Source of the DNA: Polaromonas sp.
Lineage (GTDB): Bacteria; Pseudomonadota; Gammaproteobacteria; Burkholderiales; Burkholderiaceae
Direction of reading: 5' to 3'
NCBI GenBank assembly: GCA_013823505.1
Contig: PNMH01000033.1
Coordinates: 1 to 40,677 of the forward strand
DNA length: 40,677 nt
Position numbers and translations under genes: made by a program. Positions 1 through 40,677 of the stretch are shown here, piece by piece (within the stretch, counting starts at the first letter, position 1; every line of letters starts with the position of its first letter). The notes under the pieces were generated by a model. The model did not search any database, had not been told where the DNA came from, and was given only the letters and a program-made list of their open reading frames with translations.

Positions 1-2
1 AG

Positions 3-89
3 TGGTCGCGCGACGAGAGCCTGCCGATCGAGACCGGTCTGCCGGTGGCCAAGTCCACCAAGAAGCCTGCGCTGGCCCTGGCCGCCTGA
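3..89 (+). CDS. C-terminal end of an unidentified protein (5' part outside window)
   Basis: An open frame runs from the window edge to a TGA at 87-89 and encodes 28 residues, ending in an Ala/Leu-rich tail (…KKPALALAA). It is followed 33 bases later by the OsmC-like gene on the same strand, so it is probably the preceding gene of the same operon. The visible tail is too short to assign a family. Because the following genes are flavin and rubredoxin redox proteins, the identity of this gene would help to explain that operon. Confidence 0.5.
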   Translation, partial: WSRDESLPIETGLPVAKSTKKPALALAA

Positions 90-122
90 TTTTTCCCTGA
101 CCCCCGAAACCCTGGAGACACC

Positions 123-683
123 ATGTCCGCTACCGACACGCTCGAGCCTGTGACCACCGTCAAGGCGTACCTGCGCCCCATCGACAGCGAGGGCCTCGCG
201 GCCTTTGCCGCCAAGGGCAAGGCCAACCCCGCCAGCCGTGGCACCAACAAGGTCCACACCGTCATGGAGGGGCAGTACCGCTCGCTCTCCACCGTGGGCA
301 ACCACGCCCCGGTGGTGGTGGACGAGCCGCTGCACCTCTTCGGCGAAGACACGGCCCCGGCGCCCGGCGAGATCGTGCTGTCGGGCCTGGGCGGGTGTCT
401 CGCGGTGGGCATCACGGCGGTGGCCACCTGGAAGGGCGTGAAGCTCAGCAAGCTCGAGGTCTTCATGGAAGGCGACATCGGCAACCCCGCTGCGTGGGGC
501 GCCGGTGGCGCGCTGGAGAAGCTGCCGTCCGAGATGGGCTTTCAGGCCATCCGCGTGAAGGTGGTGGTGGAGGGCGATGCGCCCCGCGAAGTGCTCGACG
601 AGATCGTGAAGCACGCCAACTTCTACTCGCCGGTGGCCAACAGCATGCGCAACCCGATCCCGTTCGAGATCGCGCTGGCCTGA
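123..683 (+). CDS. OsmC-family protein (single-Cys variant)
   Basis: 186 residues, a usual length for an OsmC/Ohr-type protein carrying an N-terminal extension. The fold signature is visible as the GGC motif with Cys92 (LSGLGGCLAVGI) and the C-terminal stretch around residues 165-180 (NFYSPVANSMRNP). Classical OsmC/Ohr peroxidases reduce organic peroxides with two cysteines, the second lying in a CPV/CPxS motif. Here that position is Ser169, so the normal Cys-Cys peroxidase cycle is unlikely. The ATG follows a CTGGAGA ribosome site at about 112-118. The gene precedes an acyl-CoA-dehydrogenase-like flavoprotein and a rubredoxin reductase, which suggests a role in that redox system, perhaps binding or protecting a thiol or sulfur intermediate. 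That role is inference; family membership is fairly sure. Confidence 0.85.
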   Translation: MSATDTLEPVTTVKAYLRPIDSEGLAAFAAKGKANPASRGTNKVHTVMEGQYRSLSTVGNHAPVVVDEPLHLFGEDTAPAPGEIVLSGLGGCLAVGITAVATWKGVKLSKLEVFMEGDIGNPAAWGAGGALEKLPSEMGFQAIRVKVVVEGDAPREVLDEIVKHANFYSPVANSMRNPIPFEIALA

Positions 684-690
684 GCCTCTC

Positions 691-722
691 CCGTTCGCCC
701 TGAGCCTGTCAAAGGGCTCACC
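691..722. repeat. Dispersed intergenic repeat (REP-like), degenerate copy
   Basis: The spacer between the OsmC-like gene and the next gene contains ccgttcgccctgagcc followed by tgtcaaagggctca. It closely resembles the 'gttcgccctgagcntgtcgaaggg' element widely scattered between genes in Burkholderiales and some pseudomonads. It can fold (GAGCC with GGCTC; GCCCT with AGGGC). I see no second copy in this window. Such elements are usually non-coding; here it lies inside a probable operon. Confidence 0.5.
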
Positions 723-740
723 CATTTCCCTGGAGCCTGA

Positions 741-1889
741 ATGAACCCCAACGACCTGCCCCCCGAGTTGACCCACGAAACACCGGCCCACGCGCTGCTG
801 GCCGCGGTGCGCGAGGTGGCGCAGGGTCCGTTGGCGGCGGTGGTCGAGTCCATCGACCGCACTGGCTACTACCCGCGCGCCGAGCTGCAGCAGCTCGCCG
901 CGCTGGGCGCCATGAGCGCTCACCTCGAAGGCGACGCCGGCCCGGGGGATTTCGGTCTCTCGATCCGCGCCATGGCCGAGGCCTCGCGCGTGTGCGGCGC
1001 CACCGGCTTCATGATGTGGTGCCAGGCCGTGTGCGGCCTGTACATGCAGCAGTCGGGCAACCCCGCGCTCAATGGCGCCGTGCTCATGGCGCATGTGCGC
1101 GGCGACACGCTGGGCGGCACGGCGCTGTCCAACCCCATGAAGAGCTACGCGCAGATCGAAAGCCTGCTGCTCAAGGCCACGCCGGTCGAGGGTGGCTACA
1201 TCGTCAACGGCTCGCTGCCCTGGGTGAGCAACCTCGGCCCCGACCACGCTTGCGGCGCCATCGCCGCGGTGGTGAACGGCGACGAACACATCGGCCGCGA
1301 GGTCATGTTTCTGCTGCGCTGCAACGCGCCCGGTGTGGAGCTGCGCGAATGCCCGAGCTTCTCGGCCATGGAAGGCACGGGCACCTACGCCCTGCGCCTC
1401 AAAGACCATTTCATCGGCGCCGACGATGTGATCGCCGACGCTGCCAAACCCTTCATTGCCCGCATCCGCGCCGCCTTCGTCATGCTCCAGTGCGGCATGG
1501 CCGTGGGCGTGACGCAGGGCGCCATCGACTCCATCTGGGAGGTCGAGGCGCAGCTGGGACATGTGAACCAGTTTCTGGAAGACCGGCCGGACGCGCTGCA
1601 GGCCGAGCTGGACGCGCTCACCGCTCGTGTGATGAAGCTGGCCGAGACGCCCTACAACGCCTCGGTGGAGTTTTTCATCGACGTGCTCGACGCACGCGCC
1701 CACGGCGCTGAACTGTCGTTGCGCGCCGCGCAGTCGGCCCTGTTGCACCAGGGCGCACGCGGTTACCTCATGAGCTCGGCCGTGCAGCGCCGCGTGCGCG
1801 AATCGCACTTTGTGGCCATCGTCACACCCGCCATCAAGCACCTGCGCAAAGAAATCGCGCGGCTCTCCGCCGAGGTGATGCCGGCATGA
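741..1889 (+). CDS. Acyl-CoA dehydrogenase superfamily flavoprotein
   Basis: 382 residues, the usual length of the acyl-CoA dehydrogenase fold: an N-terminal helical domain, a central beta domain (about 120-225, with the SLPWVSNLG segment) and a C-terminal helical bundle. The C-terminal stretch [20 protein letters not shown] corresponds to the GG-x-GY…R…RD segment of the family. I cannot point with confidence to a catalytic glutamate. Members of this fold include both true dehydrogenases and flavin-dependent monooxygenases of the DszC/SfnC type. The stop overlaps the start of a rubredoxin-reductase fusion by four bases (ATGA), which indicates translational coupling and suggests that the two exchange electrons or act on the same substrate. 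The substrate is unknown. Confidence 0.85.
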
Positions 1890-3142
1890 ACACCTCGCTG
1901 AACACGATCGCCGCTGCGGTGCAGGCCCTGGCGCCGTGGCAGCAATACATCTGCGACGCCTGCGGCTACATCTACAACGAAGCCGAGGGCGACCCCGACG
2001 GTGGCCTGGCCCCCGGCACCCGCTACGCCGACATTCCTGACGACTGGGCCTGCCCACTGTGCGGCGTGACCAAGGCCGACTTCACGCCCTACACACCGCC
2101 CAGCCTGGACACACTGCGCGCCGGCCTGCAATCCAGCACGCCGGTGGCCACGCGCGGTGCGGCGGGTGTGCTCATCGTCGGCGCCGGGCGCGCCGGCTGG
2201 CAAATGGCCGAGGCGCTGCGCGCGCTCGACGCCACGCTGCCCATCAGCTTGGTGACGGCCTGCGCGGGCGACGTGTACGACAAGCCCATGCTGTCCATCG
2301 CCATGGCGCGCAGCACCGCGCTGGAGGCCATGGTCAAGGAAAGCGGTGCCGCCGCAGCCGCCCGCCTGAACGTGCGCCTGCTCAGCCACACGCACGCCGT
2401 GCGCATCTGCGCAGACACGAACCAGTTGCGCACCACGCGCGGCGTGTTGCGCTACGACCGGCTGGTGCTGGCCCACGGCGCGAAAGCCGCGCTGCCGGCC
2501 ACGCTGCCCGCCGCGATGTGCTGGCGCATCAACCACCTCGCGGCGTACCAGAAGCTGCGAGCCGCTTTGGGTGACACACCGAAAGACGTGGCCATCGTGG
2601 GTGCCGGCCTGATCGGCAGCGAGCTTGCCAACGACCTTGCACTCGGCGGCCACCGCATCACCTTGCTGGACGTGCAGACCGAGCCGCTCGCGCGCTGGAG
2701 CGCCGAGGGTGCGGGCAGTCAATTGCTCGACGCGTGGAAAGACCTGGCCATCCGCTTCGTGGGTGGTGTGCAGGTGGCGCAGCTGGAGCAGGTGGCGGGC
2801 CGCTACCGCATCACCACCACCTGCGGCCAACGCTTCGCGGCTGACCAGGTGATCGCCGCCGCCGGCCTGGCCACGCCACCGCGCCTGGCGCAAAGCGCCG
2901 ACCTGAAATGGGACAACGGCATCGCCGTGGACGCTGCGAATCTCAAGACGAGCAACCCACTCATCCACGCCATGGGCGACTGCATCGCCATCAACGGCCA
3001 ACCCAGCCGCTTCATCGAACCCATCGCGCGGCAAGCCCGGGCCATTGCGGCCGACATTTGCGGCACCGCCCCGGCGCCTTACGAGCCGCGTGCGGCGGTG
3101 GTGCGGGTCAAGACGACTTCAAGGCCGCTGACGCTGCATTGA
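1886..3142 (+). CDS. Rubredoxin–FAD/NAD(P)H oxidoreductase fusion
   Basis: 418 residues with two visible parts. Residues 20-65 are a rubredoxin with four iron ligands Cys23, Cys26, Cys56 and Cys59 (CDACGY and CPLCGV). Residues 93-418 are a pyridine-nucleotide-disulfide-type reductase with an FAD Rossmann motif (VGAGRAG, about 99-104), a second dinucleotide motif ([10 protein letters not shown], about 233-243) and the late FAD-contacting Asp (AMGDC, about 360). Rubredoxin reductases pass electrons from NAD(P)H through FAD to rubredoxin; here donor and carrier are one chain. It overlaps the acyl-CoA-dehydrogenase-like gene by four bases and is the last gene of the operon, so it is the likely electron supply for that flavoprotein or for an upstream oxygenase. 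The final acceptor is inferred. Confidence 0.9.
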
Positions 3143-3158
3143 GCGAGCACATCGGCGC

Positions 3159-3923
3159 TCAGCCGTAGGTGTTGCTCAGCGTCCCCAGGCCTTCGATGAC
3201 CACCTCCACCGTGGTGCCCGGTTTCATCGGCAGCACGCCGAGCGACGTGCCGCAAAGGATCACGTCGCCGGGCTCCAGCGTCATGTCGTGCGAGATGCGC
3301 GAGACCAGTTCGGCCGGGCTGAAGAACATGTCGGCCAGTGCGTAGTTCTGCCGTTCGCGCCCACCCACCAGGGTGCGCAAGTGTGCGCCGGCGGGGTCGA
3401 AGGCCGTGTCGATGAACGGGCCCAGCGCGCCGAAGCCGTCGAAGCTTTTGGCGCGTGTCCATTGCGGAAAGGTCGGGTCGCGGTTCAGCAGCTCCATCGC
3501 GGTGACATCGTTGGCGCAGCAGTAGCCGAAGATGTGCGCCGACGCATCGGCCACCGACACCGCGCGGGCCTGTCGACCGATCACCACCGCCAGTTCACCT
3601 TCATAGGCCACTCGGCCGTCATAACTCGCCGGCACCGCGATCGGCTGCTGGTGACCGATGACACTGCCAGGCGACTTCAGGAAGTACAGCGGCTCGGCCG
3701 GTTCGGCCCAGCCGTTTTTTTCGGCGGCGGCGCGGAAGTTGTTCCACAAACCGATGACCTTGCCCGGCGCGCAGGGGGCCAGCCAGGTCAGCTCGGCCAG
3801 CGGCAAAGACTCGCCGGTGGCCACCGGCGTGTCGAACATGTCGCCGTGGTGGAGGTGCACACGGTCCCCGTCCAGGGTGCCGAAAGCAGCGGTGCCGTGA
3901 TGCCTGAAACGCAGCCATTTCAT
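3159..3923 (-). CDS. Fumarylacetoacetate hydrolase (FAH) family protein
   Basis: 254 residues. I placed the start at the ATG at 3923 because it is preceded by CCAGGAGCAATCC, a good ribosome site; longer in-frame extensions run into non-coding-looking sequence. The metal-binding core of the FAH fold is visible: Glu108 and Glu110 in YEGELAVVIG and Asp139 in CCANDV, followed by the conserved F-D-G-F-G-P region (about 163-175) and GDVILCGTS near the C-terminus. The family includes acylpyruvate hydrolases, oxaloacetate decarboxylases/tautomerases and hydratases/isomerases of aromatic meta-cleavage. It is convergent with the rubredoxin operon (16 bp gap) and divergent from the CoA-ligase gene, and may process the same acid as the ligase/Tct module. 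The exact reaction is not decidable here. Confidence 0.88.
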   Translation of the reverse strand: MKWLRFRHHGTAAFGTLDGDRVHLHHGDMFDTPVATGESLPLAELTWLAPCAPGKVIGLWNNFRAAAEKNGWAEPAEPLYFLKSPGSVIGHQQPIAVPASYDGRVAYEGELAVVIGRQARAVSVADASAHIFGYCCANDVTAMELLNRDPTFPQWTRAKSFDGFGALGPFIDTAFDPAGAHLRTLVGGRERQNYALADMFFSPAELVSRISHDMTLEPGDVILCGTSLGVLPMKPGTTVEVVIEGLGTLSNTYG

Positions 3924-4054
3924 GGATTGCTCCTGGGTTCGCCTCGCCCGCAACCGGGCGCGTGCGGGCCGATCTTGCACGAGCGCCGGGCTTCGTGGGC
4001 GGCGTCGGGCATTGCGGCCGCCCGCGTCAGGGAAAGCCCGAGGTTTTGGGGTTT

Positions 4055-4089
4055 CTTCGCAATGCCATACTTTTTGTTCGGATGCGAAG
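4055..4089. promoter_or_regulatory. Inverted repeat between divergent FAH and CoA-ligase genes
   Basis: The 269-base spacer (3924-4192) between the divergent genes holds a 7-base inverted repeat, CTTCGCA at 4055-4061 and TGCGAAG at 4083-4089, separated by 21 AT-richer bases. Spaced half-sites between divergent genes often bind a regulator. No regulator gene lies beside this cluster, so the cognate protein is unknown. I see no convincing -35/-10 pair elsewhere in the spacer. Confidence 0.3.
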
Positions 4090-4192
4090 CCCGGTCTGCT
4101 GGCCGGATTTCCCGTCCGTATTTTTTTGGTCTTGCAGCTGTTGCGGTCTGCGACACCTCCCCGATTGACTCCCCCCGACACCGAGGATTCGC

Positions 4193-5728
4193 ATGACAAC
4201 CACCTTGAAAGATCTGCTCGCAGCGGGCGCTGATGCATCGCCGGCACTGTCGGCCCCGGGCCGGCCAGCGCTGAGCCACGGCGAGCTGCGGGCCCTGATC
4301 CAGCGCACCCTGGACACCCTCAACCGGCTGGGCATCGGGCGCAACGACCGGGTGGCCATCGTGCTGAACAACGGGCCCGAAATGGCGGCCTGCTACATGG
4401 CTTGCGCCAGCGGCGTGACCAGCGCACCGCTGAACCCGGCCTACCGCGCCGACGAGTTCGAGTTTTACTTGTCCGACCTCAACGCCAAGGCGCTGATCGT
4501 CGAGCAGGCCAGCACCTCGCCCGCCATCGACGTGGCCACCAAGCTGGGCGTGCGCCTGATCGACCTCGTGGTGGCCGACGGCGCGCCGGCCGGCGCCTTC
4601 ACCCTGGTGCCGCGCGACGGGCAGGGCGCAGCGCCCGCGGCCCACCCGGGCTACGCCCAAGCCGACGACGTGTCGATGGTGCTGCACACCTCGGGCACCA
4701 CCTCGCGGCCCAAGATCGTGCCGCTGTCCCAGCGCAACCTGGCCGCCTCGGCCACCCACATCCGCAACACGCTGCAGTTCACCGCCGCCGACTGCGGGCT
4801 GAACATCATGCCGCTGTTCCACATCCACGGGCTGATCGCCGGGGTGCTGGCGCCGCTGGCGGCGGGCTCGCAGGTCTTCTGCACGCCCGGGTTCAATGCG
4901 CTCAAGTTCTTCAGCTGGATGGACGAGGCCCACCCCACCTGGTACACGGCGGTGCCGACCATGCACCAGGCCATCGTCTCAAGGGCGTCGAAAAACGCCG
5001 ATGTCATTGCCCGCCATCCCCTGCGCTTCCTGCGGTCGTCGTCTTCGTCGATGCCGCCCCAGGTGATCAAGGAACTGGAGGCCACCTTTCACGCGCCGCT
5101 GATCGAGAGCTACGGCATGACCGAGGCCACCCACCAGATGGCCAGCAACCCCCTGCCGCCCGCGCTGCGCAAGCCGGGCACGGTGGGCAAGGCGGCCGGC
5201 CCCGAGGTGGCCATCATGGCCGAGGACGGCACGCTGCTGCCGCGCGGCACCGGGCTGGAGAACACCGGCGAGATCGTGATCCGCGGCCCCAATGTGACCG
5301 CCGGCTACGAGAACAACCCCAAGGCCAACGCCGAAGGTTTCCTGAACGGCTGGTTCCGCACCGGCGACCAGGGCGTGATGGACGAGGACGGCTACATCAG
5401 CATCACCGGGCGGCTCAAGGAGATCATCAACCGGGGTGGCGAGAAGGTCAGCCCGCGCGAGGTCGACGAGATCCTGATGGACCACCCGGGCGTGGCGCAG
5501 GTGGTGTGTTTCGGCATGCCGCACGCCAAACTGGGCGAGGAGGTCGCTGCGGTGGTGGTGCTGCGCGAAGGCCAGCAGGCCACCGAGCGCGAGTTGCAGA
5601 CCTTCGTCGGCGCGCGCGCGGCCGACTACAAGGTGCCGAAAAAGATCCTCTTCATGGACGAGATCCCCAAGGGCGCCACGGGCAAGCTGCAGCGCATCGG
5701 ACTGGCCCAGAAACTCGGGCTGGGCTGA
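4193..5728 (+). CDS. AMP-forming acyl-CoA synthetase, oxalyl-CoA synthetase (AAE3/Pcs60)-like
   Basis: 511 residues, the family's usual length. ANL-family motifs are in order: the phosphate loop SGTTSRPK (from Ser167), the YGMTEATH motif (from Tyr307), the GWFRTGD motif (about 390), the hinge/A8 motif GRLKEIINRGGEKVSP, and the catalytic lysine in GATGKLQR (about 498). The SGTTSRPK and MTEATHQMASNPLP stretches match plant and yeast oxalyl-CoA synthetase (AAE3/Pcs60) better than general fatty-acid ligases, as I recall those sequences. It would activate a small carboxylate with ATP and CoA in the cytoplasm. GAGG lies eight bases before the ATG. It leads a set with tctCBA and a reductase, which fits activation of the imported acid. 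Oxalate as substrate is plausible but unproven. Confidence 0.85.
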   Translation: MTTTLKDLLAAGADASPALSAPGRPALSHGELRALIQRTLDTLNRLGIGRNDRVAIVLNNGPEMAACYMACASGVTSAPLNPAYRADEFEFYLSDLNAKALIVEQASTSPAIDVATKLGVRLIDLVVADGAPAGAFTLVPRDGQGAAPAAHPGYAQADDVSMVLHTSGTTSRPKIVPLSQRNLAASATHIRNTLQFTAADCGLNIMPLFHIHGLIAGVLAPLAAGSQVFCTPGFNALKFFSWMDEAHPTWYTAVPTMHQAIVSRASKNADVIARHPLRFLRSSSSSMPPQVIKELEATFHAPLIESYGMTEATHQMASNPLPPALRKPGTVGKAAGPEVAIMAEDGTLLPRGTGLENTGEIVIRGPNVTAGYENNPKANAEGFLNGWFRTGDQGVMDEDGYISITGRLKEIINRGGEKVSPREVDEILMDHPGVAQVVCFGMPHAKLGEEVAAVVVLREGQQATERELQTFVGARAADYKVPKKILFMDEIPKGATGKLQRIGLAQKLGLG

Positions 5729-5860
5729 GTCCCCATTCGATACTTCAGCTTTTCCTTATCTCAGACTGAAGAAAATCTGACTTTACGAAAAGGTGCGAAT
5801 TTTTGAGACTCCAGGGTGCCGAGCGATCCGTGCAGGTCCGACCCACCCCGAGGAGACTCC
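5729..5860. other. Spacer between CoA ligase and tctC with short inverted repeats
   Basis: This 132-base gap is notably AT-richer than its surroundings. It has CTTCAG (5743-5748) facing CTGAAG (5766-5771), and TCAGA (5761-5765) facing TCTGA (5776-5780). A promoter for the tct genes could lie here, but I find no clear -35/-10 pair. A purine-rich ribosome site (GAGGAG) precedes tctC. Confidence 0.3.
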
Positions 5861-6877
5861 ATGATTTCCACCTTCACCCGTGTCAGCCCACGTCCGTGGG
5901 CCGTTCTCGCCGCCACCCTGGCGGGCCTTGTGGCTGCCGCACCCGCATCCGCCTGGGAACCGGAGAAGCCGGTTGAATTCGTGGTGCCGGCGGGCACCGG
6001 CGGCGGTGCCGACCAGATGGCGCGCTTCATCCAGGGCGTGGTTGCCAAGAACAACCTGATGAAGCAGCCGATCATCGTGGTCAACAAGTCCGGTGGTGCT
6101 GGCGCCGAGGGCTTTCTCGACGTCAAGGGCGACAAGGGCAACCCGCACAAGATCGTCATCACGCTGTCCAACCTGTTCACCACGCCGCTGGCCACCGGTG
6201 TGCCGTTCAACTGGCGCGACCTGACACCGGTGCAGATGCTGGCGCTCGACCAGTTCGTGCTCTGGGTCAATGCCGACTCACCCCACAAGACCGCCAAGGA
6301 GTACTTCGACGCCATCAAGGCCGCCCCGCCCAACACCATGAAGATGGGCGGCACCGGCTCCAAGCAGGAAGACCAGATCATCACCGCGATGATCGAAAAG
6401 GCCGCCGGCAAGAAGGTGACCTACATCCCGTTCAAGGGCGGTGGTGACGTGGCCGTGCAGCTGGTGGGCAACCACATCAACTCCACGGTCAACAACCCGA
6501 TCGAGGCCGAATCGCACTGGCGCGCCGGCAAGCTGCGGGCCTTGTGCGTGTTTGACAAAGCCGCCATGCCCTACAAGACCAAGTTGACCGCCACCCAGGC
6601 CTGGGCCGACGTGCCCACTTGCGCCAGCGCGGGTCTGCCGGTCGACTACGTGATGCTGCGCGGCATCTTCATGCCACCCGGCGTCAAGCCCGAGCAGGTG
6701 GCGTTCTACACCGATCTGTTCAAGAAGGTTCGTGCCCTGCCCGAGTGGAAAGACTTCATGGACAAGGGTGCCTTCAACACCACCGCGCTGACCGGTCCCG
6801 AGTTCGTGGACTGGCTCGGCAAGAACGAACAGATGCACCGCGTGCTCATGAAGGAATCGGGCTTCCTGGCGCAGTGA
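5861..6877 (+). CDS. tctC: Tripartite tricarboxylate transporter substrate-binding protein (Bug/TctC)
   Basis: 338 residues from the ATG at 5861, chosen because GAGGAG sits seven bases upstream and a signal peptide follows at once (charged n-region, hydrophobic stretch about 13-26, cleavage probably after the APASA box near residue 28). The mature start WEPEKPVEFVVPAGTGGGADQMAR is the typical Bug-protein first strand and ligand-binding loop, and the later FKGGGDVAVQLVGNHI segment is the second conserved ligand loop. Bug proteins are periplasmic and deliver carboxylates to the TctAB membrane complex. It is followed by tctB and tctA, so a complete transporter is present. The ligand cannot be read from sequence; the neighbouring CoA ligase suggests a short mono- or dicarboxylate. 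Confidence 0.93.
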   Translation: MISTFTRVSPRPWAVLAATLAGLVAAAPASAWEPEKPVEFVVPAGTGGGADQMARFIQGVVAKNNLMKQPIIVVNKSGGAGAEGFLDVKGDKGNPHKIVITLSNLFTTPLATGVPFNWRDLTPVQMLALDQFVLWVNADSPHKTAKEYFDAIKAAPPNTMKMGGTGSKQEDQIITAMIEKAAGKKVTYIPFKGGGDVAVQLVGNHINSTVNNPIEAESHWRAGKLRALCVFDKAAMPYKTKLTATQAWADVPTCASAGLPVDYVMLRGIFMPPGVKPEQVAFYTDLFKKVRALPEWKDFMDKGAFNTTALTGPEFVDWLGKNEQMHRVLMKESGFLAQ

Positions 6878-6932
6878 TCTGCTGGATCGCACGACCCGGC
6901 GGAGCGCGCGATCCGGCGCTCCTGCTGTCGCT

Positions 6933-6948
6933 GTCGCCCTCGGGCGAC
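6933..6948 (+). terminator. Hairpin between tctC and tctB (possible attenuator or mRNA stabiliser)
   Basis: GTCGCC, loop CTCG, GGCGAC forms a perfect 6-bp stem at 6933-6948 and is followed by a T-rich stretch (ctcattgttttgttc). It lies in the 127-base gap between the binding-protein gene and the membrane-protein genes. Hairpins in this position commonly allow more binding protein than permease to be made. The stem is short, so termination would be partial at best. Confidence 0.4.
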
Positions 6949-7004
6949 CTCATTGTTTTGTTCAGGAAAGCGCACTGCCCACGGCAGCGCGCGGGAGTCG
7001 GATC

Positions 7005-7535
7005 ATGACGGTTGAATCGGGTGGTTCCAGCGCGCCAGGTGCCGCGCCTGCCAGCGACACACTGAGCGCGCGCTGGCCTGAATTGTTGATGGCCGGGTTT
7101 CTGTTCGCGGTGGCTGTGCTGGTCATCGTCGACAGCCAGCGCGTGGGCAGCGGGTGGGGGGACGACGGTCCGAAATCGGGCTACTTTCCGTTCTACATCG
7201 GCCTGATGCTGGCGGGTGCCAGCGGCTGGATCATCTTGAGCCAGCTGCGCCGCTGGTCTCACGACACGGCGGTCTTTGCCGAGCACGAACAGCTGCGTCT
7301 CGTGATGGCCGTGCTTGTCCCCATGGTGGTCTATGTGGCGCTGATCTTCGGCATCGGCATCTACATCGCCTCGGCACTGCTGATCGGCTACTTCATGTTT
7401 CGCTATGGCCGTTACCGGTGGGCAGTCACGCTGCCAGTCGCCATCGGCGTGCCGCTGTTTTTCTTCGTGGTGTTCGAGCGCTGGTTCCTCGTGATGCTGC
7501 CCAAAGGTCCCATCGAGCGCATGCTCGGTTTGTAA
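7005..7535 (+). CDS. tctB: Tripartite tricarboxylate transporter small membrane subunit TctB
   Basis: 176 residues with four hydrophobic segments (about 28-46, 64-82, 98-134 as a long pair, and 140-160), the family's pattern. The GPKSGYFPFYIGLMLAGASGW stretch after the first helix is the conserved TctB signature. It is the small integral subunit of the Tct secondary transporter and pairs with TctA in the inner membrane. It follows tctC by 127 bases and precedes tctA by 13 bases. The start ATG follows a weak purine stretch (GGGAGTCGG). Confidence 0.92.
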   Translation: MTVESGGSSAPGAAPASDTLSARWPELLMAGFLFAVAVLVIVDSQRVGSGWGDDGPKSGYFPFYIGLMLAGASGWIILSQLRRWSHDTAVFAEHEQLRLVMAVLVPMVVYVALIFGIGIYIASALLIGYFMFRYGRYRWAVTLPVAIGVPLFFFVVFERWFLVMLPKGPIERMLGL

Positions 7536-7548
7536 GGCGGGTCACCCC

Positions 7549-9057
7549 ATGGAAGAACTCTCCAGCCTCGCGGGCGGCTTCTCGGTCGCGCTCACACTGC
7601 CCAACCTGGGCTACATGCTGATCGGCATCACGCTGGGCATCCTCATCGGCGTGTTGCCCGGTCTGGGTGGCGCCAACGGCATCGCCATCCTGCTGCCGCT
7701 GACCTTCAGCATGAACCCGACCTCGGCAATCATCATGCTGAGCTGCATCTACTGGGGTGCGCTGTTTGGCGGCGCGATCACCTCGATCCTGTTCAACATC
7801 CCGGGCGAGCCCTGGTCGGTGGCCACCACCTTCGACGGCTTTCCGATGGCGCAGAAGCAGCGTGCCGCGCAGGCACTCACCGCGGCCTTCACCAGCTCGT
7901 TCGTTGGTGCGATCTTTGCCGTCGCGCTGATCACGTTCCTGGCGCCGCTGCTGGCCCGGTTTGCCTTGAAGTTCGGCCCGGCCGAGTTCTTCGCGGTGCA
8001 GTTGCTCACCTTCTGCAGCTTCATCGGCATGAGCAAGGAGCCAGCGGCCAAGACCATCGCGTCGATGATGCTCGGCTTTGCGCTCGCGGCGGTGGGCATG
8101 GACATGGTCACCGGGCAGTTGCGCATGACCTACGACGTGCCCGAACTGCTCAAGGGTTTCAACTTTCTGATCGCGGTGATCGGCTTGTTCGGCATTGGCG
8201 AGATCTTGCTGACCATGGAAGAGGGTCTGTCGTTCAAGGGCAAGAGCGCGAAGATCAGTCCCAAGGTGGTGTGGGAGACCTGGCGCGAGATCTTCAAGTA
8301 CTGGAAGACCTTCCTGCGCTCGACCGCCATCGGCTGCTGGATGGGCATCACGCCCGGCGGCGCCACGCCGGCCTCGTTCATGAGCTACGGCATGGCGCGG
8401 CGTTTCGCGAAAGACCCAGAGACCTTCGGCAAGGGCAACGTCGAAGGCGTGATTGCGCCGGAGACCGCCGCGCACGCCGCCGGCACCGCCGCGCTGTTGC
8501 CGATGTTGACGCTGGGCATTCCCGGCTCGCCCACCGCCGCCGTGCTGCTGGGCGGCCTGCTGATCTGGGGCTTGCAGCCCGGCCCGATGTTGTTCGTCGA
8601 GCAAAAGGAATTTGTGTGGGGGCTGATTGCCAGCATGTACCTGGGCAACATCGTCGGCCTCATCGTCGTGCTGACCACCGTGCCCTGGTGGGCGGCCATC
8701 CTGCGCATTCCGTTTTCGGTGATTGCGCCGGTGATCATCGTGATCTGCGCGATCGGCGCCTACACCGTCAACAACTCGATGTTCGACGTCGTGATGATGC
8801 TGGTCTTCGGCGTGATGGGCTACCTCTTCAAGAAGCTGAAGTACCCGCTGGCGCCGCTCGTGCTGGCGCTGGTGCTGGGCGACATGGCCGAGACCAGTTT
8901 CCGCCAGTCGATGCTGCTCAGCCAGGGCAGCCTGTCGATCTTCTGGTCCAACCCGCTGGTGGGTTCGCTCTTCTTCCTGGCCATTGCGCTGCTCGTGTGG
9001 CCGCTGTGGGGTGCGGCCCGCAACATGGCGCGCCTCACCGAGGCCCGGGCGGTATAA
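7549..9057 (+). CDS. tctA: Tripartite tricarboxylate transporter large permease TctA
   Basis: 502 residues, the usual TctA length, with about twelve hydrophobic segments. Two inverted halves carry the characteristic glycine-rich loops: GVLPGLGGANGIAILLPLTF near residues 37-56 and LGIPGSPTAAVLLGGLLIWGLQPGP near 322-346. TctA forms the transport path and uses a cation gradient for carboxylate import. It directly follows tctB and is followed after 37 bases by the ketopantoate-reductase-family gene, so all are likely co-transcribed. Confidence 0.95.
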   Translation: MEELSSLAGGFSVALTLPNLGYMLIGITLGILIGVLPGLGGANGIAILLPLTFSMNPTSAIIMLSCIYWGALFGGAITSILFNIPGEPWSVATTFDGFPMAQKQRAAQALTAAFTSSFVGAIFAVALITFLAPLLARFALKFGPAEFFAVQLLTFCSFIGMSKEPAAKTIASMMLGFALAAVGMDMVTGQLRMTYDVPELLKGFNFLIAVIGLFGIGEILLTMEEGLSFKGKSAKISPKVVWETWREIFKYWKTFLRSTAIGCWMGITPGGATPASFMSYGMARRFAKDPETFGKGNVEGVIAPETAAHAAGTAALLPMLTLGIPGSPTAAVLLGGLLIWGLQPGPMLFVEQKEFVWGLIASMYLGNIVGLIVVLTTVPWWAAILRIPFSVIAPVIIVICAIGAYTVNNSMFDVVMMLVFGVMGYLFKKLKYPLAPLVLALVLGDMAETSFRQSMLLSQGSLSIFWSNPLVGSLFFLAIALLVWPLWGAARNMARLTEARAV

Positions 9058-9094
9058 GCTTGTCTGGTCGTTTGGCCTTGTTCGGAGTCATGGG

Positions 9095-10102
9095 ATGAAA
9101 TTCGCGGTGGTGGGTGCCGGTGCAATCGGCGGGTATCTGGGTGCCAAACTGGCGCTCGCGGGCGAAGAGGTGACCTTCATTGCGCGCAATCGCAATCTGG
9201 AAGCGATCCGTGCCAATGGCTTCAAGCTGATCCTGGAAGACGGCCGTGAGGAACACGCGGCCACCGCCAAGGCGGTGCAGCACATGGCCGAGGCGGGCCC
9301 GCAAGATGTGGTGCTGCTGACCGTCAAGGCGCACCAGGTGGGCGACCTGCTGCCCGACCTGCGGGCGCTGTTTGGCCCGAACACGATGGTCGTCACCATG
9401 ATCAACGGCATCCCGTGGTGGTACTTCCACAAGTTGCCCGGTGCCCACGAAGGCATGGGGCTGGACAGTGTCGATCCGGGCGGGCGGTTGGCCGCGCACA
9501 TCGAACCCGAACGCATCATCGGCAGCGTGGTTTACCCGGCGGCGGAGCTGGTGGCACCGGGCGTGGTGAAGCTGATCGAAGGCAACCGGTTCACGCTGGG
9601 CGAGCTCGACGGCTCGCGCAGCGAACGCATCAGCGCACTCTCTGAAGTGATGATGCGCGCCGGTTTCAAGGCGCCGGTGGCCAAGGACATCCGCAGCGAG
9701 ATCTGGGTGAAGCTGTGGGGGAACCTGAGCTTCAACCCGATCAGCGCGCTCACCCACGCCACTCTGGAAGACATCTGCCGCTACCCGGCCACCCGCACGC
9801 TGGCCACCCGCATGATGACCGAGGCACAAGGCGTGGCCGAGGCCCTGGGCGTGCGCTTCAAGATCACGCTGGAGCAGCGCATCGCCGGCGCGGAGGCCGT
9901 GGGTGCGCACAAGACCTCGATGCTGCAGGACGTCGAGCATGGCCGCGCGCTGGAGCTCGAGGCACTGGTCGGTTCGGTGGTGGAACTCGGGCGCATCACC
10001 GGTCAGCCCACACCCACCATCGAGGCGGTGTACGCCGCCACCAGCCTGCTCGGCCGTTCGCTGGCGGCCCAGCAAGGGCGGCTGCGGATAGAGCCCGCCT
10101 GA
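9095..10102 (+). CDS. Ketopantoate reductase (PanE/ApbA) family oxidoreductase
   Basis: 335 residues from the ATG at 9095 (GGAG a few bases upstream). The N-terminal NADP Rossmann motif VGAGAIGGYLG begins at about residue 6. The substrate-site Asn (VTMINGIPWW) and the catalytic Lys (EIWVKLWGNLSFNPISAL) of the 2-dehydropantoate 2-reductase fold are conserved, and the C-terminal helical domain is complete. The family reduces 2-keto acids, classically ketopantoate to pantoate in CoA synthesis, but many paralogues in transport-linked clusters act on other 2-keto or 2-hydroxy acids. Its position after tctA argues for a catabolic paralogue rather than housekeeping panE; this is inference. It converges with the RlmN-like gene across a 15-base gap. 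Confidence 0.85.
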   Translation: MKFAVVGAGAIGGYLGAKLALAGEEVTFIARNRNLEAIRANGFKLILEDGREEHAATAKAVQHMAEAGPQDVVLLTVKAHQVGDLLPDLRALFGPNTMVVTMINGIPWWYFHKLPGAHEGMGLDSVDPGGRLAAHIEPERIIGSVVYPAAELVAPGVVKLIEGNRFTLGELDGSRSERISALSEVMMRAGFKAPVAKDIRSEIWVKLWGNLSFNPISALTHATLEDICRYPATRTLATRMMTEAQGVAEALGVRFKITLEQRIAGAEAVGAHKTSMLQDVEHGRALELEALVGSVVELGRITGQPTPTIEAVYAATSLLGRSLAAQQGRLRIEPA

Positions 10103-10117
10103 GCGGTCGAGCAGTCG

Positions 10118-11161
10118 TCAGAGCGCGCGGGACGGACGCGCGGTCATCCTGACGGGGTGGATCTGTGTCACCGATCGCGCCCGCAACTGCCCACACCCAC
10201 CTTCCACGTCCTGCCCGGCGGACTGGCGCAGCTTGGTGAGGATGCCGCGGCGGTGCAGGCGCCGCGCGATGTCCGCGGCCTCTTCCCAGCTCGGGCGCCG
10301 GTACGGCAGGTCGTCCACGGTGTTGTAGGGAATCATGTTGAGGATGGCGTGTTTGCCGTGGAGCAAACGCACGATGCCCTCGATCTCGTCGTCGCCGTCG
10401 TTGATGCCGGCCAGCAGCGTCCACTGGTACTGGATGGGATAGCCGGTGGCGCGCGCGTAGCGCTCGCCGGCCTCCACCAGTTCGTCGGGCGTCATGCGCG
10501 GGGCGCGGGGCAGCAGTTGTTCGCGCAGCTCGGCCTTGGTGGTGTGCAGCGAGAGCGCCAGCGCGGGCTTCACACGGGCCAGCGGCAAGGCTTCAAACAC
10601 GCGCGGATCGCCCACGGTGGAGAACACCAGTTGCTTGTGGCCGATGTTGCCCACGGTGCCGAGCAGGTCGATGGCGTCCATCACGTTGTCCAGGTTGTGC
10701 GCGGGCTCGCCCATGCCCATGAACACCACCTTCTTCACCGGTCGCATCGTGCGGGCCAGCGCCACCTGCGCCACGATCTCGGCGCTGCCCACCTGGCGAA
10801 TGAGGCCGCTCTGGCCCGTCATGCAGAACACGCAGCCCACCGCACAACCCACCTGCGTGGACACGCACAGGCCGTCGCGCGGCAGCAGCACGCTCTCCAC
10901 CGTCTGGCCATCGGCCAGCGCCACCAGCAGGCGCGCCGAGCCGTCTTCGCCCGGGTGCTCGGACTGCAGCACCGCCAGGCCCGCGAGCTCGCGGGCCACC
11001 TCGGGCAGTGCAGCCACCAGCGTGGCCGGCAAAAAGTGCGACAGCTCGCGCCTTCCACTGTCTTGGGGCAGGGCCTGCGACCACAGGCGCAGCACGCGCT
11101 GCGTGTGGCGCGGGTTGGCGCCCAGGGACTGCAGGCGTTGGCGGAGGTGTTCGATGCGCAT
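10118..11161 (-). CDS. RlmN/Cfr-family radical-SAM RNA methyltransferase (paralogue)
   Basis: 347 residues. The radical-SAM cluster motif CAVGCVFC supplies Cys106, Cys110 and Cys113. The methyl-carrying cysteine pair of the RlmN/Cfr mechanism is present: Cys99 (LCVSTQVGC, seven residues before the cluster) and Cys323 (DVEGGCGQL). The GMGEPAHNLDNV and SLHTTKAELREQLLP motifs of the family are also visible. Members methylate C2 (RlmN) or C8 (Cfr) of adenosine in 23S rRNA, or tRNA A37. The N-terminus differs from that of the housekeeping betaproteobacterial RlmN as I remember it, so this is probably an additional paralogue of unknown target. It follows a LysR gene by 19 bases on the same strand. 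Confidence 0.85.
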   Translation of the reverse strand: MRIEHLRQRLQSLGANPRHTQRVLRLWSQALPQDSGRRELSHFLPATLVAALPEVARELAGLAVLQSEHPGEDGSARLLVALADGQTVESVLLPRDGLCVSTQVGCAVGCVFCMTGQSGLIRQVGSAEIVAQVALARTMRPVKKVVFMGMGEPAHNLDNVMDAIDLLGTVGNIGHKQLVFSTVGDPRVFEALPLARVKPALALSLHTTKAELREQLLPRAPRMTPDELVEAGERYARATGYPIQYQWTLLAGINDGDDEIEGIVRLLHGKHAILNMIPYNTVDDLPYRRPSWEEAADIARRLHRRGILTKLRQSAGQDVEGGCGQLRARSVTQIHPVRMTARPSRAL

Positions 11162-11180
11162 GGGGGGTCAAGCTTAGCGC

Positions 11181-12086
11181 TCAGCGCTCGAACAGGGCGG
11201 ACAACGCGGGCACGGTCTCGTCGATGAAATGCCGCAGCTTGGCCGGCACGAAACGCTGGCCCGGGTACACGAGGTGGATCGGGTCGGTGCGCGCGTGCCA
11301 GCCCGGCAGCAGCGGCACCAGGTGCCCGTGGTCGACGTCGCGGCGGCACACGTAGTCGGGCAGCAGCGCCACGCCCTGGCCGTCCAGCGCGAGCTGGCGG
11401 ATGAGCCGCATGTCGTTGGCGGCGAAGGCACAGCGCAGCGGCACCTGTGAGCGGGTCTTGCCGCGTGTGAGCGTCCAGCTGTCGCGCCCCAGCGGGCTGA
11501 AGCACAGCGTGGCGTGTTGCGTGAGGTCTTTGGGCGCGCGCAGCGCCGGTGCGCGCGCGAGGTAGTCGGGGTGGGCAAACGGCGCCCAGCGCGCCTGGCC
11601 GATCTGGCGCGCCACCAGGCTGGAGTCGGCCAGCTCGCCGGCGCGCAGCGCGAGGTCCAGCCCCTGCGCCACGAGGTCGAGCCGGGCGTCGGAAAACACC
11701 AGTTCCACGGCCACGCCCGGGTGGCGCGCGCGGTAGCCGCTGAGGATGCCCAGCAGCTGGTCGTCGCCCATGTCGATGGGCAGCGTGATGCGCAGCAGGC
11801 CGTGGGCCTCGTGTTTGCCGGCATCGAGTTGCGCCTCGGCCTGCAGGATGTCTTCGAGCCCGCGCGCGGCCTGCGCCAGGTAGGTCTGGCCCGCTTCGGT
11901 CAGGTGCAGGCGGCGCGTCGTGCGCTGCAGCAGCGTGACACCGAGGCGCTGCTCCAGCCGGGAGACGCGCACGCTCAGCGTGGACGTGGGCATGCCCATG
12001 AGCCGTGCCGCAGCGCTGAAGCCGCCGGCCTGCGCCACGCGCACGAACACCAGCGTGTCGTTGAGGTCGGGGTTCTGCGGGCTCAT
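11181..12086 (-). CDS. LysR-family transcriptional regulator (beside pirins)
   Basis: 301 residues, the standard LysR length. The N-terminal winged helix-turn-helix covers about 10-68 (VAQAGGFSAAARLMGMPTST then VSRLEQRLGVTLLQRTTR), followed by a periplasmic-binding-like effector domain from about 95 to the end. It is transcribed divergently from two tandem pirin genes across a 98-base spacer, the usual arrangement for a LysR protein that controls its divergent neighbour. The effector is unknown. The same-strand RlmN-like gene follows 19 bases after its stop and may be read from the same transcript. Confidence 0.92.
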   Translation of the reverse strand: MSPQNPDLNDTLVFVRVAQAGGFSAAARLMGMPTSTLSVRVSRLEQRLGVTLLQRTTRRLHLTEAGQTYLAQAARGLEDILQAEAQLDAGKHEAHGLLRITLPIDMGDDQLLGILSGYRARHPGVAVELVFSDARLDLVAQGLDLALRAGELADSSLVARQIGQARWAPFAHPDYLARAPALRAPKDLTQHATLCFSPLGRDSWTLTRGKTRSQVPLRCAFAANDMRLIRQLALDGQGVALLPDYVCRRDVDHGHLVPLLPGWHARTDPIHLVYPGQRFVPAKLRHFIDETVPALSALFER

Positions 12087-12093
12087 CGGATTG

Positions 12094-12107
12094 TTCAGCT
12101 AATTGAA
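12094..12107. promoter_or_regulatory. Candidate LysR operator in the LysR–pirin spacer
   Basis: TTCA at 12094-12097 faces TGAA at 12104-12107 with a six-base spacer, giving TTCAGCTAATTGAA, which satisfies the T-N11-A pattern of LysR boxes. It lies eight bases upstream of the LysR start and in the AT-rich part of the divergent spacer. Binding by the adjacent LysR protein is inferred from position only. Confidence 0.4.
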
Positions 12108-12184
12108 AAATGATTTGTGATCTTACCGACTTATCAGCTCGGGGCAGGCCCGGTACAGTGGGTCCTCAACAGGAGAACACCCCC

Positions 12185-13057
12185 ATGAAAACCGTTTCTT
12201 TCATCCAGCGCAGCGCCGGCGGCCATTGGGTCGGCGACGGCTTCCCGGTGCGCAGCATGTTTTCGTACAACGATCGGCCCGAGCGCTTCTCGCCCTTCCT
12301 CATGCTCGACTACGGCGGTCCCACGCGTTTCGAGCCCACCACGAAGCAACGCGGCGTGGGCCAGCATCCGCACCGCGGCTTCGAGACCGTGACCATCGTG
12401 TACGACGGCGAGGTCTCGCACCGCGACTCCAGCGGCGGTGGCGGCACCATCGGCCCCGGTGAGGTGCAGTGGATGACCGCGGCCAGCGGCATCGTGCACG
12501 AGGAATACCACGGCGAGCGCTTCGCCCAGTCCGGCGGCGCCTTCGAGATGGTGCAGCTGTGGGTGAACCTGCCGGCGCGCGACAAGATGGCGGCGCCGGG
12601 TTACCAGGGCATCACGCGCGAGCAGATTCCCGAGGTCGCTTTGCCCGACGGAGCCGGCACCGCGCGCATCATCGCGGGCGAACTGCTCGGTGCAAAAGGC
12701 CCGGCCCACACCTTCACGCCCATGCAGGTGTGGGACCTGCGCCTGAAGGCCGGCCACACCGTGACCCTGCCGGCAGCGGCGGGCCACACCACGGCACCGC
12801 TGGTGCTGCGCGGGCGCCTGCGCCTGTCCGACGGAAAGGAAGTGGTGGCGGCCAACCTGCCCGTGTTCTCGCGCGACGGCGAGGGCGTGACGCTGGAGGT
12901 GCTGGAAGACAGCACCGTGCTCTGGCTGAGTGGTGAGCCGATCGACGAGCCGGTGGTGGGCTATGGTCCGTTCGTGATGAACACGGAGGCCGAGATCCAC
13001 CAGGCCTTCACCGATTTTCAGAGCGGCAAGATGGGCCGCATCACGGCCGAAGCCTGA
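12185..13057 (+). CDS. Pirin-family protein 1
   Basis: 290 residues from the ATG at 12185, preceded by AGGAGAACACCCCC. The bicupin pirin fold is indicated by the metal-ligand set His61 and His63 (HPHRGFETVT) and His105 and Glu107 (SGIVHEEYH), and by the conserved MTAASGI stretch. Pirins bind Fe(II); some bacterial members are quercetin dioxygenases and others affect metabolic regulation. It is followed after 13 bases by a second pirin with an almost identical ribosome-site context (AGGAGAACAC). Both are probably controlled by the divergent LysR regulator. Substrate unknown. Confidence 0.92.
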   Translation: MKTVSFIQRSAGGHWVGDGFPVRSMFSYNDRPERFSPFLMLDYGGPTRFEPTTKQRGVGQHPHRGFETVTIVYDGEVSHRDSSGGGGTIGPGEVQWMTAASGIVHEEYHGERFAQSGGAFEMVQLWVNLPARDKMAAPGYQGITREQIPEVALPDGAGTARIIAGELLGAKGPAHTFTPMQVWDLRLKAGHTVTLPAAAGHTTAPLVLRGRLRLSDGKEVVAANLPVFSRDGEGVTLEVLEDSTVLWLSGEPIDEPVVGYGPFVMNTEAEIHQAFTDFQSGKMGRITAEA

Positions 13058-13070
13058 ACAGGAGAACACG

Positions 13071-13940
13071 ATGCTGGAAATGGTCATCACCGCGCGCGCC
13101 GCCGACCTGGGCCACGGCCTCAAGGTTCGGCGTGTGCTGCCTTACGCCAAGCGCCGCATGGTCGGCCCCTGGATTTTTGTCGACCACGCCGGCCCGGTGA
13201 CCATCGCGCCCGAAGACACGCACGCCGCCGACGTGCGCCCGCACCCGCACATCGGCCTGTCGACCGTGAGTTATTTGCTCAGTGGCCAGATCCACCACCG
13301 CGACAGCCTGGGCGTGCACCAGCTCATCAACCCCGGCGACGTGAACTGGATGACCGCCGGGCGCGGCATCTCGCATTCGGAGCGCTTCACGCACCCCGAC
13401 TCGTTCAAGGGCGGCGGGCTCGAACTCATGCAGCTCTGGGTGGCCCTGCCCGAAGCCGATGAAGAAACCGACCCCGCCTTCACCCACTACCCCTCCGCCG
13501 ACCTGCCGGTGCAGGAGCGGGACGGCGTGTGGATGCGGGTGATCGCGGGCGAGGCCTACGGCATGGCGAGCCCGGTGAAGACGCATTCGCCGCTGTTCTA
13601 CCTGCACACCGAATGGCAGGCCGGCGCGAGCCTGGCCCTGCCCGGCGGTTACAGCGAGCAAGCGGTGTACGTGGCGCGCGGCGAAATCGAACACGCGGGT
13701 GAGACTTACGAGCCCGGCCAGCTGCTGGTGTTCGGCAACGACACCGACGCCGTGATCACCGCCCGAACCAAAAGCACGCTGATGGTGTTTGGTGGCGAGC
13801 CGCTGGGCGAGCGCTACGTGTTCTGGAACTTCGTGTCCTCGCGCAAGGAACGCATCGAACAGGCCAAGGCCGATTGGGCGGCGGGGCGTTTTGCGCTGCC
13901 GCCCGACGACAACCAGGAGTGGATTCCGCTGCCGGGGTAG
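13071..13940 (+). CDS. Pirin-family protein 2
   Basis: 289 residues with the four pirin metal ligands His58, His60 (HPHIGLSTV), His102 and Glu104 (GISHSER). It is clearly diverged from the upstream pirin: the HxH motif and MTAGRGI stretch are shared, while the flanks differ, so this is an old duplication or two independent subfamilies rather than a recent copy. The C-terminal KERIEQAKADW…GRFALPPDDNQEWIPLP tail is common in short bacterial pirins. The start follows AGGAGAACACG. Co-transcription with pirin 1 is very likely. Whether the two form a heteromeric enzyme is open. Confidence 0.92.
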   Translation: MLEMVITARAADLGHGLKVRRVLPYAKRRMVGPWIFVDHAGPVTIAPEDTHAADVRPHPHIGLSTVSYLLSGQIHHRDSLGVHQLINPGDVNWMTAGRGISHSERFTHPDSFKGGGLELMQLWVALPEADEETDPAFTHYPSADLPVQERDGVWMRVIAGEAYGMASPVKTHSPLFYLHTEWQAGASLALPGGYSEQAVYVARGEIEHAGETYEPGQLLVFGNDTDAVITARTKSTLMVFGGEPLGERYVFWNFVSSRKERIEQAKADWAAGRFALPPDDNQEWIPLPG

Positions 13941-13952
13941 ACCAACTGAATG

Positions 13953-13998
13953 TTGACGACGTTTGGTATATTCTTACCATTCATTGATCGATCGATCA
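13953..13998 (+). promoter_or_regulatory. VapBC promoter with palindromic operators
   Basis: A -35-like TTGACG (13953-13958) and -10-like TACCAT (13975-13980) are 16 bases apart. Overlapping the core is an inverted repeat TGGTA (13964-13968) / TACCA (13975-13979). Just downstream is a perfect 14-base palindrome, TGATCGATCGATCA, at 13985-13998, ending eleven bases before the antitoxin ATG. AbrB-type antitoxins autoregulate by binding such palindromes, so these are candidate operators. Confidence 0.6.
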
Positions 13999-14008
13999 GG
14001 AGCCAGAT

Positions 14009-14221
14009 ATGTCTGTCACCGCCACCCTGTCCAGCAAATTCCAGATCTCCATTCCCAAGGCTGTTCGAGACGAACTGCACTGGGAGGCGGGCCAGGAGTT
14101 TGTGTTCATTCCCAAGGACAAGGGTGTGCTGGTGATGCCGGTCCCGGAACTCAAAGAACTGGCCGGCATCGCCAAAGGCGCGAACGCGGCGGGTTACCGG
14201 GATCGCAAGGACCGCTACTGA
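14009..14221 (+). CDS. vapB: VapB-type antitoxin (AbrB/SpoVT swapped-hairpin fold)
   Basis: 70 residues. Residues 1-48 show the AbrB/MazE DNA-binding pattern (ATLSSKFQISIPKAVRDEL then a hydrophobic strand-rich half). The charged tail (GYRDRKDRY) is the usual toxin-wrapping segment. The stop overlaps the toxin start by one base (TGATG), the normal layout of an antitoxin-toxin operon. AGGAG stands eight bases before the ATG. It should neutralise the PIN toxin and repress the shared promoter. Whether it is called VapB or MazE-like is a naming choice; the PIN partner favours VapB. Confidence 0.88.
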   Translation: MSVTATLSSKFQISIPKAVRDELHWEAGQEFVFIPKDKGVLVMPVPELKELAGIAKGANAAGYRDRKDRY

Positions 14222-14616
14222 TGGCGACGCCTTTGCGGGTCGTCGACACCTCGGCGTGGATCGAATGGCTGATCGCCTCGCCGGTCGGCAAAAGGCTCGC
14301 CAAGGAAATTCCTGACAAAGACCTGTGTGTTGTACCGACCATCGTGCAGCTGGAGCTGTCGAAATGGTTGTGGCGCGAACTCGGTGAATCGCTGGCCGAT
14401 CAGGTGATCGCCTACACGATGAAGTGCCAGGTGACACCGCTGGACACGGCCACTGCGCTGCTGGCCGCCGATCTGCACCGCCAACACAAGCTGGCCACGG
14501 CCGATGCCATCGTGTACGCCACGGCGGTACAGCAAGGTGCCGACTTGCTCACCTGCGACGCCCACTTCGAAGGACTGCCCGGCGTGATCGTGGTTTCCAA
14601 GCCGCCCGTGCGCTGA
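14221..14616 (+). CDS. vapC: VapC-type PIN-domain ribonuclease toxin
   Basis: 131 residues, the standard VapC length. The PIN active-site acids are present in order: Asp9 (VVDTSAWIEW), Glu45 (VQLELSKW), Asp95 (ATADAIVYA) and Asp113 (LTCDAHFEG), as needed to bind Mg2+ and cut RNA. VapC toxins cleave tRNA or rRNA at specific sites; the target cannot be predicted here. Start ATG at 14221 overlaps the antitoxin stop. The gene appears intact, so the module is probably active. Confidence 0.92.
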   Translation: MATPLRVVDTSAWIEWLIASPVGKRLAKEIPDKDLCVVPTIVQLELSKWLWRELGESLADQVIAYTMKCQVTPLDTATALLAADLHRQHKLATADAIVYATAVQQGADLLTCDAHFEGLPGVIVVSKPPVR

Positions 14617-14635
14617 TTCGCCGGGATTCGTCGAC

Positions 14636-15250
14636 TCACACCCCGAGATAACGCCCAGGCCGGTGGTTCAAGGTGAGGATGGCGCCGATGGCCACGGCGC
14701 CCACCACCGACTGCAGCACGCGCTCGGGCGGCACCACCGCAAACGCGGTGAGCACCACCAGCACGTCCACCGACATCTGGATGGTGCCGGCCCGCAAGCC
14801 GCGGGTTTGCTGCAGCCACTGCGCCACGATGTTCACGCCGCCCACGCTGGCCTGGTGGCGCAGCAGGGCCAGCAGGCCAAAGCCGATGAGGAAGCCCCCG
14901 AGCACCGAGGCCACCCAGGGGTTGAGCAGTTCAAACCGCACCACGCGCGGCGCCAGCGCGGTGCACAGCGACACCAGCGTCACCGCCGCCAGGCTCTTCA
15001 GGGTGAACTCCACCCCCAGACGTGTCCACGAGAGCCAGAAAAACGGCAGGCTGAACACGAAAAAGCACAGCGCCAGGTTGAGACCGGTGGCGTAGCTCAC
15101 CAGAAACGCCACCCCCGCCACGCCGCCCGTGAGCAAGCCCGCGTGGGCAAACATGGTCATGCCCAGCGCGACAAACAGCGACCCCGCCACGAGCGCATGG
15201 CCGTCGTCGAGCCAGGAGTGGGTGAGGCGTATCAAGGGGGTGGTGGGCAT
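14636..15250 (-). CDS. YitT-family inner-membrane protein
   Basis: 204 residues with five to six hydrophobic segments (about 18-38, 40-70, 85-100, 108-130, 155-175). The glycine-rich first segment (AHAGLLTGGVAGVAFLVSY) and the RHQASVGGVNIVAQWLQQTRG loop are typical of the YitT/DUF161 N-terminal membrane domain. The C-terminal soluble DUF2179 domain found in firmicute YitT proteins is missing, as is normal for the short proteobacterial form. Function of the family is not established. It stands alone, convergent with vapC (19-base gap). Confidence 0.82.
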   Translation of the reverse strand: MPTTPLIRLTHSWLDDGHALVAGSLFVALGMTMFAHAGLLTGGVAGVAFLVSYATGLNLALCFFVFSLPFFWLSWTRLGVEFTLKSLAAVTLVSLCTALAPRVVRFELLNPWVASVLGGFLIGFGLLALLRHQASVGGVNIVAQWLQQTRGLRAGTIQMSVDVLVVLTAFAVVPPERVLQSVVGAVAIGAILTLNHRPGRYLGV

Positions 15251-15292
15251 GCGGTATCAAAGCACATCGCGTGCCGCCACCGCATGCGCCGG

Positions 15293-16312
15293 TCAGAACC
15301 CTTCCAGCACGATCTTGCCGCGCGCCTTGCCGCTCTCCAGCAGCGCGTGGGCGCGCCGCAGGTTGGCGGCGTTGATCGTGCCCAGGTGTTCGCCCACGGT
15401 GGTGCGCAGTTCACCCGCGTCCACCCTGCGCGCCACTTCGGTCAGCAGATGGTGCTGCTCGACCATGTCGGGTGTTTCGAACAGCGAGCGCGTGAACATG
15501 AGTTCCCAATGCAGCGACAGGGCCTTGCGCTTGAGCGCGAGGATGTCGATGCTGCCGGGCACCGGGTCGTCGATCAGGCCCAGCTGGCCTTGCGGCGCGA
15601 TCAGCTCGACGATCTGCGCGAAATGTTGTTCGGTGTGGGTGAGGCTCACCACATAGCGCGGCGCGGGCAGCCCGGCCTGCTTCAGCGCATCGGCGAGGGG
15701 TTGGCTGTGGTCGATCACTTGGTGCGCACCCAGCGCCTTCACCCATTCCACGGTTTCGGGCCGCGAGGCGGTGCCGATCACGGTCAGGCCCGTGAGCTGG
15801 CGCGCCAGCTGCACCAGGATCGACCCCACGCCACCGGCGGCGCCGATCACCAGCAGGGCGTCGCCCGTCGGCGCGGTGTCGCGCGAGACGCGCAAGCGGT
15901 CGAACAGCATTTCCCAAGCGGTGATGGCGGTCAGCGGCAGCGCGGCGGCGTCGGCGTCCGACAGCGAGCTCGGCGCGAGCGCGGCGATGCGTTCGTCGAC
16001 CAGGTGCATCTGGGCGTTGGCACCAGGGCGGTTGATGGCGCCGGCGTACCAGACGCGGTCGCCGGGCTTGAACATCGTGACCTGCGCGCCCACCGCGCGC
16101 ACCGTGCCCACCGCGTCCCAACCCAACACGGCCCACTGGCCTTCGGCGGGCACCGAACGCAGGCGCATTTTGGTGTCCACCGGGTTGACGGCGATGGCCT
16201 TGACCTCCACCAGCAGGTCGCGCGCGCCGGGCGTGGGTTCGGGCAGGTCCACATCCTGCAGCGACAGCGGATCGGTGATGGTCAGGGCGTGTTGGTAGGC
16301 AATGGCTTTCAT
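15293..16312 (-). CDS. Zinc-type alcohol dehydrogenase / quinone oxidoreductase-like protein (MDR superfamily)
   Basis: 339 residues from the ATG at 16312 (GGAAG eight bases upstream); the N-terminus MKAIAYQHALTI is typical. The GroES-like domain (about 25-130, with VEVKAIAVNPVDTKMR) precedes the NADP Rossmann motif (VIGAAGGVGSILVQLARQL, about 150-168). Structural and catalytic zinc cysteines are absent, matching the zinc-independent quinone-oxidoreductase branch despite the usual 'zinc-binding' name. These enzymes reduce quinones or enones with NADPH. A LysR regulator is divergent 101 bases away and probably controls it. Confidence 0.9.
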   Translation of the reverse strand: MKAIAYQHALTITDPLSLQDVDLPEPTPGARDLLVEVKAIAVNPVDTKMRLRSVPAEGQWAVLGWDAVGTVRAVGAQVTMFKPGDRVWYAGAINRPGANAQMHLVDERIAALAPSSLSDADAAALPLTAITAWEMLFDRLRVSRDTAPTGDALLVIGAAGGVGSILVQLARQLTGLTVIGTASRPETVEWVKALGAHQVIDHSQPLADALKQAGLPAPRYVVSLTHTEQHFAQIVELIAPQGQLGLIDDPVPGSIDILALKRKALSLHWELMFTRSLFETPDMVEQHHLLTEVARRVDAGELRTTVGEHLGTINAANLRRAHALLESGKARGKIVLEGF

Positions 16313-16394
16313 GGGTGTCTTCCGGATGGTCAATGAATGGCGCCCAGTGTGCTCGGGCGGGCACCTCGGGTGAAGGCCCGACCCGGCGAATCAG

Positions 16395-16405
16395 TTTCAA
16401 TGAAA
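16395..16405. promoter_or_regulatory. Candidate LysR operator before the second LysR gene
   Basis: TTTCA-A-TGAAA at 16395-16405 is an exact inverted repeat about one turn of DNA before the LysR start codon in the divergent spacer (16313-16413). Such AT-rich dyads overlapping the regulator's own start often mediate autorepression. Assignment rests on position and symmetry only. Confidence 0.35.
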
Positions 16406-16413
16406 ATCGAACG

Positions 16414-17325
16414 ATGACACGCCTGGCCGAGCTGGAACTCATCACCCACATTGCCGACCTCGGCAGCCTCACGGCGGCTGCGAAGGCGCTGGACTGGTCG
16501 CCCGCCGCGGCGAGCGCCGCGCTCAAGCGGCTGGAAGCGGAGTGGGGCGTGGCCGTGTTCGTGCGCAGCACACGCAGCCTGCGCCTCTCAGCCGAGGGCG
16601 AACGCCTGATGCCCCATGTGCGCCAGGCGCTGCACGCCATGGGCGAGGCGCGCGCCGCTGCACAGCCGCACCGCCAGGCCCTGCGTGGCGAGTTGCAGAT
16701 CTCCATGCCGTCCGACCTCGGCCGCCACGTGCTCCTTCCCTGGCTGGAGACGTTTCAGCAGCGGCACCCGCAGCTGGCGCTGCGCCTGCACCTGGCCGAT
16801 CACAACGCCGATCTGATGCGCGTGCCGGTGGACATCGCGATCCGCTACGGCGTGCCGGCCGACTCGGTGCATGTCGCTCTGCCCTTGCTGCCGGAGAACC
16901 ACCGCGTGCTGGTCGCCTCGCCAGCTTACCTGGCGCGCCACGGCATGCCCAAGCGTGCGCAGGATCTGATGGAACACGAAGCCTTGCGCTACATGCTGGG
17001 TGGCGAAGTGCCCAAGGTGTGGCGCTTGCAGATCGACGGCCAGTGGGTGAACGTGCCGGTGCGTGGCAGCCGCTCGGCCAACGATGGTGAAGTGGTCAAG
17101 CGCTGGGCGCTGGCGGGGCTGGGCGTAGCCCACAAGTCGTGGCTCGATGTGTCGGCCGAACTCGCAGCGGGTCAGTTGGTGCGCGTGAATCCGGCCTGGC
17201 TTGGCGAACCGGCGCCACTGAACCTGGTGCTGCCCGGTCGGCGCCAGATCACACCCGCGGCGCGCGCCCTGCGCGACTGGCTCAAGCAGCAACTGGGCGC
17301 GTTGACTGCCCACCTGCGCGCCTGA
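16414..17325 (+). CDS. LysR-family transcriptional regulator (divergent to the alcohol dehydrogenase)
   Basis: 303 residues from the ATG at 16414, which begins directly at the helix-turn-helix (ELELITHIADLGSLTAAAKAL, then AASAALKRLEAEWGVAVFVRSTR). The effector domain spans about 90-290. Longer in-frame extensions would overlap the divergent gene's leader and carry no family sequence. It belongs to the CrgA-like proteobacterial group, which often controls the adjacent dehydrogenase in response to reactive aldehydes or quinones. The effector is unknown. It converges with the DUF1348 gene (15-base gap). Confidence 0.92.
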   Translation: MTRLAELELITHIADLGSLTAAAKALDWSPAAASAALKRLEAEWGVAVFVRSTRSLRLSAEGERLMPHVRQALHAMGEARAAAQPHRQALRGELQISMPSDLGRHVLLPWLETFQQRHPQLALRLHLADHNADLMRVPVDIAIRYGVPADSVHVALPLLPENHRVLVASPAYLARHGMPKRAQDLMEHEALRYMLGGEVPKVWRLQIDGQWVNVPVRGSRSANDGEVVKRWALAGLGVAHKSWLDVSAELAAGQLVRVNPAWLGEPAPLNLVLPGRRQITPAARALRDWLKQQLGALTAHLRA

Positions 17326-17340
17326 ACGGCGCCCCGTGCT

Positions 17341-17808
17341 TCAGAGCCCGAGTGCGGTCAGGCCCGCGTGGTCCTGGGGCCGCGCGCCCAGCGGCCAATG
17401 GAACAAGCGTTCGCTCGCCGCGATCGGCCGGTCGTTGATGCTGGCGTGGCGCTGTTCCATGTAGCCCTCGGGCGTGAACTGCCAGTTCTCATTGCCGTGT
17501 GAACGGAACCACTGACCCGAGTCGTCGTGCCATTCGTAGACGAAGCGCACGGCGATGCGGTGGTCGGAGAACGCCCAGAGCTCCTTGATGAGGCGGTATT
17601 CAAGCTCCTTCGCCCACTTGCGCACCAGGAAGGCGTGCACCTGCTCGCGGCCCACCGGGAACTCCGCGCGGTTGCGCCAGCGCGTGTCCTCGGTGTAGAC
17701 CTTGACCACCCGGTCGGGGTCGCGTGAATTCCACGCGTCCTCGGCCATGCGCACCTTCTGCGCAGCGGTCTCGGCCGTGAACGGCGGCAGCGGCGGGCGC
17801 GGCTCCAT
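17341..17808 (-). CDS. NTF2-like DUF1348 protein, coupled to cyanase
   Basis: 155 residues. It shows the cone-like NTF2/SnoaL pattern: an N-terminal helix with [25 protein letters not shown], then strands with [23 protein letters not shown] and [13 protein letters not shown], which mark DUF1348 (nuclear transport factor 2 family). No enzyme function is established for the family. Its ATG (17808-17806) overlaps the cyanase stop by one base, so the two are translationally coupled. This suggests a role in cyanate metabolism, for example acting on carbamate or a reactive side product; that is inference. Confidence 0.85.
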
Positions 17809-18251
17809 CAGTACTGTTTGTACGGGAGGAATTTGCCCGAGAGCACCACGTTCACGCGGTCGCCTTTGGGGTCGGCCTGGCGCTGGATGTCCATGCTGAA
17901 GTCGATCGCGCTCATGATGCCGTCGCCGAATTCTTCGTGGATCAGTTCCTTGATGGTGGTGCCGTAGACGCTGACGATTTCGTACCAGCGGTAGATCAGC
18001 GGGTCGGTGGGCACGGGCGTGGGCAGCGAGCCTTTGTAAGGCACGACCTGCAGCCACTTCTGCTCTTCGGTGGTCAGGCCGAAGATCTTGCCCACCACCT
18101 TGGCCTCGGCGGCGGAGGCCGTCATCTGGCCCAGGCACAGCGCGGTGGTCCATTCCTTGGACTGGCCGACTTTTTTGGCCACGTCGGCCCAGCTGATGCC
18201 TTTGGCGACTTTGGTGGAGATGATCTTTTCGGTGACGTCGAGTCGGTTCAT
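17808..18251 (-). CDS. cynS: Cyanase (cyanate hydratase/lyase)
   Basis: 147 residues (E. coli enzyme 156). Cyanase catalyses cyanate + bicarbonate to carbamate, which decays to ammonia and CO2. The catalytic triad is intact with exact spacing: Arg88 and Glu91 (YRWYEIV) and Ser114 (GIMSAID), equal to Arg96, Glu99 and Ser122 in E. coli. The N-terminal helical domain (1-75) and the C-terminal dimerisation domain ([17 protein letters not shown]) are complete; the enzyme is a cytoplasmic decamer in known cases. It follows the ABC transporter ATPase gene by 45 bases and precedes the DUF1348 gene. No carbonic anhydrase gene is in this operon, so bicarbonate must come from elsewhere. Confidence 0.97.
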
Positions 18252-18296
18252 GGATGCCTCGTTGCTTGTGATGAAAAAGAGAAAGGGAAAAGGGGG

Positions 18297-19181
18297 TCAG
18301 TGCGCTTTGGCGCGGCTCACCAGGAAATCAACAATGTGGTTTCGGAGGTCGTAGTAACCGTCGAGGTGATGGAGTTGCGCGCGGGTACGGCTGCGCGGCA
18401 GCGGGTTCACCACCACCTCGGCCATGCCACCGGGCTTGTAGCCGCTGGGTGACTCCTGGCCGTTGGTCATGAGCAGGATGCGGTCGGCCAGCAGGATGGC
18501 TTCGTCCACGTCGTGCGTGATCATGAAAACGGTTTGCTGCGTCTCGCGCACGATGCCCATCAGCTCGTCCTGAATGGTCCCGCGCGTGAGCGCGTCGAGT
18601 GCGCCGAAGGGCTCGTCGAGCAGCAGCATCTTGGGCTGGATGGCAAACGCGCGCGCAATGCCCACGCGCTGCTTCATGCCGCCGGAAAGCTGGCTGGGCT
18701 TCTTGTCGATGGCGGGCGACAGGCCCACCAATGCCACGAACTTCTCTGCGTGTTCGTTGATCTGCGTGCGGCTCCAGTCGGGCCAGCGCGACTTGACCGC
18801 GAACGCGATGTTTTGCCGCACGGTGAGCCAGGGCATGAGCGCGTGGCTCTGGAACACCACGCCGCGTTCCAGGCTGGGGCCGGCGATCTCGCGGCCGTCC
18901 ATGAAGCAGTGGCCGGAGGTGGCAGTGTCCAGACCCGCGAGCACGTTGAGGATGGTGGTCTTGCCGCAGCCGCTGTGGCCGATGATGCAGACGAACTCGC
19001 CCTTGTCGATGGCGAACGACACGTCGGCAAACACCGGCTTGTCGGCCTGGAAGGCCTTGGCGAGTTTTTCAACCTGGAGGAAACCGGTCATCTTGTGCGC
19101 TTTCGTGGGGGCCGGTGCAAGGGTGGTGGCGGGGGCTTGGGGCAGGGCGGCGCTTTCGCGCACGCTGGTGTCACTCCACAT
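18297..19181 (-). CDS. Cyanate/nitrate-type ABC transporter ATPase (CynD/NrtD-like)
   Basis: 294 residues. The ABC ATPase motifs are complete: Walker [11 protein letters not shown]-loop in [14 protein letters not shown], signature LSGGMKQR, Walker [13 protein letters not shown] and switch His in MITHDVDEA. Sequence and length fit the nitrate/sulfonate/taurine group that energises NrtB-type permeases. The start at 19181 overlaps the permease stop by 11 bases. A 30-residue Ala/Pro-rich N-terminal extension precedes an internal Met at about residue 31 where the conserved domain begins; that could be an alternative start, but no ribosome site stands before it. Transport of cyanate is inferred from the cyanase neighbour. 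Confidence 0.93.
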
Positions 19182-20034
19182 AGGTCACCGCCTTCTGCAG
19201 CTGGGCGAACATGAGGTCGAGCAACATGCCGACCACACCGATCAGCAGCACAGCAAAGATCACGTTGGTGAGCGAGAGGTTGTTCCACTCGTTCCACACG
19301 AAGTAGCCCACACCGGTGCCACCCACCAGCATCTCGGCGGCCACGATCACCAGCCAGGCGATGCCCATGCTGATGCGCATGCCGGTGAGGATGGTGGGTG
19401 CCGCGGCCGGCAGGATCACCTGGAAGGCCTTGCGGATCGGGTTCACTTCCAGCGTGCTGGCCACGTTGAGCCATTCGCGCTTGACGGCGGACACGCCGAA
19501 CGCGGTGTTGATCAGCATCGGCCACACCGAGCAGATGAAGATGACGAAGATGCCGCTCACGTCGGAATCTTTGAGCGTGTAGAGCGCCAGCGGCATCCAC
19601 GCCAGCGGGCTGATGGGCTTGAGCACCTGCACGAAGGGGTCGAACGCCTTGCGCATCAGCGGTGACATGCCGATGAGGAAACCCAGCGGAATCGCCACCG
19701 CCATCGCCAGCAGGAAACCCAGGCCCACGCGGCCCAGCGAATGCGCGAGCTGGATGCCGATGCCCTTGTCGTTCGGTCCCTTGTCGTAGAACGGGTCGGA
19801 CAAATGCCCCCAGGTCGCCTTGGCCACTTCGATGGGCGGCGGGAAGCCGGAGCTCTTGGCGGCACCGGGATCCTTGCCCATCATCTTGGCGTACTCGATC
19901 TGCTCGGCCGTCATGCCGGTGGAGGCACCACCGATGGCCGGCCCCGAGGTGGACAGCTGCCAGATGCCGATGAACACCCCGAAGATGATCAACGAGACCA
20001 GGGCCGCGCGCAGGTTGAGGCTGGTGGCTTTCAT
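19171..20034 (-). CDS. Cyanate/nitrate-type ABC transporter permease (NrtB/CynB-like)
   Basis: 287 residues with six hydrophobic segments. The first helix is at about 9-27; a polar insert (about 28-80) follows; the binding-protein-dependent transport domain occupies about 90-285. The EAA loop facing the ATPase is recognisable around ASTLEVNPIRKAFQVILPAAAPTILTGMRI. It is the inner-membrane subunit of the operon's ABC transporter. Two bases separate it from the binding-protein stop codon, and its own end overlaps the ATPase start. Confidence 0.93.
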   Translation of the reverse strand: MKATSLNLRAALVSLIIFGVFIGIWQLSTSGPAIGGASTGMTAEQIEYAKMMGKDPGAAKSSGFPPPIEVAKATWGHLSDPFYDKGPNDKGIGIQLAHSLGRVGLGFLLAMAVAIPLGFLIGMSPLMRKAFDPFVQVLKPISPLAWMPLALYTLKDSDVSGIFVIFICSVWPMLINTAFGVSAVKREWLNVASTLEVNPIRKAFQVILPAAAPTILTGMRISMGIAWLVIVAAEMLVGGTGVGYFVWNEWNNLSLTNVIFAVLLIGVVGMLLDLMFAQLQKAVTYVE

Positions 20035-20036
20035 GG

Positions 20037-21443
20037 TCAGGCGGTCTTCTTGATGGCGAAGCTGTTCAGGTATTCAGCCGGCTTCGCAGCATCGAACTCC
20101 TTGCCCATGATGGTGTGCTTGCGGTAGCCCGATCCGGCGGTGAAGGGCTGACCCAGGTCCTTCATGTACTTGCGCGCGTCGGTGATGAGGAACACCTTCT
20201 CGGCCACGGCCTTGTAGTCGACGTCACCCTTGATGTAGCCCCAGCGCTGCATCTGCGTGAGCATCCACACGGCCATGCTCTGCCAAGGCATCGGGTCGAA
20301 GTCGGCGCGCTCGGGCACGTTCTGGATGCTGCCCAGGCCGTCGGCGAAGCGGCCGGTGAGCACCTGCGTGAGCACGGCCTCGGGCTGGTTGAGGTACTGG
20401 CTGGGCGCGATCACCTTGGCGATCAGTTCGCGGTTCTTCGGGTCGCGCGCCATGGCTGCCGAGGTGAGCACCGCGCGGTACAGCGCCGCAAACGTGTTGG
20501 GGTTCTTCTGGATGAACTCGGTGCTGGTGCCGAAGGCGCAGCAGGGGTGACCGTTCCAGAGGTCGCGGGTGAGCAGGTGAATGAAGCCCACCTCGTCGAA
20601 CACGGCGCGCTGGTTGAAAGGATCCGGGCCCAGGAAGCCGTCGATGTTGCCGGCACGCAGGTTGGCCACCATCTCGGCCGGCGGGATCACGCGCAGCTGC
20701 ACGTCGGTGTCGGGGTTCATGCCGTTTTCGGCCAGGTAGTAACGCAGCAGGAAGTTGTGGATCGAGTAGTCGAACGGGATGCCGAACTTGAAGCCCTTCC
20801 AGTTCTTCGGGTCGCGGTTGTTCTTGTGCTTCAGAGCCAGCGTGATCGCCTGGCCGTTGATGTTCTGGATGGTCGCCACGTTCATCGGCACGGCGTTGCT
20901 GCCCAGGCCCAGGCTGATGGCCAGCGGCATGGGCGAGAGGAAGTGCGAGGCGTCGTACTCCTTGTTGATCATCTTGTCGCGCACCAGGGCCCAGCCGGCG
21001 GTCTTGGTCACTTCGACACTGAGGCCTTGCTTCTGGTAGAAGCCCAGCGGCGCGGCCATGATGAGCGGCGTGGCGCAGGTGATCGGGATGAAGCCGATCT
21101 TCAGGTTGGTCTTCTCCAGCGCGCCTTTTTCTTGTGCCATGGCCTGCAGGCTGGCCACCGGCAACACGCTGGCAATGGCGGCCATGGCCGTGCCCTTGCC
21201 CACCGCGCGCAGGAAGCGGCGGCGCACCTCGTCGTGCGGGAATAGCGCCTTGACCAGCGTCGCCTCAATGAACTCGTTGCTGTAGGCCTCGAACTCGGCG
21301 GTCTCGCTGCGCCGGCGCAACTCCACGGCCGCGCCGTCGGCCGCCACCTCGGCGTGGTGATCAGCGATCGTGTGGTCGCGTCCGCAGCTGCACTTGAGCA
21401 TGAGCGGACGATCGGCGTTGTAGGGATCGAAGAATTCGGACAT
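20037..21443 (-). CDS. NrtA/CmpA-type ABC substrate-binding protein with N-terminal Cys motif and Tat signal
   Basis: 468 residues from the ATG at 21443, with GAGG seven to ten bases upstream; the alternative GTG at 21452 overlaps that ribosome site. Residues 1-73 are a charged, non-signal extension carrying Cys18, Cys20 and His24 (KCSCGRDH). A twin-arginine signal follows (RRRFLRAVG at 74-82, hydrophobic stretch to about 100, cleavage near AMAQE). The remainder is a CmpA/NrtA-type binding domain (LKIGFIPITCATPLIMAAPLGFYQKQGL, and later GNIDGFLGPDPFNQRAVFDEVGFI). It should bind cyanate or a similar anion on the outer face and hand it to the permease. Export in folded form suggests a cofactor or metal bound in the cytoplasm; the extension's role is unknown. 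Confidence 0.92.
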   Translation of the reverse strand: MSEFFDPYNADRPLMLKCSCGRDHTIADHHAEVAADGAAVELRRRSETAEFEAYSNEFIEATLVKALFPHDEVRRRFLRAVGKGTAMAAIASVLPVASLQAMAQEKGALEKTNLKIGFIPITCATPLIMAAPLGFYQKQGLSVEVTKTAGWALVRDKMINKEYDASHFLSPMPLAISLGLGSNAVPMNVATIQNINGQAITLALKHKNNRDPKNWKGFKFGIPFDYSIHNFLLRYYLAENGMNPDTDVQLRVIPPAEMVANLRAGNIDGFLGPDPFNQRAVFDEVGFIHLLTRDLWNGHPCCAFGTSTEFIQKNPNTFAALYRAVLTSAAMARDPKNRELIAKVIAPSQYLNQPEAVLTQVLTGRFADGLGSIQNVPERADFDPMPWQSMAVWMLTQMQRWGYIKGDVDYKAVAEKVFLITDARKYMKDLGQPFTAGSGYRKHTIMGKEFDAAKPAEYLNSFAIKKTA

Positions 21444-21480
21444 GGCGCGCACCTCGTGAGTTGATGGACGAGTGGGTCAT

Positions 21481-21496
21481 TGCAAGCACCGGGCCA
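21481..21496 (-). promoter_or_regulatory. Sigma-54 promoter of the cyanate operon
   Basis: On the minus strand the sequence reads TGGCCC-GGTGC-TTGCA, matching the sigma-54 consensus TGGCAC-N5-TTGCW at all but one position with correct spacing. The transcription start would fall near 21470, about 27 bases before the binding-protein ATG at 21443. Sigma-54 promoters need an AAA+ activator such as NtrC, which fits nitrogen control of cyanate use. The NarL-type regulator next door lacks such a domain. Confidence 0.6.
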
Positions 21497-21561
21497 GATG
21501 CGGCCGGGCGCCGGCCTTTCATCGTGCCGATTGCGAATTCGCGGGACTTGTGCCGACCCCA

Positions 21562-21579
21562 TGTAGGGCTGGCCCTACA
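21562..21579. promoter_or_regulatory. Palindrome upstream of the cyanate operon (candidate response-regulator site)
   Basis: TGTAGGGC-TG-GCCCTACA is a perfect 8-bp inverted repeat with a two-base centre, in the spacer between the response-regulator stop and the cyanate promoter. It lies about 100 bases upstream of the predicted sigma-54 start. Its 7-2-7-like symmetry suits a NarL/LuxR-type dimer, although the half-sites are everted relative to E. coli NarL sites. A second short palindrome, GCGAATTCGC, lies at 21533-21542. Confidence 0.5.
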
Positions 21580-21602
21580 CGGCGGTGGTCAAAAGCGGCG
21601 CT

Positions 21603-22277
21603 TCATGGCTTGGCGCGGTGCCGCTCGGCGTAGAGCGCGAGCTCCACGTCGTTCTTGGTGCCGGTTTTCTCCAGCACCCGGGCCCGGTAGGTGCTCACCG
21701 TGTTGGGCGCCAGGCCGAGCCGCGCACCAATTTCGCTCACGGTCTGCCCCTGTGTGAGCAGGCGGTAAACCTGGTGCTCGCGGTGCGACAGGGTTTCGGG
21801 CCCGGCCTGCGCGGTGGCGTTGCCCACCGCAGCGGCCAGCGCTTCGGCCGTGGCCTGCGTGAGGAAAACGCCGCCGCCGGCCGCCTTGCGCACGGCGTAG
21901 AGCATGTCGTCGGGGTCGGCGCTCTTGTTCAAATAACCGCAGGCTCCCAGGCGGATGCAGCGCACCGCGTACTGCTTCTCCGGGTAGGTGCTGAGCATGA
22001 GCACCGGCAGCAGCGGGTGCTCGCGCTTGAGGGTTTGCAGCACGTCCAGCCCGTCGAGCCCGGGCATGGCGATATCCAGCAACACCAGGTCCAGGCCGGC
22101 GTTGCCACCGAGTGCCCGCACCTGTGCCAACACCTCGTTGCCGGTTTGCGCCTCGGCCACCACCTGCACGTCGGGTGCGTCGGCCAGGATCTGCTTGAGG
22201 CCTTCGCGCACGATGCGGTGGTCGTCGCCGATCAGCACGCGGATGGTTTCGGCCAGCACATCAAAAACGGTGGTCAT
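21603..22277 (-). CDS. NarL/LuxR-type response regulator
   Basis: 224 residues. The receiver domain (about 11-130) has the acidic pair Asp18/Asp19 (IGDDHRIVREG), the phosphorylation site Asp68 (VLLDIAMPGLDG) and the conserved Lys near 118 (LNKSADP). The LuxR-type helix-turn-helix lies at about 158-215 (LSHREHQVYRLLTQGQTVSEIGARLGLAPNTVSTYRARVLEKTG). Its start overlaps the kinase stop by four bases, so kinase and regulator form an operon. It lies directly upstream of, and on the same strand as, the cyanate transport genes and is the obvious candidate to control them. The signal is unknown. Confidence 0.93.
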   Translation of the reverse strand: MTTVFDVLAETIRVLIGDDHRIVREGLKQILADAPDVQVVAEAQTGNEVLAQVRALGGNAGLDLVLLDIAMPGLDGLDVLQTLKREHPLLPVLMLSTYPEKQYAVRCIRLGACGYLNKSADPDDMLYAVRKAAGGGVFLTQATAEALAAAVGNATAQAGPETLSHREHQVYRLLTQGQTVSEIGARLGLAPNTVSTYRARVLEKTGTKNDVELALYAERHRAKP

Positions 22278-23473
22278 GCAAGGGCTCCCCGAGAGATCTG
22301 GTGAGGCAGTTCGATCGACAGGCGCATGAGCGTGCCCCGTCCTGGTGCACTGGTGATCTGGATATCGCCGCCGAAATGGCGGGCACGTTCGCGCATGCCC
22401 ATCACCCCGTAGGCGTCGGCGGCTTCAAACGCCTGGGCCGGCGCACCCACCCCATCGTCCTGCACCGCGAGGGTGAGCACCCCCGCCTGCACGACGATGC
22501 GCACGTCCAGACGACGTGCGTGCGCGTGCCGCCCGACGTTGCTCAGCATTTCCTGAAAGATGCGGAACACGCCCATGGCCAGCGGCTCGAGCGGGTCCGG
22601 CACGTCGTCCACGTCCATGCACCAGTTCAGGGACATTTCGGCCGACTGCACGAACTCCTGTGCCTGCCATTCAAGCGCGGCCCACAGGCCCTGGTGGTCC
22701 AGGATGCTGGGGCGCAGGTCGGTGATGATGCGGCCCACGTTGTCCACCGCGTTCTCGATCAACCGGCTCATGTTCTGGCACTTGCAGCGCATGCGCGTGC
22801 GCATGTCGCCGGCGGCTTCCAGCGTGCGCTGCTCCTGCTCCGAGAGGCGCTTGTCCAGCCAGTTCACGTCCATCTTGAGCGCCACCAGCAGGCTGCCGAG
22901 CTCGTCGTGCACCTCGCGCGCGATGCGCGTGCGCTCTTCTTCGCGCACGGCTTCGGAGCGCGCAGCCAGCTCGCGAACCTGCTTGAGTGCCGTGGCCAGC
23001 GCGAGCGTGCGCTCACCCACGCGCTCTTCCAGCTCGTCCTTGGCGCGCTGCAGGGCGTCGGCCGCGCGCTTGCGCTCGGTGATGTCGACGAATGTCACGA
23101 CCGCGCCGCGCACCTCGCCGCCGTCGATGATGGGGTGGCTGGAGTACTCCACCGGAAAGCTGGAGCCGTCGCGGCGCCAGAACACCTCGGTGTCGATGCG
23201 GCAGGGCAGGCCTTCCAGAAACGCCTTGAAGATCGGGCAGTCCTCCACCGGGTAGTGCGCACCGTCGGCGTGCGAGTGGTGGGTGAGGTCGTGCATGTTG
23301 CAGCCCAGCAGCTCGTCGGGCTCAAAGCCGATCATGCGGGCGCCGGCGTGGTTGATGAACACGCACAAGCCGTCCAGATCGATGCCGAACACGCCTTCGC
23401 CGGTGGAGGCCAGCAGCAAGGCCAGTGGGTCGCCCCAGGCGCGGGTGTGAGGGGCGGGCGCTTCGATCTGCAT
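22274..23473 (-). CDS. PAS-domain sensor histidine kinase (NarX/DegS type, cytoplasmic)
   Basis: 399 residues from the ATG at 23473, where family sequence begins. No membrane segment is visible, so it is cytoplasmic. A PAS domain spans about 15-135 and contains the HHSHADGAHYPVEDCP motif seen in many PAS kinases, ending in the typical VTFVDITERK. A coiled linker (about 136-175) leads to the HisKA_3 dimerisation helix with the phospho-accepting His189 (IAREVHDELGSLL). The HATPase domain (about 285-390) shows the MLSNVGRHAHA and GVMGMRERARHFGGD motifs. It pairs with the overlapping NarL-type regulator. The PAS motif has His and Cys residues that could bind metal or sense redox state, which is speculative. 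Confidence 0.9.
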   Translation of the reverse strand: MQIEAPAPHTRAWGDPLALLLASTGEGVFGIDLDGLCVFINHAGARMIGFEPDELLGCNMHDLTHHSHADGAHYPVEDCPIFKAFLEGLPCRIDTEVFWRRDGSSFPVEYSSHPIIDGGEVRGAVVTFVDITERKRAADALQRAKDELEERVGERTLALATALKQVRELAARSEAVREEERTRIAREVHDELGSLLVALKMDVNWLDKRLSEQEQRTLEAAGDMRTRMRCKCQNMSRLIENAVDNVGRIITDLRPSILDHQGLWAALEWQAQEFVQSAEMSLNWCMDVDDVPDPLEPLAMGVFRIFQEMLSNVGRHAHARRLDVRIVVQAGVLTLAVQDDGVGAPAQAFEAADAYGVMGMRERARHFGGDIQITSAPGRGTLMRLSIELPHQISRGALA

Positions 23474-23568
23474 GCGTCCGCTGCACGCAATGAATGTGCC
23501 AAAGCGGTGCACAGCGGCCGAAAGGCGACAATGCGAGCCAAGACCCCTGCAGCCCACCGGTATTTCCC

Positions 23569-24174
23569 ATGGCCCTGTTCGACAAACTGTTTGGCGAGCG
23601 CTACGCCGCCGCCCGACTGCGCAAACGCCGGCACCAGCGGGTCGGTGTCTCCACCACCGCTCAACGCGCCGCGGACCTGCTGCGCTCCACCACGGCACTC
23701 ATCCAGCTCAGCCCCGCCGAGGCGCTGACGGTGGTGGCCTACATGGAGTTGCGTCGCTGCCCCGAGGGGGAAACCATCATCCGCCAGGGCCACAGCGGCG
23801 GTGAGGACGGCTTCATGGCGCTGGTGATTGAAGGCGAGATCACGGTCGAAGCCGTCACGGTCAGCCGCACCGAGCCGCTCACGGTCAACGTGCTCGGCCC
23901 GGGCCACCTCATGGGCGAGATGTCGCTCATGGACGGTGAAGCCCGCTCGGCCACCTGCACCGCGAGCACCGAGGTGCGCTGCGCCGTGCTCACACGCACC
24001 GCCCTGCAGACCCTGATGGCCGAAGAACCAGCCACCGCCGCCAAGCTGCTCAGCGCCGTGGCCCAGCGCCTGAGCCAGCGGTTGCGCGAGAACGACACCA
24101 AGCTGCAGCTCTACGGTCAACTCGTGCTGTCGATGCAGCAGGAGATTGACCGCTTGATTCCCGAGCCGCCTTAG
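23569..24174 (+). CDS. Cyclic-nucleotide-binding-domain protein without DNA-binding domain
   Basis: 201 residues from the ATG at 23569. The CAP-type cyclic-nucleotide-binding beta-roll spans about 50-165 (ALTVVAYMELRRCPEGETIIRQGHSGGEDGFMALVIEGEITV, then LGPGHLMGEMSLMDGEARSATCTAST, where GEMSLMDGEARSA is the phosphate-binding cassette). The C-terminal part is a long helix with no helix-turn-helix, so it is not a Crp/Fnr transcription factor; a protein partner or allosteric sensor role is more likely. The N-terminal 45 residues are basic and helical. Its TAG stop overlaps the convergent terC stop (TTAG, 24171-24174). No Shine-Dalgarno is obvious. Confidence 0.85.
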   Translation: MALFDKLFGERYAAARLRKRRHQRVGVSTTAQRAADLLRSTTALIQLSPAEALTVVAYMELRRCPEGETIIRQGHSGGEDGFMALVIEGEITVEAVTVSRTEPLTVNVLGPGHLMGEMSLMDGEARSATCTASTEVRCAVLTRTALQTLMAEEPATAAKLLSAVAQRLSQRLRENDTKLQLYGQLVLSMQQEIDRLIPEPP

Positions 24175-25121
24175 GTGTTCGGTGCAGTCTTGCTGCTCCA
24201 GATCATGGTGATGGCCAGGATGGAGAGCACCACGCCGAGCGAAATGGCGACGGGAATCTTGAACACGTCGATCAACAGCATCTTGGTGCCGATGAAGACC
24301 AGGATCACGGCCAGACCGTAGTTCAGCAGGTGGAAGCGGCTGGCAGCGGCTTGCAGCAGGAAGAACATGGCGCGCAGGCCCAGGATGGCGAACACGTTGC
24401 TGGTCAGCACGATGAACGGGTCCTTGGTGATGGCGAAGATCGCGGGGATGGAATCCACCGCGAAGATCACGTCGGTCAGGCCCACCAGGCAGATCACCAT
24501 GAGCAGCGGCGTGGCGATGCGCTTGCCGTTCTCCACCGTCCAGAACTTCTCACCGTCGAACGACTTGCTCACCGGCAGGATCTTGCGCAGCAGCTTGAGC
24601 GCAGGGTTGTCGTCCAGGCTGGGTTCCTGGCCGGCAGCCCACCACATCTTCAGGCCGGTGAGCACCAGGAAGGCACCGAACAGATAGAGGATCCAGTGGA
24701 ACTGCGCCAGCAACCAGCCGCCCACCAGGATCATCACCGTGCGCAGCACGATGGCGCCCACGATACCGATCATCAGCACTCGCTTCTGGTAGGCCGCAGG
24801 CACGGCAAAGTAGGTGAAGATGAGCAGGAAGACAAAGATGTTGTCGACTGCCAGGCTCTTCTCGATCAGATAGCCGGTGAGAAACTCCAGCGCCTTCTCA
24901 TTGGCGATCTCGGACGAGCCGGTGGTGTCCTTCACGGCCCACCAGAACAGCGCATTGAACATGAAGCTCAAGGCCACCCAGACGAGCGACCAACGCAACG
25001 CCTCCTTCACGCCCACCACATGAGAGCCCTGCTTGCTGAGCACGACGAAATCGATGAAGAGGGCAGCGATGACGATCGCGACAAAGACGACCCACAGCCA
25101 CAACGGGGCAATGCTTTCCAT
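24171..25121 (-). CDS. TerC-family membrane protein, probable manganese exporter
   Basis: 316 residues from the ATG at 25121 (GAGG six bases upstream). About eight to nine membrane helices are visible, with the family's acidic helix motifs: FIDFVVLSKQG (helix 1), EKSLAVDNIFVFLLIF (about 90-105) and LTDVIFAVDSIPAIFAIT (about 203-222). The Asp residues in these helices are the proposed metal ligands. TerC/Alx/MeeF-type proteins export Mn2+ and help metallate secreted enzymes. The assignment is strengthened by a yybP-ykoY manganese riboswitch in the leader. The gene converges with the cyclic-nucleotide-binding gene; their stop codons share bases. Confidence 0.93.
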   Translation of the reverse strand: MESIAPLWLWVVFVAIVIAALFIDFVVLSKQGSHVVGVKEALRWSLVWVALSFMFNALFWWAVKDTTGSSEIANEKALEFLTGYLIEKSLAVDNIFVFLLIFTYFAVPAAYQKRVLMIGIVGAIVLRTVMILVGGWLLAQFHWILYLFGAFLVLTGLKMWWAAGQEPSLDDNPALKLLRKILPVSKSFDGEKFWTVENGKRIATPLLMVICLVGLTDVIFAVDSIPAIFAITKDPFIVLTSNVFAILGLRAMFFLLQAAASRFHLLNYGLAVILVFIGTKMLLIDVFKIPVAISLGVVLSILAITMIWSSKTAPNT

Positions 25122-25124
25122 GAG

Positions 25125-25154
25125 AAACCTCAGGTTTGGTGTTGAAGGAACACC
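25125..25154 (-). promoter_or_regulatory. Expression platform of the manganese riboswitch
   Basis: Two hairpins follow the aptamer: GGTGTT-CCTTC-AACACC (25154-25138), whose first bases overlap the 3' strand of P1, and AAACC-TGA-GGTTT (25137-25125), which contains the GAGG ribosome site of terC. Pairing of the second hides the Shine-Dalgarno. Competition between P1 and these hairpins would let manganese binding open translation. The mechanism is inferred from pairing by eye. Confidence 0.5.
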
Positions 25155-25286
25155 CCAAGGTCTTGCCATGGCCGCACGGTGTGCGGTTGGAGATTTCCGG
25201 CGACCGTCAGGCCGCGTATTGACGAAAATCCCACCGGCCGAAGCCCGGCTGCGCGCCGGGTGGCAGGTCGACTACTCCCCTTGAAG
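25153..25286 (-). ncRNA. yybP-ykoY manganese riboswitch in the terC leader
   Basis: The minus-strand leader has the conserved 5' element GGGGAGTAG (25280-25272) and the conserved 3' element GCAAGACCTT (about 25166-25157). P1 pairs CTTCAAGG (25286-25279) with CCTTGGGG (25160-25153), eight pairs including two G-U. Further stems are a CCCGGC/GCCGGG hairpin, a GATTTTC/GGAAATC stem enclosing the TCGTCAATACG element seen in mntP and alx leaders, and a CCGCAC-ACC-GTGCGG hairpin. This class binds Mn2+ and typically controls TerC-family and MntP exporters, exactly the gene that follows. Confidence 0.85.
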
Positions 25287-25295
25287 GGAAGCGCG

Positions 25296-25325
25296 ATTGT
25301 GGTGGCGAAACACAAGTTCCACCAA
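25296..25325 (-). promoter_or_regulatory. Candidate promoter for the riboswitch-terC transcript
   Basis: On the minus strand, TTGGTG (25325-25320) and CACAAT (25301-25296) are separated by 18 bases. A start about seven bases beyond the -10 would fall near 25289, just before the riboswitch P1 helix begins at 25286. The fit of position supports an otherwise weak -35. Confidence 0.4.
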
Positions 25326-25334
25326 CTGAACAAC

Positions 25335-25353
25335 CCTCAGGTTTTTCCTGAAG
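25335..25353 (-). terminator. Hairpin after metH (weak terminator)
   Basis: CTTCAGG, loop AAAAA, CCTGAGG (25353-25335 on the minus strand) forms a 7-bp stem with one G-U pair 12 bases after the metH stop. There is no strong U-tract after it, so termination is uncertain. It separates metH from the riboswitch-controlled terC transcript. Confidence 0.35.
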
Positions 25354-25365
25354 TTGCTGCGCCGA

Positions 25366-26412
25366 TCACGCGGCTTCCTTGTAGAAGACCTCGCGCCTGA
25401 GGCTGCGCGGGGCCAGCGGCTCCACGCTCTGGTGGATGGCCGCGATGTGCTCCGGTGTGGTGCCGCAGCAACCACCCACGATGTTGACCAGGCCTTCGGC
25501 CGCGAACTCGCGCAGCAGGCGGCTGGTGTCCTCGGGCGTTTCGTCAAAGCCGGTGTCGCTCATGGGGTTGGGCAGGCCGGCGTTGGGGTAGCAGCTGATG
25601 AAGGTGTCGCCCGCGACCTTGGCCAGCTCCTGGATGTAGGGGCGCATCAGCGCGGCACCCAGCGCGCAGTTGAGGCCCACGGCCAGCGGCTGCAGGTGGC
25701 GCACGCTGGCCCAGAAGGCGCTGACCGTCTGGCCGCTCAGGATGCGGCCGGAGGCGTCGGTCACGGTGCCGCTGATGATGACCGGCAGGCGCTCGCCGCT
25801 GTTCTCGAAGAACTCGTCGATGGCGAACAGCGCGGCTTTGGCGTTGAGCGTGTCGAAGATGGTCTCCACCAAGAGCACATCGGCACCGCCTTCGACCAGC
25901 GCCTCGATCTGCTCCAGGTAGGCCGCGCGCAGCTGCTCAAACGTCACATTGCGCGCACCGGCGTCGTTCACGTCGGGGCTGATGCTGGCGGTCTTGGGGG
26001 TGGGGCCGAGCGCGCCGGCCACAAAACGCGGTTTGTCGGGCGTGCTGAATTTGTCGCAGGCCGCGCGAGCGATGCGCGCCGAGGCCAGGTTCATCTCGCG
26101 CGCCAGATGCCCCATCTCGTAGTCGTCCTGCGCGATCGTGGTCGCTCCAAAGGTGTTGGTCTCGATCAGGTCGGCACCGGCGGCGAGATACCCTTCGTGG
26201 ATGTCCTGGATCACGTCGGGGCGGGTGAGGCTGAGCAGCTCGTTGTTGCCCTTCACATCCTTGTGGAAGTCCTTGAAGCGCTCGCCCCGGTACTGCGCCT
26301 CGCCCAGCTTGAACCGCTGGATCATGGTGCCCATCGCGCCGTCGAGGATGGCGATGCGGTGTTTCAGGATCTCGGGCAGCGCCTGGGCGCGGGTGTAGGC
26401 AGGGGAAGTCAT
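25366..26412 (-). CDS. metH: Homocysteine-binding half of split cobalamin-dependent methionine synthase
   Basis: 348 residues from the ATG at 26412. It corresponds to the N-terminal homocysteine S-methyltransferase barrel of MetH only: [13 protein letters not shown] near the start, the [12 protein letters not shown] motif, and the zinc ligands Cys249 (GLNC), Cys315 and Cys316 (GGCCGTTP). Full MetH has about 1,200 residues with folate, cobalamin and activation domains. Those are absent here, in keeping with the split metH of many Burkholderiales, where a second protein carries the rest. The second half is not in this window. It transfers methyl groups to homocysteine in the cytoplasm. No ribosome site precedes the start; a TACAAT hexamer at 26424-26419 suggests a leaderless or nearly leaderless message. 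Confidence 0.9.
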
Positions 26413-26418
26413 GCCCGG

Positions 26419-26484
26419 ATTGTAAGAAGTGACCCGACCCGGGGACCGCGCCTGGACGGGCGGCCTCAGGCTTTCCCCGACAAT
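26419..26484. promoter_or_regulatory. Divergent promoters of metH and the rhodanese gene, possibly leaderless
   Basis: The 79-base spacer holds a -10-like TACAAT on the minus strand (26424-26419), six bases before the metH ATG, and a -10-like GACAAT on the plus strand (26479-26484), seven bases before the rhodanese ATG. Both starts lack a Shine-Dalgarno. Transcripts starting about seven bases after each -10 would begin at or beside the AUG. The -35 elements are weak. Confidence 0.4.
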
Positions 26485-26491
26485 AGCCCCC

Positions 26492-26907
26492 ATGAAACAC
26501 CTCACGCCCCAGCAGGCCTGGGCCTGGCTGCAGGCCGAACGCGAGCAGCGCGAAGCCCGCGGCGAAGCACCACCGCTGTTTGTGGACGTGCGCATGGAAA
26601 TCGAGTCGCTCTACGTGGGCCGCCCACCTGGCGTGGAGAACATTCCCTGGTACGAATACCCCGACCTCACGCCCGACCCGGCGCGTTTTGCGCAGGCGGT
26701 GGAGCGCGAGGCGGGCGACAGACAACGCCCGGTGCTGCTGATCTGCCGCAGCGGCAAGCGCACGCTGGACGCCGGCAAGGCGCTGGAAGCCGCCGGCTTC
26801 AGCGAAGTGGCGCACGTGGTCCACGGCTTCGAGGGTGAGCTCAACGAAGACTTCAAACGCTCCAGCCTGAACGGCTGGCGCCACGATGGGTTGCCGTGGG
26901 AGCAGAT

Positions 26908-26911
<4 letters not shown>
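26492..26911 (+). CDS. Rhodanese-like sulfurtransferase
   Basis: 139 residues, a single rhodanese domain. The active-site loop CRSGKRT puts the catalytic Cys at residue 85; the preceding LLI strand and the following [20 protein letters not shown] stretch are the usual rhodanese pattern. Single-domain rhodaneses carry sulfane sulfur on the Cys as a persulfide. The C-terminal [11 protein letters not shown] tail is common in proteobacterial forms. The stop overlaps the probable recQ start by four bases (GTGA), so recQ is likely translated from the same mRNA. It is divergent from metH, a sulfur amino acid gene, but no joint function is shown. Confidence 0.93.
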
Positions 26912-28809
<1,898 letters not shown>

Positions 28810-28861
28810 GCGTCGTGGCGGGCTCCACGCCCGTTGCAGCACCATCGGCTGACATGCCCGA

Positions 28862-28885
28862 CCGCTCATCGCGAGCGGCCGTTTT
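28862..28885 (+). terminator. Hairpin after recQ
   Basis: CCGCTC, loop ATCGC, GAGCGG (28862-28878) forms a 6-bp GC stem followed by CCGTTTTC. It lies 52 bases after the recQ stop and before the next gene. The short T-run makes it a modest intrinsic terminator. Confidence 0.45.
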
Positions 28886-28985
28886 CAGCCCTGTCATCGC
28901 TCAAGAACGCCTCCCACATGACGATGCTTGAGGTGTACCCGGGGACGTCCCCCACCACCCCCGAACATCTCGAACGGAGCACCGC

Positions 28986-29330
28986 ATGTTTTCCTGGCTG
29001 GCCTGGATGGGCAAAAGCAAAAAGGTGCCGTACCACGACACCCAGGTCCTCGAACTGGACTTTCTGGTGGACGAATTCCACGCCGCGATGGCCGACATCC
29101 AGGACCCGACCCGTGTGCGCATCCATGCCGCGCTGCTCTCCTGCCAAAGTCCCAAGGACCTCTGGTTCCTGCGCAGCAAGCTGTTTGGCCTGATCTCCAA
29201 GCACCACTGCGAGAGCGTGGCCAACACCCGCATCGGCCGCCTGGACCAGAAGCTGCGCTTTTTTGTGGACAACCACCCCGACTACTCGTCGGACGAGCTG
29301 CCCAGCAAGCCCATGATGCTGCTGCACTGA
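28986..29330 (+). CDS. Conserved hypothetical protein, 114 residues
   Basis: I do not recognise the family. The protein is mostly helical by composition, with an acidic first half (LELDFLVDEFHAAMADIQDPTRVRIHAAL) and a basic middle (LWFLRSKLFGLISKHHCES), and no signal peptide or membrane segment. Codon use is like its neighbours, and the third-position GC bias supports coding. CGGAGC precedes the ATG by six bases. It sits alone between recQ and a convergent efflux pump, behind its own 176-base upstream spacer, so it probably has its own promoter. The helical pattern with two Cys residues does not suggest an enzyme. Function unknown. Confidence 0.7.
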   Translation: MFSWLAWMGKSKKVPYHDTQVLELDFLVDEFHAAMADIQDPTRVRIHAALLSCQSPKDLWFLRSKLFGLISKHHCESVANTRIGRLDQKLRFFVDNHPDYSSDELPSKPMMLLH

Positions 29331-29356
29331 GCGGCCGCTTCGACCCCTCCCCGACC

Positions 29357-29378
29357 GCGACCGCTTTTCAGCGGTCGC
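29357..29378. terminator. Hairpin at the convergent end of the MFS gene
   Basis: GCGACCGCT, loop TTTC, AGCGGTCGC is a perfect 9-bp stem at 29357-29378. The MFS stop codon (29370-29368) lies in its loop and first stem bases. It sits between two convergent genes and could end transcription in both directions, although neither side has a long T-run. Confidence 0.4.
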
Positions 29379-30849
29379 GCAGTTTCAGCGCCGCCACCAG
29401 CGCCAGCGCACAGATCGCCGCCAGCATCAGGAAGGTTTCGTCAAACGCCGCCATGCGCGCCGGGCTGGCGGGGCCGGTGTCCAGCAGCGCCCCGTGGGCC
29501 GCCACCCGCCACTCGAGCACGATGCCGCACAGGCTCACCCCCGCCGCTCCGCCCAGCATGCGCAGGAAGTTGATCACACTGGAGCCCTGCGGAATGTGGC
29601 TGTGGCCCAGCCCGCGCATGGCGCCGATGTTGAGCGAGGGCAGGATGAAGCCCAGGCCGATGCGCCCGAGGATGGCCCAGACGATGAGCAGCGGAATGAT
29701 CTGCGCCGGGCGAGCCAGGTCGATGGTGACCATGAGCGCGAACGACGCGGACAACAGCACCAGGCCGATGCTCACCAGCCGGTGGGTGGGCTGTTTGTCG
29801 GCCAGCCGGCCCACCACCGCGATGCTCACCGCCAGCACCAGGCCGGCGGGCAGCAGGATGGTGCCCACATACGAGGGTGAGAGCCCCAGCCCCATCTGCA
29901 TGTAGACCGGCAGCAGGTAGGTGGAGCCGAACAGCGCGATGCCGTAAATGAAGGCCACGATGCTGCCCATGGCAAAGCGCCGGTCCTTGAACAGCGAGAG
30001 GTTCATCAGCGGGTCGATGCCCTGGTCGGGGTGGCGCTGGCGCGCCTTCAATGTGCGCCGCTGCAGCACCACAAAGGCCACCAGCAGCAGCGCCGCGCCG
30101 CCCAGCAACACGCTGGCGCTCAGCGCCGTGCCGCCCTGCAGTTCCACCAGACCATTGAGCAGGCACAGCGTGCCCGCTGCGGCCAGCAGCAGGCCGCGCC
30201 AGTCCAGGCCCGCGCCCTGCCGGTTGGCGGCCAGCCCGCCTGGTGAGGTGGTGGGCACATAGCGCCGCGCCAGCCACAGCGAGGCCAGGCAGAACGGCAC
30301 CACCATGAAGAAGATCGAGCGCCAGCCGAAACCGTCGACCAGGAGCCCGCCGATGCTGGGGCCCAGCGCCGGCGCAAGCACCACGCCCATGCCGAAGATG
30401 CCGCTGGCGCGGCCTTGCTCATGGGGCTCGAAGGCACGCAGGATGATGATGGCCGGAATGGGCTGCACCACACCGGCGGCCAGACCCTCGGCCACGCGGG
30501 CGGCCAGCACCAGCGGAAACGAATTGGCAAAGCCCCCAGCCACGCCGCCCACCAGCAGCAGCCACATGCAGCCCGCGTAGGTGCTGCGGTAGCCGTAGCG
30601 CGCCAGCAGCCAGGGCGTGGTGAGCATGGAGACCGTCATGGCGGCCATGAAACCCGAGGTGGCCCACTGGGCGCGTTCCTGGCCGAGCGTGAAGTGCTGG
30701 CTCATGTCGGGGATGGCCACGTTGATGATGGTCGACGACATGATCGACGCCATCGTGCCCACCATCACCGAGAGCAGCAGCAGCCAGCGGTAGCGTTCGC
30801 CGTAACGGGCGCGCAGCGCGGGCAGGGAGTGGTCGACCGTCTCAGCCAT
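29368..30849 (-). CDS. MFS multidrug efflux transporter, DHA2 (EmrB/QacA) family
   Basis: 493 residues from the ATG at 30849, within the usual 14-helix DHA2 length. The N-terminal half shows the family motif IMSSTIINVAIPDMSQHF (motif D1-like) and WATSGFMAAMTVSMLTTPWLLARYGYRSTY (motif A region); the C-motif of antiporters is visible as GMGVVLAPALGPSIGGLLVDGFGWRSIFF. These proteins export drugs with proton exchange through the inner membrane. No membrane-fusion EmrA-type gene is adjacent, so it may act alone or with a distant partner. Its start overlaps the end of a small Cys-rich CWC gene by eight bases. Confidence 0.93.
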   Translation of the reverse strand: MAETVDHSLPALRARYGERYRWLLLLSVMVGTMASIMSSTIINVAIPDMSQHFTLGQERAQWATSGFMAAMTVSMLTTPWLLARYGYRSTYAGCMWLLLVGGVAGGFANSFPLVLAARVAEGLAAGVVQPIPAIIILRAFEPHEQGRASGIFGMGVVLAPALGPSIGGLLVDGFGWRSIFFMVVPFCLASLWLARRYVPTTSPGGLAANRQGAGLDWRGLLLAAAGTLCLLNGLVELQGGTALSASVLLGGAALLLVAFVVLQRRTLKARQRHPDQGIDPLMNLSLFKDRRFAMGSIVAFIYGIALFGSTYLLPVYMQMGLGLSPSYVGTILLPAGLVLAVSIAVVGRLADKQPTHRLVSIGLVLLSASFALMVTIDLARPAQIIPLLIVWAILGRIGLGFILPSLNIGAMRGLGHSHIPQGSSVINFLRMLGGAAGVSLCGIVLEWRVAAHGALLDTGPASPARMAAFDETFLMLAAICALALVAALKLRDR

Positions 30850-31069
30850 GGGCCACCGCCGCGGCGGAGGCGCAGCGCGCGCAGATGCAGGCCTGTCCGG
30901 CGGAAGCGACGGGCACGCGCTGCAGCAGCTCGGGGCTGAAGGTGGCGCCCACACACCAGCACGGGCCCTGTTTCTCGCCAGTCTCGCGTTCGAGCTCCAT
31001 CGCGCAGCGGTTGGGCTCGCTGCACAGCGGGCAGCGTGCGGGGTCGATCTCGGGAGCGTTGGGGATCAT
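30842..31069 (-). CDS. Cysteine-rich CWC-family small protein
   Basis: 75 residues with eight cysteines: Cys13, Cys16, Cys22, Cys37, Cys39, Cys61, Cys63 and Cys66. The arrangement CPLC…C…CWC…CIC..C is that of the Cys-rich CWC family, whose members are thought to bind zinc. No function is established. The end overlaps the MFS start by eight bases, indicating translational coupling with the efflux pump. It is divergent from a cytochrome gene across 133 bases with no clear promoter elements. Confidence 0.85.
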   Translation of the reverse strand: MIPNAPEIDPARCPLCSEPNRCAMELERETGEKQGPCWCVGATFSPELLQRVPVASAGQACICARCASAAAVAHG

Positions 31070-31202
31070 GGGGTGGGGGTACTGACGCGCCGAGGTGGCG
31101 GTGGGTGGAGCCTATGGTAATTTCAAAGCTCCATTCCCAGCCGTGGTGCCTGCCGTGACCACCGCCAGCCCGCGCCCCTTCGATGGGCGCACCCACTGTC
31201 CC

Positions 31203-31943
31203 ATGTCCATCTTTGCGTTTTTCCGCCGCACCGCCACGCTGGCGGCGTTGCTCCTGCCCGCCTGGGCTGCGCAGGCCGCCGGCCCCGCCCCCAACAGCGC
31301 CCCCAACAGCGCGCCCCACACCGTGCCCGACACCATGGCCCAGCGCCTGCTGGCTTGCACCCTGTGCCATGGCGAGCAGGGCCGCGCCACCAACGCGGGC
31401 TATTTCCCGCGCATCGCCGGCAAGCCCGCCGGTTACCTCTACAACCAGCTGGTGCACTTTCGCGCCGGGCGGCGCAACAACGTGGGCATGGCCTCGCTGC
31501 TGGATTCCTTGAGCGACGACTACCTGCGCGAGATCGCGGCGCATTTCGCCAGCCTCGATCTGCCGTACCCCGCGCCGCTGCGCAGCGATGCGCCAGCGGC
31601 CGTGCTGCAGCGCGGTGAGACCCTGGCGCTGCGCGGCGACAAGGCGCGCGACGTGCCCGCCTGCGTGGCCTGCCATGGCCAGGCCCTCACCGGCGTGAGC
31701 CCGGCCATCCCGGGCCTGCTGGGGTTGCCGCGCGATTACTTGATCGGGCAGCTCGGCGCCTGGCAGACCGGCCTGCGCCGCGCGAGTGCGCCCGACTGCA
31801 TGGGCCACGTGGCCCAGCGCCTCAGCGGTGGTGACGTGAGCGCGGTGGCCAGCTGGCTGGCCAGCCAGCCGCTGCCGGCCAACACCCACCCCGCGCCCGC
31901 CACGGCCGAGCCGCTGCCCTTGCGCTGCGGCAGCGGGGGTTGA
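31203..31943 (+). CDS. Diheme cytochrome c (cytochrome c4/c5-like)
   Basis: 246 residues from the ATG at 31203 with a Sec signal peptide (RR basic n-region, hydrophobic core about 11-22, cleavage near AQAA). A short repeat PNSAPNSAP follows in the mature N-terminus. Two heme-binding motifs are seen: CTLCH (52-56) and CVACH (154-158), each with its own cytochrome domain. It is a periplasmic electron carrier. The stop is two bases before the next cytochrome start, so the two are co-translated. No dehydrogenase or oxidase gene is next to the pair; their redox partner lies elsewhere. Confidence 0.9.
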   Translation: MSIFAFFRRTATLAALLLPAWAAQAAGPAPNSAPNSAPHTVPDTMAQRLLACTLCHGEQGRATNAGYFPRIAGKPAGYLYNQLVHFRAGRRNNVGMASLLDSLSDDYLREIAAHFASLDLPYPAPLRSDAPAAVLQRGETLALRGDKARDVPACVACHGQALTGVSPAIPGLLGLPRDYLIGQLGAWQTGLRRASAPDCMGHVAQRLSGGDVSAVASWLASQPLPANTHPAPATAEPLPLRCGSGG

Positions 31944-31945
31944 CC

Positions 31946-33217
31946 ATGGGTCGTCATTTCACACCCTGGCGGGTGGTTTTCGGGGGGCTGCTGCTGGGCG
32001 TGAGCGCGCTGGTGCTCGTGGTGCTGGTGGAGCTGCGCGGCGCGCCGCTGGACACCGGGGGAACGCCACCGACCACGACACCCCAACTCGTGGAGCGCGG
32101 CGCCTACCTGGCCCGCGCCGGCAACTGCATGGCCTGCCACACCGAACGCGGCGGCGCGGCGTATGCGGGCGGCCGTGCCGTGCCCACGCCGTTTGGTGCC
32201 GTGCTCTCCACCAACCTCACGCCGCACAAAATCACCGGCATCGGGCGCTGGAGCGCGGCCGAGTTCTGGCGCGCCCTGCACCACGGCCAGTCGCAGGACG
32301 GCCGCCTGCTCTACCCCGCTTTCCCCTACACCCACACCACGCTGGTCACGCGCGAGGACAGCGATGCGCTGTTCGCCTTCCTGCACAGCCAGCCCGCCGT
32401 GGAGCAGGCCAACCGGCCGCACGAATTGCGCTTTCCGTACAACACCCAGGCCGCGCTGGCCGTGTGGCGCGCGCTCTACTTCAAGCCGGGTGTGTTCGAA
32501 CCCGAGCCCGCGCAAAGCGCCGAGTGGAACCGCGGCGCTTACCTCACACGCGGGCTGGCGCACTGCTCGGCCTGCCATGCCGAGCGCGACCCGCTGGGTG
32601 GCAGCAGCGAAGCGCAGGCGTTTCGTGGCGGTCTCATGCCCGCGCAGGACTGGTACGCGCCTTCGCTGCGTTCGTCGGCCGAAGGCGGCGTGGCCACCTG
32701 GGACACCGCGCAGGTGGTGGGCCTGCTCAAGACCGGCGTGGCCGAGAACGCTTCGGTGATGGGGCCGATGGCAGACGTGGTGTTGCACGGCACGCAACAC
32801 CTGAACGACGCCGACCTGCGCGCCATGGCGGTGTACCTGCAAGCCCTGCCGCAGCAAACCCCCCAGGCCGTTGACGTGGAAGCCGCCGACCCGCAGCAGA
32901 TGGCGCGCGGCGAGAAGCTGTACGCCCAGCAATGCGCGCAGTGCCATGGCGACAACGGCGAGGGCGCTGCCGGGGTGTACCCACGCTTGGCCGGCAACCG
33001 TGCGGTCACGCTGGCCGCGCCGCACAACGCGGTGCAGGCCATCCTGGGCGGCGGTTTTGCGCCCGCCACCGCCGGCCACCCGCGCCCCTACGGCATGCCG
33101 CCCTACCGCACGCTGCTCACCGACGACGAGGTGGCTGCGGTCGCCACCTTCGTGCGCCAGTCCTGGGGCAACCAGGCGCCAGCGGTGTCCAGCCTGGCGG
33201 TGCAGCGGATTCGCTGA
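31946..33217 (+). CDS. Triheme cytochrome c (alcohol-dehydrogenase cytochrome subunit-like)
   Basis: 423 residues. An N-terminal hydrophobic segment (about 9-30) anchors or exports the protein. Three heme motifs are present: CMACH (61-65), CSACH (207-211) and CAQCH (330-334), with sixth-ligand Met candidates downstream of each. Three-domain cytochromes of this layout (AdhB-like) receive electrons from membrane dehydrogenases such as quinohemoprotein alcohol, gluconate or molybdenum aldehyde dehydrogenases and pass them to ubiquinone or oxidases. Its gene follows the diheme cytochrome by two bases. No dehydrogenase subunit lies in the window, so the substrate is unknown. Confidence 0.9.
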   Translation: MGRHFTPWRVVFGGLLLGVSALVLVVLVELRGAPLDTGGTPPTTTPQLVERGAYLARAGNCMACHTERGGAAYAGGRAVPTPFGAVLSTNLTPHKITGIGRWSAAEFWRALHHGQSQDGRLLYPAFPYTHTTLVTREDSDALFAFLHSQPAVEQANRPHELRFPYNTQAALAVWRALYFKPGVFEPEPAQSAEWNRGAYLTRGLAHCSACHAERDPLGGSSEAQAFRGGLMPAQDWYAPSLRSSAEGGVATWDTAQVVGLLKTGVAENASVMGPMADVVLHGTQHLNDADLRAMAVYLQALPQQTPQAVDVEAADPQQMARGEKLYAQQCAQCHGDNGEGAAGVYPRLAGNRAVTLAAPHNAVQAILGGGFAPATAGHPRPYGMPPYRTLLTDDEVAAVATFVRQSWGNQAPAVSSLAVQRIR

Positions 33218-33238
33218 GGTCCGGGGCTTCGCCCCTGA

Positions 33239-33279
33239 TTGATCTGGATCATTGCGGCGCCGTGCGCCAGGGCTAGAGT
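33239..33279 (+). promoter_or_regulatory. FNR/Anr-type promoter before the lipoprotein gene
   Basis: TTGAT-CTGG-ATCAT at 33239-33252 matches the FNR/Anr consensus TTGAT-N4-ATCAA at nine of ten positions. A -10-like TAGAGT lies at 33274-33279; the start would be near 33286. The FNR dyad centre is then about 41 bases upstream, the classical class II activation position. This suggests the downstream gene is induced at low oxygen. Confidence 0.5.
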
Positions 33280-33323
33280 GGGTTCAGCCGCCGCGCCCAT
33301 GCCGGGCGAGGCGGCGCACCGAC

Positions 33324-33899
33324 ATGACCCCATCCCGCCTCGTACTGCCGCGCTTCCTCCTGGCCCTGCTCCTGGGTGTCTCAGGCGGATGCGCATCGTT
33401 GTTGCCGACCTCCCGCACAGACGTGGCTTCGCGCTGGACCAGCTACGACGACGCCGCGCGCGCCCTGGCCACGCTGGAGGCTTTTCAGGCGAGTCGTGAA
33501 GACGTGCATCGCCAGGACCTGGATCCGCACCTGGGCCCCGGCATCGCGGTGCTGCACTTTGCCGATGTGCTGCAGCGTTTTGCCGCCGTGGTGCAGAGCC
33601 GCCCGGACCATGTGGACCCTGGCGTGAACGCCTGCCTGCAGGCCGGCCAGCGCTGCAGCGGCTACGCCATCTCCGTCAAAAAGCTGGCGCGCCGGCGCGT
33701 GGGCAACTTCTGGTTCGATTCGCTGGATTTCCGGCGCGAAACCGTCACCACCGGCTGGAGCGTGGAGGTGCTGCTCGTGTTCGTCGACGACACCCTGGTC
33801 TACAAACTCATGGGAGGGCAACCCACCATTCGAGAGGTGGAGGTGCAGCGCAAACCACTGGGTCCGTTGCAGGGCTGGGGGCAGCAGCTCGCGCGTTGA
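33324..33899 (+). CDS. Hypothetical lipoprotein, 191 residues
   Basis: The start ATG at 33324 opens a signal peptide with a basic start, a hydrophobic core (FLLALLLGVS) and a lipobox-like SGG-Cys23, so the mature protein is probably lipid-anchored. After that, residues 30-70 are helical, and the C-terminal half (about 125-175) alternates polar and hydrophobic residues like beta strands (TTGWSVEVLLVFVDDTLVYKL). Two further Cys residues (CLQAGQRC) could form a disulfide. I do not recognise the family. An FNR-type site precedes it, suggesting low-oxygen expression. It follows the cytochrome pair by 106 bases. Confidence 0.7.
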   Translation: MTPSRLVLPRFLLALLLGVSGGCASLLPTSRTDVASRWTSYDDAARALATLEAFQASREDVHRQDLDPHLGPGIAVLHFADVLQRFAAVVQSRPDHVDPGVNACLQAGQRCSGYAISVKKLARRRVGNFWFDSLDFRRETVTTGWSVEVLLVFVDDTLVYKLMGGQPTIREVEVQRKPLGPLQGWGQQLAR

Positions 33900-33967
33900 C
33901 CCAGCGCTCGCGGGTGGGTTTTTGGCGGCGCCCAGCAGGTCAGGCGGCCAGCGCCTAGACTGGGCCA

Positions 33968-34714
33968 ATGACATCACGCAACTGGTCCGTCCTGCCCGTG
34001 GTGGCCACCGCCGCCGCCGTCGCTTTGCTGTTCACCACCGGTTGCGCCGCGTGGCGCATTGGCCAGGCGGCCGACCTGGCGCGCCAGAGCACCCCGTTCC
34101 AGCAAAACCCGGCCGAGGCCACCGTGAGTTTGCTCATCGTGGGCGACAGCACCGGCGTGGGCACCGGGGCGAGTTCGCCCGAGGCCAGCCTCGCGGGTTT
34201 GCTCGGCCGTGCTTACCCGCGCCTGCGCATCGACAACCGCGCCCGCGATGGCGCCACCTTCGCCGGCGTGTTGCGGCAGCTGGAGGGGACGCAGCGGTAC
34301 GACCTGGTGCTGGTGCAGGCCGGTGGCAACGACGTGATCCGCCTGCGCTCTGACGAGGATGTGCGCGCCGACATCGACCGCGCCACCATGCTCGCCCGCC
34401 AGCGCGCCGACCGCGTGGTGCTCATGCCCGCGGGCAACGTGGGCAACGCGCCGTTCTTCTTTCCACCCGCTTCGTGGCTCATGACCGACCGCGCCCGCCG
34501 GCTGCACGGCTTCGTGCGCGAGGCTGCTTCGCGCCACGGTGCGGTGGTGGTCAACCTGTTCAAGGAAAAGGCCGACGATCCGTTCGCGCAGACGCCCGAA
34601 CTCAATGCGGTGGACGGTCTGCACCCCAGCGACGAGGGCTACCGGGTCTGGCGAGACGAGTTGCTGGCCCAAAGCGGCTGGGCCGAGGTGCTCGCTGGCG
34701 CCCGAGCGCGGTGA
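33968..34714 (+). CDS. SGNH/GDSL-family hydrolase, probable lipoprotein or secreted
   Basis: 248 residues. A signal peptide runs to about residue 25 and ends in TTG-Cys26, a lipobox-like site. The SGNH catalytic blocks are present: GDST with the nucleophile Ser61, a Gly in block II, Asn121 in QAGGND, and the Asp216/His219 pair in DGLHPSDEGY. Such enzymes are esterases, lipases or acyl-modifying enzymes acting on the outer side of the inner membrane. The physiological substrate is not predictable. It lies upstream of a PEP-CTERM gene but the latter has its own promoter. TAGACT near 33956 could be its -10. Confidence 0.88.
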   Translation: MTSRNWSVLPVVATAAAVALLFTTGCAAWRIGQAADLARQSTPFQQNPAEATVSLLIVGDSTGVGTGASSPEASLAGLLGRAYPRLRIDNRARDGATFAGVLRQLEGTQRYDLVLVQAGGNDVIRLRSDEDVRADIDRATMLARQRADRVVLMPAGNVGNAPFFFPPASWLMTDRARRLHGFVREAASRHGAVVVNLFKEKADDPFAQTPELNAVDGLHPSDEGYRVWRDELLAQSGWAEVLAGARAR

Positions 34715-34721
34715 AACCCAA

Positions 34722-34746
34722 AAAGTGTCGGGAAAAATGACACTTT
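34722..34746. promoter_or_regulatory. Palindromic activator site upstream of the sigma-54 promoter
   Basis: AAAGTGTC (34722-34729) and GACACTTT (34739-34746) form a perfect 8-bp inverted repeat with a nine-base A-rich spacer. It is centred about 87 bases upstream of the predicted sigma-54 start of the PEP-CTERM gene, the normal distance for an enhancer-binding protein. PEP-CTERM genes are known to be activated by the PrsK/PrsR two-component system with RpoN; that PrsR binds here is inference. Confidence 0.6.
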
Positions 34747-34794
34747 GTGGCAGCGGCAGGGAGGCATTCCTTTCAGATCAACAGCTTGCCCGGC

Positions 34795-34810
34795 TGGCGC
34801 GAGTTTTGCT
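34795..34810 (+). promoter_or_regulatory. Sigma-54 promoter of the PEP-CTERM gene
   Basis: TGGCGC-GAGTT-TTGCT matches the sigma-54 consensus TGGCAC-N5-TTGCW with one mismatch and exact spacing. Transcription would start near 34821, giving a leader of about 75 bases. RpoN-dependent expression is known for PEP-CTERM proteins in floc-forming betaproteobacteria. Confidence 0.75.
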
Positions 34811-34855
34811 CCGTTAATTGCAGCAAACTTTCCAACAACGGTGAGCGTTTTCAGA

Positions 34856-34873
34856 GTGTGACGTAGTTCACAC
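34856..34873. promoter_or_regulatory. CRP-type site in the PEP-CTERM leader
   Basis: GTGTGA-CGTAGT-TCACAC is a perfect inverted repeat containing TGTGA-N6-TCACA, the CRP/Vfr consensus core. It lies about 35-52 bases downstream of the predicted sigma-54 start and 22 bases before the ATG. A protein bound here would more likely block than activate transcription. Binding is inferred from sequence. Confidence 0.5.
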
Positions 34874-34895
34874 CCAGACCAACCCCAGGCTTCCC

Positions 34896-35540
34896 ATGAC
34901 CCGTTTCCTGTCCCGTTTCGCCGCCCCATTCGCCGTCGCCGCCTTCCTGGCCGCTGCTCCTGCTGCTCAGGCCGGCGTGCTCTTCAGCGACAACTTCGAT
35001 GCCCAAGGCAACGCCAATGCCCTGAGCTTCAATGGCTTCACGAACTGGACCGTCACCAACGGTTCTGTGGACTACATCCGCAGCGGCGTGGGCTACGGCA
35101 TCCACTGCGCGGGCAACATCGGCGGCTGCGTCGACCTCGACGGCAGCTCGAACGACGCCGGTTTGATGTCGAGCAAGTCGATCTACAACCTGCTGGCCGG
35201 CACGACCTACCTCTTCTCGCTCGACCTCTCGGGCAACCAGGTGCGCGACGAGCGCAACACGGTGAACTTCGGCTTTGCCCTGGCCGGCAACCTCGGCGCA
35301 TTCCTGGCCGCTGACGTGGTCACGCTCGGCCGCAGCAACCCTTTCGGCACCTACACCGTGGCCTACACCCCGGGCAGCAACGTGAGCGCGCGCCTGGTCA
35401 TTGGCAACACGGGCGGTGACAACGTCGGCCTGATCCTCGACAACGTGGTGTTGAGCTCCAAGGTGCCCGAGCCCGGCACGCTGGCCCTGCTGGGTCTCGG
35501 CCTGGCCGTGTTGGGCTTGCGTCGCCGCCGCGCTGCCTGA
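34896..35540 (+). CDS. PEP-CTERM exosortase-sorted surface protein
   Basis: 214 residues. A Sec signal peptide (to about the AQAG site near residue 26) and a C-terminal sorting signal are clear: VPEP at about 190-193, a hydrophobic helix (TLALLGLGLAVLGL) and the basic end RRRRAA. The middle (about 27-188) is rich in Gly, Asn and Ser with beta-strand character and two Cys (HCAGNIGGC), like other exported PEP-CTERM proteins. EpsH-type exosortase cuts at PEP and sorts the protein outward, often with exopolysaccharide and floc formation. No exosortase gene is in this window. Expression appears to be sigma-54-dependent, and a strong terminator follows. Confidence 0.92.
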   Translation: MTRFLSRFAAPFAVAAFLAAAPAAQAGVLFSDNFDAQGNANALSFNGFTNWTVTNGSVDYIRSGVGYGIHCAGNIGGCVDLDGSSNDAGLMSSKSIYNLLAGTTYLFSLDLSGNQVRDERNTVNFGFALAGNLGAFLAADVVTLGRSNPFGTYTVAYTPGSNVSARLVIGNTGGDNVGLILDNVVLSSKVPEPGTLALLGLGLAVLGLRRRRAA

Positions 35541-35559
35541 CCTGGTTGCACCCCCAAAG

Positions 35560-35591
35560 AAAAGCCCCGCTGGCGACAGCGGGGCTTTTTT
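35560..35591. terminator. Strong bidirectional intrinsic terminator
   Basis: A 13-bp perfect stem (AAAAGCCCCGCTG at 35560-35572 with CAGCGGGGCTTTT at 35577-35589) has a GCGA loop and is followed by more T. It ends the PEP-CTERM transcript 20 bases after its stop. The A-run on the other side makes it work for the convergent gamma-glutamyltransferase-family gene too. Confidence 0.92.
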
Positions 35592-35614
35592 GTGGGCGTT
35601 TCACATGCGGGGCA

Positions 35615-37201
35615 TCAGACGCCGGCAACCACCCCGTCGCTGCGCGGGTCGGCCGCGCCCTCGATCACCCCATTGGGGTGGCGCACCAGCGCACCCGCGT
35701 GGCCCATTGTGTCGCTGAAGGGCTCGCTGAACACCTCCACCTCATGGCCCGCGGCCTTGAGTGCTGCAATCAGTGCCGGGTCGAACCGGCTCTCCAGTTT
35801 GAGCGAGGTGGTCTCGCCGCCCCAGGTGCGCCCGAGCAGCCAGCGCGGCGCGGTCACGGCCTGCTGCAGCCCCTGACCAAAGCGCGCGTAGCGCGTGAAC
35901 ACGGCTGCTTGCGTCTGGGGCTGGCCTTCGCCCCCCATGGTGCCGTAGGGCATGACGCGGCCGTCGTCAAACAGGGCCAGCGACGGGTTGAGCGTGTGGA
36001 AGGGGCGCATGCCGGGCTTGAGCACGTTGAGCGCTTTCGGGTCGAGCGAAAAACTCGTGCCGCGGTTCTGCCAGACGATGCCGGTGTCCTGCAGCACCAC
36101 ACCCGAGCCGAACTCCCAATACACGCTCTGGATGAAGCTCACTGCGCGGCCCTGCGCGTCGATGCAGCCCATCCAGATGGTGTCGCCGGGCTTGGCCACG
36201 TCGGGCCAGGGCAGGGCTTGCTCGCGGTCGATCTCGGCCGCCAGTTCGGTGAGGGCGGCGGACGTCAGGAAGCTTTGCGGATCGGCCGGCAGGCGCTGCG
36301 GATCGGTCACCACGCGCTCGCGCACGCGGAAGGCCCGCTTGGTGGCTTCCACGAGGCCGTGAACGTGCGCGAAGCCTTCGCCCTCGGTCACACCCAGGCG
36401 CTCGAACAGGCCGAGGATCATGAGCGCCGAGAGGCCTTGCGTGGGTGGCGGCAGGTTGTAGACCGTGCTGTCGTTCAGCCGCACCGAGAGCGGGTCGACG
36501 ATCTGCGCCTGGTAGGCGGCCAGGTCGCTCGTGCGCAGTGGGCTGCCCACGCGTTCGAGCTCGGCGCCGATGCGTGCGGCGAGTTCGCCACGGTAGAAGT
36601 CGTCCAGGCCACGCTCGGCCAGTTGCTCCAGCGTGCGCCCCAGCGTGGGCTGCTTGAGGATATGGCCCACGGCTGGGGGCTGACCGTTGACCAGGTGGGT
36701 CTGCGCAAAACCCGGTGCGTCTTTCAGGCCGTCGAACTTCTCGCGGGTGAGCGCCGCCTGGCTTTCGGTGACGGCAATGCCGTTGCGCGCGTGGCGGATG
36801 CCATCGGCCAGCAGGCGTGACAAGGGCAGGGCCGGGCCCCACGGTGCTGCCACTTCACGCGCCTTGGCCCAACCGCCGATGGTGCCGGCCACCGTGAGCG
36901 CGGCCTTGGGGCCTCGCGAGGGGATGGTGCTGTGACCGGCGTACCAGTCGAGGTCGGCCAACGCCGCGGCGGGGCCGCAGGCCGAGATGGCCACGGGCTT
37001 CTGGCCCGGTTCGTGGATGAGCCAGAAACCGTCACCGCCGATGGCGTTCATGTGCGGGTAGACCACCGCGATGGCTGCGGCCGCGGCCACCATGGCTTCC
37101 ACGGCGTTGCCGCCGTCGCGCAGCACATCGCGCCCGGCCTGTGCGGCCAGGTGGTGGGGCGCGACAAACATGCCGCCCAGGGCGGTGAGGGTGTGAATCA
37201 T
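35615..37201 (-). CDS. Gamma-glutamyltransferase-family Ntn hydrolase, cytoplasmic (YwrD/HpxW-like)
   Basis: 528 residues with AAGRDVLRDGGNAVEAMVAAAAA near the N-terminus, the family signature. The autoprocessing nucleophile is Thr341 (PGD-T-IWMGCID), followed by SFIQSVYWEFGSGVVL and YGTMGGEGQPQTQAA, typical of the family. There is no signal peptide, unlike periplasmic Ggt; this matches cytoplasmic members such as YwrD or the oxamate hydrolase HpxW (about 528 residues). The enzyme would cleave an amide bond of a small substrate; which one is not shown. AGGAG stands seven bases before the ATG. It is the last gene of an apparent operon with a TRAP transporter and TauE, suggesting it acts on the imported compound. 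Confidence 0.88.
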   Translation of the reverse strand: MIHTLTALGGMFVAPHHLAAQAGRDVLRDGGNAVEAMVAAAAAIAVVYPHMNAIGGDGFWLIHEPGQKPVAISACGPAAALADLDWYAGHSTIPSRGPKAALTVAGTIGGWAKAREVAAPWGPALPLSRLLADGIRHARNGIAVTESQAALTREKFDGLKDAPGFAQTHLVNGQPPAVGHILKQPTLGRTLEQLAERGLDDFYRGELAARIGAELERVGSPLRTSDLAAYQAQIVDPLSVRLNDSTVYNLPPPTQGLSALMILGLFERLGVTEGEGFAHVHGLVEATKRAFRVRERVVTDPQRLPADPQSFLTSAALTELAAEIDREQALPWPDVAKPGDTIWMGCIDAQGRAVSFIQSVYWEFGSGVVLQDTGIVWQNRGTSFSLDPKALNVLKPGMRPFHTLNPSLALFDDGRVMPYGTMGGEGQPQTQAAVFTRYARFGQGLQQAVTAPRWLLGRTWGGETTSLKLESRFDPALIAALKAAGHEVEVFSEPFSDTMGHAGALVRHPNGVIEGAADPRSDGVVAGV

Positions 37202-37225
37202 CGAAGGTCTCCTTGTTGTGTGGGG

Positions 37226-38062
37226 TCAGGTCAGCAGGCCGTAGAACATGCGCGCAGCGGTGAGCGCCAGGAACAGCGCGAACACCTGGCGCAAGCGCCG
37301 CGCATCGACTGAATGCGCGAGTTTCGCACCCCAGCCCGTGGTGGCCAGCGTCGCCGGCACGATGAGCGCGAACCCCAGCATGTTCACATAGCCCAGGCTC
37401 AGCGGCGGTCGCAAAGGCACGTCCAGCCCGTTGAGGATGAAGGCCAATGCGCCGGGAACGCTGATCAACATGCCCAGCATGGCGCCGGTGCCCACCGCCG
37501 TGTGCATGGGCACGCGCAGGGCATTGAGGATGGGCACGCTGAGCGTGCCGCCGCCGATGCCCATGAGGGTGGACATGCCGCCGATGCCGCTGCCCAGCAA
37601 CGCGGTGCCGGCCGTGCCGGGCAGGCCGTCAGCCACGGCAACCCCGTCGCGCTTGAAGGCCATGTTGATGGCCACCAGCAAGGCGATGGAGGCGAACACG
37701 GCGGTGAGCGAGGCGCCGCTCAGGAAGCGGCTGGCCACCGAGCCCACGATCACGCCCAAGACCACCGAGGGCATGAGGCGCTTGATCAGCGACCTGTCCA
37801 GGCTGCCGCGTTTTTCGTGGGCGCGGCTGGAGAGGATGGAGGTCGGGATGATGGTCGCCAGCGAGGTGCCCACCGCCGCGTGCATGCGCACCGACTCGTC
37901 GACACCCAGCAGCGTGAACAGGTGGTAGAGCACTGGCACGATGACAATGCCGCCGCCCACGCCAAGCAGGCCGGCGAGCACGCCCGCCACCAGGCCGGTG
38001 GCGAGCAGGGCCGTGGCCAGACCCAGCAACCAGGCGGTGCTGTATTGACTGAAGAACTCCAT
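37226..38062 (-). CDS. TauE/SafE-family anion exporter
   Basis: 278 residues from the ATG at 38062 with about eight membrane helices. The two repeats of the family are visible as GVLAGLLGVGGGIVIVPVLYHLF (about 26-48) and GIGGMSTLMGIGGGTLSVPILNAL (about 155-180), each with the GxGGG loop. TauE/SafE proteins export sulfite, sulfoacetate and similar anions. It starts four bases after the dctM stop and ends 24 bases before the gamma-glutamyltransferase-family gene, so it belongs to that operon and may release a waste anion made from the imported substrate. The anion is unknown. Confidence 0.92.
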   Translation of the reverse strand: MEFFSQYSTAWLLGLATALLATGLVAGVLAGLLGVGGGIVIVPVLYHLFTLLGVDESVRMHAAVGTSLATIIPTSILSSRAHEKRGSLDRSLIKRLMPSVVLGVIVGSVASRFLSGASLTAVFASIALLVAINMAFKRDGVAVADGLPGTAGTALLGSGIGGMSTLMGIGGGTLSVPILNALRVPMHTAVGTGAMLGMLISVPGALAFILNGLDVPLRPPLSLGYVNMLGFALIVPATLATTGWGAKLAHSVDARRLRQVFALFLALTAARMFYGLLT

Positions 38063-38066
38063 GGGT

Positions 38067-39392
38067 CTACCAGCCGATGGCCTTGGGCAACCACAGCGCG
38101 ATCTGCGGGAACAGGAACACCAGGCCGAGGGTGAACAGCTGCAGCAGGATGAACGGGACCACACCCTTGTAGATGTCCTTGATGTTCACTTCCGGCGGCG
38201 CCACGCCCTTCAGGTAGAAGAGCGCCCAGCCAAACGGTGGCGTGAGGAAGCTCGACTGCAGGTTCACCGTGATCAGCATCGCCAGCCACACCGGGTCCAC
38301 ACCCATGTTCATCAGGATCGGCAGGAACAGCGGCACGGCGATGTAGCTGATCTCGATCCATTCCACAAAGAAGCCGAGCACAAAGATGATGAGCATCATG
38401 AACCAGATGGCGGTGTTGGTGCCGCCCGGCAGGGCTTCAAACATGCCGGCGATCAGGTCCTCGCCGTGCAGGCCGCGGAACGAGAGCGCGAACACCTGCG
38501 CGGTCATGAGGATGAACATCATGATGGCGGTGATCTTGCTGGTGTCCAGGGCCGTGGCCTTGAGCGTGGCCCAGGTGAAGCGGCCCGAGAAGGCGGTGAT
38601 GAGCACCGCGCCCACCGCGCCCATGCTGGCCGCTTCGGTGGGGGCTGCGATGCCGCCCACGATGGAGCCCAGCACCGCCACCACCAGCATGACCGGTGGC
38701 ACCAGCACCTTGAAGAAGCGCACCCAGAGCTGGCGTCGCGACACCGCGTCGCGCTCGGCCATCGGAATCGGTGGCATGGTCTCGGGCTTGAGCCAGCCCA
38801 TGATCACCAGGTAGACGATGTACACCGCGGCCAGCAACATGCCGGGCCCCACAGCGGCGGCGAACAGCGTACCCACCGAGAGCTGCATGATGTCCGACAG
38901 CAAGATCAGGATCAGGCTGGGCGGGATGATCTGGCCCAGCGTGCCCGAGGCGCAGATCACGCCGCAGGCCACGCTCTTGTCGTAGCCCCGCCGGATCAGG
39001 GTGGGCAGCGTCAGCAGGCCCAGCGTGATGATGGTCGCGCCCACGATGCCGGTGGTCGCGCCCATGAGCACACCGAACAATACGATGCCGATGGCCATGC
39101 CGCCCTTGAGACCGCCGGCGATGTGGCCCATGACGTCCAGCAGGTCGTCGGCCAAGCGCGATTTCTCAAGCATCACTCCCATGAAAACGAAGAGCGGAAT
39201 CGCCATCCACTGGTAGCCGCTGACGATGCCGTAAAAGCGCGCGGGCAGCAGGTTGAACAGCACCTCGCCAAAGCCGAGCCAGCCGAACACGAAGCCGGTG
39301 ACCGCCAGGCTGATGGCCACCGGGATGCCGATCATCAGCATCACGAAGAAGCCGACCAGCATGAAGATGGCGTAGGTCGACATCTCAAACAT
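38067..39392 (-). CDS. dctM: TRAP transporter large permease DctM
   Basis: 441 residues from the ATG at 39392, overlapping the dctQ stop by eight bases. It has about twelve membrane helices and the large-subunit hallmarks: FVFMGVMLEKSRLADDLLDVMG (about 70-90), the LMGATTGIVGATIITLGLLTLP loop and the CASGTLGQIIPPSLILI loop. TRAP transporters import organic acids with a sodium gradient, using a periplasmic binding protein. The product is the transport-path subunit and works with DctQ and DctP, all encoded here in order. Substrate is not readable from this subunit. Confidence 0.94.
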   Translation of the reverse strand: MFEMSTYAIFMLVGFFVMLMIGIPVAISLAVTGFVFGWLGFGEVLFNLLPARFYGIVSGYQWMAIPLFVFMGVMLEKSRLADDLLDVMGHIAGGLKGGMAIGIVLFGVLMGATTGIVGATIITLGLLTLPTLIRRGYDKSVACGVICASGTLGQIIPPSLILILLSDIMQLSVGTLFAAAVGPGMLLAAVYIVYLVIMGWLKPETMPPIPMAERDAVSRRQLWVRFFKVLVPPVMLVVAVLGSIVGGIAAPTEAASMGAVGAVLITAFSGRFTWATLKATALDTSKITAIMMFILMTAQVFALSFRGLHGEDLIAGMFEALPGGTNTAIWFMMLIIFVLGFFVEWIEISYIAVPLFLPILMNMGVDPVWLAMLITVNLQSSFLTPPFGWALFYLKGVAPPEVNIKDIYKGVVPFILLQLFTLGLVFLFPQIALWLPKAIGW

Positions 39393-39909
39393 GGCTGGAC
39401 TCCCCGTTGGTGGCGGGCGCATCGAGCAGGCGCACCAGGTGCGCGAGCTGCTGCAACACCAGCAGGCCGTAGCCCAGCGGGATCAGGGCCTTCACCAGCC
39501 AGCGCAGCGGAATGCCGCCCGGGTCGGCCGAGGCCTCGCTGATGGAACGGGACTGCTCCACATACCCCAGCGACAGCCAGATGAAGCCCAGGCTCACCGC
39601 GATCAGCAGCAAGGCCGAGACCACGTCCACCACGCGTTTGGCGGCGGGCGAGTAGCGCGCGTAGAACAGGTCCACGCGCACGTTCTCGCCACGCTGCAGC
39701 GCGTGGCTCATGCCCAGCAGGATGAGGGCGGCCAGCAGGTGCCATTCGAGTTCCTGCGCCCAGACCGAGCCGAAGCTGAAGCTGTAGCGCAGAACCACGT
39801 TGGTGGCCACCAGGCCGATCATGACCAGCGCGATCCAGGCGGTGAGCCCGCCGATGCGGTCGATGAAACCTTCGATGACAGTGGCCAGCGGCCGCAAAAC
39901 CTTGAGCAT
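39385..39909 (-). CDS. dctQ: TRAP transporter small permease DctQ
   Basis: 174 residues with four membrane helices (about 22-42, 56-72, 93-113, 138-158). The WAQELEWHLLAALILLGMSHALQRGENVRVD segment is the DctQ signature region. It is the small membrane subunit that supports DctM. It starts 15 bases after the dctP stop (AAGGAACG ahead of the ATG), and its end overlaps dctM by eight bases. The C-terminal tail is cytoplasmic and short. Confidence 0.93.
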   Translation of the reverse strand: MLKVLRPLATVIEGFIDRIGGLTAWIALVMIGLVATNVVLRYSFSFGSVWAQELEWHLLAALILLGMSHALQRGENVRVDLFYARYSPAAKRVVDVVSALLLIAVSLGFIWLSLGYVEQSRSISEASADPGGIPLRWLVKALIPLGYGLLVLQQLAHLVRLLDAPATNGESSHV

Positions 39910-39924
39910 GACGACGTTCCTTGA

Positions 39925-40677
39925 TCAGCCGCGAACCTTGAGGTGGTAGGCCTCTTCGCTGATCTCGCTCCAGCGGTCGTACTTGGCCTTGAAGGCGAAG
40001 TAGGAGTCGTGCACTTTCTTCGTCAGCGGGTCCTTGAGGCCGTCGGCCAGCACCTTGTCGGTCTCGGTGCGCAGCGCCTTGATGACGTCGTCCGGCAGCG
40101 GCTTGGCCGTCACGCCCTGGTTCTTGATCAGGTCTTCCATGGCCTCGGAGTTGGCCTTCTGGCACCAGCCTTCGCTGATCACGTTGCAGGCGGCCGAGGC
40201 GTTGCTCACGATGGCCTGCAGGTCTTTCGGCAGCTTGTCCCAGGCGGCCTTGTTGATCAGCAATTCCGACACGGTGGACGATTCGTGCCAGCCGGTGGTG
40301 TAGTAGAACTTGGCGGCCTTGTGCAGGCCCAGGCGGCGGTCCTGGAAGGGGCCCACGAACTCGGCCGCGTCGATCACGCCGCGCTCCAGCGCGGGGAAGA
40401 TCTCGCCGCCCGGCAGCACCTTCACGTCCACGCCCAGGTTGGCGTAGACCTTGCCGGCCAGGCCGGGGATGCGCATCTTCAGGCCCTTGAGGTCGGCCAC
40501 GGTCTTGATCTCTTTCTTGAACCAGCCTGTCATCTGCACACCGGTGTTTCCGCAGGGCATGGCCACCATGCCGAAGGGCGCGTAGACCTCGTTCCAGAGG
40601 TCGATGCCGCCGCCGTCGTACAGCCAGCCGTTCATGCCCTGGAAGTTCATGCCGAAGGGCACGGCGGTGAAGTACTG
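39925..40677 (-). CDS. dctP: TRAP transporter substrate-binding protein DctP, partial (N-terminus outside window)
   Basis: The visible 250 residues are the C-terminal two thirds of a DctP-type protein; the gene continues past the window end, so its signal peptide is not seen. Visible features are GGIDLWNEVYAPFGMVAMPCGNTG, the ligand-contact Arg in LKGLKMRIPG, the ALERGVIDAAEFVGPFQDRRLGLHKAAKFYYTTGWHE block, and the long C-terminal helices. This block resembles the TakP subgroup, whose known member binds 2-oxo acids, so a keto- or hydroxy-acid ligand is plausible. It is first of an apparent dctP-dctQ-dctM-tauE-hydrolase operon. Confidence 0.9.
   Translation of the reverse strand, partial: QYFTAVPFGMNFQGMNGWLYDGGGIDLWNEVYAPFGMVAMPCGNTGVQMTGWFKKEIKTVADLKGLKMRIPGLAGKVYANLGVDVKVLPGGEIFPALERGVIDAAEFVGPFQDRRLGLHKAAKFYYTTGWHESSTVSELLINKAAWDKLPKDLQAIVSNASAACNVISEGWCQKANSEAMEDLIKNQGVTAKPLPDDVIKALRTETDKVLADGLKDPLTKKVHDSYFAFKAKYDRWSEISEEAYHLKVRG

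What the first reader, a model, noticed from the sequence alone, without database searches (positions are those of the whole stretch)
25125..25286. Manganese (yybP-ykoY) riboswitch with Shine-Dalgarno-masking hairpin upstream of a TerC-family gene
The terC leader has the conserved GGGGAGTAG and GCAAGACCTT elements, an eight-pair P1, the TCGTCAATACG element and three supporting stems. A downstream AAACC-TGA-GGTTT hairpin contains the terC ribosome site, and an adjacent hairpin overlaps the P1 3' strand. The pairing suggests translational control by Mn2+, and identifies this TerC protein as a manganese exporter rather than a tellurium gene. The class is established; this copy and its switch model come from reading the sequence.
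Basis: partly seen in the sequence, partly recalled or inferred. Interest (0 to 1): 0.75.

Follow-up and report, generated by a model that had tools for sequence, protein, structure and literature searches.

The report
Manganese riboswitch controlling terC/alx gene
An RNA sensor of a well-known kind sits just ahead of a probable manganese-exporter gene and most likely switches on that gene's translation when manganese is high; it is an ordinary member of its class, though the standard RNA-family model misses it.

Summary
Window 25288-25152 (minus strand) is a yybP-ykoY (Mn2+) riboswitch aptamer, 30 nt upstream of a TerC/Alx gene (protein 57% identical to E. coli Alx). A covariance model built from 53 relatives, with the window and three close relatives held out, finds it at 115 bits (E 1.7e-29) and also finds the E. 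coli alx and mntP leaders. The helices covary in 57 leaders. Rfam RF00080 gives no match, but it also misses the alx leader and scores mntP below threshold, so that test does not refute.

The proposed SD-masking hairpin is probably not the switch. The 3' strand shared by P1 and the metal loop (25162-25154) can pair with the ribosome site (25134-25126). This complementarity is common across the clade and couples directly to the aptamer. No intrinsic terminator was found between aptamer and gene, so translational ON control by Mn2+ fits best; binding and switching are inferred.

Verdict: a new member of a known kind. Side results: only 4 of 74 sites found by my model in 200 related genomes coincide with RF00080 sites, and 19 of 80 homologous terC leaders have no detectable riboswitch.

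The parts
25152..25288 (-). Mn2+ (yybP-ykoY) riboswitch aptamer, four helices
   Evidence: Held-out covariance model R1: 115.3 bits, E 1.7e-29; covariation in 57 leaders
25273..25280 (-). L1 5' strand GGGGAGUA (metal loop); its first two G are part of P1
   Evidence: Invariant in the 57 aligned leaders, which were chosen by this motif; also in E. coli alx and mntP
25159..25166 (-). L1 3' strand GCAAGACC; shared with P1 and with the anti-SD helix
   Evidence: AGACC invariant in the 57 leaders, which were chosen by it
25279..25286 (-). P1 5' strand (switch helix), pairs with 25160-25153, 8 pairs
   Evidence: Of the inner five pairs two show two-sided changes, one varies on one side, two never vary (helix 1)
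25215..25225 (-). L3 element UCGUCAAUACG; A25220 is an invariant adenosine, candidate Mn2+ ligand (assignment inferred by position)
25233..25268 (-). P2 with inner stem 25260-25255/25249-25244
   Evidence: Covariation, helices 3 and 4 (66% and 72% of cells paired, the weakest helices)
25190..25232 (-). P3 (P3.1 25232-25226/25196-25190; P3.2 25215-25210/25205-25200)
   Evidence: Covariation, helices 5 and 6
25172..25186 (-). P4 CCGCAC-ACC-GUGCGG
   Evidence: Covariation, helix 7
25154..25162 (-). anti-SD strand GACCUUGGG (OFF state), overlaps P1/L1 3' strand
25126..25134 (-). SD side of the OFF helix CCUGAGGUU; SD GAGG at 25131-25128
25138..25154 (-). spacer hairpin GGUGUU-CCUUC-AACACC between the two arms of the OFF helix
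   Evidence: Mean pair probability 0.90 in the free ensemble
   Evidence: P 0.00 in the free ensemble
25274..25292 (-). possible 5' anti-aptamer hairpin GCUUCCCU-UCA-AGGGGAGU that would hide the P1/L1 5' strand in the OFF state
   Evidence: Predicted in the MFE; weak comparative support
25296..25301 (-). -10-like CACAAT, putative promoter of the leader
   Evidence: A NAHAAT motif occurs there in 37 of 57 leaders; the sigma-70 scan found no promoter-like site
24171..25121 (-). terC/alx gene (316 aa), Mn2+ exporter by homology
   Evidence: Pfam TerC, TIGR03718, 57% identity to E. coli Alx

Best explanation
A translational ON riboswitch of the yybP-ykoY (Mn2+) class. Without Mn2+ the leader folds so that the 3' strand of L1/P1 (GACCUUGGG) pairs with the SD region (CCUGAGGUU) and blocks ribosome binding; the 5' strand of L1/P1 may be hidden in its own 5' hairpin. 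When Mn2+ bridges L1 and L3 of the docked four-way junction, P1 is stabilised, its 3' strand is no longer available, and the SD of terC/alx is freed, raising the amount of a TerC/Alx Mn2+ exporter. Shown here by computation: structure, covariation, kinship to the E. coli alx and mntP leaders, gene identity, enriched complementarity between the aptamer strand and the SD, no intrinsic terminator found. Inferred: Mn2+ binding, direction of switching, export by this protein.
For: Held-out model hit 115 bits; the same model finds the alx leader (34.9 bits) and mntP leader (25.7 bits). Covariation: 82.5% of cells paired against 35-49% when slid, 35 of 45 pairs with two-sided changes. TerC 57% identical to Alx. 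Anti-SD pairing predicted in 55 of 57; duplex energy -8 kcal/mol or better in 44 of 57 against 19 of 227 other genes; own SD zone better than its shuffles (p at most 0.05) in 41 of 57. P 0.87 in the window's free ensemble. No intrinsic terminator between aptamer and gene. Of 30 examined model-hit sites, 29 precede TerC/Alx (21), YjbE-type (6) or MneA-type (2) genes (type references confirmed). Passages read: mntP and alx leaders respond to Mn2+ and are of this class (PMC9603457); RBS occlusion at mntP without Mn (PMC11647493); P1.1 as switch helix (PMC6754395, X. oryzae, transcriptional).
Against: Rfam RF00080 gives no match even at E up to 10. The anti-SD helix rests on conserved complementarity, not on covariation: at the variable base before AGACC, a C faces T in 9 leaders and G in only 2. 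The window's own SD pairing (-7.2 kcal/mol for a 12-nt strand; three G-U pairs in the 9-pair helix) is weaker than the clade mean of -10.9, and 13 of 57 leaders do not reach -8. Forcing P1 costs about 19 kcal/mol in the secondary-structure model (-76.4 against -95.2, which included coding sequence down to 25080 and an assumed 5' end), so an ON state needs tertiary contacts, Mn2+ or co-transcriptional folding that the model lacks. No expression or binding data.
Confidence: 0.85

Rival explanations
1. One reading: the local AAACC-UGA-GGUUU hairpin masks the SD, and the GGUGUU/AACACC hairpin competes with P1.
For: Five pairs present in the window; the close relatives L003, L007 and L013 keep 4-5 pairs.
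Against: Probability 0.00 in the free ensemble. A local hairpin holding the SD's GG with at least 4 pairs occurs in 22 of 57 leaders. It shares no strand with the aptamer, so Mn2+ would have no direct way to open it.
Confidence: 0.1
2. Control at transcription: Mn2+ prevents termination (intrinsic or Rho) in the leader.
For: B. pertussis BP3410, same class, was interpreted as stopping transcription within the riboswitch (PMC8546581, passages read); Rho acts at the E. coli mntP leader (PMC11647493, passages read).
Against: No terminator-like site between aptamer and start codon on this strand; complementarity to the SD is enriched. Rho as an additional layer is not excluded.
Confidence: 0.1
3. 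A variant aptamer with another ligand, or mainly a pH sensor.
For: The alx leader also answers to alkaline pH (PMC9603457, passages read).
Against: L1 and L3 core residues match the Mn2+-responsive leaders, and the downstream genes examined are metal-homeostasis genes of this class.
Confidence: 0.04
4. A decayed, non-functional copy.
For: Copies with mutated core positions exist in the clade (L030, L037).
Against: The window keeps the core positions and scores like its close intact relatives.
Confidence: 0.02

Closest known systems
E. coli alx leader (yybP-ykoY class)
   Same: Same L1/L3 elements and helices, same gene family (57% identical protein), found by the same model (34.9 bits)
   Different: In the window the complementary strand is the SD itself, with a spacer hairpin between; in alx the complementary GAGGTCT lies about 65 nt upstream of the start codon
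E. coli mntP leader
   Same: Same class (25.7 bits with R1; 41.6 bits with RF00080); reported RBS occlusion without Mn (PMC11647493, passages)
   Different: Controls MntP, not TerC; diverged helices
MneA-type (GDT1/UPF0016) Mn2+ riboswitch of Burkholderiales
   Same: Same core motifs, same order of bacteria (L093-L102)
   Different: Matched by RF00080 (100-112 bits in the three loci scanned), precedes a GDT1-family gene (one example tested), different sequence downstream of the aptamer

Membership tests
yybP-ykoY (Mn2+) riboswitch, RF00080 | L1 formed by GGGGAGUA and (GC)AAGACC | tested here: met
   25280-25273 and 25166-25159; GGGGAGTA and AGACCT were selection criteria for the 57 leaders, so their invariance there is by construction
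yybP-ykoY (Mn2+) riboswitch, RF00080 | L3 with the invariant metal-binding adenosine | tested here: met
   UCGUCAAUACG 25225-25215; C and A of CGUCA invariant in 57 of 57. That A25220 is the Mn2+ ligand is inferred by position, not from a solved structure
yybP-ykoY (Mn2+) riboswitch, RF00080 | Four-way junction of P1-P4 | tested here: met
   Two-sided changes in each of the seven helices counted
yybP-ykoY (Mn2+) riboswitch, RF00080 | Profile kinship to experimentally established members | tested here: met
   R1 finds alx (E 9.5e-9) and mntP (E 2.9e-6) leaders
yybP-ykoY (Mn2+) riboswitch, RF00080 | Rfam RF00080 score above gathering (operational test) | tested here: inconclusive
   No match; but the same scan gives no match on the alx leader and 41.6 bits (below 45) on mntP, while it rings on MneA-type leaders
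yybP-ykoY (Mn2+) riboswitch, RF00080 | Leader of a Mn2+-homeostasis membrane protein gene | tested here: met
   TerC/Alx
yybP-ykoY (Mn2+) riboswitch, RF00080 | Mn2+ binding and Mn2+-dependent expression | not testable with these tools
   Needs probing and reporter assays
TerC/Alx family (TIGR03718) | Score above the curated cut-off | tested here: met
   398.5 bits against 246.4
TerC/Alx family (TIGR03718) | Mn2+ export activity | not testable with these tools
   Inferred from E. coli Alx; PMC13274385 (passages read) calls the role of TerC proteins in Mn homeostasis controversial but cites Alx as mediating Mn efflux under alkaline conditions

The most novel reading that the evidence does not exclude
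The TerC/Alx/YjbE-type Mn2+ riboswitches of Burkholderiales form a large, structurally coherent branch that the current Rfam model hardly sees. In this branch the switch is two-sided: a 5' hairpin hides the 5' aptamer strand while the 3' aptamer strand blocks the SD. In Limnohabitans/Rhodoferax lineages the aptamer has been lost and an unrelated terC-specific promoter-proximal element stands in its place.
Probability: 0.35. Interest if true: 0.45.

Novelty: new member of a known kind. Interest (0 to 1): 0.3.

Why it matters
It places a TerC/Alx gene of a Comamonadaceae-like bacterium under predicted Mn2+ control, so the protein should be read as a manganese rather than a tellurium gene (by homology). 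The practical point is that annotation relying on RF00080 would miss many TerC/Alx-type Mn2+ riboswitches in this group, and misses the experimentally studied E. coli alx leader. The 57-leader set gives a specific pairing to test for how the signal reaches the ribosome site.

Tried and rejected
Taking the missing Rfam hit as refutation was rejected after the alx and mntP controls. Finding the window's genome: none held; no near match among plasmids. A regulon-wide operator for the riboswitch-less leaders was rejected: of 11 pattern matches (up to 3 mismatches) in 10 genomes, 10 begin 147-161 nt before terC by position. The 5' anti-aptamer hairpin has weak comparative support: mean -8.9 against -7.3 kcal/mol shuffled, p at most 0.05 in 20 of 57. 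Two first counts of local hairpins (33 of 57, 33 of 57) were dropped because they also count the spacer hairpin; one search counts those that hold the SD's GG. The terC tree gave E. coli Alx a very long branch (7.59) despite 57% identity, so its root is not used. Family-wide searches scored only 15 or 12 candidates per genome, so their counts are lower bounds. Searches of the held library for this class with terC and betaproteobacteria, with Comamonadaceae, and for alx with Shine-Dalgarno gave no paper; this does not show absence from print.

Full report
Observation. The aptamer spans 25288-25152; terC starts at 25121, with 30 nt between. The stretch 25350-25115 folds better than shuffles (z -3.95).

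Rfam test and why it does not decide. cmscan gave no RF00080 match at gathering for the window and none at E up to 10 for 25000-25450. The same scan gave no RF00080 match on the E. coli MG1655 alx leader and 41.6 bits, below the 45-bit threshold, on the mntP leader, although both are described as Mn2+-responsive members of the class (PMC9603457, passages read). It did ring at 112, 103 and 100.6 bits on three MneA-type leaders. On terC loci that carry the motif it matched 0 of 15 at gathering (16 relatives were given, L055 lacks the motif), 0 of 10 at E up to 10 (some loci are in both calls) and 0 of 2 further ones at E up to 10 (L088, L091). So RF00080 in this copy is insensitive to the TerC/Alx type.

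Own model. The best 80 terC relatives were kept out of 390 confirmed, mostly Comamonadaceae. Of the 80, 56 carry both L1 strands; of the other 24, two have mutated cores (L030, L037), three are cut by a contig end (L052, L060, L064) and 19 lack the element (sorted by eye from the printed leaders). The 56 plus the window were aligned (A1). A model R1 was built from 53 of these 57, leaving out the window, L003, L007 and L013. L002, also close to the window in the protein tree, stayed in. R1 finds the window at 115.3 bits (E 1.7e-29), the three other held-out leaders at 113-121 bits, the alx leader at 34.9 bits, and L030 and L037 at 73 and 33 bits; in the 19 element-less loci there is no hit at the leader, only two weak ones elsewhere (E 3.5 and 7.8). 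With filters off it also finds the mntP leader at 25.7 bits.

Covariation. On A1, a plain MAFFT alignment, the hand-written structure pairs 82.5% of cells against 35-49% when slid; 35 of 45 pairs show two-sided changes (shuffled mean 29.9, 3 of 500 as high); covariation score 0.353 against 0.163 in shuffles (0 of 500 as high). P2 is the least well paired (66%). The leaders are related, so shuffles overstate significance; the slid controls keep relatedness, but the structure was derived from these sequences, which favours it. One P1.2 pair (columns 17/171) is mismatched (A-C) in 17 of 57, not in the window. RNAalifold alone found 20 pairs, 12 of them with two-sided changes.

Gene. The protein matches Pfam TerC and TIGR03718 'TerC/Alx family metal homeostasis membrane protein' (398.5 bits, cut-off 246.4), and is 57% identical to E. 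coli Alx over 307 aligned positions. [quoted passage not shown] Export by this protein is inferred.

How it switches. The 3' strand of P1/L1 is also complementary to the SD. Folding the platform alone, at least four expected paired bases between that strand and the SD zone are predicted in 55 of 57 leaders (L012 and L077 fall short). Duplex energy of the canonical strand with the 22 nt before the start codon is -8 kcal/mol or better in 44 of 57 riboswitch leaders, 4 of 19 riboswitch-less terC leaders and 19 of 227 other genes in the same loci; GGT[CT]T occurs in 39 of 57, 5 of 19 and 8 of 227. Against each leader's own shuffled SD zone, p is at most 0.05 in 41 of 57. Other genes' starts were simple longest ATG ORFs, so that background is noisy. 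Covariation does not add much: at the variable base before AGACC, C faces T in 9 leaders and G in 2. No intrinsic terminator lies between aptamer and start codon on this strand; the one minus-strand terminator-like site is inside the coding sequence. Stabilisation of P1.1 by Mn2+ is described for the X. oryzae aptamer, there for antitermination (PMC6754395, passages read), and RBS occlusion without Mn is described for mntP, with Rho as an extra layer (PMC11647493, passages read). Caveat: the secondary-structure model puts the P1 state about 19 kcal/mol above the OFF state; tertiary contacts, Mn2+ and folding order are not in that model.

Distribution. In 200 genomes of the same family, R1 found 74 sites in 67 genomes and RF00080 found 124 sites in 113 genomes; only 4 sites coincide. 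Three of the 4 precede MneA-type genes by the sequences read (L102, L110, L122); the fourth (G143) was not looked at. The searches scored at most 15 and 12 candidates per genome, so both counts are lower bounds. Of 30 R1 sites whose flanks were examined (the 10 best and 20 chosen by hand, not a random sample), 21 precede TerC/Alx, 6 a YjbE-type TerC protein, 2 an MneA-type protein and 1 none of these. The YjbE reference scores TIGR03717 216.9 bits (cut-off 134.8) and the MneA-type reference is Pfam GDT1; the name MneA is taken from PMC13274385 and recall.

Verdict. A real, apparently intact Mn2+ riboswitch of a known class; ordinary in kind. The corrections are the anti-SD pairing and the demonstration that the Rfam result is not informative here.

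Noticed in passing
L043-L046, L048, L054, L055, L057-L059, L066, L067, L069, L072-L074, L076, L079, L081: 19 of 80 homologous terC leaders have no riboswitch (clades of 7 and 11 plus L055 in the tree). Most share instead an element like AMAYTCCNTTTTTTNCGAASYAAA upstream of terC (alignment; looser in L054, L072, L079). In 10 such genomes it was found 11 times, 10 of them beginning 147-161 nt before terC. R1 found nothing in 12 such genomes; RF00080 found one site each in 3 of those 12.
   Followed up: partly
L030 1225-1375; L037 2822-2965: Aptamers with mutated L1/L3 core positions in Comamonadaceae genomes (73 and 33 bits with R1; sequences): probably decaying copies.
   Followed up: no
L113 1529-1669/1737-1893; L114 1516-1679/1759-1926; L116 1460-1624/1729-1893; L119 1259-1372/1492-1608: Two Mn2+ riboswitches back to back on opposite strands, one for TerC/Alx and one for a YjbE-type TerC protein, 68 to 120 nt apart at their 5' sides; R1 hits both in all four loci.
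   Followed up: partly
L106 1505-1644 (-): A strong R1 site (77.3 bits) with no TerC, YjbE or MneA match downstream; by eye a short terC-like start, then stops and unrelated sequence.
   Followed up: partly
RF00080 (Rfam 15 copy): The model's consensus as printed has a short P2-like stem, a P3-like stem and one long-range stem near the 3' end, no P1; it fits the MneA-type leader, misses alx and under-scores mntP.
   Followed up: partly
L005, L006 leaders: Ideonella leaders carry a second AAGACCT copy just before the start codon and no clear AGG SD, so their platform may work differently.
   Followed up: no
25366-26595 (-): The upstream gene is only the homocysteine-methyltransferase part of MetH (409 aa), so metH looks split; the other part was not looked for.
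   Followed up: no
L051 5538-5614: SAH riboswitch (60.5 bits) downstream of terC in Hylemonella gracilis; no Rfam match at gathering in the window.
   Followed up: no
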